Source of the DNA: Streptomyces sp. ISL-36
GTDB taxonomy: Bacteria > Actinomycetota > Actinomycetes > Streptomycetales > Streptomycetaceae
Length of the DNA: 64,000 nucleotides
Reading direction: 5' to 3'
Assembly (NCBI RefSeq): GCF_018614205.1
Contig: NZ_JAGGOS010000021.1
Location: 1 to 64,000 of the forward strand
Under the pieces are notes generated by a model. That model was not told the DNA's origin, did not search any database, and saw only the letters and a list, made by a program, of their open reading frames with translations. Each line of letters begins with the position of its first letter. Within the stretch, counting starts at the first letter, position 1. The position numbers and the translations under genes are program-made. Positions 1 to 64,000 of this stretch are shown in pieces.

Positions 1-39
1 CCCGGGGACAGCGCCCGCAGGCAGGCCCCCGCGACAGAG

Positions 40-230
40 GCCCTGACCGGACCCCGGGCGGAGTCCGCATGCCGAGCCCCTGGACGGAGCCCCCCGAGCC
101 CCGGGACGGAGCCCCCCGGGCCCCCGGGACGGAGCCCCCGGACCCTGGACGGAGCCCCCCGTACCCCCCCGGGACAGCGCCCCACGGACAGAGCCGCAGG
201 CAGGCCCCCGGACAGCGCCCGCAGGCACGC
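40..230. repeat. degenerate GC-rich tandem repeat at left edge
   Basis: A block of imperfect copies of a unit close to 'cgggacggagccccc', with variants such as 'ctggacggagcccccc', followed by related 'gggacagcgcccgcaggc' variants. Reading frames through it give only Pro/Gly/Arg-rich shadow peptides with no recognisable family, so it is treated as non-coding. The first 268 bases hold no convincing gene. It may be the decayed tail of a repeat array that continues left of the window. Confidence 0.55.
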
Positions 231-268
231 CCCCCGGGTCGGGGCACCTGCCCGCGCCCGCGGTGCGT

Positions 269-424
269 CTAGCCCGAGCAGCCCCCGCACTGGCACGGCC
301 CGCCGGACTGGCAGCCGCAGCCGCAGCCCGAGCCGCACCCGCAGGCGCCGAGGACGGGCAGGAGGACCGCGTCGCGCGGAGCCTCCTGCTGGGGGTGGGG
401 GTCGGTGATGGCGGATTCGGCCAT
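269..424 (-). CDS. small Cys/Gly-rich protein, unknown function
   Basis: A 51-residue product starting MAESAITDPHPQQEAPRDA with a strong ribosome site (GAGGAGGGA) about 5 bases before the ATG at 424. The last 22 or so residues are almost entirely Cys, Gly, Ser and Gln, with CGCGSGCGCG and CQCGGC runs (nine Cys). This resembles a metal-binding tail or a precursor peptide; neither is demonstrated. It lies 113 nt downstream of phoU on the same strand and could be read through from it. A longer start at 460 would add an Arg-rich lead but has no comparable ribosome site. No family is recognised. Confidence 0.6.
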   Translation of the reverse strand: MAESAITDPHPQQEAPRDAVLLPVLGACGCGSGCGCGCQSGGPCQCGGCSG

Positions 425-537
425 GGGGTCCCTCCTCGAAGGCGTACGTCGCCTCCCCATTGCATGCCCACCCCGCCGGGCGCATCAACGGCGCACAGAA
501 GTGCGACCCGCCGCCCCGGACCGTCGGCGCCCCCGGC

Positions 538-1218
538 CTACGCCCCCTCCACCGGCGCGTCCGAGTGCTGCAGCTCGTCCGCGTGCTCGCCCGTCACCAG
601 GTACACCACCCGCTTCGCCACCGACACCGCGTGGTCCGCGAACCGCTCGTAGTAGCGGCCCAGCAGCGTCACGTCGACCGCCGTCTCGATGCCGTGCTTC
701 CAGCGGTCGTCCATCAGGTGCTGGAAGAGCGTCCGGTGCAACAGGTCCATCTCGTCGTCGTCCTGCTCCAGCTGCAGCGCCAGGTCGACGTCCTTCGTGA
801 TGATGACCTCGGCCGCCTTCGCCATCAGGCGCTGCGCCAGCTGACCCATCTCCAGGATCGTGGCGTGCAGGTCCCGCGGCACCGCGGTGTCCGGGAACCG
901 CAGCCGCGCCAGCTTCGCGACGTGCTGGGCCAGGTCGCCGGAGCGCTCCAGGTCCGCGCTCATGCGGAGCGAGGTCACGACGATCCGCAGATCCGTCGCC
1001 ACCGGCTGCTGCCGCGCGAGCAGTGCTATCGCCCGGGCCTCCAGGTCGTGCTGCAGATCGTCGACCTTCTGGTCCGCCGCGATCACACTCTCCGCGAGCT
1101 TCAGGTCGGCGTCGAGCATCGCCGTCGTGGCGCGCCCGATCGCCGACCCGACCAGGCGGGCCATCTCGACCAGGCTCTCGCCGATGGAGTCCAGTTCCTC
1201 GTGGTACGCGTCCCGCAT
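538..1218 (-). CDS. phoU: phosphate signalling complex protein PhoU
   Basis: The 226-residue product has the usual PhoU length and the two-domain all-helical layout. The N-terminus reads MRDAYHEELDSIGESLVEMA, and each half carries the family metal-site type E/D-rich helices. PhoU links the Pst phosphate transporter to the PhoR kinase and dampens Pho signalling when phosphate is plentiful. The gene is divergent from phoR-phoP across a 262-nt region carrying two PHO boxes, an arrangement known for the phoRP-phoU promoter of Streptomyces. Start chosen at ATG 1218. Confident. Confidence 0.95.
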   Translation of the reverse strand: MRDAYHEELDSIGESLVEMARLVGSAIGRATTAMLDADLKLAESVIAADQKVDDLQHDLEARAIALLARQQPVATDLRIVVTSLRMSADLERSGDLAQHVAKLARLRFPDTAVPRDLHATILEMGQLAQRLMAKAAEVIITKDVDLALQLEQDDDEMDLLHRTLFQHLMDDRWKHGIETAVDVTLLGRYYERFADHAVSVAKRVVYLVTGEHADELQHSDAPVEGA

Positions 1219-1310
1219 CGATGTCCCTCTCTCACGAACGTCCGGGGTCCGGGTGGGGCTCGGACCCCCACGCTCCCACGTTCCGTCCCGTACGCGTCCG
1301 GCTCCTCCAC

Positions 1311-1343
1311 CCCAAATGAATCAACCCTTTCCCCTCGGTGAAC
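1311..1343 (-). promoter_or_regulatory. PHO box A (phoU-proximal)
   Basis: Read on the minus strand it gives 11-nt units GTTCACCGAGG, GGAAAGGGTTG, ATTCATTTGGG. The first and third match the PhoP direct-repeat consensus (GTTCACC core). It lies in the divergent phoU/phoR spacer. PhoP binding to this promoter region is established in S. coelicolor; the match here is by eye. Confidence 0.8.
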
Positions 1344-1374
1344 TCTGGGCGACGCACGTCGCCCTCCCGGGCAG

Positions 1375-1407
1375 GGCAAATGAACCGCCACCGTCCCCAC
1401 GGTGAAC
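1375..1407 (-). promoter_or_regulatory. PHO box B (phoR-proximal)
   Basis: On the minus strand the units are GTTCACCGTGG, GGACGGTGGCG and GTTCATTTGCC. The outer two are good PhoP half-sites. It is an offset-64-nt copy of box A: both contain 'aaatgaa' and an identical 19-mer, 'cggtgaactctgggcgacg' (1336-1354 and 1400-1418). Confidence 0.8.
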
Positions 1408-1480
1408 TCTGGGCGACGACTGTTCGAGCAGCCACTCGGACGGCTGGGAGAGTGTCCGTCACCCCGCATAACCTGGGTGC

Positions 1481-2767
1481 ATGGACGTGAACGCGGCGGT
1501 CGCCGCATTGGCCGCGATCGCCGGGGTGTGCACCGGCGTGATCGCCATGCTGGCGTTCCGCTGGAGCGAACGCGACCAGGCGCGGCCGACCCGTACCTCC
1601 CTGCACACCGACGCCGTGCTCCCGCCCGGCGTCGACACCGTGCTGTCCGTGCTGCGCTCCTCCGCCGTCGTCCTCGACGAGAGCGACTCGGTGGTCAAGG
1701 CCAGCTCGGCGGCGTACGCCCTCGGCCTGGTCCGCGGCGGAAAGCTGGCCGTCGAGCCCATGCTCAACATGGCCCGTGACACCCGCCGCGACGGAGAGAT
1801 ACGCCAGGTCGAGCTGGACCTGCCGCGGCGCGGGACCGGTCGCGGCGAGGCCCTCGCCGTCTCGGCCCGGGTCGCGCCGCTCGGCTCCCGCCTGGTGCTG
1901 CTCCTGGTCGAGGACCTGACGGAGGCCCGCCGTATCGAAGCGGTACGGCGCGACTTCGTCGCCAACGTCAGTCACGAGCTCAAGACGCCGACGGGCGCGC
2001 TGTCCCTGCTCTCCGAGGCTGTCATGGACGCATCGGACGACCCCGAGGCGGTCACCCGCTTCGCCGGCCGCATGCAGATCGAGGCGACCCGGCTCACCAA
2101 CCTCGTACAGGAGCTCATCGACCTCTCCCGGGTGCAGAACGACGACCCGCTGGAGGACTCCGAGCCCGTACGGGTGGACGAACTGGTCGCCGAGGCCATC
2201 GACCGCTCCCGGCACACCGCGTCCACCAAGCAGATCACCATGGCGTCGAACGTCTGGGCACCCGAAGGGCCCGAGCAGGGTGGTGGGGGGCGACGGGAGG
2301 GAGGGACCGCCGACCTCTACGTCTGGGGCAGCCGCGGCCAGCTCGCCGCCGCCCTCGGCAACCTCGTCGAGAACGCCGTCAACTACTCACCGGCCCACAC
2401 CCGGGTCGGCATCGCGGCCCGCAAGATCACCGCGCCCGGTGGCGACCTCATCGAGATAGCCGTCACCGACCAGGGCATCGGCATCCCCGACAAGGACAAG
2501 GAGCGCATCTTCGAGCGCTTCTACCGCGTCGACCCCGCCCGCTCCCGCGCCACCGGCGGCACGGGTCTGGGCCTGGCCATCGTCAAGCACGTGGCCGCCT
2601 CGCACGGCGGCGAGGTCGCAGTCTGGAGCACCGAAGGCCAGGGCTCCACCTTCACCCTGCGGCTGCCCGAGGCGGGCGCCGTACGGGACCGCCGATCATC
2701 CGCTTCCGCCTCCCCCACCCCCGATCTCATGACCGAACCGCTCCCTGCCCCGGAGGTCCTTCCGTGA
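1481..2767 (+). CDS. phoR: phosphate-responsive sensor histidine kinase PhoR
   Basis: A 428-residue membrane histidine kinase. Residues about 3-27 form one transmembrane helix, followed by a PAS-like sensory part. The HisKA box NVSHELKTP carries the phosphoacceptor His165. The ATPase domain has an N box (NLVENAVNYS, near residue 298), G1 (DQGIGIP) and G2 (GTGLGLAIV). A Gly/Arg-rich insertion sits near residues 262-272, just before the N box. The stop overlaps the phoP GTG start by 4 nt (GTGA), so the pair is translationally coupled. It phosphorylates PhoP under phosphate limitation. Control is by the PHO boxes just upstream, probably auto-activated by PhoP. Confidence 0.95.
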   Translation: MDVNAAVAALAAIAGVCTGVIAMLAFRWSERDQARPTRTSLHTDAVLPPGVDTVLSVLRSSAVVLDESDSVVKASSAAYALGLVRGGKLAVEPMLNMARDTRRDGEIRQVELDLPRRGTGRGEALAVSARVAPLGSRLVLLLVEDLTEARRIEAVRRDFVANVSHELKTPTGALSLLSEAVMDASDDPEAVTRFAGRMQIEATRLTNLVQELIDLSRVQNDDPLEDSEPVRVDELVAEAIDRSRHTASTKQITMASNVWAPEGPEQGGGGRREGGTADLYVWGSRGQLAAALGNLVENAVNYSPAHTRVGIAARKITAPGGDLIEIAVTDQGIGIPDKDKERIFERFYRVDPARSRATGGTGLGLAIVKHVAASHGGEVAVWSTEGQGSTFTLRLPEAGAVRDRRSSASASPTPDLMTEPLPAPEVLP

Positions 2768-3444
2768 CCCGAGTGCTCGTCGTCGAGGATGAGGAATCCT
2801 TCAGCGACGCCCTGTCGTACATGCTCCGCAAGGAAGGCTTCGAGGTCGCGGTCGCCGCGACCGGGCCCGACGGACTCGACGAGTTCGAGCGCAACGGAGC
2901 GGATCTCGTCCTCCTCGACCTGATGCTTCCGGGCCTGCCCGGTACGGAGGTCTGTCGCCAGCTGCGCGGCCGCTCCAACGTCCCGGTCATCATGGTGACC
3001 GCGAAGGACAGTGAGATCGACAAGGTCGTCGGCCTGGAGATAGGAGCCGACGACTACGTGACCAAGCCCTTCTCCTCGCGGGAGCTGGTGGCCCGCATCC
3101 GCGCGGTCCTGCGCCGCCGCGGCGAGCCGGAGGAGGTCACCCCCGCGGCCCTGGAGGCAGGACCGGTCCGTATGGACGTGGACCGCCATGTCGTCACGGT
3201 CTCGGGCGGCAAGGTCGACCTCCCCCTGAAGGAGTTCGACCTTCTGGAGATGCTGCTGAGGAACGCGGGCCGCGTGCTCACCCGTATGCAGCTGATCGAC
3301 CGGGTCTGGGGCGCGGACTACGTCGGCGACACCAAGACCCTCGACGTCCACGTCAAGCGCCTGCGCGCCAAGATCGAGCCCGACCCGGGCGCGCCGCGGT
3401 ACCTGGTGACGGTCCGGGGCCTCGGCTACAAGTTCGAGCCGTAA
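2764..3444 (+). CDS. phoP: phosphate response regulator PhoP
   Basis: A 226-residue OmpR-family regulator. The receiver domain has acidic E8/D9 and phospho-acceptor Asp52 (LVLLDLMLP), with conserved Lys in VTAKD. The C-terminal winged helix (about residues 130-226) ends VRGLGYKFEP, typical of the family. The start is GTG in a GTGA overlap with phoR. In Streptomyces PhoP controls phosphate scavenging and represses nitrogen and antibiotic genes. A strong hairpin follows 55 nt after the stop. Confidence 0.96.
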   Translation: MTRVLVVEDEESFSDALSYMLRKEGFEVAVAATGPDGLDEFERNGADLVLLDLMLPGLPGTEVCRQLRGRSNVPVIMVTAKDSEIDKVVGLEIGADDYVTKPFSSRELVARIRAVLRRRGEPEEVTPAALEAGPVRMDVDRHVVTVSGGKVDLPLKEFDLLEMLLRNAGRVLTRMQLIDRVWGADYVGDTKTLDVHVKRLRAKIEPDPGAPRYLVTVRGLGYKFEP

Positions 3445-3498
3445 AGAGCCGTAGACGGTACGTACCCGATCCGAGCCGTAGGCCGTACGTATACGAAA

Positions 3499-3532
3499 GG
3501 GCGCCCCACCGGAGTGATCCGGTGGGGCGCCC
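3499..3532. terminator. bidirectional terminator phoP / lipoprotein gene
   Basis: Perfect 15-bp inverted repeat (gggcgccccaccgga / tccggtggggcgccc) with a 4-nt loop, placed between convergent phoP and the lipoprotein gene. No T tract, as is common in Streptomyces. Confidence 0.85.
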
Positions 3533-3541
3533 CGTCGTACG

Positions 3542-4168
3542 TCAGTGGCCGGCCTCGTGGCTCGCCTCGCCCGTCGGGGTGGAGCCGTGGGCGGCCTCCC
3601 CCGTCGGCGTGGCGGTCGGGGAGCCGGTCGGCGTGGCGGCCGGGGGCTTCGGGACCTCGACCGGACCGAACTCCTTGAAGTAGCTGGTCGCCGGGACGAC
3701 GTACGCCTGCAGGCTCACGTCACCGGTCCGGCTCAGCTTGAAGACGACCTGCTGGGCGTCGCCGTTCTTCGCGGCCTCGCTGCCGTTCTCGATCGTCGCG
3801 GAGGCGTTGCCCTGGCCGCCGATGACGACCGAACCGCCCGCGGGGACGGTGATGGGGCCGTCGCCCTCGGCGGCCTTCAGCTTCACCGTCGCCTTGGTGC
3901 CCGGCAGGGTGATCGCGTCGAGCGTCTGCGGTGCGCTGCCATTGTTGAAGACCGTGGCCGAGACGACGGCCGGACCCTTCACGGACGCGTCCGGCTGAGT
4001 GATCACCAGCGCGTTCTGGACCTTGACGTCGTCCACCGTGACGGCGGCGTTGTCCGGCCGGACGCCGAGCGTCTGCGCGTCATTGCCCGCACCACAGGCG
4101 GACAGCGAGGCGATCGAGATCACGAGGGCGGTGGCGGCGAGGGCGCCGCGTCGAAGGCTGCGGCTCAC
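3542..4168 (-). CDS. secreted lipoprotein, DUF461/PCuAC-like
   Basis: The 208-residue product begins with a charged n-region, a hydrophobic core and lipobox LSAC (lipidated Cys25). A beta-sandwich-type domain follows (about residues 35-165), resembling the DUF461/copper-chaperone PCuAC fold found in actinobacterial lipoproteins. The Met/His copper ligands of classical PCuAC proteins are not evident. The C-terminus is a Pro/Thr-rich linker with scattered His (ending HEAGH), which might bind metal. It is transcribed towards phoP and shares its terminator. Exact function unknown; lipoprotein status is secure. Confidence 0.8.
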   Translation of the reverse strand: MSRSLRRGALAATALVISIASLSACGAGNDAQTLGVRPDNAAVTVDDVKVQNALVITQPDASVKGPAVVSATVFNNGSAPQTLDAITLPGTKATVKLKAAEGDGPITVPAGGSVVIGGQGNASATIENGSEAAKNGDAQQVVFKLSRTGDVSLQAYVVPATSYFKEFGPVEVPKPPAATPTGSPTATPTGEAAHGSTPTGEASHEAGH

Positions 4169-4798
4169 GGCGGCGGCATCTCCTAGGACGTACGGACGAG
4201 CTATGGACAGGAAGGCCGGCTGACGGTCGAGCTGAGGATCGATCGGCCAGGGACGAGCGAGAGGAGCTAAAGGCGTGTCAGCGGGCTTAGGTTACCGAGC
4301 CGCACTCTCCGTCCCGCACCCGACCCGCCCCTTCGTGCCCGTGGGTGCTCGCCGCGCTCGTCGTGGCGGCCGGATCACGACGCATTGACCCGCCGTTCAC
4401 AAAACTGTCTTGATCAATTCGACGGCCGTCCCCGCATTCCGTCGTCCGTGCCGCGGAAAAACCCGCGCCGGCCGCTCGGTGATCAATTCGGGATTCGGTC
4501 CGGGATGCATCCGTACGAGTGATCGGCCCTCGAACGGAGTACGTGAAGATGCCCCTCCTGAACCCGACAAAACGGGACATCGCTCCTTCTTCTCGGGCCA
4601 TCGGGGAGGTGTGACGTCCACGTTTCTCTCCGTCCATGCAGCCGCTCCGACCTGCGAATACCGCCTTCCGGAAGCCCTCCGCAGCACGATCGCGTCGCTG
4701 TTGTCAAGCCCCGAGATATGCCCTGACCTGCGAAAACGCCATTCAGAAGAAGCCGTATCCGTGTTACCCTGGATAGCCACGGAAGGGGTACCTGTCAC
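4169..4798. other. 630-nt divergent intergenic region, lipoprotein / carD
   Basis: No gene is supported here. The region is less GC-rich than its surroundings, as expected for promoters. Two direct repeats are visible: 'tgatcaattcg' at 4411-4421 and 4480-4490, and 'gacctgcgaa' followed by a similar stretch at 4649 and 4725 (76 nt apart). A possible -10 'taccct' lies at 4765-4770, about 29 nt before the carD start, but no clear -35 is seen. Confidence 0.5.
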
Positions 4799-5281
4799 AT
4801 GACGTTCAAGGTTGGCGACACCGTGGTCTATCCCCATCACGGGGCCGCGCTGATCGAGGCCATCGAAACTCGCCAGATCAAAGGCGTGGACAAGACCTAC
4901 TTGGTGCTCAAGGTCGCCCAGGGCGACCTGACGGTTCGTGTCCCGGCGGACAATGCGGAGTTCGTCGGTGTTCGCGACGTGGTCGGGCAGGACGGGCTGG
5001 ACCGGGTCTTCGAGGTGCTGCGTGCGCCGTACGCCGAAGAGCCGACGAACTGGTCCCGTCGCTACAAGGCAAATCTCGAGAAGCTCGCCTCCGGCGATGT
5101 CATCAAGGTCGCCGAAGTAGTGCGCGACCTGTGGCGCCGGGAGCGGGAGCGCGGTCTTTCCGCAGGCGAGAAGCGCATGCTCGCCAAGGCGCGGCAGATT
5201 CTGGTGAGCGAGCTGGCGCTCGCGGAGAACACGAACGAGGACAAGGCCGAGGCTCTCCTCGACGAGGTCCTCGCGTCCTGA
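4799..5281 (+). CDS. CarD/CdnL family transcription regulator
   Basis: The 160-residue length matches actinobacterial CarD. The N-terminal RNA-polymerase-interacting Tudor-like domain starts [21 protein letters not shown] helical C-terminal DNA-binding domain follows, with the conserved W in LWRRERER. CarD/CdnL binds the RNAP beta subunit and stabilises open complexes, mainly at rRNA and growth genes. ATG at 4799 follows ggaaggggt. It stands alone with a long upstream region. In mycobacteria, CarD is essential. Confidence 0.93.
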
Positions 5282-5773
5282 TGTGAAGCGATGCCGCGGT
5301 GCCCGTTGACGTGCTGTGAACACACAGTGCTGTCGTCGGGCGCTGCGGCATGTCCGCCTCCTGCCCGACGCACCGTACGATCCGGCCCGCCGTACGGTCG
5401 CTCGTCGTACGGTCCCATACCCGCCGCACGGTCGACCCGTCGTACGGGCCGATACCCGTCGTACGCCGGCTGCACCGTGTCCGACCCGCCGCACGCGGCG
5501 TCCACCGCGTCCGACCCGCCGTACGCGCGTCCACCGCACGGCCGCCCGCCGCCGCGGACCCGTAAGGATCACCTCTCGGGCGCGTACCCCTGACCCCTTG
5601 CCCCCTCGCGTATTCCTCGCGCCACATCCCCTGTGCCGCGCGGGACGCCCCGACCGTCGTCACGGAAAGGGCCGGTCACAGCGTCCGTCCGGCACTCCCC
5701 CCACCTTCGGCCGGGGGCACCCCCAGGCCATACCCACGTGGGCCGAGGAAACAAACCTGCCGGAGTGGAACCG
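5282..5773. other. 492-nt intergenic region with GTACGG-rich repeats
   Basis: No gene is supported. Between about 5370 and 5545 there are many imperfect copies of 'ccgtacgg' and 'cgacccg(t/c)cgtacg' type words spaced roughly 15-25 nt apart, interrupted by 'tccaccgcgtccgacccgcc' type copies. Long open frames here encode only Arg/Pro/Thr-rich low-complexity sequence and are judged shadows. The promoter for ispD presumably lies in its last part. Confidence 0.6.
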
Positions 5774-6553
5774 ATGACAGACGAAACGCGTCCTTCCCCC
5801 TACGCCTCCGGCGTGGGAGGTGCCCCCAGCACCGCCGTGGTGATTCCCGCGGCAGGCCGGGGCGTACGCCTCGGCCCGGGCGCCCCCAAAGCGCTCCGCG
5901 CCCTGAACGGCACCCCCATCCTCATCCACGCCGTTCGGGCGATGGCGGCCTCCCGCGCCGTCTCCCTCGTCGTCGTGGTCGCCCCCTCCGACGGCGCAGC
6001 CGAGGTCAAGAACCTCCTCGACACCCACGCGCTGCCCGAGCGCACCGACTACCTGGTCGTCCCCGGCGGGGACACCCGCCAGGAGTCCGTACGGCTCGGC
6101 CTCGAAGCCCTGCCCGAGGGCATCACCACGGTCCTCGTCCACGACGCGGCCCGCCCGCTGGTCCCGGTCGACGTCGTCGACGCCGTCATCGAGGCGGTAC
6201 GGGACGGGGCCGTCGCCGTCGTCCCCGCCCTCCCGCTGGCGGACACCGTCAAGGAGGTCGAGCCCGCCGAGAAGAAGGGCGAGGCCGAGCAGGTCGTCGC
6301 CACCCCCGAGCGCTCCCGGCTGCGCGCCGTCCAGACCCCGCAGGGCTTCGACCACGACACCCTCGTCAATGCCCACGCCACCGTCGCCCTCACGGGTGAC
6401 GGCGCCACCGACGACGCCGGGATGGTCGAACGCCTCGGCGCCCCCGTCGTGGTCGTCCCCGGACACGAGGAGGCGTTCAAGGTGACCCGCCCGCTCGATC
6501 TCGTACTGGCCGAGGCCGTACTCGCCCGCAGGAGGGCCAACGATGGCTTCTGA
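5774..6553 (+). CDS. ispD: 2-C-methyl-D-erythritol 4-phosphate cytidylyltransferase
   Basis: A 259-residue enzyme of the MEP isoprenoid pathway that transfers CMP to 2-C-methylerythritol 4-phosphate. The nucleotide-binding motif [17 protein letters not shown] lies near residues 25-41, with VHDAARPLV and the C-terminal FKVTRPLDL typical of IspD. Start ATG 5774 is preceded by GGAG; an upstream in-frame ATG at 5633 would add an unrelated basic stretch. The stop overlaps ispF by 11 nt, so the two are one operon. Acts in the cytosol. Confidence 0.93.
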
Positions 6554-7040
6554 GCCGCTGAGGATGCCCCAGGTCGGCATCGGCACCGACGTCCACGCCT
6601 TCGAGAAGGGCCGCGCCCTGTGGTGCGCCGGGCTCCTCTGGGAAGGGGAGGAGTACGGGCTCGCCGGGCACTCCGACGGCGACGTCGCCGCCCACGCGGC
6701 CTGCGACGCCCTCTTCTCCGCCGCCGGCATCGGCGACCTCGGCGCCCACTTCGGCACCTCCCGCCCCGAGTGGTCCGGCGCCTCCGGCGTCACCCTCCTC
6801 GCCGAGGCCGCCCGCATCGTCCGCGCCGAGGGATACGAGATCGGCAACGTCGCAGTCCAGGTCATCGGCGTCCGCCCGAAGGTCGGCAAGCGCCGCGACG
6901 AGGCGCAGAAGGCGCTGAGCGAGGCGGTCGGCGCCCCCGTGTCCGTCTCCGGCACGACCACGGACGGCCTCGGCCTGACCGGCCGCGCCGAAGGCCTCGC
7001 CGCCGTCGCGACCGCGCTCGTCGTCCGCGTACAGCCGTAG
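6543..7040 (+). CDS. ispF: 2-C-methyl-D-erythritol 2,4-cyclodiphosphate synthase
   Basis: A 165-residue enzyme, the usual IspF length. The metal-binding pair Asp16/His18 is in GIGTDVHAF, and the third metal ligand is in [13 protein letters not shown]. The C-terminal [16 protein letters not shown] is the conserved nucleotide/substrate loop. It catalyses the cyclisation step of the MEP pathway. The 11-nt overlap with ispD supports coupled translation; in some bacteria the two are fused. Confidence 0.95.
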
Positions 7041-7097
7041 AAGGCCGTAGAAGGCCGCGGAAGGCCCCGGCGGCGGGGGAGCGGCGGGGAAAAAGAC

Positions 7098-7126
7098 GCC
7101 CCGCGACCGGGAATCGGTCGCGGGGC
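7098..7126. terminator. hairpin between ispF and cysS
   Basis: A 12-bp stem (gccccgcgaccg / cggtcgcggggc) with a 5-nt loop. It ends 28 nt before cysS and should terminate ispDF transcription. A 'taccct' hexamer at 7143-7148 follows, 6 nt from the cysS GTG, so cysS may have its own promoter. Confidence 0.7.
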
Positions 7127-7154
7127 ACTACCACACGCCCACTACCCTGGAGTG

Positions 7155-8555
7155 GTGACTATTCGCCTGTACGACACCAGCGCCCGGCAGATCCGTGACT
7201 TCACCCCGCTCACACCGGGTCACGTCTCGATCTACCTCTGTGGCGCGACCGTCCAGGCCGCCCCGCACATCGGCCACATCCGTTCGGGGCTGAACTTCGA
7301 CATCATGCGCCGCTGGTTCGAGTACCGCGGCTACGACGTCACGTTCGTGCGCAACGTCACCGACATCGACGACAAGATCATCACCAAGGCGGCCGACCAG
7401 GGCCGCCCCTGGTGGTCCATCGGCTACGAGAACGAACGCGCCTTCAACTCCGGTTACCAGGCGCTCGGATGCCTCCCGCCCACCTACGAGCCCCGCGCGA
7501 CCGGCCATGTCACCGAGATGGTCGAGATGATGCGCGGCCTCATCGAGCGCGGACACGCCTACGAGGCCGACGGCAGCGTCTACTTCGACGTGCGCTCCTT
7601 CCCCGGCTATCTCGCGCTGTCCAACCAGGACATCGACGACCTGCGCCAGCCCGCCGAGGAAGGCATCACCGGCAAGCGCGACCCGCGCGACTTCGCGATG
7701 TGGAAGGCGTCCAAGCCGGGTGAGCCCGACTGGGAGACGCCCTGGGGCCGCGGCCGTCCCGGCTGGCACCTGGAGTGCTCGGCGATGGCCCACAAGTACC
7801 TGGGCTCCGCCTTCGACATCCACGGCGGCGGCCTCGACCTGATCTTCCCCCACCACGAGAACGAGATCGCCCAGGCCAAGGCCTACGGCGACGACTTCGC
7901 CTCGTACTGGGTGCACAACGCCTGGGTCACCATGAGCGGCGAGAAGATGTCGAAGTCGCTCGGCAACTCGGTACTCGTCTCCGAGATGGTCAAGAACTGG
8001 CGCCCCATCGTCCTGCGCTACTACCTCGGCACCCCTCACTACCGCTCGATGATCGAGTACAGCGAGGAGTCCCTGCGCGAGGCCGAGTCCGCGTTCGCAC
8101 GCATCGAGGGCTTCGTCCAGCGCGTCACCGAGAAGGCCGGCAAGACCGTCCCGCCCGCCACCGAGGTGCCGCCCGCCTTCGCCGACGCCATGGACGACGA
8201 CCTCGGCGTCCCCCAGGCGCTCGCGATCATCCACACCACCGTCCGGCAGGGGAACGCGGCCCTCGCCGCCGACGACAAGGACGAGGCCATCGCCCGCGTC
8301 GCCGAGGTCCGCGCCATGCTCGGCGTCCTCGGCCTCGACCCCCTCGACCCGCACTGGGCCGAGGAGAACGACCGCGGTGAGGAACTGCACGGCGTCGTCG
8401 ACACCCTCGTACGGCTCGTGCTCCAGCAGCGCGAGTCGGCCCGCGAACGCAAGGACTGGGCGACCGCGGACGCCATTCGCGACCAGCTCACCCAGTCCGG
8501 CCTCGTCATCGAGGACAGCCCGGACGGCCCCCGCTGGACGCTCGGCACCCGCTGA
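7155..8555 (+). CDS. cysS: cysteinyl-tRNA synthetase
   Basis: The 466-residue product charges tRNA-Cys. Class I signatures are present: HIGH (PHIGHIRSG, near residue 37) and KMSKS ([10 protein letters not shown], near residue 265). Zinc ligands are in [15 protein letters not shown] and HHENE. The related MshC ligase of mycothiol synthesis is shorter and lacks the C-terminal domain seen here. Two consecutive GTG codons (7152, 7155) are possible starts; 7155 gives [10 protein letters not shown], the usual actinobacterial N-terminus. The closeness of a -10-like 'taccct' suggests a leaderless message (inference). Confidence 0.94.
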
Positions 8556-8579
8556 GCGACCGGACGGGGCACGCACGGA

Positions 8580-8607
8580 TGTGCCGCTCGGCCAGCCGGG
8601 CGGCACA
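8580..8607. terminator. weak hairpin after cysS
   Basis: An 8-bp inverted repeat (tgtgccgc / gcggcaca) with a 12-nt loop, 25 nt after the cysS stop. A smaller hairpin (gatctac / gtagatc, 8632-8653) follows in the leader of the next gene. Confidence 0.4.
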
Positions 8608-8677
8608 CTTCACATACAGACTTGTGTACGAGATCTACAGCTACAGGTAGATCGGAGATCGACAGGAATAGGTAGTC

Positions 8678-9637
8678 ATGGCCGGGAACAGCCAGCGCAG
8701 GAACCGTCGCACGTCCAACAAGAAGGGTGCGACGGTCGGCAGCGGTGGCCAGCGGCGCAAGGGCCTCGAGGGCAAGGGCCCCACGCCGCCCGCCTCCGCC
8801 CGCAAGGGTCACAAGAAGAACCGCATCGCCAACGCGCAGGCCAAGCATGCCGCCGCCCGCCGCCCCGCCCCCCGCCGCGGCGGCCCCAAGGGCACCTCCG
8901 AGATGGTCGTCGGCCGCAACCCGGTCTTCGAGGCCCTGCGCGACGGCGTCCCCGCGGTCACGCTCTACGTGCAGCAGTTCATCGACAACGACGAGCGCGT
9001 ACGCGACGTCCTCAAGCTCGCCGGCGACCGCGGCAACATCAACCTGATGGAAGCCCCGCGCCAGGAGCTCGACCGGCTGACCAACGGGCTCAACCACCAG
9101 GGCCTGGTCCTGCAGGTCCCGCCGTACGAGTACGCCCACCCCGAGGACCTCACCGCGGCCGCCTACGACGCCCACGAGGACCCGCTGATCGTCGCCCTCG
9201 ACGGCGTCACCGACCCCCGCAACCTCGGCGCGATCGTCCGCTCCGTCTCCGCCTTCGGCGGCCACGGCGTCGTCGTCCCCGAGCGCCGCGCCGCCGGCAT
9301 GACCGCCGGCGCCTGGAAGTCCTCGGCCGGCACCGCCGCCCGCACCCCGGTCTCCCGCGTCACCAACCTGACCCGGGCGCTGGAGGGCTTCCAGAAGGAA
9401 GGCCTCACGGTCGTCGGCCTCGCCGCCGACGGCGAGCACACGGTCGAGGACCTCGAAGCGCTCGACGGCCCGGTCGTCATCGTCATCGGCAGCGAGGGCA
9501 AGGGCCTCGGCCGCCTCGTCGGCGAGACCTGCGACTACCGCGTCCGCATCTCCATGCCGGGCGGAGCGGAGTCGCTGAACGCCGGTGTCGCCGCCGGCAT
9601 CGTCCTCTACGAGGTCGCCCGGCGCCGCTCGCACTGA
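8678..9637 (+). CDS. rlmB: 23S rRNA (guanosine 2'-O)-methyltransferase, TrmH/RlmB family
   Basis: A 319-residue SPOUT methyltransferase. The first 75 or so residues are a basic, disordered RNA-binding extension (MAGNSQRRNRRTSNKKGA). A substrate-binding domain (VVGRNPVFEAL) follows. Then come the three SPOUT motifs: NLGAIVRS, GSEGKGLGRLV and MPGGAESLNAGVAAGIVLYE, which form the SAM-binding knot. It probably methylates a 23S rRNA guanosine such as G2251; the exact target, and whether it also confers resistance, cannot be read from sequence. ATG 8678 follows gacaggaatagg. Confidence 0.88.
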   Translation: MAGNSQRRNRRTSNKKGATVGSGGQRRKGLEGKGPTPPASARKGHKKNRIANAQAKHAAARRPAPRRGGPKGTSEMVVGRNPVFEALRDGVPAVTLYVQQFIDNDERVRDVLKLAGDRGNINLMEAPRQELDRLTNGLNHQGLVLQVPPYEYAHPEDLTAAAYDAHEDPLIVALDGVTDPRNLGAIVRSVSAFGGHGVVVPERRAAGMTAGAWKSSAGTAARTPVSRVTNLTRALEGFQKEGLTVVGLAADGEHTVEDLEALDGPVVIVIGSEGKGLGRLVGETCDYRVRISMPGGAESLNAGVAAGIVLYEVARRRSH

Positions 9638-9672
9638 CACCTCGCGCGCGCCACGTACGGCGTACACGGAGC

Positions 9673-9699
9673 AGGGCCCACCTCGCTGAGCTGGGCCCT
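9673..9699 (+). terminator. terminator after rlmB
   Basis: An 8-bp stem (agggccca / tgggccct) with an 11-nt loop and a short T-rich tail (ttccc), 35 nt after the rlmB stop. Confidence 0.65.
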
Positions 9700-9781
9700 T
9701 TCCCGTAACGGGCGATCTTGACGGGTCTCGGACATTCCGAGCCCGTCAAGGCAGTGTCCTAACCCCGCGTCACTCGGTTAG

Positions 9782-11332
9782 ATGAGTGTGGACACCAGAA
9801 CGCCCCGGCCGGGGTTCGACGATCAGCCCGCGCTGAGCATGGTCAAAGTGGATTCCGACCCCGCGCAGGTCATCGTGAACCACGCCAGCTTCCGTGTGCG
9901 GCTCGCGCCGGCCCAGCAGCCGAAGTTCGCCGCGGCCTCCCGCGGCTCCGCCCTCGCCGGAGCCGCCGCGGGCGCGACCGCGGCGCGCCGCCGCCCCGTC
10001 GTATGGACCGGAAAGTCCGCGCCCGGCGACCCCGGCGCGACCGGGCTCCTCCAGGCCGTGCGGGAGTCCTCCGTCTCCACCCTCGAACCCCCGGCGCCCC
10101 GCTCACCCCTCGACGCCGGCGCCACCCAGGCGATCCCGCGCATCGACGACACGATGCCGACGCAGGTCGTCCCCGCCGCCGGCCCCCCGCTGCTGCCCCC
10201 GATGCGGCGCGCCGAAGGCGCCTACGACGACCTCCCGCAGGACGAGGCGTACGGACAGCAGCCGTACGACGACGGCGACGAGGACCGCGCCCGGCCGAAC
10301 CGCCACGGCGCCGACCCCGTCCGGCACGCCTACTACCCGGGCCGCCGGATGAACCTCGGCGTGGTGCTCCTCCCGCTCCGCGTCTTCCTCGGCTTCATCT
10401 CCGTCTACGCCGGCATGGGCAAGCTCTGCGACCCCGTCTACTTCGACGGCGGCGAACGCGGCTCCATGGTCAACTGGCTCAACTCGCTGCATCCCTGGGC
10501 GCTCGCCGAGCCCCTGCGCGACTTCGCCCTCCAGCACCCCGTCGGCGCCGGCCTGACGGTCGCCTTCCTCCAGGTCGTCGTCGGCGTCCTCACCGTCCTC
10601 GGACTCTGGCAGCGGGTCGCCGCCGTCTTCGGCGCCCTGCTCTCCGCCGCGCTCATCCTCACCGTCAGCTGGAAGACCGTCCCGGTCTACGAGGCCCCCG
10701 ACTTCATCTTCCTCGCCGCCTGGTCCCCGCTGATCATCGCCGGCGCCCCCGTCTACTCCATCGACGCCCGCCTCGCCGGCGAAGCCTGGCGGACACTCGG
10801 GCCCCGCTCCGAACTCTGGCAGCTCCGCCGCCGGGTCCTGCGCCGCGGCGCCCTGGTGACCTCCGTCGTCGTCGGCCTCACCCTGCTCCTCGGCTCCATC
10901 CTCGGCGGGGCCGTACGGTCCACCGAGATGGTCACCGTCCCGGGCCCGAACGACGACCCGATCAACCACCTGCCCGGCCGGACCCTCCCGCAGGAGCCCG
11001 GCTCCCAGAGCCCGTCCCGCTCCGCCTCCACCCAGCCCAAGCCGTCGGCGACCACCGGCGCGAGCGGCGAGGGCGAGGACGAGGAAACAGCCTCGCCGAG
11101 CGAGAGCGCACGGGAGACCGGCCGCGCCGAGAGCCGGCCCACCGCCACCCAGGGCACCGGCACCGGCAGCTCCCCGACCCAGTCCCGGCCCGCGTCCCCG
11201 CCGTCCAGCAGCTCGGGCCCGAGCAGCACGGGCGGGACCTCCGGAGGCTCCGGCGGCACGGACGGCGGCTCCTCGGACGGCGGCTCGACCAGCGGCGGCA
11301 ACCGCAACCCGATCGGCGGCCTGCTGGGCTGA
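9782..11332 (+). CDS. DoxX-family membrane protein with long disordered termini
   Basis: A 516-residue protein. The first 190 or so residues are a disordered Pro/Ala/Asp-rich cytosolic part. Four hydrophobic segments at about 192-212, 255-276, 279-297 and 307-327 match the DoxX four-helix fold (FLGFISVYAGMGKL). A fifth helix is at about 356-376. The C-terminal 140 residues are a Ser/Thr/Gly/Pro-rich tail, probably extracellular. DoxX proteins are linked to redox processes and quinone chemistry; a specific role is not known here. ATG 9782; a GTG two codons later is an alternative. Confidence 0.82.
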   Translation: MSVDTRTPRPGFDDQPALSMVKVDSDPAQVIVNHASFRVRLAPAQQPKFAAASRGSALAGAAAGATAARRRPVVWTGKSAPGDPGATGLLQAVRESSVSTLEPPAPRSPLDAGATQAIPRIDDTMPTQVVPAAGPPLLPPMRRAEGAYDDLPQDEAYGQQPYDDGDEDRARPNRHGADPVRHAYYPGRRMNLGVVLLPLRVFLGFISVYAGMGKLCDPVYFDGGERGSMVNWLNSLHPWALAEPLRDFALQHPVGAGLTVAFLQVVVGVLTVLGLWQRVAAVFGALLSAALILTVSWKTVPVYEAPDFIFLAAWSPLIIAGAPVYSIDARLAGEAWRTLGPRSELWQLRRRVLRRGALVTSVVVGLTLLLGSILGGAVRSTEMVTVPGPNDDPINHLPGRTLPQEPGSQSPSRSASTQPKPSATTGASGEGEDEETASPSESARETGRAESRPTATQGTGTGSSPTQSRPASPPSSSSGPSSTGGTSGGSGGTDGGSSDGGSTSGGNRNPIGGLLG

Positions 11333-11357
11333 CGCCCAGGGGACGGTACGTACGGGA

Positions 11358-11388
11358 AAGGGGCCGCACCCACGGGGTGCGGCCCCTT
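11358..11388. terminator. bidirectional terminator DoxX / nucleotidyltransferase
   Basis: A perfect 14-bp stem (aaggggccgcaccc / gggtgcggcccctt) with a 3-nt loop between two convergent genes; A and T runs flank both sides. Confidence 0.88.
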
Positions 11389-11471
11389 CCTCATGCCCGG
11401 CGAGCCCGTCGCGTACGGGCGTTCCCGCGCGTGCGAGAGGCCGGGCACGAGAGGTCGCCTACGAGAGGCTG

Positions 11472-12188
11472 TCAGGCTCCCTGGGCGGCCAGCTCCTTGG
11501 CCGCCTCCGTGAGGTCCTTCGCCGTGTCGATGGCCCGCCAGTAGGCCCCCTGAGGCAGCGGGAAGCCCGCCAGGCGGCGGTCCCTGGCCAGTTGGGGGAA
11601 GGTGGTGCGCTCGTGGTCGCCCAGGTCCGGGAGGAGCTTGGTGAACTCCGCGGAGAAGACGTACACGCCGGCGTTGATGAGATACGGCGACGGCGGCGAC
11701 TCGATGAAGTCGGTGATGTGCCCGAAGGTGTCGGTCTCGACGGCGCCCCACGGGATCCGGGGGCGGGCGAGCGCGAGCGTGGCGGTGGCGGCCCGCTCGG
11801 CGTGGAACTCCGCCATCTCACGCAGGGAGAAACGGGTCCAGATGTCGCCGTTGGTGGCGTACCAGGGCTGAGCGGGCTCAGGCAGACGCGCGGCGGCGTA
11901 CTTGAGGCCGCCGCCACGGCCGAGCGGCTCCGACTCGACGACGGTCGTCACACGGAGCGGCAGATCGGCGCTCGCCAGCCAGTCCTGGAGCACCTCGGCG
12001 AGATGGCCGCAGGACACGACGGCGTCCGTGACGCCCTCGGCGGCGAGCCAGGAAAGCTGATGGCCGATGATCGGGGTCCCGGTGCCCGGGATCTCGACCA
12101 TCGGCTTGGGGCGGTCGTCGGTGTACGGGCGCAGGCGCGAGCCCTGGCCGCCCGCCAGGACCACGGCCTGCGTCGGGAAGGTATGCAT
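11472..12188 (-). CDS. NDP-sugar nucleotidyltransferase
   Basis: A 238-residue GT-A fold pyrophosphorylase. The N-terminal signature AVVLAGGQGSRLRPYT...RPKPMVEI binds the nucleotide triphosphate, and NGDIW holds the metal-binding Asp. Such enzymes form NDP-sugars (for example GDP-mannose or dTDP-glucose) from sugar 1-phosphates. It lacks the C-terminal left-handed helix domain of larger GlmU/GmpP-type enzymes. The substrate is not identifiable from sequence. It converges on the DoxX gene. Confidence 0.85.
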   Translation of the reverse strand: MHTFPTQAVVLAGGQGSRLRPYTDDRPKPMVEIPGTGTPIIGHQLSWLAAEGVTDAVVSCGHLAEVLQDWLASADLPLRVTTVVESEPLGRGGGLKYAAARLPEPAQPWYATNGDIWTRFSLREMAEFHAERAATATLALARPRIPWGAVETDTFGHITDFIESPPSPYLINAGVYVFSAEFTKLLPDLGDHERTTFPQLARDRRLAGFPLPQGAYWRAIDTAKDLTEAAKELAAQGA

Positions 12189-12250
12189 GGCGCGAACGAT
12201 ATGCGTACCCCGTGAGCCGGGCGCTCAGTGTCGTGAGGCGCGGTCGCGGT

Positions 12251-12694
12251 TCAGCCGGCGAGCATCACGCCGGTCGCGAACGAGGTGTCGCAGACGGGGC
12301 GGGAGTAGGACTGGGCGCGTGTGGGTCCGTAGTGCTTGACCGCGGCACGGCCGAGGGCGCGCGCGATGGACATGCAGTGCTTGGCGAGGGACGGACGGTT
12401 CTCGACCTCGCGCTGGAGGTGGGTGAGAGCCGTTCCGGGGTCCTTCTCCTGAAGCTCTGCGAGGAGCTGGTCGCGCAGAATATCCTGCGGGGCACGGGAC
12501 TTGGCGGGGGCGGAGACGTCCGTGGAGGATGCGGTGAGCATCTGGGTCCCGGAGCCCTGGCCGGCCCACGGCACCGCGGACACCGCGAGCGTGCCGGAGA
12601 GCACCAGGACGACGGGCAGGACCAGAGCGAGAGAGCGGCCGATACGGCGGGCAGTGTGCGTCACGCAGGCGAGCGTAGCGGCCGGTGATGACAT
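12251..12694 (-). CDS. small secreted protein, unknown function
   Basis: A 147-residue protein with a signal peptide (RRIGRSLALVLPVVLVLSGT) and a predicted mature part of about 100 residues, helical, with two Cys in the C-terminal half (KHCMS, PVCDT) that could form a disulfide. No family is recognised. ATG 12694 is used; a GTG at 12664 (MTHTARRIGRS) gives a more ordinary signal peptide and is preceded by a -10-like 'tacgct', so it is a serious alternative. Same strand as the nucleotidyltransferase, 62 nt apart. Confidence 0.65.
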   Translation of the reverse strand: MSSPAATLACVTHTARRIGRSLALVLPVVLVLSGTLAVSAVPWAGQGSGTQMLTASSTDVSAPAKSRAPQDILRDQLLAELQEKDPGTALTHLQREVENRPSLAKHCMSIARALGRAAVKHYGPTRAQSYSRPVCDTSFATGVMLAG

Positions 12695-12830
12695 GGCGAC
12701 ATTGAGTCACTCTCCCGAGGGATGGTTCGAGGCGGCTTTTCGAATCCCGTGTTGACGCCGCGTCCCGGGCGGCGCCCGAATTGGCCGGTCTGCCGGGGTA
12801 TTTGTCGACACGGGCGTGGCGTACGCGAAC

Positions 12831-12859
12831 GGCCCCGCATCTGCAACAGATGCGGGGCC
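12831..12859 (-). terminator. terminator after msiK
   Basis: A perfect 13-bp stem (ggccccgcatctg / cagatgcggggcc) with a 3-nt loop, 17 nt downstream of the msiK stop. Confidence 0.85.
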
Positions 12860-12875
12860 ATACGGAGCTGCTGGG

Positions 12876-13973
<1,098 letters not shown>

Positions 13974-14031
13974 GGTGATGTGTCCCTTCACCGGCAGGAA
14001 CGTGCCGGACGATCCGAGTAAAGGAAGGATT

Positions 14032-14047
14032 GAGGTCTAGTCCACCA
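14032..14047. promoter_or_regulatory. DasR-type operator (dre) upstream of msiK
   Basis: 'gaggtctagtccacca' matches the dre core (GGTCTAG-CCA palindrome) bound by the GlcNAc-responsive repressor DasR. It shares 13 identical bases (aggtctagtccac) with the site before nagK at 40985-41000. It is 59 nt upstream of the msiK start. Confidence 0.72.
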
Positions 14048-14155
14048 GGGTGAACTCCCCGTGACGCTACCTGGCGATTGCGGATCTGTCAGCAGTCCGT
14101 GGTCGGCGAGATTTTCGATTGAGGCGGGGCGGGGGTTCGTTACACTGCACTCGCT

Positions 14156-14229
14156 GCCTCCTTAGCTCAGCTGGCCAGAGCACCGCTCTTGTAAAGCGGG
14201 GGTCGTCGGTTCGAACCCGACAGGGGGCT
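14156..14229 (+). tRNA. tRNA-Thr (anticodon UGU)
   Basis: A complete 74-nt cloverleaf: acceptor gcctcct pairs with agggggc (one G-U), anticodon stem ccgct/agcgg with loop cttgtaa giving anticodon TGT, and T-arm gtcggttcgaacccgac. No CCA is encoded, as usual in Streptomyces. It reads ACA codons. Confidence 0.94.
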
Positions 14230-14235
14230 CACGGC

Positions 14236-14278
14236 AAAGGGCCAGCGCAGGGGCATGTTCCCCCGGCGCTGGCCCTTT
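14236..14278. terminator. terminator after tRNA-Thr / VCBS gene
   Basis: A 13-bp stem (aaagggccagcgc / gcgctggcccttt), 6 nt after the tRNA end. It can serve both the tRNA and the converging secreted-protein gene. Confidence 0.85.
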
Positions 14279-14316
14279 CGCATGATCACGGCCGTGCCAC
14301 CTGCGTGCCGTGGGCG

Positions 14317-16611
14317 TCAGAAGATCTGGCTCGCTCCCTGTCCGGGGGCCCAGCCCAGGACTCCGGCCTTGAAGGGGGCGCGCCAGTCGCCCGTGCCCTG
14401 GTAGCGGTAGACGATCTCGCGCGGGTCGGACGGGTTCGAGAGGTACGCGATCAGGTCGGGGTGGCCGTCGTTGTTGCCGTCGCCGATGCTGACGATCCGG
14501 CTGTAGGCGTTCCAGCCGCCGCCGAGCTTCACGCGGGGGGCGAAGGTGCCGTCGCCCGTGCCGAGGTACATCCAGAGGACGCCGTCCCTGTCACGGGCGA
14601 CGAGGTCTCCGGCGGGGTCGCCGGCGAGGTTGCCGGTGGCGGTGATCTCGTTGTAGATGCCCCAGCCGGTGCCGATCTGCTTGCGGGCGCCGAGCGGGGC
14701 GTTGGTCTCCCCGGTGCCGGGGTAGAGCCAGAGGCCGCCGTTCTTGTCGGTGGCGAGGACGTCGGCCTTGCCGTCGGCGTTCAGGTCGCTGCCGCCGACG
14801 ATCTTGTCGTAGATGCCCCAGCCGGTGCCGATCTGGACCCGCGGCTTCAGGCCCTTGTCGTACGGGTAGATCCACAGCCCGCCGCTCTTGTCCCGGGCGA
14901 TGATCTCGGGGTTGGTGTCGCCGCCGAGGTTGCCGGGGGTCGAGACGCGGTCGTAGATGTTCCAGCCGGTGCCCCATTCGCTGCTGTTGTGTCCACGTGC
15001 GTCGTAGGCCACCTCGAGCTTGCCCACCGGGTCGATGGTGAGCAGGTCCGGATACCCGTTGTCGTCGAAGTCGTGACGGCGGGGAGCGCGGGTGATGGTC
15101 GTGGTCCCGCTCAGCTTCACGCTCTGGCCCACGCCGTCGAGCGGATAGACCCATACGTCCCAGGTGAGCGGTCCGTTGTTGATCGGCCGGACGGAGAGCC
15201 ACTCCCCGTAGCCGTCGTCGGTCCAGCCGTTCCACGACACGGAGACCGATCCGGAACCAGACCCCGCGACCCTGCTCGCGGCCCGGCCCTCCCACTTGTA
15301 CGTGCGGTAGTAGCCGGGCACCTCGTCGAGCCCGAGCACCACCGTGACGCCGATGTTGCGCCGGTTCGCGTCGAACGTGAAGGGGAACCCGCCGCGGTAC
15401 TTGTCGAGGTCGAGCACCTCGGGGATGTTGTGCCCGGTCACGGCCAGCTGGGTCGGCTCGCCGCTGCGGGCCACCAGCGAGCGGGTCACGTCCCCGTCGC
15501 CGGCCGTGACCCGGTACAGGCCCTCGCCCTCGTTGTCCGCGAGGGAGCCGCCGCGGACGAGGAGGGTGCCGTCGGGCGCGGTGGTGAGGCTCGTCGCGTG
15601 TTCCAGGACCTCCCGCGCGGGGTCGGTGGCCAGGGACTTGGCGACGAAGGGAAGGCGGTCGCTGAACGGGTCGGTGGCGTCCTCCCCGTACACGAGCCAG
15701 GAGCCGGTCAGGCCGACCTTGACGCCGGTGACGGCCGTGGTGCCGACGGAGAAGCGCTCGGTCACGCCGGGCTTCGTCCGGTCGGCGACGACCACGGACT
15801 TCTGCGTCCGGCCGTTGGCGTCCGTGGTGTTCTCGACCCAGGCCACATGGGTGGCGGAGACGGCGGCGGAGGGGGAGTCGGAGGCGGGCGCGGTGTTCTC
15901 GTACGTCTCCGTGGCCGCGCTGGTGGCGAGGTCGACGACGGCGTAGTGCGTCTTGCCGGTGACCCCCCGGTAAGCGACGAGGGCGGTGCCCGGCAGGGCG
16001 GAGGCCACGGTGAACGCGTCGGCGCCGGCGGGCAGTCCGGTGACGACGCGGTTGCGGACGGAGCCGTCGCTGTCGCGGACGACGGTGTGGAGCTCCGTGG
16101 CGCCTGTGGAGGCGGTGACGCTGGTGAGAACGGTCGACCCCACGGCGGCGATCGCGATGTTGACGCCGCCGCCGAGCGTCTTGAGGTCGATCTCGACGGG
16201 TGCGGCGCCCGTGGCCATGTCCCGGAGCTGCAGGACGAGATCGTCGGTCTCGGTGACGACGACGTCGGAGGCGGCTCCCAGGACCGGGGCCCGACCGCCG
16301 GCACCGACGGCGGTCGAGGTGCCGTCGGCGTAGCGGGTCCAGCGGTACTCGGTCGAGCTCTTGCTGAGGAAGCCGGTGGTGCCCGCGCTGACGATCTCGG
16401 ACGCGACCGGGAAGGGGACCACGTTCGCGGTGGTCGTGGCGGCGGGCGCCGACACGGCGGCCGGAGCGACGGCGGTGGTCGAGGCGACGGCGGTGGTCGA
16501 GGCGACGGCGGCCGGAGCGGCCGCCAGGGTTCCGGCGGTGACGGCGAGGGCGGCGGTGATCGCCGCGGTCAGTCGCCGGGACCGGAGCGTGATGCTGTTT
16601 GTCTGGGACAA
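14317..16611 (-). CDS. secreted FG-GAP/VCBS-repeat beta-propeller protein
   Basis: A 764-residue exported protein. The signal peptide and an Ala/Thr-rich linker, with the repeat ASTTAVASTTAV, cover about residues 1-65. A middle part (70-450) looks like a beta-propeller. The C-terminal 280 residues hold at least four FG-GAP/VCBS-type calcium-binding repeats of the form D-x-N-x-D-G-x-x-D (DFDDNGYPDLL, DLNADGKADVL, DGNNDGHPDLI) alternating with GTGWxIY repeats. Such proteins are common exported adhesion or carbohydrate-interacting proteins in Streptomyces. The function is not known. A truncated paralogue lies 80 nt upstream. Confidence 0.82.
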   Translation of the reverse strand: MSQTNSITLRSRRLTAAITAALAVTAGTLAAAPAAVASTTAVASTTAVAPAAVSAPAATTTANVVPFPVASEIVSAGTTGFLSKSSTEYRWTRYADGTSTAVGAGGRAPVLGAASDVVVTETDDLVLQLRDMATGAAPVEIDLKTLGGGVNIAIAAVGSTVLTSVTASTGATELHTVVRDSDGSVRNRVVTGLPAGADAFTVASALPGTALVAYRGVTGKTHYAVVDLATSAATETYENTAPASDSPSAAVSATHVAWVENTTDANGRTQKSVVVADRTKPGVTERFSVGTTAVTGVKVGLTGSWLVYGEDATDPFSDRLPFVAKSLATDPAREVLEHATSLTTAPDGTLLVRGGSLADNEGEGLYRVTAGDGDVTRSLVARSGEPTQLAVTGHNIPEVLDLDKYRGGFPFTFDANRRNIGVTVVLGLDEVPGYYRTYKWEGRAASRVAGSGSGSVSVSWNGWTDDGYGEWLSVRPINNGPLTWDVWVYPLDGVGQSVKLSGTTTITRAPRRHDFDDNGYPDLLTIDPVGKLEVAYDARGHNSSEWGTGWNIYDRVSTPGNLGGDTNPEIIARDKSGGLWIYPYDKGLKPRVQIGTGWGIYDKIVGGSDLNADGKADVLATDKNGGLWLYPGTGETNAPLGARKQIGTGWGIYNEITATGNLAGDPAGDLVARDRDGVLWMYLGTGDGTFAPRVKLGGGWNAYSRIVSIGDGNNDGHPDLIAYLSNPSDPREIVYRYQGTGDWRAPFKAGVLGWAPGQGASQIF

Positions 16612-16691
16612 CGCTGGTTCCTCTCAGGAGACCGGCGGCAGGGAGGCCGCCGGCCCTGCTTCATCTGTGGTCAGGCGTGGTCGTCGAACGG

Positions 16692-17213
16692 TCAGGAGTA
16701 GTCGTCGAACGCCGCGGTCTCGCCCGAGTAGAGCGGGGTGCTCCCATGCCTCTCGGGCAGCTCGGCCCATGTGGCGGGGGAGTGGTACACGGTCGAACCG
16801 GTCGGCCCGATGGCGAGCAGGCCCGCTCGTTCGCCGTCCCGGACGGGGCCGACGGCGACGAAGTGGGGGTCGAGGGTCGTCGGCTCGCCGCTGGCGGCCA
16901 TGTCGTAGAACCGGTGGAGGTCGGGGGCGGTCCGAACGACCACGGTGTCGGAACGGGTCGAGCCGAGCGAGGTCCCCTCGATCTCGGTCGTGGAACCGTC
17001 GGCGTAGCGGGTCCACAGGAGCTTGTCGGCCTCGGTGCCCCGGGTCAGGAAGCCGGTCGTTCCTGCGCTGATGACGGCGCTGTTCTGCGGGAAGGACAGC
17101 TGCCCCTGCTGCTCCTGCTCCTGCTGCGCGGCCGCGGCGAAGGCGGCCGGCGTGGCAGTCGGCGCGAGGACGGTGGTGACGGCGACGGCCAGAGCGTTGC
17201 CTGCACGGGACAA
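16692..17213 (-). CDS. truncated paralogue of the VCBS-repeat protein
   Basis: A 173-residue protein with a signal peptide. Residues about 45-75 (VISAGTTGFLTRGTEADKLLWTRYADGST) align with VSAGTTGFLSKSSTEYRWTRYADGT in the next gene downstream, and the following sequence is similarly placed. It stops where the neighbour continues for several hundred residues, so it keeps only the N-terminal third. It may be a degenerate duplicate or a small secreted protein in its own right. A poly-Gln/Glu stretch (QQEQEQQGQ) follows the signal. Confidence 0.65.
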   Translation of the reverse strand: MSRAGNALAVAVTTVLAPTATPAAFAAAAQQEQEQQGQLSFPQNSAVISAGTTGFLTRGTEADKLLWTRYADGSTTEIEGTSLGSTRSDTVVVRTAPDLHRFYDMAASGEPTTLDPHFVAVGPVRDGERAGLLAIGPTGSTVYHSPATWAELPERHGSTPLYSGETAAFDDYS

Positions 17214-17356
17214 GGCCTGATTCCCCCTGTTGTCTGAAGGCGCGCACGACGCGCGACACCCCTTCAGACACGCCAGTGATCAGAGAGGTTGTACGGAAAT
17301 CAACCTCGCGTTCGGGCGGGGGGACCGCCGTTCAGGCCCTTCGACGGCCCGTGGGG

Positions 17357-18766
17357 TCAGCGTCCCGCCAGCCGGTCGGCGATCTTGGCGATGGGGGCCG
17401 TGGTGGCGGTGTGGGTGGTGGATTCGCGGTGGTCGGCGGTGCGGTAGGCCGCGTACATCGTCTGGACGCCGAGCCAGCGCAGAGGTTCCGGTTCCCACTT
17501 GCGGACCTTGAGGTTGACCCAGGGGAGGCTCGTCAGGTCGGTGGGGCCCGACTGGCCGGAGTCCTGCTGGATGAGGTCGCGCAGGGTGCGGGCGGCGAGG
17601 TTGGTGGTGGCGACGCCGGAGCCGACGTAGCCGCCGGCCCAGCCCAGGCCGGTGGAACGGTCCAGGGTGACGGTGGCGCACCAGTCGCGGGGGACGCCGA
17701 GGACACCGGACCAGGCGTGGGCGACGGAGACGCCGGCCAGGGTCGGGAAGAAGCGGATGAGGATCTCGCGCAGGGCCTCGACGGTCTGCGGCTGGGTGCG
17801 GCCGTCGTTGTCCGTCTTCGACGCGTACCGGTAGGGGACGCCGCGGCCGCCGAGGGCGATGCGGCCGTCGGCGGTGCGCTGGGCGTACATGTAAGCGTGG
17901 GCCATGTCGCCGAGGGTTTCGAGGCCGTTCCAGCCGATGGATTCCCATTGGGCGTCGGTGAGGGGCTCGGTGGCGATCATGGAGGAGTTCATGGGGAGCC
18001 AGGTGCGGCGCTGGCCGGCGAGGGAGGCGGTGAAGCCTTCGGTGCAGCGCAGGACGTACGGGGCGCGCACGGTGCCGTAGGGGGTGATGGCGTGCTTGGG
18101 CTTGATCTCGGTGACGGGGGTCGACTCGTGGATGGTGACGCCGAGGGCTTCGACGGCCGCCGCGAGGCCCTTGACGAGTTTCACGGGGTGGAGGCGGGCG
18201 CCGTGCGGGGTCCAGGTGGAGCCGACGGCGCCGGAGACGCGGATGCGGTCGGCGGTCGCACGGGCGCCGTACAGCTCGCGGTCCTTCTCGCCGAACGCGA
18301 TCTCGACGGCGTGGAACTGCTTGAGGCGGGCGAGCTGGGCGGGGGAGTGGGCGACTTCGAGGACACCGCCCTGGTGGATGTCGGCGTCGATGCCCTCCTC
18401 GGCCGCGACGCGGACGACCTCGGTGACGGTGTCGTTCATGGCCTGCTGGAGGCGGACGGCCGCGTCGTGGCCGTGCAGCCTGGCGTAGCGGTCGCGGCCC
18501 GCGATGCCGTTGTAGAGCCAGCCGCCGTTGCGTCCGGAGGCGCCGTAGCCGCAGAACTTGGCTTCGAGGACGGTGATGTTGAGGAAGGGGACGGCCTTCT
18601 TGAGGTAGTAGGCGGTCCACAGGCCGGTGTAGCCGCCGCCGACGATGCAGACATCGGCCGAGGTGTCCCCGGGCAGCGGCTCGCGCGGGTCGGGGGTGCC
18701 TTCCTGCGCGTACCAGAACGAGATGCCGCCGTTGACCGTGCTGCCGGAACTGCCCGTGCTGCTCAT
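17357..18766 (-). CDS. FAD-dependent amine oxidoreductase (DAO family, PuuB-like)
   Basis: A 469-residue protein with the dinucleotide-binding motif VCIVGGGYTGLWTAYYL near residue 40, the substrate-site GYGASGRNGGW typical of gamma-glutamylputrescine oxidases, and the C-terminal GWAGGYVGSGVATTNLAARTL. These flavoenzymes oxidise secondary or primary amines, releasing peroxide. Start ATG 18766 is preceded by GAGAAGGG; a longer frame upstream is Arg/Pro-rich and not used. The substrate is uncertain. Confidence 0.83.
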   Translation of the reverse strand: MSSTGSSGSTVNGGISFWYAQEGTPDPREPLPGDTSADVCIVGGGYTGLWTAYYLKKAVPFLNITVLEAKFCGYGASGRNGGWLYNGIAGRDRYARLHGHDAAVRLQQAMNDTVTEVVRVAAEEGIDADIHQGGVLEVAHSPAQLARLKQFHAVEIAFGEKDRELYGARATADRIRVSGAVGSTWTPHGARLHPVKLVKGLAAAVEALGVTIHESTPVTEIKPKHAITPYGTVRAPYVLRCTEGFTASLAGQRRTWLPMNSSMIATEPLTDAQWESIGWNGLETLGDMAHAYMYAQRTADGRIALGGRGVPYRYASKTDNDGRTQPQTVEALREILIRFFPTLAGVSVAHAWSGVLGVPRDWCATVTLDRSTGLGWAGGYVGSGVATTNLAARTLRDLIQQDSGQSGPTDLTSLPWVNLKVRKWEPEPLRWLGVQTMYAAYRTADHRESTTHTATTAPIAKIADRLAGR

Positions 18767-18939
18767 GGTGCCCTTCTCCCTGAGGTGTGGGCGGGAGGTT
18801 ACTGGAGGCGTCGGTCCTGTGGATACGGGTCGTCCGGCGCCGGGTCGGGGCCGGGGGCGAGCGGCACGCGCGGGGCGACGGGGCCGACCGGGCCGTATTT
18901 TCAAGGGCGTTGAAGGAAGCGGGTGTCTAGCATCGGGGT

Positions 18940-19848
18940 GTGATCCATGGACCGATCCTCGTACCGGAGGAACTCGCGCAGTCCCAGGCCCGCTTCAACG
19001 GCGACGCCGGGCGGGCGTTCGTCGCCGGGCTGCCCGAGCTGGCCGCGCGGTGGCTCGACCGGTGGGGACTGCGGCAGACCGGGCCCTCGATGTACGGGGC
19101 GGCGTCGCTGGTCCTGCCGGTGACCCGGACCTCCGACGGGACGCGCGCCGCGCTGAAGATGCGGCTCGTGGACGAGGAGAGCGCGGGAGAAGCGGCCGGC
19201 CTGCGGATGTGGGGCGGCAGAGGATCCGTACGCCTGTTGGACGAGGACCCGGAGACGGGGACGCTGCTGCTGGAGCGTCTGGACGAGGGCCGGCATCTGT
19301 CGACGCTCGGCGACACGCGTCAGGCGACCCGGATTCTGGCGGAGCTGCTGGCCCGGCTCGTCGCCGTCCCGGCACCGGCGGGACTGCGGAGGCTGGCTGA
19401 CATCGCGGCCGCGATGCTGGTGGACGTGCCGGAGGCGGCCGGGCGGCTCGGCGAGGAGGACGCGCGGCTGCTGAAGGACTGCGCGGCGGCCGTACGCGAG
19501 GTCGTGGGCGAACCGGGGGACCGGCTGCTCCACTGGGACCTGCACACCGACAACATCCTCGCCGCCGACCGCGAGCCGTGGCTGGCGATCGACCCCAAAC
19601 CGCTGGTGGGGGACCCGGGGTTCGATCTGATGCCGGCGCTGACGAGCGGCTTCGATCCGGATCCGGCGGAGACGCTGTGGCGTTTCGACCTGTTGACGGA
19701 GGTGCTGGGACTCGACCGGGCGCGGGCGGCGGCCTGGACGCTGGGACGGGTGCTGCAGAACGGGTTGTGGGCCGTGGAGGACGGTGAGGACGCCCTGGGC
19801 GAGGAACAGGTGTCCATCGCCCGGACGCTCCTGGCACGCGCGTCCTGA
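18940..19848 (+). CDS. APH-family kinase (streptomycin/hydroxyurea phosphotransferase type)
   Basis: A 302-residue small-molecule kinase. The catalytic loop HWDLHTDNIL and metal-binding IDPKPLVGDPGFDL are intact. These and the N-terminus resemble the APH_6_hur family, which includes aminoglycoside 6-phosphotransferases. Whether it confers resistance cannot be read from sequence. GTG 18940 is preceded by a -10-like 'tagcat' 6 nt away and no ribosome site, so the transcript may be leaderless (inference). Divergent from the FAD oxidase. Confidence 0.82.
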   Translation: MIHGPILVPEELAQSQARFNGDAGRAFVAGLPELAARWLDRWGLRQTGPSMYGAASLVLPVTRTSDGTRAALKMRLVDEESAGEAAGLRMWGGRGSVRLLDEDPETGTLLLERLDEGRHLSTLGDTRQATRILAELLARLVAVPAPAGLRRLADIAAAMLVDVPEAAGRLGEEDARLLKDCAAAVREVVGEPGDRLLHWDLHTDNILAADREPWLAIDPKPLVGDPGFDLMPALTSGFDPDPAETLWRFDLLTEVLGLDRARAAAWTLGRVLQNGLWAVEDGEDALGEEQVSIARTLLARAS

Positions 19849-19867
19849 TCGGGTGCAGGCTGCTCCC

Positions 19868-20344
19868 ATGATTCGTACCGCCACACCTGCCGATGTCCCT
19901 GTCATCCATGCGATGGTCCGTGAGCTCGCCGAGTACGAGAAGGCGCTGGACGAGGTGCGCGCCTCCGAGGAGCAGCTGCGGGAGGCGTTGTTCGGGGAGC
20001 GCCCGGCGGCGTTCGCGCACATCGCGGAGTCGGATGAGGGCGAGGCGGTGGGCTTCGCGCTGTGGTTCCTCAACTTCTCAACGTGGCGCGGGGTGCACGG
20101 GATCTACCTGGAGGACCTGTACGTACGGCCGACGAAGCGGGGCGGCGGGTACGGGAAGGCGCTGCTGAGGGAGCTGGCGCGGATCTGTGTGGAGCGGGCG
20201 TACGAACGTCTGGAGTGGTCCGTCCTGGACTGGAACACCCCGTCGATCGACTTCTACAAGTCGCTCGGAGCTGTGGCAATGGACGAGTGGACCGTGAACC
20301 GGCTGACGGACGACGCTCTCCACAGGCTGGGGACGGGCGGGTAG
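19868..20344 (+). CDS. GNAT N-acetyltransferase (diamine acetyltransferase-like)
   Basis: A 158-residue protein. The acetyl-CoA loop is in LYVRPTKRGGGYGKALL, and the C-terminal WNTPSIDFYKSLGA is typical of SAT1/diamine acetyltransferases. It starts 19 nt after the APH gene and is likely co-transcribed. With the amine oxidase nearby, polyamine handling is a possible theme, but this is inference only. Confidence 0.82.
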   Translation: MIRTATPADVPVIHAMVRELAEYEKALDEVRASEEQLREALFGERPAAFAHIAESDEGEAVGFALWFLNFSTWRGVHGIYLEDLYVRPTKRGGGYGKALLRELARICVERAYERLEWSVLDWNTPSIDFYKSLGAVAMDEWTVNRLTDDALHRLGTGG

Positions 20345-20405
20345 GGGCGTCACGGGGTCGCACCGCGCCCCGACGAACTCCCGCCCCGGGTGTCCCGGAG
20401 CGGGC

Positions 20406-20461
20406 GTGACGGTGGCCCCGGCCATCCGCCACGGGGGAAGCGGACGACCGGGGCCGGTCAC
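20406..20461. terminator. long imperfect inverted repeat after GNAT gene
   Basis: The left arm starting gtgacggtggccccgg and the right arm ending ccggggccggtcac form an imperfect stem of about 22 bp. It lies between the GNAT gene and the convergent mini-ORF cluster. Confidence 0.65.
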
Positions 20462-20473
20462 AGGGTTAACCGG

Positions 20474-20536
20474 TCACGCGAGGGCCGCCCATACGATGAA
20501 CACGGCAGTGGCCCACCCGAACCGCGACCAAGTCAC
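20474..20536 (-). CDS. 20-residue membrane peptide ORF (mini-ORF 4)
   Basis: GTG ORF for MTWSRFGWATAVFIVWAALA, one hydrophobic helix. Its GTGA start overlaps the stop of the 27-residue ORF. It is the last of four ORFs chained by GTGA overlaps. Too short for statistics; the coupling pattern is the evidence. Confidence 0.4.
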   Translation of the reverse strand: MTWSRFGWATAVFIVWAALA

Positions 20537-20616
20537 CGGGCGGTGATCGCCACGGCCAAGGCCACGACGCTGACCGCGCCGGCCAAGGTGACCGCCAGGG
20601 CGGGGAGCCATCTCAC
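20533..20616 (-). CDS. 27-residue membrane peptide ORF (mini-ORF 3)
   Basis: GTG ORF for a 27-residue peptide, MRWLPALAVTLAGAV then SVVALAVAITAR, which is a single transmembrane helix. Start and stop share GTGA tetranucleotides with both neighbours. It resembles the tiny hydrophobic spread-type ORFs of actinomycete integrative elements in size and context; homology is not claimed. Confidence 0.45.
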   Translation of the reverse strand: MRWLPALAVTLAGAVSVVALAVAITAR

Positions 20617-20852
20617 GACGGGCCCTCCACACGCTCCACCAGGGCCACGTCTTCGAACCTTCGTGCAAAGGTGGTGTGGTCCTTTTTCAGGCCCGTGTGG
20701 TCCATGCATTGCTTGTCGACCTTGCCCACCCTGACGTTGGGCGTGGCCTCCCAGTCGCACTCGCCGTGAAGGCACCGGGCCGATGCCGTGGCCTCTGACT
20801 TGGGGTGCCGCTTGATCCGGTGTGCCACAAACCGGTATATCGTCCGGGTCAC
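20613..20852 (-). CDS. small zinc-finger-like protein, DUF7848-like
   Basis: A 79-residue protein (GTG start) beginning MTRTIYRFVAHRIKRHP with a CLHGECDWEA motif and later Cys/His residues. It looks like the small proteins found beside XRE regulators in Streptomyces (DUF7848 is my best guess). The GTGA overlap with the 72-residue gene upstream indicates coupled translation. Confidence 0.55.
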   Translation of the reverse strand: MTRTIYRFVAHRIKRHPKSEATASARCLHGECDWEATPNVRVGKVDKQCMDHTGLKKDHTTFARRFEDVALVERVEGPS

Positions 20853-21067
20853 TGCTCCACCGCCGGTACCGGGGTGGTGAGGACACGGGCCTGGTCAAAC
20901 TCCTCCGGCGTCGGCTCCCGCAGTTCCTCCGGCGGGACCGCCCACTCCCGGCCCCCGCCCGGCGGGCGCAGGTACACGCTTCCCTCGTACCGTCGGTCCA
21001 CCCGACCCAGCGTCCCGTTACGGTCCACCGCGTACCGACCGGCGGTCGGTCTCCACTCCTCGTTCAT
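20849..21067 (-). CDS. small protein of 72 residues, unknown
   Basis: Begins MNEEWRPTAGRYAVDRNGTLG; acidic Pro/Glu-rich C-terminal half. Similar small proteins sit downstream of XRE/DUF6879 pairs in Streptomyces. First member of the GTGA-linked chain, 127 nt after the regulator. Confidence 0.5.
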   Translation of the reverse strand: MNEEWRPTAGRYAVDRNGTLGRVDRRYEGSVYLRPPGGGREWAVPPEELREPTPEEFDQARVLTTPVPAVEQ

Positions 21068-21194
21068 GCCTCACCGTCCCCTCCAGCGCTCCGAACGCCT
21101 CGGACCACACCGGGACGGTATGAGTTCCGGGTGTTGCTCGGCGGCCCTGATTCGCCTTGATTCGAGCGTCGCCGGGGCTTCTTCGGGGTGATTC

Positions 21195-22036
21195 TCAGCT
21201 GAGGTCGAGTGCCCGCCGGGCGCGTGTGATCACGCGATGGGCTTCCGCCCCGTAGACGGCGGAGCCGGCGAGTGTCTGCCACACCCGCTGGTACACGCCG
21301 ACTGTGGCGAAGTCGTCCAGCCACAGCTCCGCGTGCCAGTCCTCGGCGATGGCCAAGCGGTCGTCGTACAGCCAGAACGCATGGCCGGCGGGAGCTTGAG
21401 AGGGGCGCCCAGCGGGACGATTCCCAGGGTGACGGTGTCGAGCCCCAGCACACCCATGAGCCGGTCGAGTTGGGCAGCCAGTACCGGCGGCGGGCAGACC
21501 AGGGCGTGGAGTGCGGCTTCCCACATGATGACGTGGAAGCTCTTCCCCGGCTCGTAGAGCAGTTCCTGGCGCCTCACGCGGGCCCGTACAGCCTCCTCCA
21601 CATCCCGGACGGACTGGTGAAGGTCGACGTACTGGCTGAACACGTGGCGGGCGTAGTCGGGTGTCTGGAGCATCCCGACGACCATGGAGCCCTGCCAGGC
21701 CCGGAACGTTCGGGATCGCTCGTACTCAGCGGTGAGAGCGTCCTGCACGGGCTTGTGCCCGGCGGCAAGCTGGCGCCGCCAGGAGCGGGATCGGGACTCC
21801 AGCGTCCGCAGGCGGGTGATCAGTTCATCAGCGGCTTCAGGATGCCCTGTTGCCTGTGCCCACGCCTGGAGGTCGTCTGCTGTGACGGTCTGCCGCCCTG
21901 TCTCCAGCTTGCTGACCTTGGACTGGGGCCAGAGCAACACCGCCGCCAGTTCGCGCCCTGTGAAGCCCCGTGCGGCGCGCAGCTCACGGAGCCGCGCGCC
22001 AAGGGCCACTCGGGCCTGCTGAAAGTCGTTGCTCAC
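21195..22036 (-). pseudogene. XRE helix-turn-helix regulator (DUF5753 type), frameshifted
   Basis: The N-terminal HTH (SNDFQQARVALGARLRELRA ... WPQSKVSKLETGRQ) and the DUF5753 ligand-type domain read in one frame down to PLGAPLKLP. The expected C-terminus (HAFWLYDDRLAIAEDWHAEL ... YGAEAHRVITRA) continues in another frame. The sequence needs one extra base near 21392/21393 to join them, so this is a 1-nt deletion or a sequencing error. The start GTG 22036 overlaps the DUF6879 stop (GTGA). Such regulators are of the WhiJ-like type, often encoded beside small partners. Confidence 0.72.
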
Positions 22037-22680
22037 TCGGCGGAAGGTACCTGGCCCGTGAACTCGTCGTATCGGGCGGCGTGGTGCCATGCCGCGTCGC
22101 GGACCTGGCAGGCGCGCAGGACTTCCACGGGGTCCGTAACGAGTTCGACGCTGGTCATCCGGTCGTCCTCATTGAAGTGAAGCCGTGCGATGACGCGTGA
22201 ATCGAACAGCCAGAAGTCCTCTTCAGGGAGCTTCAGCCGCTCCGCGTCGCTCCGCCACAGGTTCCGGATGTCCTCTCCCACGGCGCTGTTGCGACGGGCG
22301 TTGTCGAGTAGGTATCGCTGCCCCAGAGTCGGCGGGTTGTCCATGACGCGTACGCGCTCGAACCGCTTGCCGAGAGCGGACTGTTCGCGTCGGGAGACGC
22401 ACCAGGAATCGTCCAGGTCCCATCCGGCATCCTCGCCCCGAGCGAACCGCTCGTAGGTCTCGGTCTCCTCGTCCGACTGGTATCGGCGGCGGGTCTCAAG
22501 CCGCCAGGCGGTGTGTTCGAAGGTGCGGAACATCCCGCCGAACTCTTCGAAGCCGATCATCGTCGGCACCCTGTCCACATCTCTCGGGGCGAAGTCGGCC
22601 AGGAGCACGCGCGGCACCACCACGAACCCCTCCCCGGTTTTAACGTTGCGCAGTTGGGCCACGTCTTCCGGGTCGGTCAC
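22033..22680 (-). CDS. DUF6879 family protein
   Basis: The ORF contains the conserved FRTFEHTAWRLETRRRY, GWDLDDSWC, RREQSALGKR and DNARRNSAVGEDIRNLWR motifs of DUF6879. Its first 37 residues (TDPEDVAQLRNVKTGEGF ... DVDR) look like the tail of a separate small upstream protein, so the native start may be GTG 22569 (VPTMIGFEEFGG). It forms a typical pair with the downstream XRE gene. Function unknown; likely part of a regulator/partner module. Confidence 0.7.
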   Translation of the reverse strand: MTDPEDVAQLRNVKTGEGFVVVPRVLLADFAPRDVDRVPTMIGFEEFGGMFRTFEHTAWRLETRRRYQSDEETETYERFARGEDAGWDLDDSWCVSRREQSALGKRFERVRVMDNPPTLGQRYLLDNARRNSAVGEDIRNLWRSDAERLKLPEEDFWLFDSRVIARLHFNEDDRMTSVELVTDPVEVLRACQVRDAAWHHAARYDEFTGQVPSAE

Positions 22681-22784
22681 AGCGTCTCCCTGGACCAGGA
22701 CTTCACCCGTGTCCAGGTCTTCGTAGAGCGTGGGGCAGCCGTCGTTGCCGGGTTGGTGCCGATGAAGCGAAGTCGCCTTGCCAA
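22681..22784 (-). pseudogene. frameshifted 5' part of a small protein upstream of DUF6879
   Basis: From a TTG at 22784 with a GAGGGG ribosome site, one frame reads LARRLRFIGTNP. A different frame then reads GNDGCPTLYEDLDTGEVLVQ and runs on into the DUF6879 ORF. One base appears to be missing near 22752. The combined peptide resembles the roughly 70-residue proteins that precede DUF6879 in Streptomyces. Confidence 0.5.
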
Positions 22785-22889
22785 CGTCGTTCCCCTCTCA
22801 CCCGGATGACCCAGTTGGGCCGTCTCCAGAATGGAACCGCCGATGGCGTTCTGTCTGCCGTGATTCTCGAATATTCGCGAATCGCTGGG

Positions 22890-23236
22890 GGCCGATTCTG
22901 CGGCGCCTGGTCCAGTGCTCCAGACCGCTGATCACGGCCACTGCGTTTCCTCCTCCGCAGGGCTTTACTGTCGCCCTCGGAAGGGGCCTCCGCTGCCTCC
23001 TCAGGGTCCAGCAACATGGACAGGTCGATGACGGGTTCCGGGAGCTTGGACAGGGCGCTCTCGACGGCGGCGAGCTGTTCCGCGACTCGGGAACGCAGCC
23101 GGTCGTACTTGGCCGTGCGACTTCGCGATGCACCGGTAGAAGGACCGCCGCGGGGGCTTGCGACGGTTGCCCGGCATTGCTGCGCCACATTCACCGCACC
23201 GAAGGAAACCGGCCAGTTGGGGGCGGGCGGCGCGTA
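22890..23236 (-). pseudogene. serine recombinase C-terminal fragment, decayed
   Basis: On the minus strand one frame reads RAARPQLAGFLRCGECGAAM followed by PGNRRKPPRRSFYRC. This matches the zinc beta-ribbon (CxxC...C) of large serine recombinases. Another frame continues with a coiled-coil-like RLRSRVAEQLAAVESALSKL. No catalytic domain is present, and the sequence ends abruptly at a palindrome (23237-23254). It is interpreted as the remnant of an integrase, implying past mobile-element insertion. Confidence 0.55.
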
Positions 23237-23254
23237 GGGCCGGGGCCCCGGCCC
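23237..23254. terminator. perfect 18-nt GC palindrome
   Basis: gggccggggccccggccc, a perfect palindrome 21 nt after the quinone reductase stop and at the boundary of the recombinase fragment. It could terminate transcription or mark the junction of the remnant. Confidence 0.5.
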
Positions 23255-23274
23255 GCGGACCCTCGTGCTGGGGG

Positions 23275-24300
23275 TTACGGGATCAGGACGACCTTGCCCG
23301 TGGTGCCGCGGGTCTCCAGGGCTCGGTGGGCCGCTGCCGCTTCGGCGAGGGGGAAGTGGTGGAGGGCGGGGCGGAGGCGGCCCTGCGTGGCCGCGGCGAG
23401 GGAGGCGAGTTCGAGGGTGCGGATGTCGCCGCCCGCCTTCTGGATCATGGCGGGGCCGAGGACGCCCTGGGACGTGATGCCTCGGGTGGCGAGTTCCTCC
23501 TCGGTGAAGGTGAGGGGTTCGCCGTCGTGGGGGCCCTTGCCGGACCAGCCGAAGACGAGGTGTTGTCCGCCCTTGCCGAGGAGGTCCACGGCGGCGCGAC
23601 CGGTGTCGCCGCCGACCGAGTCGAAGACGACGGTGGCCATGGGGGTCTCCCCGGACGGAGTCCGGGGGAGGTCGCCGAGGAAGGCGCGGACCTGCTCCGG
23701 CCAGTCGGGCAGCTTGTAGTCGACGGCCAGGTCGGCGCCGTTCTCCCGGACGAGGGCGACCTTCCGGGGGCCGCCGGCCAGGCCGATGACGGTGGCGCCG
23801 GCGTTCTTCGCGTACTGGACGAGGAGGGTGCCGATGCCGCCGGCGGCGGCCGGGACGATCGCGATCGAGTCGGGGCCGAGCTCGGTGAACTGGAGGATGC
23901 CGAGGGTGGTGCGGCCGGTGCCGATCATGGCGACGGCCTCGGAGTCGCCGAGCGTGTCGGGGAGTTCGTGGAGCTTGGCGGCGTCGACGACGGCGAGCTC
24001 GGCGTAGCCGCCGGGCGCGAGGCCGAGGTGGGCGACGACCCGCTTGCCGAGCCAGGCCGGGTCGGTGCCCTCACCGAGGCCGTCCACGGTGCCCGCGACC
24101 TCGCGGCCGGGGATCGTGGGCAGCTCGGTGGGGGCGGGGAACGGGCCGCTCTCCCCCCTGCGCAGGGCGGTGTCGAGGAGGTGGACGCCCGCCGCGGTGA
24201 CCGCGATCCGCACCTGCCCGGGGCCGGGGACGGGGTCCGCGGTCTCCTCGTACGTGAGGTTCTCGGCGGGGCCGAAGGCGTGGAGGCGGATGGCGTGCAT
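23275..24300 (-). CDS. zinc-independent quinone oxidoreductase (MDR family)
   Basis: A 341-residue medium-chain reductase. The N-terminus MHAIRLHAFGPAENLTYEE, the GroES-like domain with GREVAGTVDG, and the nucleotide-binding AAAGGIGTLLVQYAKNAGA with the C-terminal TTGKVVLIP are those of NADPH:quinone reductases. No structural zinc Cys cluster is seen. ATG 24300 follows GGGGAG. It probably detoxifies quinones or reduces enones. Confidence 0.87.
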   Translation of the reverse strand: MHAIRLHAFGPAENLTYEETADPVPGPGQVRIAVTAAGVHLLDTALRRGESGPFPAPTELPTIPGREVAGTVDGLGEGTDPAWLGKRVVAHLGLAPGGYAELAVVDAAKLHELPDTLGDSEAVAMIGTGRTTLGILQFTELGPDSIAIVPAAAGGIGTLLVQYAKNAGATVIGLAGGPRKVALVRENGADLAVDYKLPDWPEQVRAFLGDLPRTPSGETPMATVVFDSVGGDTGRAAVDLLGKGGQHLVFGWSGKGPHDGEPLTFTEEELATRGITSQGVLGPAMIQKAGGDIRTLELASLAAATQGRLRPALHHFPLAEAAAAHRALETRGTTGKVVLIP

Positions 24301-24346
24301 GGCGGGGCTCCCCTGGTCCGGTGAGGTCCTTGACGTGGACCAGCTT

Positions 24347-25528
24347 TCAACCTCGAGCGTGCTTGAGGTCAAGGCGTGATGCGCGCAGCGCCAGGGACAC
24401 CGCCTCCACGGCGCTGGTGAAGGAGACCTCCGCCAGTACGCCGGGGGCCGCGACCTGGTCTCCCGCGAGATAGACGCCGTCACCGCGGTCGATCGCCGGG
24501 CGGTCGCGCCAGGTGGTGCCGGGCCGGTCGACCGCTCCCGTACGGCCGCCGGAGAAGGCCTCGCGGCGCCAGAGAGTGCGCTCCCGCCAGCCGGGGAACC
24601 CCAGGTCGAGCAGGCGCTCGGCGTGGGCGACACCGTCGGCCTTGGACCCGTCCGGGCCGATCGGGAGCTGCGCCTGGATCAGCTGCTCACCGGCCGGCGC
24701 GAGGGACGCGTCCTGGGCGGTGAAGCGCTCGATCCAGCCCGGTGCGTCGAGGTCCGAGAGGACGAACGGGTCGCCCTTGCGCGTGCGCAGCGCGAGGTCC
24801 AGCAGGACGGTACGGCCGCTCCCCCAGGTCAGGCCCGGGTCGCCGAGAAGCCGCGCGGCCGCGGGGAGGGAGGTGGCGACGACGACCGGCCCTTGATCCG
24901 ACGGGAGCTCGTCGAGCCGGGACGAGGTCTCGATCCGCACGCCCAGCTCCCCCGCGCGGGAGGCCATCCGGTCGACCATCCGTCCCCAGCCGCCGCGGAT
25001 GTAGTGCGCCTCGGGCGGCAGCGAGGCGGCCCGGTGCAGCCGTTCCTGGACGAAGCGGGCGGAGAGCGCACCCGGGTCGTGGTGGTGGAGGGCGACCGCG
25101 CTGTAGGCGGCGGCGTCGCGGGCCGCTGCGGGGCCCGCGATCTGCGTGGCCCAGGTCAGGAAGTCGATGTCGACGGGCGCCTGTTCCGCCGGGCGGAGGG
25201 TGTGGCGCAGGAACGCGAGGGGCGGCGTGCGGCGCAGCGCCCCGTCCCGGTGGAAGCGGAACCGGGCGCCCTCCAGAGCCGGCAGGGGTGCCAGCGGGCC
25301 GAGGAGCCCCCGCTGCTTGAGCCAGGTCCAGTGGGGGCCCTTGGCGTAGATCGCGTGCGGGCCCTCGTTGGTGCGGTACGGGCCCTCGGCGGTGCGGGCG
25401 CGGCCGCCGAGGGTGTGGTGGGCCTCGTGGAGGGTGACCTCGGCTCCGGCCTCGGCGGCGGTGATGGCCGCGGTGAGTCCGGCGAAGCCGCCACCGATCA
25501 CGGTGATGTGCCTGGTGTTCCGCTGCAT
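24347..25528 (-). CDS. FAD/NAD(P)-binding amine oxidase-like protein
   Basis: A 393-residue protein with the FAD-binding motif ITVIGGGFAGLTAAITAAEAG at the N-terminus, the LGGRART loop, and a C-terminal GVYLAGDQVAAPGVLAEVSF FAD site. It resembles phytoene-desaturase/amine-oxidase-like proteins, but no carotenoid genes are nearby. ATG 25528 with GGGAGAGG is preferred over a longer frame from 25609. Lies 46 nt upstream of the quinone reductase, same strand, possibly one operon. Confidence 0.8.
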   Translation of the reverse strand: MQRNTRHITVIGGGFAGLTAAITAAEAGAEVTLHEAHHTLGGRARTAEGPYRTNEGPHAIYAKGPHWTWLKQRGLLGPLAPLPALEGARFRFHRDGALRRTPPLAFLRHTLRPAEQAPVDIDFLTWATQIAGPAAARDAAAYSAVALHHHDPGALSARFVQERLHRAASLPPEAHYIRGGWGRMVDRMASRAGELGVRIETSSRLDELPSDQGPVVVATSLPAAARLLGDPGLTWGSGRTVLLDLALRTRKGDPFVLSDLDAPGWIERFTAQDASLAPAGEQLIQAQLPIGPDGSKADGVAHAERLLDLGFPGWRERTLWRREAFSGGRTGAVDRPGTTWRDRPAIDRGDGVYLAGDQVAAPGVLAEVSFTSAVEAVSLALRASRLDLKHARG

Positions 25529-25626
25529 GTGCCTCTCCCTCGTGTCGGTCTCACGAAGGGGACGGGCGAGGGAGCGCGCGATGTGACATGGGGGCGTTGT
25601 CAGTGACACACGTCACGATGGGGGGC

Positions 25627-26298
25627 ATGGCGACACGGAACGGCAAGAAGGCGGTGGCGGCGGTGCGGCGGGCGGAGGTGCGCCTGCCGCCGCTCACGGC
25701 GTACGCAGGGAGGCTCGAACCGGACGGGGACTACGACGGCCTCGAGTTCGCGGGACTCGATCTGGCGGGGCAGGACGGGCCGGGCGCGCGGTTCCTGGAC
25801 TGCGCGCTGCGGGAGTGCGCGGTGGACGAGACGCGGCTGACCGGGGCGCGGGTGATGGACTCCGTCCTGAGCGGCATCCGGGGAGTGGGCACCGACCTGG
25901 CGGGGGCGTCGCTGCGGGACGTGGAGGTCGTGGACGCGCGGCTCGGCGGGACGCAGCTGCACGGAGCGGTGCTGGAGAGGGTGGTGGTGAGGGGAGGGAA
26001 GATCGACTATCTGAATCTGCGGATGGCGAAGCTGAAGGACGTCGTCTTCGAGGGGTGTGTGCTGAGCGAGCCGGACTTCGGGGGCGCGCGGCTGGAGCGG
26101 GTGGAGTTCCGGGACTGTGTGCTGACGGGGGCGGACTTCGGCGGGGCGCGGATGAAGGACGTGGATCTGCGGACGGTGCAGCGTCTGGAGATCGCGCGCG
26201 GGGTGGACGCCTTGTCCGGCGCGGTGATCAGCACGGGGCAGCTGCTGGACCTGGCGCCGGTGTTCGCCGCTCAGCTGGGGGTGCGGGTGGAGGACTGA
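25627..26298 (+). CDS. pentapeptide-repeat protein
   Basis: A 223-residue protein with runs of A(D/N)LXX-type repeats (FAGLDLAGQD, TRLTGARV, GTDLAGASLRD, PDFGGARLE, ADFGGARMKD), giving a quadrilateral beta-helix. Homologues include DNA-mimic gyrase protection proteins and proteins of unknown role; which applies here is unknown. ATG 25627 is preceded by GGGGGC; 25618 is an in-frame alternative. Divergent from the FAD oxidase. Confidence 0.82.
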   Translation: MATRNGKKAVAAVRRAEVRLPPLTAYAGRLEPDGDYDGLEFAGLDLAGQDGPGARFLDCALRECAVDETRLTGARVMDSVLSGIRGVGTDLAGASLRDVEVVDARLGGTQLHGAVLERVVVRGGKIDYLNLRMAKLKDVVFEGCVLSEPDFGGARLERVEFRDCVLTGADFGGARMKDVDLRTVQRLEIARGVDALSGAVISTGQLLDLAPVFAAQLGVRVED

Positions 26299-26341
26299 CC
26301 GGCCCTTGAGGGGGGTGTTCCTACGGGATGTGGGGGGCGTT

Positions 26342-26842
26342 CTACGGGACGCGGGGGAAGCGCGCCTGGAGGTCCCAGATCACCGGGTTGTCGCCGAGGC
26401 CCTCGTGCATGTCGGTGAGGTCGGCGATCAGGTCGTGCAGGAAGTCCCGGGCCTCGCGGCGCAGTTCGCGGTGGTTGAAGGTGAGCGGGGGCTCGTCGCC
26501 CGGCATCCAGTCGGCCTCCACGTCCACCCAGCCGAAGCGGCGCTCGAAGAGCATGCGGTCCGTGGACTCGGTGAAGTCGAGCTCGGCGTACTGGGGCTGC
26601 GAGGCGCGGTTGCCGCGCGGGTCGCGGTCGAGCTGCTCGACGATGTCGCAGAGCGCCCAGGCGAAGTCGAGCACCGGCACCCATCCCCAGGCTGTGGACA
26701 GCTCGCGGTCGGCCTTGGGGTCGGCGAGGTAGACGTCCCCGCAGAAGAGGTCGTGGCGCAGGGCGTGGACGTCCGCGCGGCGGTAGTCGGTCTGCGGGGG
26801 GTCGGGGAAGCGACGGGAGAGGGAGTAGCCGATGTCGAGCAC
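26342..26842 (-). CDS. hypothetical protein, 166 residues
   Basis: Begins MLDIGYSLSRRFPDPPQTDY; acidic, Trp-rich (AWGWVPVLDFAWALCDIV, RFGWVDVEADW), no signal peptide or membrane helix. Small proteins like this occur widely in Streptomyces, but I cannot name a characterised family. It converges on the pentapeptide-repeat gene with only 43 nt between them. Confidence 0.7.
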   Translation of the reverse strand: MLDIGYSLSRRFPDPPQTDYRRADVHALRHDLFCGDVYLADPKADRELSTAWGWVPVLDFAWALCDIVEQLDRDPRGNRASQPQYAELDFTESTDRMLFERRFGWVDVEADWMPGDEPPLTFNHRELRREARDFLHDLIADLTDMHEGLGDNPVIWDLQARFPRVP

Positions 26843-26888
26843 GGGTCGATGGTCCCACGACGGCGACGCGACCGGCCCCGCCCGCCCG

Positions 26889-27055
26889 GAGGGGCGGCCC
26901 CCGGACGGCTCTGAAGCCGGAGGGGCGGCCCACGGGTGGAGGGAAGCCTGCGCCCGCCTGCGGTCCCTGCGCCGGCCTGCGGCGGGAGGGGCAGCCCGCG
27001 GATGGAGGGGCGGCCCGCTGCCGGCGGGTGGCCCTGCGGCCCTGTGCCGGCCCTG
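26889..27055. repeat. GC-rich imperfect repeats 'ggaggggcggccc'
   Basis: Four or more near copies of 'ggaggggcggccc' and several 'gccctgcggcc' words in the 243-nt gap between two minus-strand genes. No gene is supported. Confidence 0.45.
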
Positions 27056-27085
27056 CGGCCCCAGGGCCGGCCCCCGCCTCTCGGC

Positions 27086-28309
27086 TCAGGCGCGCGTGCG
27101 CGCGTGGAGGGTGCGGGCGAGCCGGGGGCCCAGCCAGCGCTTGAAGCGGCGCAGCGGTTCCAGTCGCTCGGCCGCCTTGTCGAGCCGGTAGTACAGCTGG
27201 GGCGGGATGTGCGGCAGCAGGGGGGAGTGGCGCTGGCCGAGGAGCGCGAACATCTGGACCGGGTCGAGTCGCATGTAGCGGGGGAGGTTCTCGTACCACT
27301 GGGCGCTGTAGCGGGCCGTGCTCTGGACCGACAGCAGCTCCGCGCGCCGGCGGCGGCCGTAGCGGGCCAGGGCCGCGTCGAGATCCCAGCCGGCCCGGCC
27401 GTGGTCCTTCAGTGCGGCCGCGAGGGCGAGGGCGTCCTCCAGGGCCAGCGTGGTGCCCGCGCCGATCGAGTAGTGCGTGGTGTGGGCGGCGTCGCCGAGC
27501 AGGACCAGGTTGCCGTGGTGCCACACCTCGTTGGTCAGGGTGCGGAAGCGCAGCCACTGGGCGGCGTCGTCGGCCTGCGCGCGGCCGATCAGCGGATGCC
27601 CGTCGAGGAGGTCGTGGAAGAGCTTCTCCACGAGGTTCAGGCTCTCGGCCTCGCCCAGCCGGTCGAGGCCGAGGCCCCGCCATGTCTTCGGGGAGCACTC
27701 CACGACACAGGTGGACTGCTCGCCGCTGAAGCCGTAGGCGTAGCACCAGATCCAGCCGTGCTCGGTCTCCTTGAAGGCGAAGGAGAAGGCGTCGAAGACC
27801 TTGGTGGTGCCGAGCCAGATGTACGGGTTGCGGCCGACGTGGATCCGCGCGCCGAAGTGGACGGAGTGGGCCTCGCGCAGCACGCTGTTCACGCCGTCGG
27901 CGGCGACGACCAGGTCGGCGTCCGCGAGCTCGGGGCAGTCGGGACCGGTGATGTCGTGCTCGAACTCGACCCGTACGCCGAGGGATGCGGCCCGCTCGGC
28001 GAGCAGGCCGAGCATCCGGCGGCGGCCGACTCCGAAGCCGGCGTCGCCGCGGTGGACGGTCCGCTTGTCGCGGACGATCGCCGTCCCGTCGGTCCAGGTG
28101 ACCGAGGCGGCGCCGATCGCCTCGGCGGACTCCGGGTCGCCGTCACGGAGCTTGTCGAGCAGCCCGGCCCAGTAGGTCACGCCCCAGCCGTAGGTGGACC
28201 CGGCCGGGTTCCGCTCGTAGACGGTGATCTCGTGGGACGGGTCCTGCCGCTTCATCAGGATCGAGAAGTACAGGCCGCCGGGCCCACCGCCGACGCAGGC
28301 GATCTTCAC
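27086..28309 (-). CDS. FAD-dependent aromatic-ring monooxygenase
   Basis: A 407-residue class A flavoprotein. Rossmann motif KIACVGGGPGGLYFSILMK, DG-motif VVAADGVNSVLR and GDAAHTTHYSIGAGTTLALEDA are all present. The pattern is close to salicylyl-CoA 5-hydroxylase / anthraniloyl-CoA monooxygenase-type enzymes. GTG 28309 is preceded by GGGAGC; a longer frame from 28351 lacks support. The substrate is uncertain. Upstream, an imperfect palindrome (TTGC-N9-GCAA, 28335-28351) could be an operator. Confidence 0.82.
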   Translation of the reverse strand: MKIACVGGGPGGLYFSILMKRQDPSHEITVYERNPAGSTYGWGVTYWAGLLDKLRDGDPESAEAIGAASVTWTDGTAIVRDKRTVHRGDAGFGVGRRRMLGLLAERAASLGVRVEFEHDITGPDCPELADADLVVAADGVNSVLREAHSVHFGARIHVGRNPYIWLGTTKVFDAFSFAFKETEHGWIWCYAYGFSGEQSTCVVECSPKTWRGLGLDRLGEAESLNLVEKLFHDLLDGHPLIGRAQADDAAQWLRFRTLTNEVWHHGNLVLLGDAAHTTHYSIGAGTTLALEDALALAAALKDHGRAGWDLDAALARYGRRRRAELLSVQSTARYSAQWYENLPRYMRLDPVQMFALLGQRHSPLLPHIPPQLYYRLDKAAERLEPLRRFKRWLGPRLARTLHARTRA

Positions 28310-28334
28310 GTGCGCTCCCACTGGACGTAGCACC

Positions 28335-28351
28335 TTGCGATTGACTGGCAA
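28335..28351. promoter_or_regulatory. possible operator upstream of monooxygenase
   Basis: ttgcgattgactggcaa: 4-bp inverted arms TTGC/GCAA around 9 nt, 26 nt before the start. Suggestive of a TetR/MarR-type site; no regulator gene is adjacent. Confidence 0.3.
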
Positions 28352-28381
28352 CGCACAGTAGCAGCGGAGATGGGGTCACGG

Positions 28382-28403
28382 CCGGAGGCTCAAGGGCCTC
28401 CGG
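28382..28403 (-). terminator. terminator after senR-like gene
   Basis: An 8-bp stem ccggaggc/gcctccgg with a 6-nt loop, immediately downstream of the response-regulator stop. Confidence 0.65.
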
Positions 28404-28404
28404 G

Positions 28405-29025
28405 CTACGGCAGGAGGCGCTGTTCCTTCGCGACGGAGACCGCGCCGGCCCGGGTGTCGACGCCGAGCTTGGCGTAGATCCGCCCGAGATGGGTCTTCAC
28501 GGTCGCCTCGCTGATGAAGAGGGCGCGGGCGATCTCCCGGTTGCCGAGACCGCGCGCGAGCTGGCCCAGGATGTCCCGTTCGCGGTCGGTGAGGGTGGGA
28601 CCGGCCGCGCCCCGCATCCGGTCCATGACGCGGCTGGCGACGGGCGGGGAGAGGGTCGTACGGCCCTGGGCGGCGGAGTGGATCGCCGCGAACAGCTCCT
28701 CGGGGCGCTCGGCCTTCAGCAGGTAGCCGGTCGCGCCGGCCTCGATGGCGCGGGTGATGTCCGCGTCGGTGTCGTACGTGGTGAGGACCAGGACGTGCAC
28801 GTCCGGCGTGGCGATACGGCGGGTCGCTTCGACGCCGTCGATACCGGGCCCGAGCTGAAGGTCCATCAGGACCACGTCCGGCATCAGCTTCGACGCCATG
28901 GCCACGGCCTCCTCGCCGCTGCCGGCCTCGCCGACGACCTCGATGTCGGGGGTGCTGCCGAGGAGGGCGAGCAGCCCGGCGCGTACGACGGCGTGGTCGT
29001 CGCAGAGCAGGATCCGTACGGTCAT
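28405..29025 (-). CDS. senR: NarL-family response regulator (SenR-like)
   Basis: A 206-residue regulator. Receiver acidic pocket LLCDDH, phospho-acceptor Asp in DVVLMDLQL, Lys in LKAERPEE. C-terminal LuxR-type HTH (LTDRERDILGQLARGLGNREIARAL). Starts in an ATGA overlap with the kinase gene. By analogy to the S. reticuli HbpS-SenS-SenR system, it would act on catalase-peroxidase and redox genes; the name rests on the hbpS-like neighbour and family match. Confidence 0.75.
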   Translation of the reverse strand: MTVRILLCDDHAVVRAGLLALLGSTPDIEVVGEAGSGEEAVAMASKLMPDVVLMDLQLGPGIDGVEATRRIATPDVHVLVLTTYDTDADITRAIEAGATGYLLKAERPEELFAAIHSAAQGRTTLSPPVASRVMDRMRGAAGPTLTDRERDILGQLARGLGNREIARALFISEATVKTHLGRIYAKLGVDTRAGAVSVAKEQRLLP

Positions 29026-30188
29026 GGCGTCGTCTCCCGTGGTGGCGTCAGGGGGATCGCGGCCGAGAGCACCGTGCCCTCGCCCGGCGTGGACTCGACG
29101 GTGAGCGTGCCGCCGAGCTGCTGGGCGCGCACCCGCATGGCGGGCAGGCCATGACCGCGTACCCCTGGCTCCCGGGTCGAGGGAGGTTCGAAGCCGCGGC
29201 CGTCGTCGGCGATGTCGAGGACGACCTGGTCGTCGAGGTAGGTCAGGGTCAGTGCGGCGGAGGTGGCCGCGGCGTGTTCGCGGACGTTGGCGAGGGCGCC
29301 CTGGGCGATCCGCAGCAGCGCCGACTGCACGCGGTCGGGCAGCGGGACCGCTGTGCCGTCGACCCGGAACGCGGCGGACTCGCGGCCCGCGAGCGTGCGC
29401 AGCGCCTCCTCGAGGCCGCCGCCCTCGGCGAGGTCGGCGGGGGCGAGGTCGTGGACGAAGCGGCGGGCCTCGGCGAGGTTGCGTTCGGCGATGGACTCGG
29501 CGGTACGGACATGGCGGCGCGCGGTCGCCGGGTCGCCGTCCCAGGTGCGCTCGGCCGCCTGGAGCAGCATCTGCTGGCTGGACAGGCCCTGGGCCAGGGT
29601 GTCGTGGATCTCCATCGACAGGCGCTGCCGTTCGGCGAGGGTGCCTTCGCGGCGCTCGATGGCGGCTAGTTCGCGCCGGGTCCGGATCAGGTCGTCGATC
29701 AGCGCGCGCTGGCGGTCGGCCTGGCGCTGTGCGTGCACGAAGACGGCGGTGGCGATGGCGGCGACGGCCGGCGGGGCGACGATCAGGTTCGGATCCAAGG
29801 CGCCGTCCGAGAGCTGGACCTGTGCGGTGACCACGAAGACGGTGAGCAGCGCCACCAGGACGAGGGCGGCGCGCGGCGGAAGGGTGCGCAGGCCGGTGTA
29901 GAAGAGCGGCACCGCGCACCAGGCGAAGCTCGGCGCGAGGACGACGAGGACCATCCAGACCGCGACGACGGTGAAGAGCCAGGCGATACGGCGGGGGGTG
30001 GCGCGGGTTCCGAGGACGGGGCCGAGGAGATAGAGGGAGGCCAGGGCGCCGGAGAGGGCGACGATCCACGGGCTGCGGTCCTCCCACGGGTGCCGCAGCA
30101 GGAAGCGGACCAGTGACGCGCCGAGCAGGAGGAAGAAGGCGATGTGCATGACCCGCGCCAGCCAGCGGGCGTCCGGGTCCTGCTCCAT
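29022..30188 (-). CDS. senS: sensor histidine kinase (SenS-like)
   Basis: A 388-residue kinase. The first 155 residues have about five hydrophobic membrane segments with a short extracytosolic loop. The HisKA_3 box LSMEIHDTLAQGLSS follows, then HATPase with IADDGRGFE and GHGLPAMRVRAQ. S. reticuli SenS has the same layout and is controlled by the extracellular heme-binding protein HbpS. Here an hbpS-like gene is divergent across 325 nt, which supports the assignment. Confidence 0.75.
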   Translation of the reverse strand: MEQDPDARWLARVMHIAFFLLLGASLVRFLLRHPWEDRSPWIVALSGALASLYLLGPVLGTRATPRRIAWLFTVVAVWMVLVVLAPSFAWCAVPLFYTGLRTLPPRAALVLVALLTVFVVTAQVQLSDGALDPNLIVAPPAVAAIATAVFVHAQRQADRQRALIDDLIRTRRELAAIERREGTLAERQRLSMEIHDTLAQGLSSQQMLLQAAERTWDGDPATARRHVRTAESIAERNLAEARRFVHDLAPADLAEGGGLEEALRTLAGRESAAFRVDGTAVPLPDRVQSALLRIAQGALANVREHAAATSAALTLTYLDDQVVLDIADDGRGFEPPSTREPGVRGHGLPAMRVRAQQLGGTLTVESTPGEGTVLSAAIPLTPPRETTP

Positions 30189-30513
30189 CGTGTGCCTTCC
30201 TGACGGTCCTGACCTGGGTGTACGTATCCATGGTGGCCCTGGGGGACCACACCGGCATCAACCGATCGGCTGACCCGCGTGTCGTCCGTACCGCGTGCCG
30301 GAGGCAGCCGCTCCGTGGACCGTACGGGCCCGGATCCGGCCGGAGGATCGATGGCAGAGCGAAGGCAGAGCGAAGGCAGAGCGAAGGCGGAAGGAATCCC
30401 GCCGCCCCGCCTCGCACGGCCCGACCGTCGACCGTCGCACGGCTCGACCGTCGACCGTGGCACGGCTCGACCTTTTCAGTCCTCCACCATCGCAGTCCTC
30501 GAAGGAGCCCACC
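30189..30513. other. 325-nt divergent senS / hbpS intergenic region
   Basis: Contains three perfect tandem 11-nt units (ggcagagcgaa, 30353-30385) and two 23-nt tandem copies of 'cgaccgtcgaccgt(c/g)gcacggct' (30422-30467). No gene is supported. The repeats are candidate operators or spacers between divergent promoters. Confidence 0.7.
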
Positions 30514-31053
30514 ATGAAGAAGATCCTGATCGGTGCCGCCACCGTCGCCGTCGTCGCCGCCGGTACCTTCGGCGCCGTCTCCGCCAACGCCTCCGCCCCG
30601 GCCGCCGCGCCCGCCGTCGCCCTCAAGGCCGACGCCGCGAACCAGAACCTCCAGCAGTCCACCCACCTGACGATCGAGGCCGCCACCAAGGCCGCGCAGG
30701 CCACCCTGGAGGCCGCGGAGGACGAGAACCAGCGCGTCTCGGTCGCCGTCGTCGACCGCAACGGCAACACCATCGTGACGCTGCGCGGCGACGGCGCCGG
30801 CCCGCAGTCCTACGAGTCCGCCGTGCGCAAGGCCTTCACCGCGGTCTCCTGGAACGCCCCGACCTCCGAGCTGGCCAAGCGCCTCACCACCGCCCCGAAC
30901 CTGAAGGACATCCCCGGCACCCTCTTCCTCGGCGGTGGCGCCCCGGTCACCGTCAAGGGCGCCCCGATCGCCGGCATCGGTGTGGCCGGTGCCCCGAGCG
31001 GCGACCTGGACGAGAAGTTCGCCCTGGCCGGCGTCGAGGCCCTCAACAAGTAG
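30514..31053 (+). CDS. hbpS: secreted heme-binding protein, GlcG/HbpS family
   Basis: A 179-residue exported protein: signal peptide (KKILIGAATVAVVAAGTFGA), then the GlcG/HbpS fold with LTIEAATKAAQATLEAAEDE and the conserved VAVVDRNGNTIVTLRGD. HbpS in S. reticuli binds heme, forms octamers and modulates SenS phosphorylation under redox stress. ATG 30514 follows gaaggag; a longer upstream frame runs through the repeat region and is rejected. Divergent from senS-senR. Confidence 0.82.
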   Translation: MKKILIGAATVAVVAAGTFGAVSANASAPAAAPAVALKADAANQNLQQSTHLTIEAATKAAQATLEAAEDENQRVSVAVVDRNGNTIVTLRGDGAGPQSYESAVRKAFTAVSWNAPTSELAKRLTTAPNLKDIPGTLFLGGGAPVTVKGAPIAGIGVAGAPSGDLDEKFALAGVEALNK

Positions 31054-31073
31054 CCGCCGCTCGAGAGGCAGGC

Positions 31074-31170
31074 CGCACACGTGGGCCGCACACGTAGGCC
31101 GCACACGTGGGCCCGCACCACGTGGGCCGGCATGACGTGGCGCCGCACCACGTGGCCCCGCCCCACGCGT
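31074..31170. repeat. CACGTG-rich degenerate tandem repeats
   Basis: At least six imperfect copies around 'cacgtgggccgca' spaced 11-20 nt apart, each with a CACGTG or CACGTA/GACGTG core, between hbpS and the M1 peptidase. No gene is seen here. Confidence 0.6.
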
Positions 31171-31293
31171 GCCCGCCCCCCCGGCATGTCCGCCCCACGC
31201 AGCCCCCTCCTACGTCGGTGGCGCCCGGACCCCGCCGGGCGCCACCGATGCCGTATGAGCGCCACACGGGCGGGAGCTGCATAGGATCGGCAC

Positions 31294-32694
31294 GTGAAAA
31301 CGCGCAGCCGAGCCCCCCTCGCCCCGGCCGCCGCAACCGTCGCCGCCCTGCTCCTGTTCGCCGGGTGCACCGGCGACACGGACGGCGGAGTGCACGGCAC
31401 CCCGGGAGCGGCCGGGCTGCGCGACCCGTACTTCCCCAAGCTCGGCAACGGCGGTTACGACGTAGGCCACTACGCCCTCACCCTCGCCTACGATCCGGCG
31501 AGCGGTCGGCTCGACGCCACCGCCGAGATCACCGCCCGGGCCACCCAGGACCTCAGCGCCTTCAACCTGGACCTCGCCGGACTCACCGTCGAGCGCGCCA
31601 CCGTCGACGGCGCACCGGCCGCCGTCAATCGGGCCGGGAACGAGCTGACGCTCCGGCCGCGCGAGGACATCGACCGAGGACAAGACTTCCGGACCACCGT
31701 GACCTACTCCGGCGTCCCGGAGAAGATCACCGACGGCGACGGTGCGGGCGAGGGCTGGCTGAGGACGCAGGACGGGGCGCTCGCGCTCGGCGAGCCGGTC
31801 GGCTCCATGGCCTGGTTCCCCGGCAACCACCACCCCTCCGACAAGGCGACGTACGACATCACCGTCACCGTCCCGCAGGGGCTGCGGGCGTTCTCCAACG
31901 GCGTGCGGACGTCCGAGCGGACGGAGAACGGCCGGACCACCGCCGTCTGGCGCTCCGCGGAGCCGATGGCGAGCTATCTCGCGACGCTCGCCGTCGGCCG
32001 GTACGAGACGAGGGCCGCGACCACCCCCTCGAAGGTCCCCGTCCTCAGCGCCGCCGACCCCTCCGTGGCCGCCGCGAGCGGGCCGCTGCTCGACCGGATC
32101 CCCGAACTGCTGGAGTGGGAGCAGGAGAACTTCGGGCCCTATCCCTTCTCCTCCGCGGGAGCGATCGTCGAGCGGACCGGCGACGTCGGCTACGCCCTGG
32201 AGACCCAGACGCGGCCCGTCCTCCCGCAGAACTCCTTCGACGTCCCGACGCTGGTCCACGAGTTGGCGCACCAGTGGTACGGCAACTCCGTCTCGCCCGC
32301 GACCTGGCGGGACATGTGGCTGAACGAGAGCTTCGCGACGTACGCGGAGTGGCTGTACGCGGAGGACTTCGAGAGCACACCGGCGCAGCGGAGCTTCGAG
32401 GAGGCCTTCGCCACCGAGGTCAACTGGGCGTTCCCGCCCGCCGAACCTCCCACGGCGGAGAACCTGTTCGACCCGCCGGTGTACCAGCGGGGCGCGATGG
32501 TGCTGCACAAGATCCGGCAGAAGGTCGGCGACGACACCTTCTACGAGATCCTGGCCGGCTGGCCCGCGACGTACCGTCACAGGAACGCCTCCACCGCCGA
32601 CTTCACCGCCTATGTGGAGGACGTGGCGGGGGAGGACCTGAGCGGGGTGTGGGACGTGTGGCTGTACGGGGACGGGAAGCCGAAGAGCGCCTGA
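31294..32694 (+). CDS. M1 family zinc aminopeptidase lipoprotein
   Basis: A 466-residue lipoprotein with lipobox LFAGC at about residue 25. The gluzincin zinc site HELAHQW with downstream NES (MWLNESFATYAEW) matches M1 aminopeptidases. The N-terminal beta-domain precedes it, but the C-terminal helical domain of large M1 enzymes is short. Start GTG 31294. It probably trims extracellular peptides. A strong terminator follows. Confidence 0.88.
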   Translation: MKTRSRAPLAPAAATVAALLLFAGCTGDTDGGVHGTPGAAGLRDPYFPKLGNGGYDVGHYALTLAYDPASGRLDATAEITARATQDLSAFNLDLAGLTVERATVDGAPAAVNRAGNELTLRPREDIDRGQDFRTTVTYSGVPEKITDGDGAGEGWLRTQDGALALGEPVGSMAWFPGNHHPSDKATYDITVTVPQGLRAFSNGVRTSERTENGRTTAVWRSAEPMASYLATLAVGRYETRAATTPSKVPVLSAADPSVAAASGPLLDRIPELLEWEQENFGPYPFSSAGAIVERTGDVGYALETQTRPVLPQNSFDVPTLVHELAHQWYGNSVSPATWRDMWLNESFATYAEWLYAEDFESTPAQRSFEEAFATEVNWAFPPAEPPTAENLFDPPVYQRGAMVLHKIRQKVGDDTFYEILAGWPATYRHRNASTADFTAYVEDVAGEDLSGVWDVWLYGDGKPKSA

Positions 32695-32710
32695 AGGGGG
32701 CCCCGAGGGG

Positions 32711-32742
32711 AAGGGCCCCGGCGCGGGTGCGCCGGGGCCCTT
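32711..32742. terminator. terminator M1 peptidase / TerD
   Basis: A 14-bp stem (aagggccccggcgc / gcgccggggccctt) with a 4-nt loop between convergent genes. Confidence 0.88.
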
Positions 32743-32763
32743 CGGTGATCGTGATCCCGTACG

Positions 32764-33339
32764 TCAGAGGTTGACGCCGAAGTCGCGGGCGATGCCCTCC
32801 AGGCCGGAGGCGTAGCCCTGGCCGACCGCGCGGAACTTCCACTCCGCGCCGTTGCGGTACAGCTCGCCGAAGACCATGGCGGTCTCGACGGCCGCGTCCT
32901 CGGAGAGGTCGTAGCGGGCGATCTCGGTGCCGCCGGCCTGGTTGATGATGCGGATGTAGGCGTTGCGGACCTGGCCGAAGTTCTGCGAGCGGTTGACCGC
33001 GTCGTAGATGGAGACCGGGAAGACGATCTTGTCCACGTTCGGGGGCAGGGCGGCGAGGTTGACGTTGATCTGCTCGTCGTCGCCACCGCCCTCGCCGGTG
33101 CGGTTGTCACCGGTGTGGACGATGGTCTGGTCCGGGGTCGACTTGTTGTTGAAGAAGACGAAGTGGGCGTCGGAGGCGACCTTGCCGGCGGCGTCGACAC
33201 CGATGGCGGACGCGTCGAGGTCGAAGTCGGTGCCGGTGGTGGTACGGACGTCCCAGCCGAGGCCCACGGTGACGGCGGTGAGGCCCGGAGCCTCCTTGGT
33301 CAGGGAGACGTTGCCGCCCTTGGACAGGCTTACAGCCAT
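32764..33339 (-). CDS. TerD-family stress/tellurium resistance protein
   Basis: A 191-residue TerD protein, starting [20 protein letters not shown], with calcium-binding acidic motif [10 protein letters not shown] and [14 protein letters not shown]. Actinobacteria carry many paralogues of this family, involved in stress and development; tellurite resistance is not implied. ATG 33339 chosen; the upstream in-frame start lacks the family N-terminus. Confidence 0.9.
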
Positions 33340-33462
33340 GGGATGTCCCTTTCTTCGTACTGTCGTCACTCGTCACACGGGATAACGCGGACGGTGCCCC
33401 GCCGGTTCCAGGGCGGGAAAACAGGATGACGTGGGGAAGCCGCTCCGGGGAACATGGGGGGC

Positions 33463-33891
33463 ATGTCCGGTCCGTATCTGATCCGCGGCTCCGTCTCGCT
33501 GCCCGAGGCCGAGCTCATGTGGCGTTTCTCGCGGTCGTCGGGGCCGGGCGGACAGCACGTCAACACCAGCGACTCGCAGGTGGAGCTCCGGTTCGACCTG
33601 GCGTCGACGGAGGCACTGCCGGAGGTCTGGAAGGCGCGGGCGCTGGAGCGGCTGGCCTCACGCCTCGTGAACGGGGTGGTGACGGTCCGGGCCTCGGAGC
33701 ACCGCTCGCAGTGGCGCAACCGCGAGACGGCGGCGGTCCGCCTCACGGCCCTCCTCGCCGAGGCCACGGCCCCGCCCCCGAAGCCGCGCCGCGCGACGAA
33801 GATCCCCCGCGGCATCAACGAACGCCGGCTGAGGGTGAAGAAGCAGCGCTCGGAGACGAAGCGGGGCCGCCAGGGCCGCGACTGGGGCTGA
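33463..33891 (+). CDS. arfB: ArfB-like peptidyl-tRNA hydrolase (GGQ domain)
   Basis: A 142-residue protein with the release-factor motif SSGPGGQHVNTSDS and a basic C-terminal tail (RRLRVKKQRSETKRGR) that in ArfB/YaeJ enters the ribosome mRNA channel to rescue stalled ribosomes. Start ATG 33463, preceded by GGGGGGC; an upstream ATG at 33454 is an alternative. Confidence 0.85.
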   Translation: MSGPYLIRGSVSLPEAELMWRFSRSSGPGGQHVNTSDSQVELRFDLASTEALPEVWKARALERLASRLVNGVVTVRASEHRSQWRNRETAAVRLTALLAEATAPPPKPRRATKIPRGINERRLRVKKQRSETKRGRQGRDWG

Positions 33892-33985
33892 CCCGGGCCT
33901 CGGCCCGGGGCGCCAGGGCCGCGACTGGAGCTGACCCGGGCCTCCGCCCGGCCCCGTGGGCGGGCTCCGGCCGGCCGTCCGCGCC

Positions 33986-34549
33986 TCAGGCCAGGTGGCG
34001 GTACTTGCCCTTGAAGTAGGTCAGCGGGCCGCCCTCGGGGGAGGGGAAGGCCGCGGTCAGGACGCGGGCGACGATCAGGGTGTGGTCGCCGGCGACCACC
34101 CGGCTCTCGGTACGGCATTCGAGGGTGGCCAGCGCGCCGCCCACCAGAGGCGCGCCGCTCTCCTCGCCCCGGGTGTACGGGATGTCCGCGAAGAGCAGGC
34201 GGTCGCTCACCCGGCCCTTCATCGCGAAGCGGCCTGCGACGTGGCGCTGGCTCTCGGCGAGCACCGAGACCGCCCAGACCGGGACCTCGGTGAGCAGGTC
34301 GTCCATGCGTGAGCCGTTGCGCAGGCTGACCAGGACCAGGGGCGGGTCCAGGGAGACCGACATGAACGCGGTCGCCGTCATGCCGACGTCCTCGCCGCGT
34401 GGGCCGTCGTCGGGGTCGTGGGCCGTCACCAGCACCACGCCGGCCGCGAGGCGGGACATCGCCGCCCGGAACTCGTCGTTGCTCACCCCCTCAGCATGAG
34501 GGATCGCCAGATCCGAGGCGGGGGGCGGGGCGGGGGTCGTCGTCAGCAC
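33986..34549 (-). CDS. flavin reductase domain protein
   Basis: A 187-residue protein of the flavin-reductase-like FMN-binding family: RAAMSRLAAGVVLVTAHD, GMTATAFMSVSLDPPLVLVSL, FAMKGR. Such proteins reduce FMN/FAD for monooxygenases. GTG 34549 (with GAGG) chosen; a later GTG at 34486 is too close to its G-rich stretch. No partner monooxygenase is adjacent. Confidence 0.8.
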   Translation of the reverse strand: MLTTTPAPPPASDLAIPHAEGVSNDEFRAAMSRLAAGVVLVTAHDPDDGPRGEDVGMTATAFMSVSLDPPLVLVSLRNGSRMDDLLTEVPVWAVSVLAESQRHVAGRFAMKGRVSDRLLFADIPYTRGEESGAPLVGGALATLECRTESRVVAGDHTLIVARVLTAAFPSPEGGPLTYFKGKYRHLA

Positions 34550-34934
34550 ACCTCGCACGCTAGCCCCGGCCGCCGGGCCGGGACATCGGGCCCGGGAACC
34601 AGAACGAGCACCCCCGCCAGTCCTAGGACCAGTGGCCCCCACCCCGTACCGCGCGCCCCCCTGCCGCGCGCCGTACCGCGCCCCGCCGCGCGCCGTACCG
34701 CGCCCCCTGCCGCCCCGTACCGCGTCGCCGATTTGCGTTCAAAAAACGGAGGGAGCGCTTTCCGTACCCCTTGCAACGCTTCCTCACCCCTTGTGACTTG
34801 AGTCACAGAGCCCAGTATTTGTTGACCCTGTGTACCGGGTGCACAGCTCGCTGTGATTCAGTGGCGGAGACAGTGCAGTACGAGAGCCGATGAGAACCCT
34901 GGAGTTGCTGTCGAGGTCTCGGGGAGAGCGAGCG
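34550..34934. other. 385-nt region upstream of cdgB
   Basis: First half: imperfect 'cgcgccgtaccgcgcccc' repeats (about 34660-34725). Second half: lower-GC promoter region with the BldD-like box and, 34751-34760, 'gggagcgctt', similar to Streptomyces LacI-type sites. No gene. Confidence 0.6.
34792..34807. promoter_or_regulatory. BldD-like operator upstream of cdgB
   Basis: tgtgacttgagtcaca fits the BldD consensus (TnAC-n-C/A-AGnGTnA type palindrome). BldD is known to control c-di-GMP genes in Streptomyces, including cdgB. It is 128 nt from the chosen start. Confidence 0.7.
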
Positions 34935-36566
34935 ATGGAGACCGAGTCGGAGCCGTACGTCCGTCTTGCGACCCTGCGGCAGCTGCATCAGGTCGTGGCC
35001 GACCTCAACACAGCCCGCAGTCTGGCGGACACCCTGCAGACCGTCGCCGACGGCGTCGTCGCCGGTCTCAACTATGAGCTGGCCTGCGTCAACCTCGTCC
35101 GCCCCGACGGAGACCTCGTCGTCGCCGCCTTCGCCGGCAGCACCGCCGCCGAAGCCCTGATCACCGGCCGCGTCGGCTCCCGCGAATCCTGGGAACGCCG
35201 GCTCTCCATGGGCGTCGCCTGGGGTGACCTGCGGTTCATCCCGCACACCGAGGGCTGGGTCCTCATAGAGGACGACGTGCCGCAGTGGCACACCGAAGGC
35301 CCCGCTCCCCGCTTCGAGGACGAGTGGCACCCGCACGACCGGCTCTACGCCCCCATGTACGCCTCCGGGTCCAAGCGTGAACTCCTCGGTGTGATCTCCG
35401 TCGACCGCCCCCGCAACGGCCGCCACCCCGGACCGTGGGGTCAGGAAGCCCTGCAGATGTACGCCTCCCAGTCGGCGATTGCGATCAGCAACGCCCGGCT
35501 GCGAGCAAACATGCAGCGCGCCCTCGTCCGACTGGAGCGCGAACAGCAGGCCCTGCGCGCCAGCGAGGAGTCCTTCCGGCAGGCCTTCGAGTACGCCCCC
35601 TCCGGCATGGCCATCGCCGAGATGGGCGGCGACCAGCACGGCCGCCTCCTGCGCACCAACGACGCCCTGTGCCGCCTCCTCGGCCGTCCCGCCTCCGTCA
35701 TGCGCCGCTACTCCTTCGCGGACCTGGTGCACCCCGAGGACATAGGGACACTGCTGCGGACCTCCGCCGAGGGCGGCCGCGCCGAACTGCGGCTCGGCCG
35801 TCGCGACGGCACCTACGTCTGGGTCTCGCTGCGCAACTCCGTCGTCGCCGACACCGCCGACGGCCCCCGCTTCCTCCTCACCCACGTCGAGGACATCGAG
35901 GAGCGCAAGCGCCACGAGCTGCAGCTCGCCCACCGGGCCTCGCACGACGCCCTCACCGGCCTGCCCAACAGCGCCGAGCTGCGCTCCCGGCTCAGCGCCC
36001 GGCTCTGCGAGCGCCCCTACGCCGCGCAGGGCCAGGAGGACGCCCCGTACGCCTCCTCGTACGGCCACGAGCACGGCTTCGGCTTCGACTCGGGACCGCC
36101 GGTGGGCGGACCGTACGACCATCACGTCCACACCGTCGCGCCCACCGGCGGCGAGGTCGACGACGGGACGAAGGGGCTCGCCGTCCTCTTCTGCGACCTC
36201 GACGGCTTCAAGTCGATCAACGACCGCTTCGGGCACCACACCGGCGACGCCGTTCTCATCGAGGTCGCCCGCCGACTGACCACCGGCGTCCGGGACGGGG
36301 ACACCGTCGCCCGGCTCGGGGGTGACGAATTCGTCGTCCTGGCCGACGGTCTCGGCGCGGCCGACGCCGCTGACCTGGCCGTACGGCTGCGCAACGCCAT
36401 CATTCCGCCGATCCGGGTGGACGGACGCGCGGTCAGGGTCGGGGCGAGTTTCGGCATCGGATGGGCCGAGTGCGGCATGACCGTCGAAGAGGTCCTGAAC
36501 TCCGCCGACCAGCGGATGTACATCGAGAAGCGGTCCCGCGCGAAGGTCCACCGGCGCGCCGGATAG
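34935..36566 (+). CDS. cdgB: diguanylate cyclase CdgB (GAF-PAS-GGDEF)
   Basis: A 543-residue cytosolic enzyme making cyclic di-GMP. GAF (about 20-180), PAS/PAC (about 215-335) and GGDEF domain with intact GGDEF at residues 462-466. An inhibitory I-site RxxD (RDGD) lies five residues before it, so product feedback is likely. A loop of about 55 residues rich in Gly, Tyr, His (after ERPYAAQG) is inserted into the GGDEF domain. Start ATG 34935 gives METESEPYVRLATLRQLH; 34890 is possible. In Streptomyces, CdgB controls development through BldD. Confidence 0.9.
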   Translation: METESEPYVRLATLRQLHQVVADLNTARSLADTLQTVADGVVAGLNYELACVNLVRPDGDLVVAAFAGSTAAEALITGRVGSRESWERRLSMGVAWGDLRFIPHTEGWVLIEDDVPQWHTEGPAPRFEDEWHPHDRLYAPMYASGSKRELLGVISVDRPRNGRHPGPWGQEALQMYASQSAIAISNARLRANMQRALVRLEREQQALRASEESFRQAFEYAPSGMAIAEMGGDQHGRLLRTNDALCRLLGRPASVMRRYSFADLVHPEDIGTLLRTSAEGGRAELRLGRRDGTYVWVSLRNSVVADTADGPRFLLTHVEDIEERKRHELQLAHRASHDALTGLPNSAELRSRLSARLCERPYAAQGQEDAPYASSYGHEHGFGFDSGPPVGGPYDHHVHTVAPTGGEVDDGTKGLAVLFCDLDGFKSINDRFGHHTGDAVLIEVARRLTTGVRDGDTVARLGGDEFVVLADGLGAADAADLAVRLRNAIIPPIRVDGRAVRVGASFGIGWAECGMTVEEVLNSADQRMYIEKRSRAKVHRRAG

Positions 36567-36687
36567 GCCTCGGCGCCACCTGTGGGGCACTTCACGGTCG
36601 GTCAAGGGCCGGATCGACGGGTGGTCCGTTCGAGGTAGGCTCGGCCGGTCGGCGACGGCTGGCGAGCATGGATAGGAGTGACCAGGG

Positions 36688-37707
36688 ATGGCTGCCGGTA
36701 ACAACGGCGCGAACACGCCCGAGGACGACGATCCGTTCGGCTACCTGTACGCGGACGGCCAGGCGGCGGGCGCCCAGCCGCCCGGTCAGGGCGGTGGCTA
36801 CGGCTACCCGGGTCCGGCCGCGCAGCCCGGGGTCCCCAGAACCTCGTACAACCAGGTCAGAACGGTCGGCGAGCGCCAGTACGGCGGCCAGCAGCAGTAC
36901 GGCCAGCACGGCCAGGGGCACGTACCGCAGCAGCAGACGTACGGCGGCCAGCAGCAGTACGGCCAGCCGAACCCGCAGTACGGTCAGCCCAGCCCGCAGT
37001 ACGCGGCGCCGGAGACCTACCCGGGTGGCGAGCGGACCCGTCAGGCCCCGATCCCGCACCAGCGTGGTGGCGGCGGTCGCGGACCCAACACCAAGGGCCT
37101 GCTCATCGGCGCGATCGCGGTCGTCCTGGTCGTGGTGATCGGTATCACCGCCGCCCTCATCAGCAACACGGGCGGCGAGAAGACCGACGGCGGGACGGCG
37201 GGCGGCAAGCCCACCGGCGACCCCACGCAGGTCCAGGAGGACCCGTCCTCCCAGCCCAGTGCGGACAAGACGGCGCAGGTGCTGCCGCAGCAGGACGCGG
37301 CGACGCTCAAGCTCGGCGGCAGCGCCCTGCTGGCCAAGGACATCAAGGGCGCGGAGGGCGCGGACGGCGCCTACGTGACCGGGTTCAACGCCATCGGGTC
37401 GTCCGTCACCTGGCAGGCCGACCTGGAGGAGGCCGGTGACTACTACCTGTACGTGCGGTACGCGATCCCGGCCAAGGACGCCAACGCGACGCTGACCGTC
37501 AACGACAAGCCCAACGGTTCGCCGCTCGGGCTGAAGAACTTCATCTCCTCCACGGACCCGAACCTGGAGAAGAACTGGCAGACCACCTGGGCGCCGGTGT
37601 CGCTCAAGCAGGGCAAGAACACGATCAAGCTCTCCTGCGAGCAGGGCAACCAGTGCGACGCGATCTTCGACTGGCTGAAGATCAGCAAGACGAAGCTGAG
37701 CGGCTGA
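36688..37707 (+). CDS. single-pass membrane protein with CBM35-like domain
   Basis: A 339-residue protein. The cytosolic N-terminus (1-135) is Gln/Tyr/Gly-rich with repeats of QYGQ and YGGQQQYGQ. A transmembrane helix (LLIGAIAVVLVVVIGITAAL) follows near 138-157, then a Thr/Pro linker, then a beta-sandwich domain (about 205-339: WQADLEEAGDYYLYVRYAIP ... LKQGKNTIKL) like family-35 carbohydrate-binding modules. It probably binds wall polysaccharide outside the cell. It follows cdgB by 121 nt. Confidence 0.78.
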   Translation: MAAGNNGANTPEDDDPFGYLYADGQAAGAQPPGQGGGYGYPGPAAQPGVPRTSYNQVRTVGERQYGGQQQYGQHGQGHVPQQQTYGGQQQYGQPNPQYGQPSPQYAAPETYPGGERTRQAPIPHQRGGGGRGPNTKGLLIGAIAVVLVVVIGITAALISNTGGEKTDGGTAGGKPTGDPTQVQEDPSSQPSADKTAQVLPQQDAATLKLGGSALLAKDIKGAEGADGAYVTGFNAIGSSVTWQADLEEAGDYYLYVRYAIPAKDANATLTVNDKPNGSPLGLKNFISSTDPNLEKNWQTTWAPVSLKQGKNTIKLSCEQGNQCDAIFDWLKISKTKLSG

Positions 37708-37752
37708 GAAGACGCCTCGTTCGCGAGCCTCTTGTTCGCAAGCGTCTCGTTC

Positions 37753-37783
37753 GAAACCCCCGGAGCTCCGCTCCGGGGGTTTC
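37753..37783. terminator. terminator CBM protein / PfkB kinase
   Basis: A perfect 14-bp stem (gaaacccccggagc / gctccgggggtttc) with a 3-nt loop, T-rich at the right end, between convergent genes. Confidence 0.9.
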
Positions 37784-37801
37784 GTCCGTGTGGGGCCGGG
37801 C

Positions 37802-38731
37802 TCAGGCCGCGGCCGTCTGCTCCGTCACCGTCACCCGGGGCAGCAGCTCCTCGTACGCCGACCGGTCGAACTCGCCGGCCACCGGCGAGAGCACCGTCGC
37901 CGCCGACAGCGCCACCGCGCGGGCCAGCCGGTCCGGCCAGGGCAGCTGGTCCACCAGGCCGGACAGCAGGCCCGCCACGGCCGAGTCACCGGCGCCGGTC
38001 GGGTTGCCCTTCACCGGCGCCGGCGGGGCCGCCCGCCACACGCCGTCCGGGGTGGCGGCCAGCATGCCCTCGGGGCCGAGCGAGGAGACGACCGCGTGCG
38101 CGCCGCGGCGGCGGGCGTCCCGGGTGGCCCGGTGGGGTTCGCGGGAGCCGGTGAGCTGGGCGAGTTCGTCGGCGTTGGGCTTGACGAGGTCCGGGCGGGC
38201 CGCGATGCCCCGCCGCAGGGGTTCGCCGCTGGTGTCGAGCAGGACCGGGACCCCGGCGCCCCGGGCGATCCGGATCAGCTCCGCGTACGCGCCGACATGG
38301 ATGCCGGGCGGCAGGCTGCCGCACAGGGCCACCGCGTCGGCGCCGTCGGCGAGCAGGGTGGCGTAGTGGCCGGTGAAGGCGGACCACTCGGCGGGGGTGA
38401 GGGCGGGGCCCGGCTCGTTGAGCTGAGTGGTGTCGCCGGTCGAGGTGTCGACGACCGCGACGGTACGGCGGGTGGGCCCGGCGCTCGTGACGAGCGCGTC
38501 GGTCAGGGGCAGGCCCGCGAGGTGGCCGCGCAGGACCTCGCCCGTGGGGCCGCCCGCGAAACCGGTGACGACCGTCTCGTGGCCGAGGGAGGCCAGGACC
38601 CGGGCGACGTTGAGGCCCTTGCCGCCGGGGCGCTCGATCACCTGGGTGACGCGGTGGGAGGCGTGCGGGGTGAGGGCGGGGACCCGGTAGGTGAGGTCCA
38701 GTGCCGTGTTGAGGGTGACCGTGAGAATCAC
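37802..38731 (-). CDS. PfkB-family sugar (phosphate) kinase, 1-phosphofructokinase type
   Basis: A 309-residue kinase. VILTVTLNTALDLTYRV at the start and the PfkB signatures GGKGLNVARVLASLG and NPTGAGDSAVAGLLSG are intact. The general family includes fructose-1-phosphate and tagatose-6-phosphate kinases; the substrate is not certain. GTG 38731 follows GGGGGTGGGACAG. It precedes nagA on the same strand, suggesting a role in amino-sugar or hexose-phosphate use. A palindrome, aaagcgcttt, at 38751-38760 lies 19 nt upstream. Confidence 0.82.
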   Translation of the reverse strand: MILTVTLNTALDLTYRVPALTPHASHRVTQVIERPGGKGLNVARVLASLGHETVVTGFAGGPTGEVLRGHLAGLPLTDALVTSAGPTRRTVAVVDTSTGDTTQLNEPGPALTPAEWSAFTGHYATLLADGADAVALCGSLPPGIHVGAYAELIRIARGAGVPVLLDTSGEPLRRGIAARPDLVKPNADELAQLTGSREPHRATRDARRRGAHAVVSSLGPEGMLAATPDGVWRAAPPAPVKGNPTGAGDSAVAGLLSGLVDQLPWPDRLARAVALSAATVLSPVAGEFDRSAYEELLPRVTVTEQTAAA

Positions 38732-38750
38732 CTGTCCCACCCCCCGGTAC

Positions 38751-38760
38751 AAAGCGCTTT
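38751..38760. promoter_or_regulatory. aaagcgcttt palindrome upstream of PfkB gene
   Basis: A perfect 10-nt palindrome with the CG centre typical of LacI-family operators. Position (19 nt before the GTG) fits a repressor site. No regulator gene is adjacent. Confidence 0.35.
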
Positions 38761-38859
38761 CTGCACTGCCTGGCTCGCTGTTCGCGCCCCGATCATGCCA
38801 AACGGAAGGCGGTTGGCCCAGACCCCCGGCCAACCGCCCTGTGCCGTACCCGGGTGAAA

Positions 38860-40005
38860 TCAGCCCGCTTGGGGCTCAACCACCCAGGCGCCCTTGCGCA
38901 TGACGCCCGTGACGTCGAAGTTCTCGTCGAGGACGACCAGGTCGGCGTCCTTGCCGGGCTCCAGCGAGCCGACCGTGTCGTCGATGCCCAGCAGACGGGC
39001 CGGGTTGGCGGAGATCGCCTGGACGACGGACTCGACCGGCAGCCGGTCGATGGTCACGGCGCGTTTGAAGGCGCGGTCCAGGGTGAGGGTGGAGCCCGCG
39101 ATCGAGTCGCCCTCGACCAGCCGTGCGACCCCGTCCTTGACCTCGACGGCGAGCGTGCCCAGGTCGTACATGCCGTCGCCGAAGCCGGCCGCGTCCATGG
39201 CGTCGGTGATGAACGCGACCCGCTCCGCGCCCTTGTGGTGGAAGGCGAGTTCGAGGGCGGCGGGGTGCAGGTGGGTGCCGTCGTTGATCAGCTCGACGGT
39301 GATCCGCTCGTCCTCCAGGAGGGCGGCGATCGGGCCGGGGGCGCGGTGACCGAGGCCGGGCATCGCGTTGTAGAGGTGGGTGGCGACGGTGGCGCCCGCG
39401 TCGATCGCCTCGACGGTCTGCTCGTACGTCGCGTCGGTGTGGCCGATGGCGGCGATCACGCCGTGTTCGGCGAGCAGCCGTACGGAGTCGATGCCGCCGG
39501 GCAGTTCGGTCGCGAGGGTCATCATCTTCGCCCGGCCGCGTGCGGCGTCGATCAGCTTGCGGACCTCGGCCGGGTCGGGGTCGCGCAGCAGCGTCTCGTC
39601 GTGCGCGCCCTTGCGGCAGGGGGAGATGAACGGGCCCTCGAAGTGGATGCCGGCGATCTCGCCCTGCTCGGCCAGCTCGGAGAGCAGGCCCGCGCGCCGG
39701 CCGAGGAAGTCGGTGTCGCCGGTGACGAAGGAGGCGACGACGGTGGTGGTGCCGTGCAGGCGGTGGGTGTGGACGCCGTGGAGGACCTCGTCGACGGTGC
39801 CGGAGGTGAAGGAGGCTCCGCCGCCGCCGTGGTTGTGCATGTCGACGAAGCCGGGGACGACCCAGTGGCCCGACACATCGAGGGAGGAGGTGTCGTCGGG
39901 GCTGCTGCCCACGATGCGACCGCCTTCGACGATCACGCGTCCGTTCTCGACGATCCCGGTCGGCAGCACCACGCGGGCGCCGGCGAGAACTGTGGAACCG
40001 GCCAT
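38860..40005 (-). CDS. nagA: N-acetylglucosamine-6-phosphate deacetylase
   Basis: A 381-residue amidohydrolase. Metal motifs VDMHNHGGGG, GIHFEGPFIS, IGHTDAT and the catalytic TDAMDAAG are present. It makes glucosamine 6-phosphate from GlcNAc-6-P. The start ATG overlaps the nagK stop by one base (TGATG), so the two genes form one operon. Expected to be repressed by DasR through the dre site before nagK. Confidence 0.93.
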   Translation of the reverse strand: MAGSTVLAGARVVLPTGIVENGRVIVEGGRIVGSSPDDTSSLDVSGHWVVPGFVDMHNHGGGGASFTSGTVDEVLHGVHTHRLHGTTTVVASFVTGDTDFLGRRAGLLSELAEQGEIAGIHFEGPFISPCRKGAHDETLLRDPDPAEVRKLIDAARGRAKMMTLATELPGGIDSVRLLAEHGVIAAIGHTDATYEQTVEAIDAGATVATHLYNAMPGLGHRAPGPIAALLEDERITVELINDGTHLHPAALELAFHHKGAERVAFITDAMDAAGFGDGMYDLGTLAVEVKDGVARLVEGDSIAGSTLTLDRAFKRAVTIDRLPVESVVQAISANPARLLGIDDTVGSLEPGKDADLVVLDENFDVTGVMRKGAWVVEPQAG

Positions 40006-40955
40006 CAGGCGGATACCTCCGAATCGGTGGGGCGCTGGTCGGCGAGCAGGTCCCAGGCGAGGAGGCCCGCGCCCAGGCATCCGGCGGTGTCCCCGAGGGC
40101 CGCCGGGACGATGGCGGGCAGCTTCTGGAACGTCACGCGTTCCTCCACCGCGGCCCTCAGTGGTGTGAACAAGGTTTCCCCGGCCTCGGCGAGACCGCCA
40201 CCGATGATGAGCGTGCGCGGGTCCAGCAGGGTGAGCGCGGTGACCAGGCCGTCCGCGAGGGCGTCGACGGCGTTCTGCCAGACCTGTACGGCCCGGGTGT
40301 CTCCCGACTCGACGGCCTTGGCGCAGTCGGCGGCGTCGGCGTCGGGGTCGCCGGAGGCCGCGGCCCAGGCGAGGGAGACGGCGGAGGCGGAGGCGTACCG
40401 TTCCAGGCAGCCGCGCTGGCCGCAGCCACACTCCGTGCCGCCGGGGCGGACGACGATGTGGCCGATCTCGCCGGCGTAGCCGTGGGCGCCGGCCTCGATG
40501 GATCCGCCGATGCCGATGGCTCCGGCGATGCCGGTGCCCAGGGGCAGGAAGAGGAAACGGTCGGCGCCGTTGCCGGCCCCGATCCGGCCTTCGGCGAGGC
40601 CGCCGGTGCGGACGTCGTGTCCGATGGCGACGGGGATCCCGGCGAGGCGCTCGCTGAGCAGCGCGCGCATCGGGACGTCGCGCCAGCCGAGGTTGGCGGC
40701 GTAGACGGCGACGCCGTTCTCCGCGTCGACGATGCCGGGGACGGCGACTCCGGCGGCCGCGGCGGTCTGTCCGTACCGCTCCAGGCCGTGGGCGCGCAGC
40801 TCGGCGGCGAAGCCGAGGATCGTCTCGACGACGGCCTCGGGGCCGCGTTCGCGGCCGGTGGCGCGGCGGGCCTCGTGGAGCAGCGTGCCGTCCGCCCCGA
40901 CCAGGGCGGCCTTCATACCGGTGCCGCCCACATCGAGGGCGATGACGTGTCTCAC
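40005..40955 (-). CDS. nagK: ROK-family N-acetylglucosamine kinase
   Basis: A 316-residue ROK kinase: ATP site DVGGTGMKAALV, zinc motif CGCGQRGCLE with GEIGH histidine, and IIGGGLAEAGE. The partner gene nagA and the dre site support GlcNAc as substrate. Start GTG 40955 (MRHVIALDVGGTG); a longer frame up to 41153 crosses the dre site and promoter. Confidence 0.9.
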   Translation of the reverse strand: MRHVIALDVGGTGMKAALVGADGTLLHEARRATGRERGPEAVVETILGFAAELRAHGLERYGQTAAAAGVAVPGIVDAENGVAVYAANLGWRDVPMRALLSERLAGIPVAIGHDVRTGGLAEGRIGAGNGADRFLFLPLGTGIAGAIGIGGSIEAGAHGYAGEIGHIVVRPGGTECGCGQRGCLERYASASAVSLAWAAASGDPDADAADCAKAVESGDTRAVQVWQNAVDALADGLVTALTLLDPRTLIIGGGLAEAGETLFTPLRAAVEERVTFQKLPAIVPAALGDTAGCLGAGLLAWDLLADQRPTDSEVSA

Positions 40956-40984
40956 GGGGGACAGTCTCGCGCGAGAACGACCGA

Positions 40985-41000
40985 AAGGTCTAGTCCACTG
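40985..41000. promoter_or_regulatory. DasR-type operator (dre) upstream of nagKA
   Basis: aaggtctagtccactg: dre palindrome (GGTCTAG-CCA core) 29 nt before nagK. Such a site before nagKA is known for S. coelicolor. Near-identical to the one before msiK. Confidence 0.83.
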
Positions 41001-41187
41001 GGCGATATTGTTGCGCGGGCATACAAATGGCGGACGGGCGGAGGGGGTCACCCCCGCGTCACCCCCTCGTGACCTGCGGTGATCGCCGGACGCTCGTTGC
41101 GAAAGCGAGACCCGACTGGTGTAGACCTTAAGCTTCTTCGGAGTGAAAATCACAGCTCAACGACGAGCAAGAGGGTGGGGCGACGCT

Positions 41188-42459
41188 GTGCAGCGGCGAT
41201 TTCTTGGACTGACCGCGACCATCGCCGCGCTCGGCCTGACCGGGGTGCTCTCCGGCTGCGGCCTCACCGGCGCCGACTCCGGTGACGTCACCCTCAAGCT
41301 GGTCGCCGCCGACTACGACCTCACCGGCGGCGACACCACCAAGAAGTACTGGGACGACCTGACCGCCGCCTACGAGGCCAAGCACCCGGGCGTGAAGGTC
41401 GAGGTCCAGATCGAGTCCTGGAACGACGTCGACCGCAAGGTCGCCGAGATGGTCGAGGCCGACCAGGCACCCGACATCGCCCAGATCGGCGCCTACGCCG
41501 ACTACGCGGCCGCCGGGGAGCTCTACCCGGCCGACGAACTGCTCTCCATACCCGTCCAGGCCAACTTCCTCGCGCCGCTGGCCTCCGCCGGCGAGATGAG
41601 GCGCACCCAGTACGGGCTGCCGTTCGCCGCCTCCACCCGGCTGCTCTTCTTCAACCAGGAGCTCTTCGACCGGGCGGGGATCAGCAAGGCGCCGACGACC
41701 TGGGACGAGCTGGCCGCCGCGGCGGAGAAGCTGAAGGACGACGACGTCCCGTACCCCTTCGCGCTGCCGCTCGGTCCGGAGGAGGCGCAGGCGGAGACGA
41801 TGATGTGGCTGCTCAGTGGTGGTGACGGCTACACCGACGCCGCCGACCGCTACCGCATCGACTCCGACCAGAACGTGGCGACCTTCGACTGGCTGAAAAA
41901 GAACCTGGTCGAGAAGGGGCTCACCGGTCCGGTCGCCCCTGGCAAGCTCAACCGCAAGGACGCCTTCGCGGCCTTCTCGCGCGGCGAGGTCGGCATGCTC
42001 AACGGCCACCCGTCCCTCATGCAGGAGGCGGAGAAGAAGGGCGTCAAGGTCGGCAAGGTCGCGCTGCCCGGCATGACCGGCAAGGCGAAGTCGTCCATGG
42101 GCGTCGCCGACTGGATCATGGGCTTCAAGCAGAACGGTCACCGCCAGGAGATCGGCGACTTCCTGAACTTCGTCTTCGACGACGAGAACGTACTGAGGTT
42201 CGCGGGCGGCAACGACCTGCTGCCGGTCACCGTGAGCGCGTACTCCCGCATGCAGAGCGAGGAGGAGCACAAGAACCTCCGCGAGTTCCTGAAGGAGCTA
42301 CCCGGCTCGCAGCTGCCGCCGGTCGGCAAGACGTCCTGGGCCAAGGTCAGCGAGAACATCAAGCAGAACATCGGCAAGGCCGTCATGCCCGGGAACCGGC
42401 CCTCGGACGTCCTGGGCAAGATCGGGCGCGAGGCGACGGCGGCCGAGAGCGCGGAGTAA
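41188..42459 (+). CDS. sugar ABC transporter substrate-binding lipoprotein
   Basis: A 423-residue family-1 solute-binding protein. Lipobox LSGC (about residue 24) gives a membrane-anchored binding protein, followed by the periplasmic-binding fold (KLVAADYDLTGGDTTKKYWD, PFAASTRLLFFNQELF). No permease genes are beside it, so it must work with distant permeases and probably MsiK. GTG 41188 with GAGGGTGGGG chosen; GTG 41143 would add 15 residues. It diverges from nagKA, so GlcNAc-related regulation is possible. Confidence 0.85.
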   Translation: MQRRFLGLTATIAALGLTGVLSGCGLTGADSGDVTLKLVAADYDLTGGDTTKKYWDDLTAAYEAKHPGVKVEVQIESWNDVDRKVAEMVEADQAPDIAQIGAYADYAAAGELYPADELLSIPVQANFLAPLASAGEMRRTQYGLPFAASTRLLFFNQELFDRAGISKAPTTWDELAAAAEKLKDDDVPYPFALPLGPEEAQAETMMWLLSGGDGYTDAADRYRIDSDQNVATFDWLKKNLVEKGLTGPVAPGKLNRKDAFAAFSRGEVGMLNGHPSLMQEAEKKGVKVGKVALPGMTGKAKSSMGVADWIMGFKQNGHRQEIGDFLNFVFDDENVLRFAGGNDLLPVTVSAYSRMQSEEEHKNLREFLKELPGSQLPPVGKTSWAKVSENIKQNIGKAVMPGNRPSDVLGKIGREATAAESAE

Positions 42460-42471
42460 TAGGTTGTTCGT

Positions 42472-42714
42472 ATGACCGACGCCAGCGACTCCGGACTCGG
42501 GGAACGGGAGCAGGCCGTCCTCGCCCTCGAACGCCGCTCCTGGCCCGGCCCCGGCGCCAAGGAGCGGGCCGTCCGTGAGCGGCTCGGCCTCTCGCCCACC
42601 CGCTACTACCAGCTCCTCAACGCCCTCCTCGACGACCCCCGGGCGCTCGTCCACGATCCCGTGACGGTCAACCGGCTACGGCGGGTCCGTGCGGAGAAGG
42701 AGCAGCGGCGCTGA
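42472..42714 (+). CDS. DUF3263 small protein
   Basis: An 80-residue basic protein of the actinobacterial DUF3263 family: LGEREQAVLALERRSWPGPGA, RLGLSPTRYYQLLNALLDDP. It looks like an HTH fold. It lies 12 nt after the binding-protein gene and 23 nt before otsB, so probably one transcript. Role unknown. Confidence 0.85.
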   Translation: MTDASDSGLGEREQAVLALERRSWPGPGAKERAVRERLGLSPTRYYQLLNALLDDPRALVHDPVTVNRLRRVRAEKEQRR

Positions 42715-42737
42715 GGCTCGGTCGGTAGGGTCTTCCT

Positions 42738-43583
42738 ATGGTCAGCAGCCTTCCGCACCCGACCACATCCGCAGGCCGTGACGGCCTGGCCGCGTTTCTC
42801 GCGCGGCCGGACAGAGCCGTCGTCGCCCTCGACTTCGACGGGACGCTCGCCGAGATCGTCCCCGACCCCGAACAGGCGCGCGCCCACCCCGGCGCCGTCC
42901 CCGCCCTCGCCGCCCTCGCGCCGTCGGTCGCCTCGGTCGCGGTGGTGACCGGACGCCCGGCGGGGGTGGCGGTACGGTACGGCGGCTTCGCCGGGGTCCC
43001 CGGCCTGGAGCACCTCGTGGTCCTCGGCCACTACGGCGCCGAGCGCTGGGACGCGGTCACCGGCACCGTCCAGGCCGCCGCCCCGCACCCGGGCGTGGCG
43101 TCCGTCCGCGCCGAACTCCCCGGCTACCTGGACCGCATCGGCGCCTGGCCGGGCACGTGGATCGAGGAGAAGGGCCGCGCGGTCGCGGTCCACACCCGCC
43201 GCTCCACCGACCCGCAGGCGGCCTTCGAGGCCCTTGAGGAACCGCTCGCCGACCTCGCCACCCGGCACGGCCTCGTCCTCGAACCCGGCCGCATGGTCCT
43301 CGAACTGCGCCCACCCGGCATGGACAAGGGCGTGGCGCTGGCCGAGTACGTCCGGGAGGTGGGCGCCGGGTCGGTGCTCTACGCCGGCGACGACCTGGGC
43401 GACCTGCCGGCCTTCGCGGCCGTGGAGAAGCTCCGCTCGGACGGGACCCCGGGCCTGCTGGTGTGCAGCGGCTCGACGGAGGTCACGGAACTCGCGGACC
43501 GCGCCGACCTGTCGGTCCCGGGCCCGGCGGCGGTGGTGGGGTTCCTCTCGGAACTGGCGAAGGCGGTACGGGAGGACCGCTGA
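42738..43583 (+). CDS. otsB: trehalose-6-phosphate phosphatase
   Basis: A 281-residue HAD phosphatase: motif I ALDFDGTLAEIVPDP (Asp32, Asp34), TGRP, and GDDLGDLPAF. It dephosphorylates trehalose-6-phosphate. The synthase otsA is on the other strand 2.7 kb away. ATG 42738. Confidence 0.9.
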   Translation: MVSSLPHPTTSAGRDGLAAFLARPDRAVVALDFDGTLAEIVPDPEQARAHPGAVPALAALAPSVASVAVVTGRPAGVAVRYGGFAGVPGLEHLVVLGHYGAERWDAVTGTVQAAAPHPGVASVRAELPGYLDRIGAWPGTWIEEKGRAVAVHTRRSTDPQAAFEALEEPLADLATRHGLVLEPGRMVLELRPPGMDKGVALAEYVREVGAGSVLYAGDDLGDLPAFAAVEKLRSDGTPGLLVCSGSTEVTELADRADLSVPGPAAVVGFLSELAKAVREDR

Positions 43584-43633
43584 GGGCCCGCCCGTACCGC
43601 CTCCGTTCGCGAACTCGGTGACCTACCGCGGCC

Positions 43634-45946
43634 TTACGGGGCCGGGTTGACCACGCTGATCGTCAGGTCGTCACCCGCGTCGCCGGTCACGGTGACCTTC
43701 ACGCCGTGGCCGGCGACCTTGACGCTGGCCTGGGGTGCCGCCGGGCTGTAGTACGCGTTCGGGTCGGTGTCGTCGAAGACCGGGATGCCGGCCGCCGACG
43801 GGGCGCACGCCGCCTTCGTGACCACCGTCTGGCTGCCGCCCTTGCCCGACAGCACCTCCTTGTGGAGGCAGGTCGCGTCCGTCGGCTCCAGGCCGAACGT
43901 CGCGTCGAAGGGCTGGCGGCGGTTGCTCGGGGCGGTGCCGTCGTCGTACGTGAACGGCGCCGGGCGGGCGTCGACCGCCATGGCCTGGCCACCGCCCGGG
44001 TGGGCGCTGACGTTGTTGTCGTCGTAGGAGCGGTCCACGTACCAGACCAGCATGCCGTTCTGGTAGCGGAAGAACTCCACCCAGTCCGGCGCCGTGACGC
44101 CCTTGCTGAACTGGTACGGGCCCTCCGCCAGGAGCGCGTCGCTGCCGACGTACTCGCGGTTCTCCACCAGGTAGTAGCGCGGGTAGGTGGCCGTCTCCGT
44201 GCCGGTCGAGATCTTCCACCGGCCGTCGGCGCTCCAGCCGCCGGCGCCCTGCTCGACGTCGTCCGTCAGCAGGGTCGTGCCGCCGGACGTGAGCGTGATG
44301 TCGTCCAGGAAGGCGCCGGTGAAGTGCACACCGCCGTCGGTCTGGTAGCGGAAGCGGAAGAGCGAGGACTTGCCCGCCGCGTCGTACGAGTAGCGCAGCG
44401 TCGTCCACTTGCCGGCGGAGGAGCCGTCGACCGCCGCGCCCGCGCGCAGCCAGTTCGCCCCGCCGTCGAGGGAGTACTCGGCGAAGAGGTAGTCGAAGTC
44501 GGCCTCGATCTCGTACCAGGCGCTCGCCTTGACGGTGACGCGCGAGGTGGCCGGTACGGAGCGGGTGAGGGACTGGTTCAGGCCGTCGGCCGAGCCGGTC
44601 CACCAGGCGTGGCTGCCGGACGGCGGCGTCGCGTAGGAGGTGCTGCTCGTCTTGTCCGGGAGCGCGACGCGTACGGCCTGGTCCTTGCCGGTGACCTGGA
44701 GCTGGGCCGGGTTGAGGGTGAAGGTCCCCGAGGTGCCGAGTTCGGCGGTGGAGTGGTCCAGCCAGCCGAGGAACAGCTTCTCCTCGGCGCCCATCAGGCC
44801 GGGGTGGGTGCCGATGCCGGCGTTCGCCGCGGCGCCGTGGCCGAGCCAGGAGCCGGAGCTCATCAGGGTCCAGAAGGCGGTGGAGTTCTCGCCGCCGTCG
44901 GTGTCGTAGTAGTCCGGGAGGCCGAGGTCGTGGCCGAACTCGTGGCAGAAGACGCCGAGGCCGCCGTTCTCGCCCTCGGTGGTGTAGTCGCCGAACCAGT
45001 ACTTCGACTGGCCGATCCGGGCGCCGCCCGCCTTGTTCTGCGTACCGGACACGTCCGGGCCGGTCAGGCCGTAGTCGTCGCCGTTGACGTACCAGCGGTG
45101 GGACCAGATGGCGTCCTCGCCCTGGGCGCCGCCGCCGGCGTCCTCGCCCATGCCGGCGTGGACGGCCTGGAAGTGGTCGATGTAGCCGTCGGCCTCGTCG
45201 AAGTTCCCGTCGTGGTCCCAGTCGTTGCGGTCCCAGACGTCGAACTGGGCGAGATACGCGTCGATCTCGGCAGGGGTCTTGCCGGCCGCGATCTGGGCGT
45301 TCCACCAGGCGTCACCGGTGTCCTGGACGAAGGCCCACGAGCCGCCGTTGTCCTCGACGGCGTTGTCGCCGTAGAAGGAGGCGTTGTAGGGGACCTTGAC
45401 CCAGTCCTCGACGGTGTTGGTGACCGAGTAGCGGCCGTTCGAGAGCTTCTCGTAGTACGTCTTCATCGACTCGCCGGAGCCGTTGAAGAGGTTCTCGTAG
45501 TACGCCTTGTCGAAGTCGGCCGTCCAGGCGTTGGAGTTGTCCACGCTCCGGTCCGGCTCGGCTATCCGGTTGTGCAGGGGGCCGGGGGTGGAGCCGTACC
45601 GGCCGGCGCTCTGCTCGCCGAACTCGGAGAGGATGGTGAGGATCTTCTCCTGGCGGACGGTCGTGTCGGTCTCGGTCTCCACGAACTTGCCGGGCGCGAC
45701 CTCGACGACGCCGCGGGCGTTCGCCTCGACCTTCCCCTTGGCGATCTTGTCGATCGCCTGCTTGCGCAGCTCGGTGCGCTGCTTCGTGAGCGGTCCGGGA
45801 CGGTTGTCGGGCCGGGCCGCGGTGGCGGCCTTGGGGGTGTCCGACGGAGAGTCCTGGGCCTCCTGCGCGGCGGCGGGCTGGAGTCCCGCGGCGAGGAGGG
45901 CGGTGAGCGCCGACCCTAGGGTCATGCCCACGACAAATCTCTTCAC
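43634..45946 (-). CDS. secreted immune-inhibitor-A-type M6 metalloprotease
   Basis: A 770-residue exported protease. Signal peptide at 1-27, propeptide to about 120, zinc site HEFGHDLGLPD (His335, Glu336, His339), and a C-terminal carbohydrate-binding-like domain with WYEIEADFDYLFAEYS. The family digests host or matrix proteins in other bacteria; in Streptomyces it is most likely a general exoprotease. GTG start with GAAGGGATC. It converges on otsB. Confidence 0.9.
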   Translation of the reverse strand: MKRFVVGMTLGSALTALLAAGLQPAAAQEAQDSPSDTPKAATAARPDNRPGPLTKQRTELRKQAIDKIAKGKVEANARGVVEVAPGKFVETETDTTVRQEKILTILSEFGEQSAGRYGSTPGPLHNRIAEPDRSVDNSNAWTADFDKAYYENLFNGSGESMKTYYEKLSNGRYSVTNTVEDWVKVPYNASFYGDNAVEDNGGSWAFVQDTGDAWWNAQIAAGKTPAEIDAYLAQFDVWDRNDWDHDGNFDEADGYIDHFQAVHAGMGEDAGGGAQGEDAIWSHRWYVNGDDYGLTGPDVSGTQNKAGGARIGQSKYWFGDYTTEGENGGLGVFCHEFGHDLGLPDYYDTDGGENSTAFWTLMSSGSWLGHGAAANAGIGTHPGLMGAEEKLFLGWLDHSTAELGTSGTFTLNPAQLQVTGKDQAVRVALPDKTSSTSYATPPSGSHAWWTGSADGLNQSLTRSVPATSRVTVKASAWYEIEADFDYLFAEYSLDGGANWLRAGAAVDGSSAGKWTTLRYSYDAAGKSSLFRFRYQTDGGVHFTGAFLDDITLTSGGTTLLTDDVEQGAGGWSADGRWKISTGTETATYPRYYLVENREYVGSDALLAEGPYQFSKGVTAPDWVEFFRYQNGMLVWYVDRSYDDNNVSAHPGGGQAMAVDARPAPFTYDDGTAPSNRRQPFDATFGLEPTDATCLHKEVLSGKGGSQTVVTKAACAPSAAGIPVFDDTDPNAYYSPAAPQASVKVAGHGVKVTVTGDAGDDLTISVVNPAP

Positions 45947-46248
45947 GTGCGATCCCTTCGCATGCGGTGGTTCGCATGGTTGGCGTGTTCCGTTTGTCGC
46001 TCGGGGTCGCCCCGGGCGCGCAAGGCCCGGGGGACGGATCGCCTGGGGGAACGATCAGCGCAGAGTCTGACACGGAAGGAGTCGCGGAGAGGAGGGGTCG
46101 AAACCGCAAAATCGCCGCCGGTCGGGCGCCGGGACGCGGGGGCGAGGGCGCTGGGGGCCGGACGCGGGGGCGCTGGGCCCCGGACGGGGTGGGGGCCGGG
46201 CGCGGTGGGCGCTGGGGCCGGGCGCGCCGCGCGGGCGTCGTCGCCGGC
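45947..46248. other. 302-nt gap between M6 protease and otsA
   Basis: Contains imperfect GC-rich repeats of 'gggcgctgggcc/gccggacgcggggg' (about 46135-46230). No gene is seen. The M6 protease promoter must lie near 45947-46060. Confidence 0.55.
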
Positions 46249-47700
46249 TCAGTCGGCGGGCTCCCGCAGCGCTTCCAGCTGCTGCAGGAACCACCGCTGC
46301 GGCGGCAGAGCGGTCGCCGTGGCCGCGAGGTGCTTCGTGCGCTCGGCACGCTCGCTCGCCGGCATCGTCAACGCCTGGTGCAGGGCCCGCGCCGTCTCGG
46401 ACACGTCGTACGGGTTGACCGTCAGTGCGTGCTCCCGCAGTTCGCGGTACGCACCGGCCCCCGTCGAGAGCACCAGCACGCACCCCGCCTCCGAGACCAC
46501 CGGGATCTCCTTGGCCACCAGGTTCATCCCGTCCCGCACCGGGTTGATCAGCGCCACGTCCGCCATGCGGTAGGCCGCGAGCGAGCGCGTGAAGTCGTCT
46601 TTCACCGAGAGCAGGACCGGCTGCCAGTCCTCCGTGCCGAACTCGGTGTTGATCTCCTCCGCCAGCTCCGCCACCGACGCCGTGTACGCGCGGTACACCG
46701 CCAGGTCCTGACGGGACGGATACGCCGAGGCCAGATGGACCACCCGGCCGCGCCACTCCGGCCGCTCGCGCAGCAGCTCACGGTAGGCGAGCAGGCCGCG
46801 CAGCACGTTCTTCGACAGCTCCGTACGGTCCACCCGGACGATCGTCTTCCGGTCGCCGACCTCCGCCCGCAGCGCCGCCAGCCGGTCGTCCACCTCCGGC
46901 CGGTGCGCCAGCGACCGCAGCTCCTCCCCGTCCACGCCCAGCCCGTACACCCGCACCCGGGTACCGCGCCGTGGACCGCCCCCCTTGCGGTGGTGCACTC
47001 CGCGCCACGGATCACCGCTCGGCGAGAAGCCCTCCGCCACCCCCTCGGCGCTGTCGATGTACGCACCGCCGATGAACGTCGACGCCCACTCCCAGGTGTG
47101 GAAACCGAGCTCGTCCGCGCCGAGCATCCCCCACAGCAGCTCCTCGCGGATGTCCTCCGGCAGCATCCGCAGATACTCCGAGGACGCCCACGGCGTATGG
47201 GTGAAGTGGGCGATCCGCAGGTCCGGCCGCAGCTCCCGCAGCTGACCCGGCACCAGCGCCAGGTGATAGTCCTGCACCAGCACCTCGGCGCCCTCGGCCG
47301 CCTGCTCCGCCAGCGCCTCGGCGAAAGCCCGGTTGTAGCTCCGGTACGACTCCCAGCGGCGCCGGAACTCCGCGTCGAAGACCGGCTCACGCGGCACGTC
47401 GTACAGGTGGTGGTGCAGGAACCACAGCACCGAGTTCGCGATGCCGTTGTACGCGTCGTCGTAGACCGCCGGGTCGAGGGCCAGCATCCGGACGCCGGGC
47501 TCGGAGACACCCCGGCGCACCGCCTCCCGGTCCCCGGCCGACAGCGCCGCGCAGACCCAGAGCGCCTCGGGCTGCTCGGCGAGGGCGGCGGACAGCCCGG
47601 AGACGAGGCCGCCCCCGCCGCGCCGGGCACCGAGGGTGCCGTCGTCGGCGAGGGTGTAGGAGAGCGGGCCCCGATTGGAAGCAACGAGCACAGAAGCCAT
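46249..47700 (-). CDS. otsA: trehalose-6-phosphate synthase (GT20)
   Basis: A 483-residue glycosyltransferase: ASVLVASNRGPLSY, VQDYHLALVPGQLR, HTPWASSEYLR, and the NDP-glucose site NPVRDGMNLVAKE with E370-type pattern. It joins NDP-glucose and glucose-6-P. ATG 47700. With otsB and gpgS it forms a compatible-solute and glucose-derivative cluster. Confidence 0.92.
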   Translation of the reverse strand: MASVLVASNRGPLSYTLADDGTLGARRGGGGLVSGLSAALAEQPEALWVCAALSAGDREAVRRGVSEPGVRMLALDPAVYDDAYNGIANSVLWFLHHHLYDVPREPVFDAEFRRRWESYRSYNRAFAEALAEQAAEGAEVLVQDYHLALVPGQLRELRPDLRIAHFTHTPWASSEYLRMLPEDIREELLWGMLGADELGFHTWEWASTFIGGAYIDSAEGVAEGFSPSGDPWRGVHHRKGGGPRRGTRVRVYGLGVDGEELRSLAHRPEVDDRLAALRAEVGDRKTIVRVDRTELSKNVLRGLLAYRELLRERPEWRGRVVHLASAYPSRQDLAVYRAYTASVAELAEEINTEFGTEDWQPVLLSVKDDFTRSLAAYRMADVALINPVRDGMNLVAKEIPVVSEAGCVLVLSTGAGAYRELREHALTVNPYDVSETARALHQALTMPASERAERTKHLAATATALPPQRWFLQQLEALREPAD

Positions 47701-47749
47701 GTGGCGAACCTAGCCCGTCCCGTAAACGCTCAAACGTACGTATACGACT

Positions 47750-47810
47750 GTGGCGAATCCACGCCTCACCGATCGCGGACGAGTGGCGAATCCACGCCTC
47801 ACAGATCGCG
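47750..47810. repeat. 28-nt direct repeat
   Basis: gtggcgaatccacgcctcac-(c/a)-gatcgcg occurs at 47750-47777 and 47783-47810 (33-nt period, one mismatch), ending over the tail of the next gene. Confidence 0.8.
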
Positions 47811-48158
47811 TCGGCCGCGCAGCGCCGCCTTCGCCACGACGCCCGTCGCCGCCAGCGCCAGCGCGAGCCCGCCGAGCAGCCACAGCCGCTCAGCGGCGGA
47901 ACCGGTCTTGGCCATCGAGCCCCCGGGCCCGGGCCGGGCCGGGCCCGGCTTCGCCTCCCGCGGGCTCGCCGTCCCGGTGGTCTCCCGGTCCGGCACCGGT
48001 ACGGAGAAGGCCGGCGCGGACGCCACGGAGGTGTCGTACCGCGCCCCGAAGGGCTCGACCACCTCCGCGGCGGCCGGACCGCCCACCGCGAGGAAGAGCG
48101 CGCCGACGGCGAGGCCGAGGGCCGCCAGGAGGGATCCCATCCGATTCATCAACCGCAT
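47799..48158 (-). CDS. small cell-wall-anchored (LAXTG-like) protein
   Basis: A 119-residue protein: signal peptide (LLAALGLAVGALFLAVGG), a 40-residue Pro-rich mature part, then a sorting-like motif SMAKTGS, a hydrophobic segment LWLLGGLALALAATGVVA and a basic RGRR tail. Streptomyces sortase E recognises LAXTG; here the first residue is M, so the match is imperfect. ATG 48158; ATG 48149 possible. The long frame extending to 48821 is a shadow of gpgS. Confidence 0.65.
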   Translation of the reverse strand: MRLMNRMGSLLAALGLAVGALFLAVGGPAAAEVVEPFGARYDTSVASAPAFSVPVPDRETTGTASPREAKPGPARPGPGGSMAKTGSAAERLWLLGGLALALAATGVVAKAALRGRRDL

Positions 48159-48196
48159 ACAACGGAAATGTAGGCAAAACGCATCATCATGCCGGG

Positions 48197-49162
48197 TTAC
48201 GCCACGCGGCGGTGCGCGTACTCCACGATGTCGGCCATCGGCGGCCGCTCCTCCGTGTCCACGGCGTACGTCCGGGGCGTGAACCCCTTCCCGCCGTCGG
48301 TCTCGTCCCGTTCGAACTGCGTCAGCCAGGGCCGCACCAGATGGCCGCGCGAGAGCCGCAGCTGCGCCGTCCGGTAGATCGCCGCCGCCATCCGGCCCAG
48401 CGCCTGCCCGTCCTGGTGACGGTGCTTGCGGACCCCGACGTCGACCTGCGCGAGCGCGTCGAGACCGACCGTGTGCAGCGCGTCGACGAGCAGCCCCAGC
48501 TCCACTCCGTAACCGACCGGGAAGGGCAGCCGTTCGAGCAGCGAGCGGCGCGCCGCGTACTCGCCGCCCAGCGGCTGCACGAAGCCGGCCAGCTGCGGCC
48601 AGTGCAGATTGAGCAGCGGCCGGGCCACCAGCTCGGTCACACGCCCGCCCTGACCTGGGGCGTCGCCCAGCGGGCGGTCGTACATCGCCTTGACGAAGTC
48701 GACGTCCGGATCGGTGAGGAGCGGGCCGACGATGCCGGAGACGAAGTCCGCGGAGAAGTCCCGCAGGTCGGCGTCGACGAAGCACACGATGTCCCCGTGC
48801 GTCACCATCAGTGACCGCCACAGGACCTCGCCCTTGCCGGGCACGGCCGGAAGCCGCGGGAGTATCGCGTCCCGCGCCACGACGCGGGCGCCGGCCGCCG
48901 CGGCGACCTCGGCCGTACGGTCGGTGGAACCGGAGTCGATCACCACCAGCTCGTCCACGAGCGGGGTCGCCTCGGACATCAGCTCACGCCGGATCACCGA
49001 GACGATGTCGCCGACCGTCGCCTCCTCGTTCAACGCGGGCAGCACGACGCTGACCGTCGCCCCCCGCTTGGCGGTGAGCAGCTGCTCCATCGGTCGATCG
49101 GCCACGGACCAGGACCGCCGGGCCAGCCAGCGCTCCACTTCCTCCAGCAACGTGATCTCCAT
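48197..49162 (-). CDS. gpgS: glucosyl-3-phosphoglycerate synthase-like glycosyltransferase
   Basis: A 321-residue GT81/GT2-type enzyme. SVVLPALNEEATVGDIV, VIDSGSTDRTAEVA, CFVDADLRDF and YGVELGLLVDALH are the GpgS motifs. In actinobacteria this makes glucosyl-3-phosphoglycerate, precursor of glucosylglycerate or methylglucose lipopolysaccharide. It is next to otsA, which is a common pairing. ATG 49162. Confidence 0.87.
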   Translation of the reverse strand: MEITLLEEVERWLARRSWSVADRPMEQLLTAKRGATVSVVLPALNEEATVGDIVSVIRRELMSEATPLVDELVVIDSGSTDRTAEVAAAAGARVVARDAILPRLPAVPGKGEVLWRSLMVTHGDIVCFVDADLRDFSADFVSGIVGPLLTDPDVDFVKAMYDRPLGDAPGQGGRVTELVARPLLNLHWPQLAGFVQPLGGEYAARRSLLERLPFPVGYGVELGLLVDALHTVGLDALAQVDVGVRKHRHQDGQALGRMAAAIYRTAQLRLSRGHLVRPWLTQFERDETDGGKGFTPRTYAVDTEERPPMADIVEYAHRRVA

Positions 49163-49286
49163 CTCGCGGTTCGGACGACCATCTCAACCGTCCAGGCCTT
49201 CGGTTACAGTCTTGAACAACGCGGATGCCCGATGCATGTCGGGGTGCCGCCCGCGTCCGACAACCGCTTCACACAATCGAATACCG

Positions 49287-49424
49287 CTCATCCAGAGGGG
49301 CAGAGGGAAACGGCCCGTTGAAGCCCCGGCAACCCTCCAGTCGGTTCTCGTCCTCCAGCTAGGTCCCCGGCTAGGGAAGGTGCCAAATCCGTCTCATGGC
49401 GAAATTCGCCATGGGAAAGATGAG
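49287..49424 (+). ncRNA. SAM riboswitch upstream of thrC
   Basis: P1 pairs ctcatc (49287-49292) with gatgag (49419-49424). The conserved core ccagagg...cagaggga, ggcccgttgaagccccggcaacc, and ggtgccaaatcc (49378-49389) matches the SAM-I type consensus. A P4-like hairpin catggcga/tcgccatg lies at 49395-49414. The 3' P1 strand abuts the GAGGAGAAAGG ribosome region, so control is probably at translation. Confidence 0.9.
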
Positions 49425-49443
49425 GAGAAAGGGCCTCGCCTCC

Positions 49444-50742
49444 ATGGCTGTACAGACTGTCGCAAACACCCAGAACCCCAAGGAATCGGTCGACCTCGGT
49501 CCCGCGTCCGGGCTCTCCTGTCGCGAATGCGGTGAAGTCTTCCCGCTCGGTCCGATCTTCGCCTGCGAGCTCTGCTTCGGCCCGCTCGAAGTGGCCTACG
49601 ACCTGCCCACCGGCGACCCCGAGGCGCTGCGCAAGCAGATCGAGGCCGGCCCCGCCAACATCTGGCGCTACGCCCCGCTGCTGCCCGTCCCCGCCGACGT
49701 GGCCGAGAAGCCGAACCTGAACCCGGGCTGGACCAAGCTCGTCCAGGCCGACAACCTCGCCCGTGAGCTCGGCGTCGAGGCGGGCAAGCTCTTCGTCAAG
49801 GACGACTCCGGCAACCCGACGCACTCCTTCAAGGACCGCGTCGTCGCCCAGGCCCTCGAAGCCGCCCGCGCCTTCGGCTTCACCACCCTGTCCTGCTCCT
49901 CCACCGGCAACCTGGCCGGCGCCGTCGGCGCCGCCGCCGCCCGTGCCGGCTTCCGCTCCTGCGTGTTCATCCCGCACGACCTGGAGCAGGGCAAGGTCGT
50001 CATGGCCGCCGTCTACGGCGGCGAGCTCGTCGGTATCGAGGGCAACTACGACGACGTCAACCGCTTCTGCTCGGAGCTCATCGGCGACCCGCTCGGCGAG
50101 GGCTGGGGCTTCGTCAACGTCAACCTGCGGCCGTACTACGGCGAGGGCTCCAAGACGCTCGCCTACGAGATCTGCGAGCAGCTCGGCTGGGTCATCCCCG
50201 ACCAGCTCGTGATCCCGATCGCCTCCGGCTCCCAGCTCACCAAGATCGACAAGGGCCTGCAGGAGCTCATCAAGCTGGGCCTCGTCGAGGACAAGCCGTA
50301 CAAGATCTTCGGCGCCCAGGCCGAGGGCTGCTCCCCGGTGTCGGCCGCCTTCAAGGCCGGCCACGACGTCGTACGGCCCCAGAAGCCGAACACCATCGCC
50401 AAGTCGCTGGCCATCGGCAACCCGGCCGACGGACCGTACGTCCTGGACATCGCGCGGCGGACCGGCGGAGCCGTGGAGGACGTGAACGACGAGCAGGTCG
50501 TCGAGGCGATCAAGATCCTCGCCCGTACCGAGGGCATCTTCGCCGAGACGGCGGGCGGTGTGACCGTCGGCGTGACGAAGAAGCTGATCGAGGCCGGTCT
50601 CATCGACCCGAGCCTGACCACGGTCGTGCTCAACACGGGCGACGGTCTCAAGACCCTGGACGCGGTGGCCGAGACCTCGCAGGCCACCGCCACCATCCGC
50701 CCGAGCCTGGACGCGTTCCGCGACGCCGGCCTGGCCAACTGA
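49444..50742 (+). CDS. thrC: threonine-synthase-family PLP enzyme with N-terminal zinc ribbon
   Basis: A 432-residue fold-type-II PLP enzyme. The N-terminal zinc ribbon has C26/C29 and C41/C44 (SCRECGEVF, ACELCFG). The PLP Lys130 is in SFKDRV, with SSTGNLAGAVGA phosphate site. ATG 49444 is chosen; a longer frame from 49396 runs inside the riboswitch. The threonine-synthase reaction converts O-phosphohomoserine to threonine, but SAM control and the adjacent CysO-like gene suggest that sulfur may be the real context (see findings). Annotated by family, not by substrate. Confidence 0.8.
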   Translation: MAVQTVANTQNPKESVDLGPASGLSCRECGEVFPLGPIFACELCFGPLEVAYDLPTGDPEALRKQIEAGPANIWRYAPLLPVPADVAEKPNLNPGWTKLVQADNLARELGVEAGKLFVKDDSGNPTHSFKDRVVAQALEAARAFGFTTLSCSSTGNLAGAVGAAAARAGFRSCVFIPHDLEQGKVVMAAVYGGELVGIEGNYDDVNRFCSELIGDPLGEGWGFVNVNLRPYYGEGSKTLAYEICEQLGWVIPDQLVIPIASGSQLTKIDKGLQELIKLGLVEDKPYKIFGAQAEGCSPVSAAFKAGHDVVRPQKPNTIAKSLAIGNPADGPYVLDIARRTGGAVEDVNDEQVVEAIKILARTEGIFAETAGGVTVGVTKKLIEAGLIDPSLTTVVLNTGDGLKTLDAVAETSQATATIRPSLDAFRDAGLAN

Positions 50743-50771
50743 CCACCCCCGTCACGGAAGGCAGCACCACC

Positions 50772-51050
50772 ATGAGCGTCAAGGTCCGCATCCCCACCAT
50801 CCTCCGTACCTACACGGGCGGCCAGGCCGAGGTCGCCGCCGAGGGCGCGACCCTCTCGGAGGTCATCGCCGACCTGGAGAAGAACCACACGGGCATCGCG
50901 GCCCGCGTCCTGGACGACCAGGGCAAGCTGCGCCGCTTCGTGAACGTGTACGTCAACGACGACGACGTCCGCTTCGAGCAGGGCCTGGAGACGGCGACGC
51001 CGGACGGTGCGGGCGTCTCGATCATCCCCGCGGTCGCCGGCGGCTGCTGA
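50772..51050 (+). CDS. CysO/MoaD-type sulfur carrier protein
   Basis: A 92-residue beta-grasp protein, starting MSVKVRIPTILRTYTGGQAE and ending AVAGGC. From memory it is strikingly like M. tuberculosis CysO, which ends in the di-glycine that becomes a thiocarboxylate. Here an extra Cys follows GG, so trimming would be needed before activation. It starts 29 nt after thrC, so it is in the same SAM-controlled operon. Confidence 0.85.
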   Translation: MSVKVRIPTILRTYTGGQAEVAAEGATLSEVIADLEKNHTGIAARVLDDQGKLRRFVNVYVNDDDVRFEQGLETATPDGAGVSIIPAVAGGC

Positions 51051-51066
51051 GCACGAATCCTTATCG

Positions 51067-51105
51067 GAATTGCCCCCTCCGCTAGAGAAGCGGAGGGGGC
51101 AATTC
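51067..51105 (+). terminator. terminator after cysO-like gene
   Basis: A perfect 17-bp stem (gaattgccccctccgct / agcggagggggcaattc) with a 5-nt loop, 16 nt after the stop. Confidence 0.9.
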
Positions 51106-51436
51106 TGCATGGTTGAGCGCGGTAGAGTTGGGGAAGCCCCCTCCGCTGCTCATGCCAGACGCATATGAGAATGCGTCCGCGCGGGACAAGATGCAGTCAA
51201 AGTGTTCGAGTGTTGTGTACCTTCTGCGTACTTTGACGGGCCCGACTTGCCCCGGAACTCATGGAATCCTCCACAATTCGCCTTTCCGGCGTGCCCAGAA
51301 TTCTCGTCCGATTGACCTGTTGCAGAGGGCAGTTGGGCAGATACATTCAGCCGCGGTCGACGCGTTCCGGCGCAGGGTCTGACCCGGGTCCGCGAAGTGC
51401 GGTCCCGCGCAAGGGCCAGTAATAGGGGAGTTAGGC
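51106..51436. other. intergenic region / leader upstream of cold-shock gene
   Basis: Lower GC than the surroundings. An 89-residue frame (TTG start at 51113) has no family and no good ribosome site, so it is not called. The 3' third holds the likely csp promoter and an about 80-nt untranslated leader. Confidence 0.6.
51320..51347 (+). promoter_or_regulatory. putative sigma-HrdB promoter of the cold-shock gene
   Basis: -35 ttgcag (51320-51325), 16-nt spacer, -10 tacatt (51342-51347). The expected transcript start near 51354 gives an 80-nt leader. Confidence 0.5.
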
Positions 51437-51640
51437 ATGGCTCAGGGCACCGTCAAGTGGTTCAACGCGGAGAAGGGCTACGGCTTCATCGCGGTCGACG
51501 GTGGTGCGGATGTTTTCGTCCACTACAGCGCGATCCAGATGGACGGTTACCGCACCCTTGAAGAAGGTCAGCGAGTCGAGTTCGAGATCTCGCAGGGCCA
51601 GAAGGGTCCGCAGGCGGACATGGTCAAGCTCGCCGTCTGA
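51437..51640 (+). CDS. cold-shock domain protein
   Basis: A 67-residue CspA-family RNA/ssDNA-binding protein with RNP1 KGYGFI and RNP2 VFVHY. ATG 51437 follows GGGGAG. Acts as an RNA chaperone. A strong hairpin follows. Confidence 0.95.
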
Positions 51641-51676
51641 GTACGGCGCGATCGGCCACCACGTACGCACTCACGC

Positions 51677-51714
51677 CGAGGGGTCCGCATCCTGACCAGG
51701 ATGCGGACCCCTCG
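51677..51714 (+). terminator. terminator after cold-shock gene
   Basis: A perfect 17-bp stem (cgaggggtccgcatcct / aggatgcggacccctcg) with a 4-nt loop. Confidence 0.92.
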
Positions 51715-51817
51715 TGCGTGTCCGCGCGGCCTCGACAGGACCGCCCGATCCCCGAGAGGCGCTTGCCCCCGCCCGTCGCCCGACCGCCACCCCTCATCGA
51801 CGTCCCTGCGGGACGGC

Positions 51818-51844
51818 CTTGCACTCTCCTGGGTCGAGTGCTAA
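51818..51844 (+). promoter_or_regulatory. CIRCE element 1 upstream of groEL2
   Basis: cttgcactc-N9-gagtgctaa: the left arm has two mismatches to TTAGCACTC; the right arm is perfect. Bound by HrcA in the heat-shock response. Confidence 0.7.
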
Positions 51845-51853
51845 TCATTGGCG

Positions 51854-53638
<1,785 letters not shown>

Positions 53639-53660
53639 TCCTTCGGGATCGGCTGTTCAC

Positions 53661-53695
53661 CGAGGGCGGCACCCCAGCTGGGGGTGCCGCCCTCG
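53661..53695 (+). terminator. terminator after groEL2
   Basis: A perfect 15-bp stem (cgagggcggcacccc / ggggtgccgccctcg) with a 5-nt loop, 22 nt after the stop. Confidence 0.92.
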
Positions 53696-53744
53696 GGCGT
53701 TCGGGGCGATGCTGGTGGGAGGACCCCTCACGGCGGGAGCGACC

Positions 53745-54212
53745 ATGATCACGTTGCTGACGACCCCGGCGGACCGCGAGCTGGACATCACCCGCACCTT
53801 CGACGCCCCGCCCGGCCGCGTCTGGGAGGCCTGGACCCGGCCCGACCACGTCCGCCAGTGGTACGGCGTGGCCGCCCTGCCCACGACCGTCTGCGAGATC
53901 GACCTGCGCGTGGGCGGCGCCTGGCGCTGGGGCCAGAAGGCGCCGGACGGCAGGGAGATCGTGTTCTCGGGAACGTACGAGGAGATCGTCCCGGGCGAGC
54001 GGCTGGTCTACACGGAGACCTTCGAACTGATGCCGGGCCCGCCGGTCCATGTGACCCTCACCTTCGACGCGACGCCGGACGGCGGCACGGCCCTGACGAG
54101 CAAGTCGGTCTGGCCCTCGACGGAGATCCGGGACCAGGCGCTGGCGACGGGGATGGAGGACGGGGTGAAGGAGGAGTACGACCGGCTGGCGCAGTACCTT
54201 CGGACGATGTGA
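53745..54212 (+). CDS. SRPBCC/AHSA1 domain protein
   Basis: A 155-residue START-like protein: ITRTFDAPPGRVWEAWTRPDHVRQWYG, FSGTYEEIVPGERLVYTE. Ligand-binding fold; function unknown. ATG 53745 with CGGGAG; the stop is shared with the next gene (GTGA overlap). Confidence 0.88.
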   Translation: MITLLTTPADRELDITRTFDAPPGRVWEAWTRPDHVRQWYGVAALPTTVCEIDLRVGGAWRWGQKAPDGREIVFSGTYEEIVPGERLVYTETFELMPGPPVHVTLTFDATPDGGTALTSKSVWPSTEIRDQALATGMEDGVKEEYDRLAQYLRTM

Positions 54213-54763
54213 ACCTCGTCGTACCCACGCTCGTGGCCGGGGACTTCGTCCTGCGCCCCTGGGAGATGGCCGACCTCCCCCTCGTACGGGAGGCGTCGGC
54301 GGACCCGTACATCCCGCTGATCACCACCGTCCCGCCGGTGTACTCACCGGCCGAGGGCGAGGCGTTCGTCCGCCGCCAGTGGACGCGGGCGGAGAGCGGC
54401 GCGGGCTACCCCTTCGTCATCGCGCGCCGCCGCGACGCGCGGGCCATGGGCACGATCGGCCTCTGGCTCCGCGACCTCCCGGAGGGCCGCGCCACCCTCG
54501 GCTACTGGACCGCCCCGTCCTCCCGCGGCGAGGGCGCGGCGGGCACGGCGCTGGCGGCGGTGAGCGACTGGGCGGAGACGGAGCTGCGGATCCCGCGCCT
54601 GCAGTTGCTGGTGGAGCCCTGGAACGCGGCGTCGGCCCGGACGGCGGAGGGGGCGGGGTTCGTACGGGAGGGGGTGCTGCGGGGGTGGCAGGAAGCGGGC
54701 GGCGAGCGGCGGGACATGGTGATGTACGGGCGGTTGGCGGCTGTCAGTCGACGTACTCCTTGA
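54209..54763 (+). CDS. GNAT acetyltransferase, RimJ/RimL type
   Basis: A 184-residue N-acetyltransferase: FVLRPWEMADLPLVREA, GTIGLWLRDL, GYWTAPSSRGEGAAGTALAAV, and VEPWNAASARTAEGAGF. GTG start overlaps the SRPBCC stop by 4 nt. The 3' end overlaps the convergent Uma2 gene by 20 nt. Confidence 0.87.
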   Translation: MNLVVPTLVAGDFVLRPWEMADLPLVREASADPYIPLITTVPPVYSPAEGEAFVRRQWTRAESGAGYPFVIARRRDARAMGTIGLWLRDLPEGRATLGYWTAPSSRGEGAAGTALAAVSDWAETELRIPRLQLLVEPWNAASARTAEGAGFVREGVLRGWQEAGGERRDMVMYGRLAAVSRRTP

Positions 54764-55328
54764 GCTTCTCGGTGTCGAGGGTGATGTCGACAGGGCTCGG
54801 GAGGGGGATGGTGGCACCGAAGGGGTACGCGGCGCGGTGCTGGTAGACGCCGTGCCGGGGTTCGCTGAAGACGACGACGGAGCCGGCGTCGCGGTCGACG
54901 AGGAGGTAGAGGGGGATGTCGGAGGCGGCGTAGCCGTCGCGCTTCTCGATGCGGTCTCGAGCAAGGGCCCGGGGGCCATGGGAGGTGACCTCGACGACCA
55001 TGAGAACGCCCTCCGGGTCGCCCCACATCTCCGGCTCCGCGACGAAATGGTCGAGTGGCGCGAGAGCCGCATCCGCGATGGCCCGGCCCTTGCGATAGGT
55101 ATCCACCTTCAGCTCCTGCTCCGGGTAGAGCGCGAGGGCGGGGCGCTGTTGCAGGCAGACGCGCAGCAGCCACATGACGATGGCCTTGTGGAGTTGGTCC
55201 GGCAACGGCTTGACCTTCAGCTTCCCCTTGATGAGTTCGAGCTTCACCCCTTCTGGCGCGTGACGGGCGAGCTCTTCGAAGTCCTCGACGGACATGTCGA
55301 CCGGGCGGTCAGGGGTGCTGGGGGTCAT
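54744..55328 (-). CDS. Uma2 family endonuclease-like protein
   Basis: A 194-residue PD-(D/E)XK-fold protein: MSVEDFEELARHAPEGVKLELIKGKL, DAALAPLDHF, VLMVVEVTSHGPRALARDR, KRDGYAASDIPLYLLVD. Uma2 proteins are very common in Streptomyces; function unknown. ATG 55328 with GGAGG. Confidence 0.87.
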   Translation of the reverse strand: MTPSTPDRPVDMSVEDFEELARHAPEGVKLELIKGKLKVKPLPDQLHKAIVMWLLRVCLQQRPALALYPEQELKVDTYRKGRAIADAALAPLDHFVAEPEMWGDPEGVLMVVEVTSHGPRALARDRIEKRDGYAASDIPLYLLVDRDAGSVVVFSEPRHGVYQHRAAYPFGATIPLPSPVDITLDTEKLKEYVD

Positions 55329-55384
55329 CGGATCGCCTCCTCCCCTCCATCGTGCCCCGCCGTCGGCGCGTACGAGCTGAACCG

Positions 55385-56194
55385 TCACGCGGGAGTCCCT
55401 TCTCGGGCGCGGATGGCCGCCGCGTGGGCGTGGACGCGGGCGGCGGGGACGGTGGTGCGGGGGCGGGAGGTCGGGGGTTCACCGCGGCAGGGGTTGCAGG
55501 TGCCGTCGCGGAGGGCGTCCGCGCGGCCGGGAACGCCGCACTTGGCGCATTCGAGGAGGCGCAGGGTCGGGCGGGCGCGGCGGACGGGTTCGGGTGGGAG
55601 TTTGCGGATCAGACGGGTGCGGGCCATGGCGAACGGGTGGTGGACCGGGCTGGGGAGGCCGCTGGTGAGGGCGCGGAGGACGTCGTCCTCGGTGGCGTCG
55701 CGGGCGAACCACTCGTCGACCAGGGGCGAGAGCGCCCGGCACTCGGCGTGGGACAGCGACATCGCGGAGTTCGTACGACCGAGGGCGGCGAGGAGGACGT
55801 ACGCACGGGTGCGGGTCGGGCGCTGCCGCGGGACGTCGCCGCGCTGGAAGGCGGACCACCAGGAGTCGTCACGTGCCGTCCGGGACCACCACGTTCGAGT
55901 GATCCAGAGACCGTCGATGCACTCGACGCCGCGCCGCAGGTGGCCGGCGCGCGTGACGCGGTTGAGGGCGGTGCGCATCGCGCACTGCCCGTACGGGAGG
56001 TGTTTGGCCAGCGTCTTCGCGGAGATGTCGCTGCCGTCGTCGAGCCGGTCGATGTAGGCGGCGATGGCGGCTTCGCGAGGCGGGAGGTGCGCGAAGTCGG
56101 TCGGCGCGGGTGGGAGTTGGTACGGGGCGGAACGCTTTCCGTAGCCGGGGTTGGCGGCGGGATGGGGCGCGGCACTAAACTCGGCATCAGCCAT
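55385..56194 (-). CDS. helix-turn-helix protein with C-terminal zinc ribbon
   Basis: A 269-residue protein. N-terminal winged-helix-like part (LAKHLPYGQCAMRTALNRVT); C-terminal zinc ribbon CAKCGVPGRADALRDGTCNPC. Common in Streptomyces and sometimes annotated as a MarR-type regulator; role unknown. ATG 56194 with GAGAAGAG. Lies 56 nt upstream of the Uma2 gene. Confidence 0.78.
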   Translation of the reverse strand: MADAEFSAAPHPAANPGYGKRSAPYQLPPAPTDFAHLPPREAAIAAYIDRLDDGSDISAKTLAKHLPYGQCAMRTALNRVTRAGHLRRGVECIDGLWITRTWWSRTARDDSWWSAFQRGDVPRQRPTRTRAYVLLAALGRTNSAMSLSHAECRALSPLVDEWFARDATEDDVLRALTSGLPSPVHHPFAMARTRLIRKLPPEPVRRARPTLRLLECAKCGVPGRADALRDGTCNPCRGEPPTSRPRTTVPAARVHAHAAAIRAREGTPA

Positions 56195-56410
56195 GGATCG
56201 AACTCTTCTCGATCGGTGGACAGACCCCCGCCAGGTGTTCCCGCACCTCGTGGGGGTCGTTCGTTTTCCGGACACGCTAGAGGCATATGACGCTGGGTGG
56301 CAAGTCGATCGCGTTCGGTCAACTCTCCGGGAGGGTGGGCGGGTTGAGTCCCAGGCCCCTACCCCTTCCTCTGAAAGAGGGCTCGAAGCCCGAGGCTTGA
56401 GCTTCGGGTC

Positions 56411-56851
56411 TCACCAGGGAGAATCGGCGCCGCGTCGGGCCCGCAGCGCGAAAGCGGACCACAGGGCCGCCGCCACCGGGGCGGCCGCGGCCATCGCCGC
56501 CAGTGCGGGGGCCTCCGGTCGCCAGCCGAGGGAGAGGCGAGTGCCGAAGAAGGCGAGCCCGGCCGCGACCCGCCCGGGGGCGTGGACGGGGGCCCTCGCG
56601 GCGGCGGCCCGCAGTACGGCTGCCGTCGCCGCGCCCGTCGCGATCCATGCGCACAGGTACGGCCAGACCGCCCCGGGGGCGGCGGGCGGCAGACCGTACT
56701 CCTCGGGGCCGATACGGAAGAGGGCTCCGGCCCAGCCCAGCCCCACCCCGAGGGCGGCGATGCCAGCCACCCACAGGGCATGGCGCCACAACGGGCCGGG
56801 CGCCAGGGGCGCCTCGCCGTCGGGTTCGGTCGAGTCGAGGAATTCGCTCAC
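56411..56851 (-). CDS. small multi-pass membrane protein, unknown
   Basis: A 146-residue protein with about four hydrophobic segments (ALWVAGIAALGVGLGWAGAL, VWPYLCAWIATGAATAAVL, AGRVAAGLAFFG..., ALAAMAAAAPVAAALWSAFA). GTG 56851 (VSEFLDSTEPDG). No family recognised; it may be a small integral protein of unknown function. Confidence 0.6.
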   Translation of the reverse strand: MSEFLDSTEPDGEAPLAPGPLWRHALWVAGIAALGVGLGWAGALFRIGPEEYGLPPAAPGAVWPYLCAWIATGAATAAVLRAAAARAPVHAPGRVAAGLAFFGTRLSLGWRPEAPALAAMAAAAPVAAALWSAFALRARRGADSPW

Positions 56852-56938
56852 GCCTTGATGGACGTGGGCCGGCGAGCGCGCGTTGCCTGAGCGGGAGGAA
56901 TTCGGCAACCGATGCCTCGCCGGGTGGCGAAGGGCGCG

Positions 56939-56980
56939 TCGGGTAGGGGTAGGGGTAGGGGTAGGGGTAGGGACGGGGGC
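56939..56980 (+). repeat. (GGGGTA)n G-rich tract, possible G-quadruplex
   Basis: gggta then four consecutive ggggta units followed by gggacggggg and aggggc; at least six G-runs of 3-5 separated by 2-3 bases. This can form a stable G4 on the + strand. It lies between a divergent pair of small membrane proteins. Confidence 0.85.
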
Positions 56981-57109
56981 AGGGGCATTGCGCCGCGATC
57001 CAGGCCGAGAAGGACAAGGGCGCCGAGCGGGCGCGGCATTGAACGCGTTCAATATTCCTGGCAGGATGCACGTCGAGAGCGCTGACCGTGCGCCGAGGGG
57101 GGCTGGACT

Positions 57110-57508
57110 GTGGACGAGGGCGAGCCCTGGAGAAACCTGGGGAGGGTCGGGCTGCGGCTCGTCGATCTGGTCGTGCGCTACTGCCTGACCTTCGCGATCA
57201 CATGGGCCGCCATGGACGCCGCCCTGCCGGCGGAGGCCCGGAGCTCCGAGACCGCCCTCGACTTCTTCCCGTTCGTCGGGATCCCGTCCATCCTGATGAG
57301 CTTCGTCTACGGGCTGGCGAGCACCCGGACGGGCATGGCCTTCCGGCTTCCCCTGGCCGGGCTTCTCCTGCTGCCCACGTGGTTCCTGCTCTTCGGGCAC
57401 TTCCTGGAAGTGCTGATCATCCCCGTCCTCGGCCAGCTCTTCTTCGCGCTGTGCGTGATGCGGGCCCCGATGCTGGGCCCGTCCCGGCTCCGGCGTCGGA
57501 CGGTGTGA
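57110..57508 (+). CDS. small membrane protein, 132 residues
   Basis: About four hydrophobic segments (VVRYCLTFAITWAAM, FFPFVGIPSILMSFVYGLA, LPLAGLLLLPTWFLLFG, FLEVLIIPVLGQLFFAL). GTG 57110 with GAGGGGGG. No family is recognised. The G-rich tract lies about 130 nt upstream, in its promoter region. Confidence 0.7.
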   Translation: MDEGEPWRNLGRVGLRLVDLVVRYCLTFAITWAAMDAALPAEARSSETALDFFPFVGIPSILMSFVYGLASTRTGMAFRLPLAGLLLLPTWFLLFGHFLEVLIIPVLGQLFFALCVMRAPMLGPSRLRRRTV

Positions 57509-57646
57509 GCGCGGCCCGGGTCTCTAGCCCGGGGTCGGCGTGCGCAGGGGAGCGGCCGGCCCGACCGCGGTCATGGGGGCAGCCCCACCCCCCGCTCTCC
57601 CGTCTGCCGGATGGGAACCTGGGCCTGCGTCAACAAGGCTTCAGCC

Positions 57647-59134
57647 ATGACGAATCACCCGCGCACCGCCCTTGTCCTCGCCCTCTCCGCCGCCGCCGTC
57701 GCGGCCTCGTTCACCGTCGCCCGGGCCGACCACTCCGGCGGCGGCCTGGCCTGGGGGGAGTGCGCACCGGGCGCCCTGCCCCAGCAGCAGTGCGCCACCC
57801 TCTCCGTACCGCGGGACTACAGCGACCCCGACGGGCCGCGGCTCTCCCTCGCCGTGTCGCGGATCCGCAGCGAGCGGCCCGAGGCCCGGCGCGGGACGCT
57901 CATGGTGATCCCGGGCGGCCCCGGGAGTTCCGGTGTGCAGCGGCTGACGCAGAAGGGGGAGGCGCTGGCCGAGGAGATGGACGGGGCGTACGACCTCGTG
58001 GCCTTCGACCCGCGGGGGGTCGGTGGCAGCACGACCGCGAGCTGCGGGCTGGACGAGAACGACCGGCGGCTGGAGAACCTGCGTTCCTGGCCCGCCGCCG
58101 ACGGGTCGATCGACGAGAACGTCTCCCGCTCCCGCCGTACCGCCGAGGCGTGCCGGCGCGATGGCGGCGAGACGCTGCACAGCTTCACCACGGCGAACCA
58201 GGTACGGGACCTGGACCGGCTGCGGCAGGCGCTCGGCGAGGAGAAGATCTCCGCGTGGGGGGTCTCCTACGGGGCGTACGTCGGTGCCGTGTACGCGCAG
58301 AAGTACCCGCGGCACACCGACCGCTGGGTCCTGGACAGCAGCGGTGACCCGGACCCGCAGCGGGTCGCGCAGGGATGGATGCGGAACATGGCGCGGGGCG
58401 CGGAGGACCGTTTCCCCGACTTCGCGGCCTGGGCGGCGCACCCCGACCGGGCGAAGGAAGCGCTGCGGCTGGCCCGGCACGCCGAGGACGTACGACCGCT
58501 CTTCCTCGATCTCGCCGCCCGCCTGGACCGCGTACCGAAGGAGTCCACCACCCCGGGCACCCCGGTGAGCGGGAACATCCTCCGCCAGGCCCTGCAGAAC
58601 GCGCTCTACAGCGACTCCGCCTTCCCGGCCCTGGCCCGGATGATCGTGGCCGCGGGGAGCCAGGACCCGGCCGTGCGACCCGCCCTGCCGCCCGGTCTCG
58701 ACAAGCCGCTGTCCGACGAGTCCCTGGCGGTCACGGTCGCGGTCGTCTGCAACGACGTGAGGTGGTCCGGGTCCGTCCGCTCCTACGAGCGGGCGGTCGC
58801 CGCCGACCGCGCCCGCCACCCGCTGACGGCCGGGCTCCCGGCCAACATCACGCCCTGCTCCTTCTGGCGGGCGCCGGCCGAGAAGCCGGCCCGCATCACC
58901 GACGACGGGCCGTCCAACATCCTGATGACCCAGAGCCTGCGCGACCCCGCGACCCCGTACGCCGGCGGCCTGAAGATGCGCGCCGCCCTCGGCGACCGGG
59001 CCCGGCTGGTCACCGTGGAGCAGGGCGGGCACGGCAACTACCTGGGCAACGGCAACGCGTGCGCGGACCGGACGGTGACAGAGTTCCTGCGGACGGGGGT
59101 CAGGCCCGCGCGGGACGTGTCCTGCGCGAACTGA
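57647..59134 (+). CDS. secreted alpha/beta hydrolase (tripeptidyl aminopeptidase type)
   Basis: A 495-residue exported hydrolase. Signal peptide LVLALSAAAVAASFTVARA; oxyanion/nucleophile features GGPGSSG and GVSYGAYVG (Ser207); C-terminal His in VTVEQGGHGNYLG; TAP-like C-terminal domain with two Cys. These enzymes remove tripeptides from secreted proteins. ATG 57647. Confidence 0.87.
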   Translation: MTNHPRTALVLALSAAAVAASFTVARADHSGGGLAWGECAPGALPQQQCATLSVPRDYSDPDGPRLSLAVSRIRSERPEARRGTLMVIPGGPGSSGVQRLTQKGEALAEEMDGAYDLVAFDPRGVGGSTTASCGLDENDRRLENLRSWPAADGSIDENVSRSRRTAEACRRDGGETLHSFTTANQVRDLDRLRQALGEEKISAWGVSYGAYVGAVYAQKYPRHTDRWVLDSSGDPDPQRVAQGWMRNMARGAEDRFPDFAAWAAHPDRAKEALRLARHAEDVRPLFLDLAARLDRVPKESTTPGTPVSGNILRQALQNALYSDSAFPALARMIVAAGSQDPAVRPALPPGLDKPLSDESLAVTVAVVCNDVRWSGSVRSYERAVAADRARHPLTAGLPANITPCSFWRAPAEKPARITDDGPSNILMTQSLRDPATPYAGGLKMRAALGDRARLVTVEQGGHGNYLGNGNACADRTVTEFLRTGVRPARDVSCAN

Positions 59135-59158
59135 CGCATACGGGCGAGCCGCTCGCCC

Positions 59159-59224
59159 GGCACGCGGCCACCGTGCGGGCGGCACGCGGCCACCGTTCGG
59201 GCGGCACGCGGCCACCGTTCGGGC
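59159..59224. repeat. three perfect 22-nt tandem repeats
   Basis: Unit ggcacgcggccaccgt(g/t)cgggc at 59159-59180, 59181-59202 and 59203-59224, just after the hydrolase stop and directly before a terminator. Confidence 0.92.
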
Positions 59225-59250
59225 GGCACCCCACGGACGGGGTGCCGCCC
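59221..59250. terminator. terminator hydrolase / murP-like gene
   Basis: A 12-bp stem (gggcggcacccc / ggggtgccgccc) with a 6-nt loop, beginning within the last 22-nt repeat. Confidence 0.88.
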
Positions 59251-59256
59251 GCGCGG

Positions 59257-60783
59257 TCAGACCTTCGCCGGTTCCGAAGGCGGGGCCGGCGTCCCCGAGG
59301 CCACCGGGATCGCGTCCCCCTCGGCCCCCGTCCCCGACCCCGACCCCGACCCCGTTCCCGTTCCCGTTTCCGTCCCCGTCTCCACGTTGAACTCCTCCAG
59401 GAGCGCGCGGCTGAAGCCCCAGAAGTACGTGGCCACGAACCCCACCGCGTAACCGGCCAGCAACCCGCCCGCGTAGATCGCGATCGTCTCGCCCAGGCCC
59501 TGGTTGCCGTCGAGCAGCGGGAAGAGGGCCCAGCCGGAGGGGCCGATGGCCGTCGAGCCGACCTTGTCGCCCAGCATGTTGAAGAGGCCGACGAACCCGC
59601 CGCCGAACGCGCCGCCGACGCAGGCGGTGACGAACGGGCGGCCCAGCGGGAGGGAGACGCCGTAGATCAGCGGCTCACCGACCCCGAGGAAGCCGGCCGG
59701 GAGGGCGGACCTGATGGTGCGGCGGATGGAGCCGTTGCGCGGCAGTCTGACGTAGACCGCCATCGCCGCGCCGACCTGGCCCGCACCCGCCATCGCCAGA
59801 ATCGGGAGGAGGACCGTGTGGCCCTGCTGCTCGATCAGCGTGGTGTGGATCGGGATCAGCGCCTGATGCAGACCCAGCATGACCAGGGGCAGGAACAGGC
59901 CGCCGAGGACGAAGCCCGCGCCGGCGCCCGCGTTCGCGAGCAGCCAGTTGGCGAAGTCTCCGATCGCGGTGGAGACCTCACCGGCCACGAACATCAGCCC
60001 GAAGATCGTGACCAGGCCGGAGACCAGGACCGTGAGGGTGGGGGTGACGAGGACGTCGAGGGCCTCCGGCACCCAGCGGCGGCACCACTTCTCGACGTAC
60101 ACCGCGAGCACCGCCGCGCCCAGCGCGCCCAGGACTCCGCCCTGGCCGGGGGAGAGCGTCTGACCGAAGGCGTCGATCTTGGCGACGCCGGGGAAGACGA
60201 TGATCGCGGCGACCGCACCACCGAGGACCGGCGTCCCGCCGAACTCCTTCGCCGTGTTGTAGCCGACGAAGACCGCGATCAGCGCCATGAAGCCGCTCGC
60301 CATGGCCGCGAGGGCGGGGGTGACGGCCGGCAGCCAGCCCAGATTGATCAGCAGGCCGTTGAGGCCGGCGATGATGCCGCAGCCGATGAGGGCGGGGATC
60401 AGCGGGACGAAGATGTTCGCGATCCGGCGCAGGAACAGCTTGAAGGGGGTCTGGTTCCTCGCCTTCCGGGCCGCCTTGATCGCCGCCCCCTGTGCGGCGA
60501 GGCCGTCCGCGGAGGGCTTCGGCGCCTCGGCCACCAGGGTCTCGAACTCCGGAGTCACCCGCGCGACCGTGCCCGGGCCGAGGACGATCTGGTACGTGTC
60601 GTCCTCCACCACGCCCAGCACGGACGGCAGGGCCCGCAGGGCCGCGTCCTGGACGAGTGAGCGGTCCCGCAGACCCAGCCGGAGCCGGGTCATGCAGTGG
60701 GCCACGGAGCTGATGTTCTCCGCGCCGCCGACGAGCGGCAGGATCGCGGCGGCGATGGCGCGGTTCTTGTCGTCTGTGCTCAT
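59257..60783 (-). CDS. PTS EIIBC permease, MurNAc (sucrose-type) family
   Basis: A 508-residue protein: EIIB with phospho-Cys30 (SVAHCMTRLRLGL), then EIIC with about ten membrane helices (IPALIGCGIIAGL, GVGEPLIYGVSLPL). There is no EIIA domain, so it must use a separate EIIA (Crr). Next to murQ and an RpiR regulator it is most likely a MurNAc (MurP-type) transporter. The C-terminus ends in an expanded Gly/Thr/Ser linker. ATG 60783. Confidence 0.83.
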   Translation of the reverse strand: MSTDDKNRAIAAAILPLVGGAENISSVAHCMTRLRLGLRDRSLVQDAALRALPSVLGVVEDDTYQIVLGPGTVARVTPEFETLVAEAPKPSADGLAAQGAAIKAARKARNQTPFKLFLRRIANIFVPLIPALIGCGIIAGLNGLLINLGWLPAVTPALAAMASGFMALIAVFVGYNTAKEFGGTPVLGGAVAAIIVFPGVAKIDAFGQTLSPGQGGVLGALGAAVLAVYVEKWCRRWVPEALDVLVTPTLTVLVSGLVTIFGLMFVAGEVSTAIGDFANWLLANAGAGAGFVLGGLFLPLVMLGLHQALIPIHTTLIEQQGHTVLLPILAMAGAGQVGAAMAVYVRLPRNGSIRRTIRSALPAGFLGVGEPLIYGVSLPLGRPFVTACVGGAFGGGFVGLFNMLGDKVGSTAIGPSGWALFPLLDGNQGLGETIAIYAGGLLAGYAVGFVATYFWGFSRALLEEFNVETGTETGTGTGSGSGSGTGAEGDAIPVASGTPAPPSEPAKV

Positions 60784-60882
60784 GGTGCGGTGGTGCCTTG
60801 CTGTGCGGGGACGGGGGGAGGGGGGCCGGAACCAGGGAGCGGCCGGAGTCAGGGGGAGGCCGGAGTCAGGGGGCGGTCGGGG

Positions 60883-61824
60883 TCAGGGGGCGGTCGGGGC
60901 GGTCGGTGCGTTCAGGGCCGTACGCAGATGGCCCCGCGCCTCCGTCAGACGCCGGTCGGCCGTCTTGGCATCGATGTCGGCGAGGATCATCAGGATGGCG
61001 GTCTTCACCTCGCCGTCCGCCTCGGCGAGGGCGGTCTCGATCCGCTCGTCCGGTGCGCCGGTGGCGAGGGCGACGATCCGCCGTGAGCGGGCCTGGAGCT
61101 TCTCGTTCGAGGCGCGGACGTCGACCATGAGGTTTCCGTACGTCTTGCCGAGCCGGATCATCGTGATCGTGGAGATCATGTTGAGGACCAGCTTCTGGGC
61201 CGTGCCCGCCTTCAACCGGGTGGAGCCGGTGAGGAGTTCGGGCCCGGTGACGACCTCGATGCCGTGTTCGGCGGCGGCCGCCAGCTCGCTGTCCGCGTTG
61301 CAGGACAGGCCGATCGTCAACGCCCCGGCCGCCCGGGCGTGGGCGACCGCCCCGATGGCGTAGGGGGTACGGCCGGAGGCGGAGATGCCGACCACCGTGT
61401 CGTCGGGGGTCAGGCCGAGCGCGTCCAGGTCCTCGGCCGCGAGCTCGCGGGAGTCCTCGGCGCCCTCGACGGCCTTCACCATCGCCGCGGGGCCGCCCGC
61501 GATCAGGCCGACGACCTCGGAGGGGTCGGTGTTGAAGGTGGGCGGGCATTCGCTCGCGTCCAGGACGCCGAGCCGGCCGGCCGTGCCCGCACCGGCGTAG
61601 ATGAGGCGGCCGCCCCGCCCCATCCGTACGGCGGCGGCGTCGATCGCGGCGGCGATCCGCGGCAGCTGCGCGGCGACGGCGGTGGGGACGGACCGGTCCT
61701 CCTCGTTCATGGTGCGGGCGATGTCGAGGGTCGGGAGCCGGTCGATCTCGGCGAGCTCGGGCCGGAACGCCTCGGTGGTGAGAGTGGCCAGTTGCGCCTG
61801 GAGCTTGGAGTACGTAGAGGACAC
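60883..61824 (-). CDS. murQ: N-acetylmuramic acid 6-phosphate etherase
   Basis: A 313-residue SIS-domain enzyme: GRLIYAGAGTAGRLGVLDASECPPTF, ISASGRTPYAIGAV, MISTITMIRLGKTYGNLMVDV. It cleaves the lactyl ether of MurNAc-6-P to give GlcNAc-6-P, which NagA can take further. GTG 61824. Confidence 0.92.
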   Translation of the reverse strand: MSSTYSKLQAQLATLTTEAFRPELAEIDRLPTLDIARTMNEEDRSVPTAVAAQLPRIAAAIDAAAVRMGRGGRLIYAGAGTAGRLGVLDASECPPTFNTDPSEVVGLIAGGPAAMVKAVEGAEDSRELAAEDLDALGLTPDDTVVGISASGRTPYAIGAVAHARAAGALTIGLSCNADSELAAAAEHGIEVVTGPELLTGSTRLKAGTAQKLVLNMISTITMIRLGKTYGNLMVDVRASNEKLQARSRRIVALATGAPDERIETALAEADGEVKTAILMILADIDAKTADRRLTEARGHLRTALNAPTAPTAP

Positions 61825-61856
61825 GTGCGGCTCTTTCGGTGCGTCGTCGTCGACGG

Positions 61857-62894
61857 TCAGCGGGTGCGGGGCGAGTGGCGGTGGGCGAGGGCTTCGTACG
61901 AGGCCGCGAGGGCCGGCGCCGCCGTCTCGTACGTACGCTGCGTGACGCACGTGAACAGGCAGTCCACGACCAGGAGTTGGCTGGTGCGGGAGGACATGGC
62001 GGCGGGACGCAGTTCGCTCTCGCGGGCGGTGGAGGTGGTCAGGACGTGATCGGCGTACTGCGTCACCGGCCCGTCCGGGCGGCCGGTGATCGCCACCGTG
62101 GTGGCACCGTGGTCGAAGGCGACGCGCAGGGGTTCTATGACGTCGCCGGTCGAGCCGGAGTGGGTGATGGCGATGGCGACGTCGCCTGAGCGGAGCTGCA
62201 CGGCGTTGGTGACGGCGAGGTGCGGGTCGCTGTGCGCGTGCGCGAGCAGGCCGATGCGGAGCAGCTTCTGCCCGAGGTCCTGGGCGACGAGGCCGGAGGC
62301 GCCGACGCCGTAGATGTCGATGCGGCGGGCGCCGGCGAGGGCGGCGACGGCGGCGCCGAGCTGGACGGTGTCGAGTCCGGCGGCGGTGTCGGCGAGGGTC
62401 TGCTGCTCGTCGTAGGCGAGCTTGGCGACGACATCGGCGATCGGGTCGTCGACGGCGATGTCGGCGGTGACGGAAGGGGCGCGGCCGGACTGCTGCTGGG
62501 CGGCGAGGCCGGCGAGGGCGAGGCGCAGGTCGCGGTAGCCGGGGTAGCCGAGGAGGCGGGCGGTGCGGACGACGGTGGCCTCGCTCGTGCCGGTGAGCTC
62601 GGCGAGTCCGGTGACCGTGAGAGCGGCGCAGCCGGCCGGGTCGCCGGCGACGGCTTCGGCGACCCGCTGCATGGAGCGGGTCATGGACGGCGCGAGGGTG
62701 CGCACCTTGGCCGCGAGGGCGGCGGGCGCGGGCGGGGCGTCACCGCCGGAACCGGAACCGGAGCGGGAACCGGAGCGGGACGCGGGGCGGGAGCCCGACG
62801 CGGAGCCGGAGCCGGACCCGGAGCCGGAGCCGGGCAGGGGGCCGGGGGGCCGGGCGGGCGGGCCGCTGAAACTTTCCTTCACGTCATTGGTCAC
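61857..62894 (-). CDS. RpiR/MurR family transcriptional regulator
   Basis: A 345-residue protein: a long N-terminal linker of Gly/Ser/Arg repeats (about 15-60), then an RpiR HTH (MTRSMQRVAEAVAGDPAGCA, TGTSEATVVRTARLLGYPGY) and a sugar-phosphate-binding SIS domain (RIDIYGVGASGLVAQDLG, ITHSGSTGDVI). Likely represses murPQ with MurNAc-6-P as signal. Start GTG 62894 or 62897; no ribosome site and a -10-like 'tatctt' suggests a leaderless start. Confidence 0.82.
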   Translation of the reverse strand: MTNDVKESFSGPPARPPGPLPGSGSGSGSGSASGSRPASRSGSRSGSGSGGDAPPAPAALAAKVRTLAPSMTRSMQRVAEAVAGDPAGCAALTVTGLAELTGTSEATVVRTARLLGYPGYRDLRLALAGLAAQQQSGRAPSVTADIAVDDPIADVVAKLAYDEQQTLADTAAGLDTVQLGAAVAALAGARRIDIYGVGASGLVAQDLGQKLLRIGLLAHAHSDPHLAVTNAVQLRSGDVAIAITHSGSTGDVIEPLRVAFDHGATTVAITGRPDGPVTQYADHVLTTSTARESELRPAAMSSRTSQLLVVDCLFTCVTQRTYETAAPALAASYEALAHRHSPRTR

Positions 62895-62897
62895 CAC

Positions 62898-62912
62898 TGA
62901 AAGATATTTTCG
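62898..62912. promoter_or_regulatory. candidate MurR/RpiR operator
   Basis: tgaaagatattttcg, an imperfect TGAAA-N-TTTC palindrome of the RpiR type, just before the regulator start and overlapping its presumed -10. Suggests autoregulation; not tested. Confidence 0.45.
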
Positions 62913-62996
62913 GGCCCCGGGTGCGTCAAGACCTCGCGGGGGCCCGGATGCGAAGGGGGCCTTCGCCCGTGAGGCTTGTCGGGTGACAATGAGTCC

Positions 62997-63353
62997 ATGG
63001 ACGACATCGACCCCCTGGAACAGGCGCTGCACGCCGCCCGCGCCCTCGTCCTCGCCGATCTGGCGGCGCGTGACGTGGCCGCGGCGGAGGTCGTCTCGAT
63101 GGTCGAGGAGTCGGTCACCCACCGCCGTTGGTGGGTCGAGCAGTGGCCCGAGGGCATCACGTACGTCGCCGGTCTGGTGGCCCAGGACGTGCAGGACGCG
63201 CTCCTGGAGCGCTACGGCCGCTGGCCGCTCTGTCCCGTCTGCTCCTCCGGCGACCCGCACGCCCTGGACGTCGAACCCGAGCTCGGTCCGGACCCGCACT
63301 GGGTCTGCGGCAAGGCGGGCGTGGTCGTTGCCCCGGTCGGCGGTCTGACGTGA
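62997..63353 (+). CDS. hypothetical protein, 118 residues
   Basis: Starts MDDIDPLEQALHAARALVLA; C-terminal part has CPVCSSGDPH, a partial zinc-ribbon-like motif, and PHWVCGKAG. No family recognised. ATG 62997; stop overlaps next gene by GTGA. Divergent from the RpiR gene. Confidence 0.75.
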   Translation: MDDIDPLEQALHAARALVLADLAARDVAAAEVVSMVEESVTHRRWWVEQWPEGITYVAGLVAQDVQDALLERYGRWPLCPVCSSGDPHALDVEPELGPDPHWVCGKAGVVVAPVGGLT

Positions 63354-63634
63354 CCCTCTACATCGACCCGCCGACGTGGGCGGGCCATGGCCGCATGTGG
63401 TCGCACCTGGTCAGCGATGTCTCGTACGCGGAGCTCCACGCCTTCGCGGCGTCGATCGGCGCCCCGCCGCGCGCTTTCGAGCGCGACCACTACGACATCC
63501 CCTCGGAGCGGTACGCCGACGCGGTGGCGGCCGGCGCGGTGGAGGTCGGTTCCAAGGAGCTCGTCCGCCGGATCACCGAGGCGGGCCTGCGCCGACCGAA
63601 GGGCCGGCCGGAGGACTGGCCGTCGGCGCCCTGA
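63350..63634 (+). CDS. DUF4031 protein
   Basis: A 94-residue protein: TLYIDPPTWAGHGRMWSHLVSDV, HYDIPSERYADAVAAGAVEV. Fits DUF4031. GTG start overlaps the previous stop by 4 nt, so both are in one operon. Function unknown. Confidence 0.85.
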   Translation: MTLYIDPPTWAGHGRMWSHLVSDVSYAELHAFAASIGAPPRAFERDHYDIPSERYADAVAAGAVEVGSKELVRRITEAGLRRPKGRPEDWPSAP

Positions 63635-63726
63635 CCGCCCCGGCCCCTGACCGCCCCGGCCCCTGACCGCCCCGGCCCCTGACCGACCCGGGCCCTGACC
63701 GACCCGGGCCCTGACCGACCCGGGCT
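63631..63726. repeat. six tandem 16-nt repeats
   Basis: Units of ctgaccgccccggccc (three copies) then ctgaccgacccgggcc (three copies, the last ending in t), starting on the DUF4031 stop codon. No gene is read from it. Confidence 0.95.
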
Positions 63727-63727
63727 C

Positions 63728-64000
63728 TCAGGGCAGTCTCGTGACGCCGATCTGCATATGGAAGTGGTTCCTGTGCGCGGTCGCGAGGCCCGGGTCCTTG
63801 TGGTCCGGGTAGACCACGAAGCCGCCTTCGCCCAGTTCGGGCATGGGCCACTTGTTCTTCGGGCCGATGTCGTTGCCCTCGCACTCGAAGGTGCCGAACC
63901 GGAAGACCGTGGTGAACAGCCCGTATCCGAGCGGGTCGGCCGACGGACTGATGCGGACCTTGACCCCCGCCGGGCGCGGCAGCTCGCCCCAGTGCTTCAG
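63728..64000 (-). CDS. partial protein at right edge, unknown
   Basis: An open minus-strand frame of 90 residues to the stop at 63728, extending beyond the window. It reads LKHWGELPRPAGVKVRISPS, then LFTTVFRFGTFECEGNDIGP, and ends HFHMQIGVTRLP. Only the C-terminus is visible. No family is recognised. Confidence 0.7.
   Translation of the reverse strand: MKHWGELPRPAGVKVRISPSADPLGYGLFTTVFRFGTFECEGNDIGPKNKWPMPELGEGGFVVYPDHKDPGLATAHRNHFHMQIGVTRLP

Follow-up and report, generated by a model that had tools for sequence, protein, structure and literature searches.

A GGGGTA hexanucleotide repeat with G-quadruplex potential, probably passive in regulation, between two divergent small genes of Streptomyces

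Introduction

Eukaryotic telomeric repeats share a G-rich hexamer unit with the tract described here, which is itself neither terminal nor multi-copy. Among bacterial systems, potential G-quadruplex motifs have been reported to be enriched between genes, above all those with short loops, in the available part of PMC12563890, and the available part of PMC5801747 describes the use of such motifs for promoter prediction in Streptomyces coelicolor. For the same species, many of the sigma-E targets listed in the accessible portion of PMC6767563 have promoters of the form AAC-N17-CGTC, and that portion also suggests that further ECF factors recognise such promoters. In the present study, we analysed a G-rich tract lying between two divergent small genes in a Streptomyces genome, together with the promoters of both neighbours.

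Materials and Methods

The window is the whole stretch of DNA that was analysed, 64 kb in length. The genome it belongs to is a draft assembly (7.98 Mb, 216 contigs), in which the chromosome ends may be missing. The within-genome sample comprised 400 kb, taken as 20 stretches of 20 kb from six other contigs, and the comparison genomes were chosen one per species. For the gene on the minus side of the tract, upstream regions were compared in 34 cases, namely the gene itself and 33 of its 43 relatives; the 10 relatives outside this comparison are two near-full-length matches (in G212 and G333) and eight weak matches.

Results

On the plus strand, positions 56941-56985 hold a partial GGGTA and four perfect GGGGTA units, followed by GGGACGGGGGCAGGGG. 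The exact hexamer array, GGGTA(GGGGTA)4GGG (56941-56972, plus strand), has a period of 6 and 5.3 copies. It runs into a degenerate G-rich continuation, ACGGGGGCAGGGG (56973-56985, plus strand), which is part of the same potential G-quadruplex, and the whole G-rich tract reads GGGTA(GGGGTA)4GGGACGGGGGCAGGGG (56941-56985). When at most one mismatch is allowed, GGGGTAGGGGTA has 4 matches in the 64-kb window, all of them inside the tract, with a shuffle mean of 0.19; since 4 matches were attained in none of 100 shuffles, the tract stands above the chance level. On one strand it carries at least four runs of at least 3 G, joined by loops of 1-7 nt, which is the motif of a potential G-quadruplex, and it gives the highest G4Hunter window in the 64 kb (2.68) for both window lengths tried.

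A strong quadruplex potential, as proposed in the initial annotation, is therefore supported by motif and by score. The same annotation had described five or more GGGG(TA) units at 56939-56980. The repeat is there, and its count has to be lowered to four perfect units with a partial GGGTA before them and GGGA after them; its start was placed two bases early, and an end at 56980 truncates the G-rich stretch.

The G4Hunter score of the tract is top class in the genome, a higher peak occurring in 1 of the 20 sampled 20-kb stretches with either window length. Of exact period-6 arrays no shorter than 20 nt, the window contains 2 and the 400-kb sample 5, one of the latter being longer than the tract. 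Quadruplex motifs with runs of at least 3 G were counted 24 times in the window and 122 times in the sample, a rate of 19.5 per 64 kb for the latter. With runs of at least 4 G, the window holds 4 against 5 across all of the sample (0.8 per 64 kb), and hence it is richer than the sample in strong motifs. The pattern GGGGNNGGGGNNGGGGNNGGGG (GGGG-NN-GGGG-NN-GGGG-NN-GGGG) has 10 matches at 9 places in the genome, with several different units, and is matched in 149 of 150 genus genomes; irregular units, plain G runs and matches that overlap one another all enter these counts.

The particular unit of the tract is much rarer. Its exact 22-mer has a single copy in the genome under study, the only one of 150 genus genomes to contain it, and the reversed 22-mer is present in 9 of them; the 16-mer GGGGTAGGGGTAGGGG was found in 9 of 150 genomes (own included) and its reversed control in 25. 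As the backwards controls outnumber both forward words, the GGGGTA unit is not favoured in the genus. In the 8 other genomes with the 16-mer the flanks look unrelated by eye, and when 56400-57600 was used as a DNA query against 61 genomes, 9 others matched at the tract, only over G-rich stretches of 32-47 bases and without the flanks. The scattered G-rich arrays seem to originate independently, lineage by lineage. Judged by how often such arrays occur in the genome and across the genus, and by these unrelated flanks, the tract is a strong yet ordinary member of this class. It was not found among the matches listed in literature searches on Streptomyces quadruplexes, bacterial quadruplex promoters and simple repeats.

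The tract sits between a minus-strand gene starting with GTG at 56851 and a plus-strand gene starting with GTG at 57110. The divergent promoter zone of two small membrane protein genes, in the words of the earlier description, is thus correct as to divergent small genes, the membrane nature of the products being a matter of hydrophobicity judged by eye. The distance from the tract to the -35 element is 53 bases on the minus-gene side and 53 on the plus-gene side; this position exactly midway may or may not be due to chance. The tract overlaps neither predicted promoter and is external to both predicted transcripts, so that an RNA quadruplex is unlikely; the transcript of the minus gene is predicted to begin a few bases at most from 56851 and that of the plus gene near 57073. 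Searches of this region gave no match to RNA families (56300-57700, E up to 1), no plasmid relatives of 56850-57110 and no promoter in a strict sigma-70 scan of 56700-57600; the one terminator-like site in 56700-57600 is within chance (mean 0.5). At 38 loci with a relative of the neighbouring TAP-like hydrolase, 35 of them in Streptomyces, neither small gene is present by tblastn, and these loci therefore yield no syntenic spacer for comparison.

Other repeats were seen in the same window. A second G-rich hexamer array, of GGGGTC/GGGGAC type, lies at 59316-59380 on the minus strand, within the 3'-terminal part of what by eye is a PTS EIIC-like gene, where it encodes a Gly-Thr/Gly-Ser tail. A 22-bp unit is present in 3.3 tandem copies (59158-59229) in the gap where the TAP-like hydrolase gene and the PTS-like gene converge. 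Short tandem arrays are frequent in the window, given the further arrays at 63624-63723 (16-bp unit, 6.2 copies) and 31073-31176 (15-bp unit, 7.3 copies).

The minus gene (56411-56851, minus strand) encodes a small protein of 146 aa, hydrophobic by eye, for which Pfam and NCBIfam searches gave no match; the gene is matched in 44 of 392 genomes, own included. Upstream of it we found an ECF/sigma-E-like promoter with the -35 element GGCAAC at 56882-56887 and the -10 element CGTC at 56861-56864, both on the minus strand, the latter 9 nt before the start codon. The promoter has the AAC-N17-CGTC form of sigma-E-type promoters. AAC-N16-18-CGT[CT] is conserved at the expected place in 33 of the 34 upstream regions (own included), and the 34th carries the motif further up; CGTT replaces CGTC in two relatives. 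The spacing is N17 in 32 regions, with an in-frame start codon 9 nt behind the -10 element in 31 of them and 8 nt behind it in one. The N17 motif appears in 0.33% of shuffled 65-nt segments, a rate that ignores kinship, as the relatives are mutually non-independent. From this pattern we infer that an ECF/sigma-E-like factor uses the promoter. With the start codon 9 nt behind the -10 element, the transcript would be almost without a leader, and the minus gene is therefore probably leaderless or nearly so. The minus gene and its 33 relatives appear to make up an apparently leaderless, ECF-controlled family of small proteins.

None of the 33 relatives examined has a G-rich hexamer array in the 200 nt that precede its minus-gene homologue. 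A quadruplex motif with runs of 3 G lies at -200 to -30 in 2 of the 34 regions, namely our own and one C-rich stretch of different sequence. In two further relatives a quadruplex motif lies directly at the start codon, beyond the interval of this count. The neighbours upstream of the minus gene vary among the relatives, and for this reason the absence of the tract there does not amount to a strain-level test. The absence weighs against a conserved role of the tract, and a lineage-restricted role is possible.

The plus gene (57110-57508, plus strand, start GTG, with a clear GC3 phase) encodes a small protein of 132 aa, also hydrophobic by eye and without a match in Pfam or NCBIfam. It was matched in 2 other of 150 genomes (G003 and G087). 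A palindrome, TTGAACGCGTTCAA, covers its presumed -35 element; this perfect palindrome, ATTGAACGCGTTCAAT (57038-57053, either strand), a presumed TetR-type operator, overlaps TTGAAC at 57039-57044, and a presumed -10 element, CAGGAT (57062-57067, plus strand), was placed by inspection 17 nt behind TTGAAC. The pattern TTGAACNNGTTCAA has 8 sites in the genome, with 0 for the backwards control, and occurs in 78 of 101 genus genomes (control 3 of 101). Besides 57038-57053 in the window, its sites in the own genome lie at C167:4573-4630, C12:3995-4050, C176:70307, C112:69475 and C148:75019, and among the places listed they are often paired, 40-46 bp apart. In G087, a site stands just upstream of the plus-gene homologue, and the stretch checked there contains no quadruplex motif; at the loci of the two plus-gene matches in G003 no palindrome site was found. 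The palindrome is thus common to one of the two other plus-gene genomes and the tract, as far as seen, to neither.

Elsewhere in the genome, two sites 44 bp apart are followed, on one strand, by genes for a small membrane-type protein, a DCC1-like protein and a TetR-family regulator (C167:2742-3653, minus strand), whose TetR_N and TetR_C_23 domains were identified by a Pfam scan of this own-genome copy only. The inverted repeat thus lies over promoter elements, assigned by inspection, and recurs at the TetR gene's own operon. Because this pair precedes an operon with a TetR_N/TetR_C_23 gene, this TetR protein likely binds the palindrome. Relatives of the regulator were detected by BLAST in 7 of 20 genomic stretches searched. 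A YndJ-like gene likewise has two sites in front of it, 42 bp apart. In several relatives, genes read by eye as succinate dehydrogenase subunits are close to palindrome sites. Taken together, the sites suggest a small candidate regulon made up of genes for membrane and lipoprotein-like products; in the titles and abstract openings of the literature matches listed, no work on the TTGAAC/GTTCAA palindrome in Streptomyces was found.

Discussion

We consider it likely that the tract is a lineage-specific, slippage-born hexanucleotide microsatellite with quadruplex potential that is passive in regulation. The GGGGTA repeat would have been produced by slippage during replication of a G-rich stretch separating divergent genes of the Streptomyces chromosome, a process whose hallmark is a varying number of repeat units. 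Its plus strand could fold as a G-quadruplex when single-stranded, and the tract would probably be a passive spacer, without regulatory effect. The minus gene would be regulated by its conserved ECF/sigma-E-like promoter, giving a nearly leaderless mRNA, and the plus gene by a TetR-family repressor acting on the palindrome over the -35 element. Several observations count against the passive reading, namely the higher density of runs of at least 4 G in the window, the top-class G4Hunter score, the quadruplex motifs at the start codon of two relatives, and the intergenic enrichment of such motifs in bacteria stated in the available part of PMC12563890. Against the palindrome account of the plus gene counts the lack of a site at the G003 homologues.

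The initial annotation had suggested that a G4 at this place could affect the transcription of both genes. In a mechanism of this kind, negative supercoiling from the divergent promoters would melt the tract, the G strand would fold, and initiation at one or both promoters would change. The four GGGG runs with TA loops, the top G4Hunter score of the window and the location between divergent promoters agree with it, and the published intergenic enrichment (PMC12563890, as far as its available part goes) makes a regulatory quadruplex possible in general. We nevertheless regard it as unlikely here. The tract shares no base with either promoter, lies outside the predicted transcripts and is separated from each -35 element by 53 bases, and neither the genus genomes nor the upstream regions examined hold a counterpart of it. 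A conserved position relative to the promoter was seen at none of the 33 minus-gene relatives, within 200 nt upstream, nor, in the stretch checked, at the G087 homologue; what is conserved instead is the sigma-E-like promoter at the minus gene, and what recurs at the one plus-gene homologue is the palindrome and not the tract. Furthermore, quadruplex motifs of this sort are abundant, with about 120,000 instances in S. coelicolor under the definition of PMC5801747, whose available part gives an F1 of 0.56 and 0.51 for random motifs compared with 0.61. A more specific form, which we hold to be improbable, would place a supercoil-driven quadruplex insulator midway between the two genes, uncoupling the ECF-sigma- and TetR-controlled promoters in one lineage and tuned by slippage.

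Phase variation, in which promoter output shifts as units are gained or lost, could draw on the exact 5.3-unit hexamer array as a slippage-prone sort of sequence. The tract is external to both -35/-10 pairs, so that unit changes alter neither spacer, and whole units preserve any reading frame; we judge such a switch very unlikely. We give still less credit to the tract being a coding sequence on the minus strand with a Pro-Thr, Pro-Tyr or Leu-Pro repeat. Open frames of the minus strand do cross it and within the tract the GC-phase signal is elevated, but the periodic signal fades beyond it and GC-rich DNA often has open frames by chance. The start codon 9 nt behind the -10 element in 31 of the 32 N17 regions moreover sets the minus-gene start at 56851. 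A coding origin was accordingly rejected, the GC-phase signal coming mainly from the repeat and the start being fixed by the conserved promoter spacing. A set of iteron-like direct repeats serving as a protein-binding site is the least credible reading of all, for tandem copies do stand between the promoters but their 6-bp period mismatches the helix turn and neither unit nor place recurs in the genomes examined.

The likeness to eukaryotic telomeric repeats that had been pointed out for this tract proved superficial. Long terminal arrays in many copies are typical of the eukaryotic type, and here we find a single short internal array of 5.3 copies, whose 22-mer has no second copy in this draft genome with its possibly missing chromosome ends. 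A telomere kinship is not supported.

These results call for some caution in the reading of such tracts. Striking G-rich arrays are common in GC-rich genomes, and a position in a promoter zone alone is therefore weak evidence for function. Better regulatory candidates exist at the same place, in the form of the conserved, probably leaderless ECF promoter and the TetR-type operator, and the putative operator may define a small regulon across the genus.

In comparison with known systems, the tract resembles the G-rich microsatellites and potential quadruplexes of GC-rich bacteria in its 4-G runs, short loops, intergenic place and scattered, low-copy occurrence, and shows no essential difference from them, its GGGGTA unit being rare in the genus. 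The palindrome of the plus gene is like TetR-family operators in being a perfect inverted repeat over a presumed -35 element and in standing, as a pair, before an operon with a TetR_N/TetR_C_23 gene; it is here a putative operator. Finally, the minus-gene promoter shares the AAC, the 17-nt spacing and the CGTC of the Streptomyces coelicolor sigma-E promoters given in the available part of PMC6767563, and differs from them in that its -10 element lies only 9 nt before the start codon.
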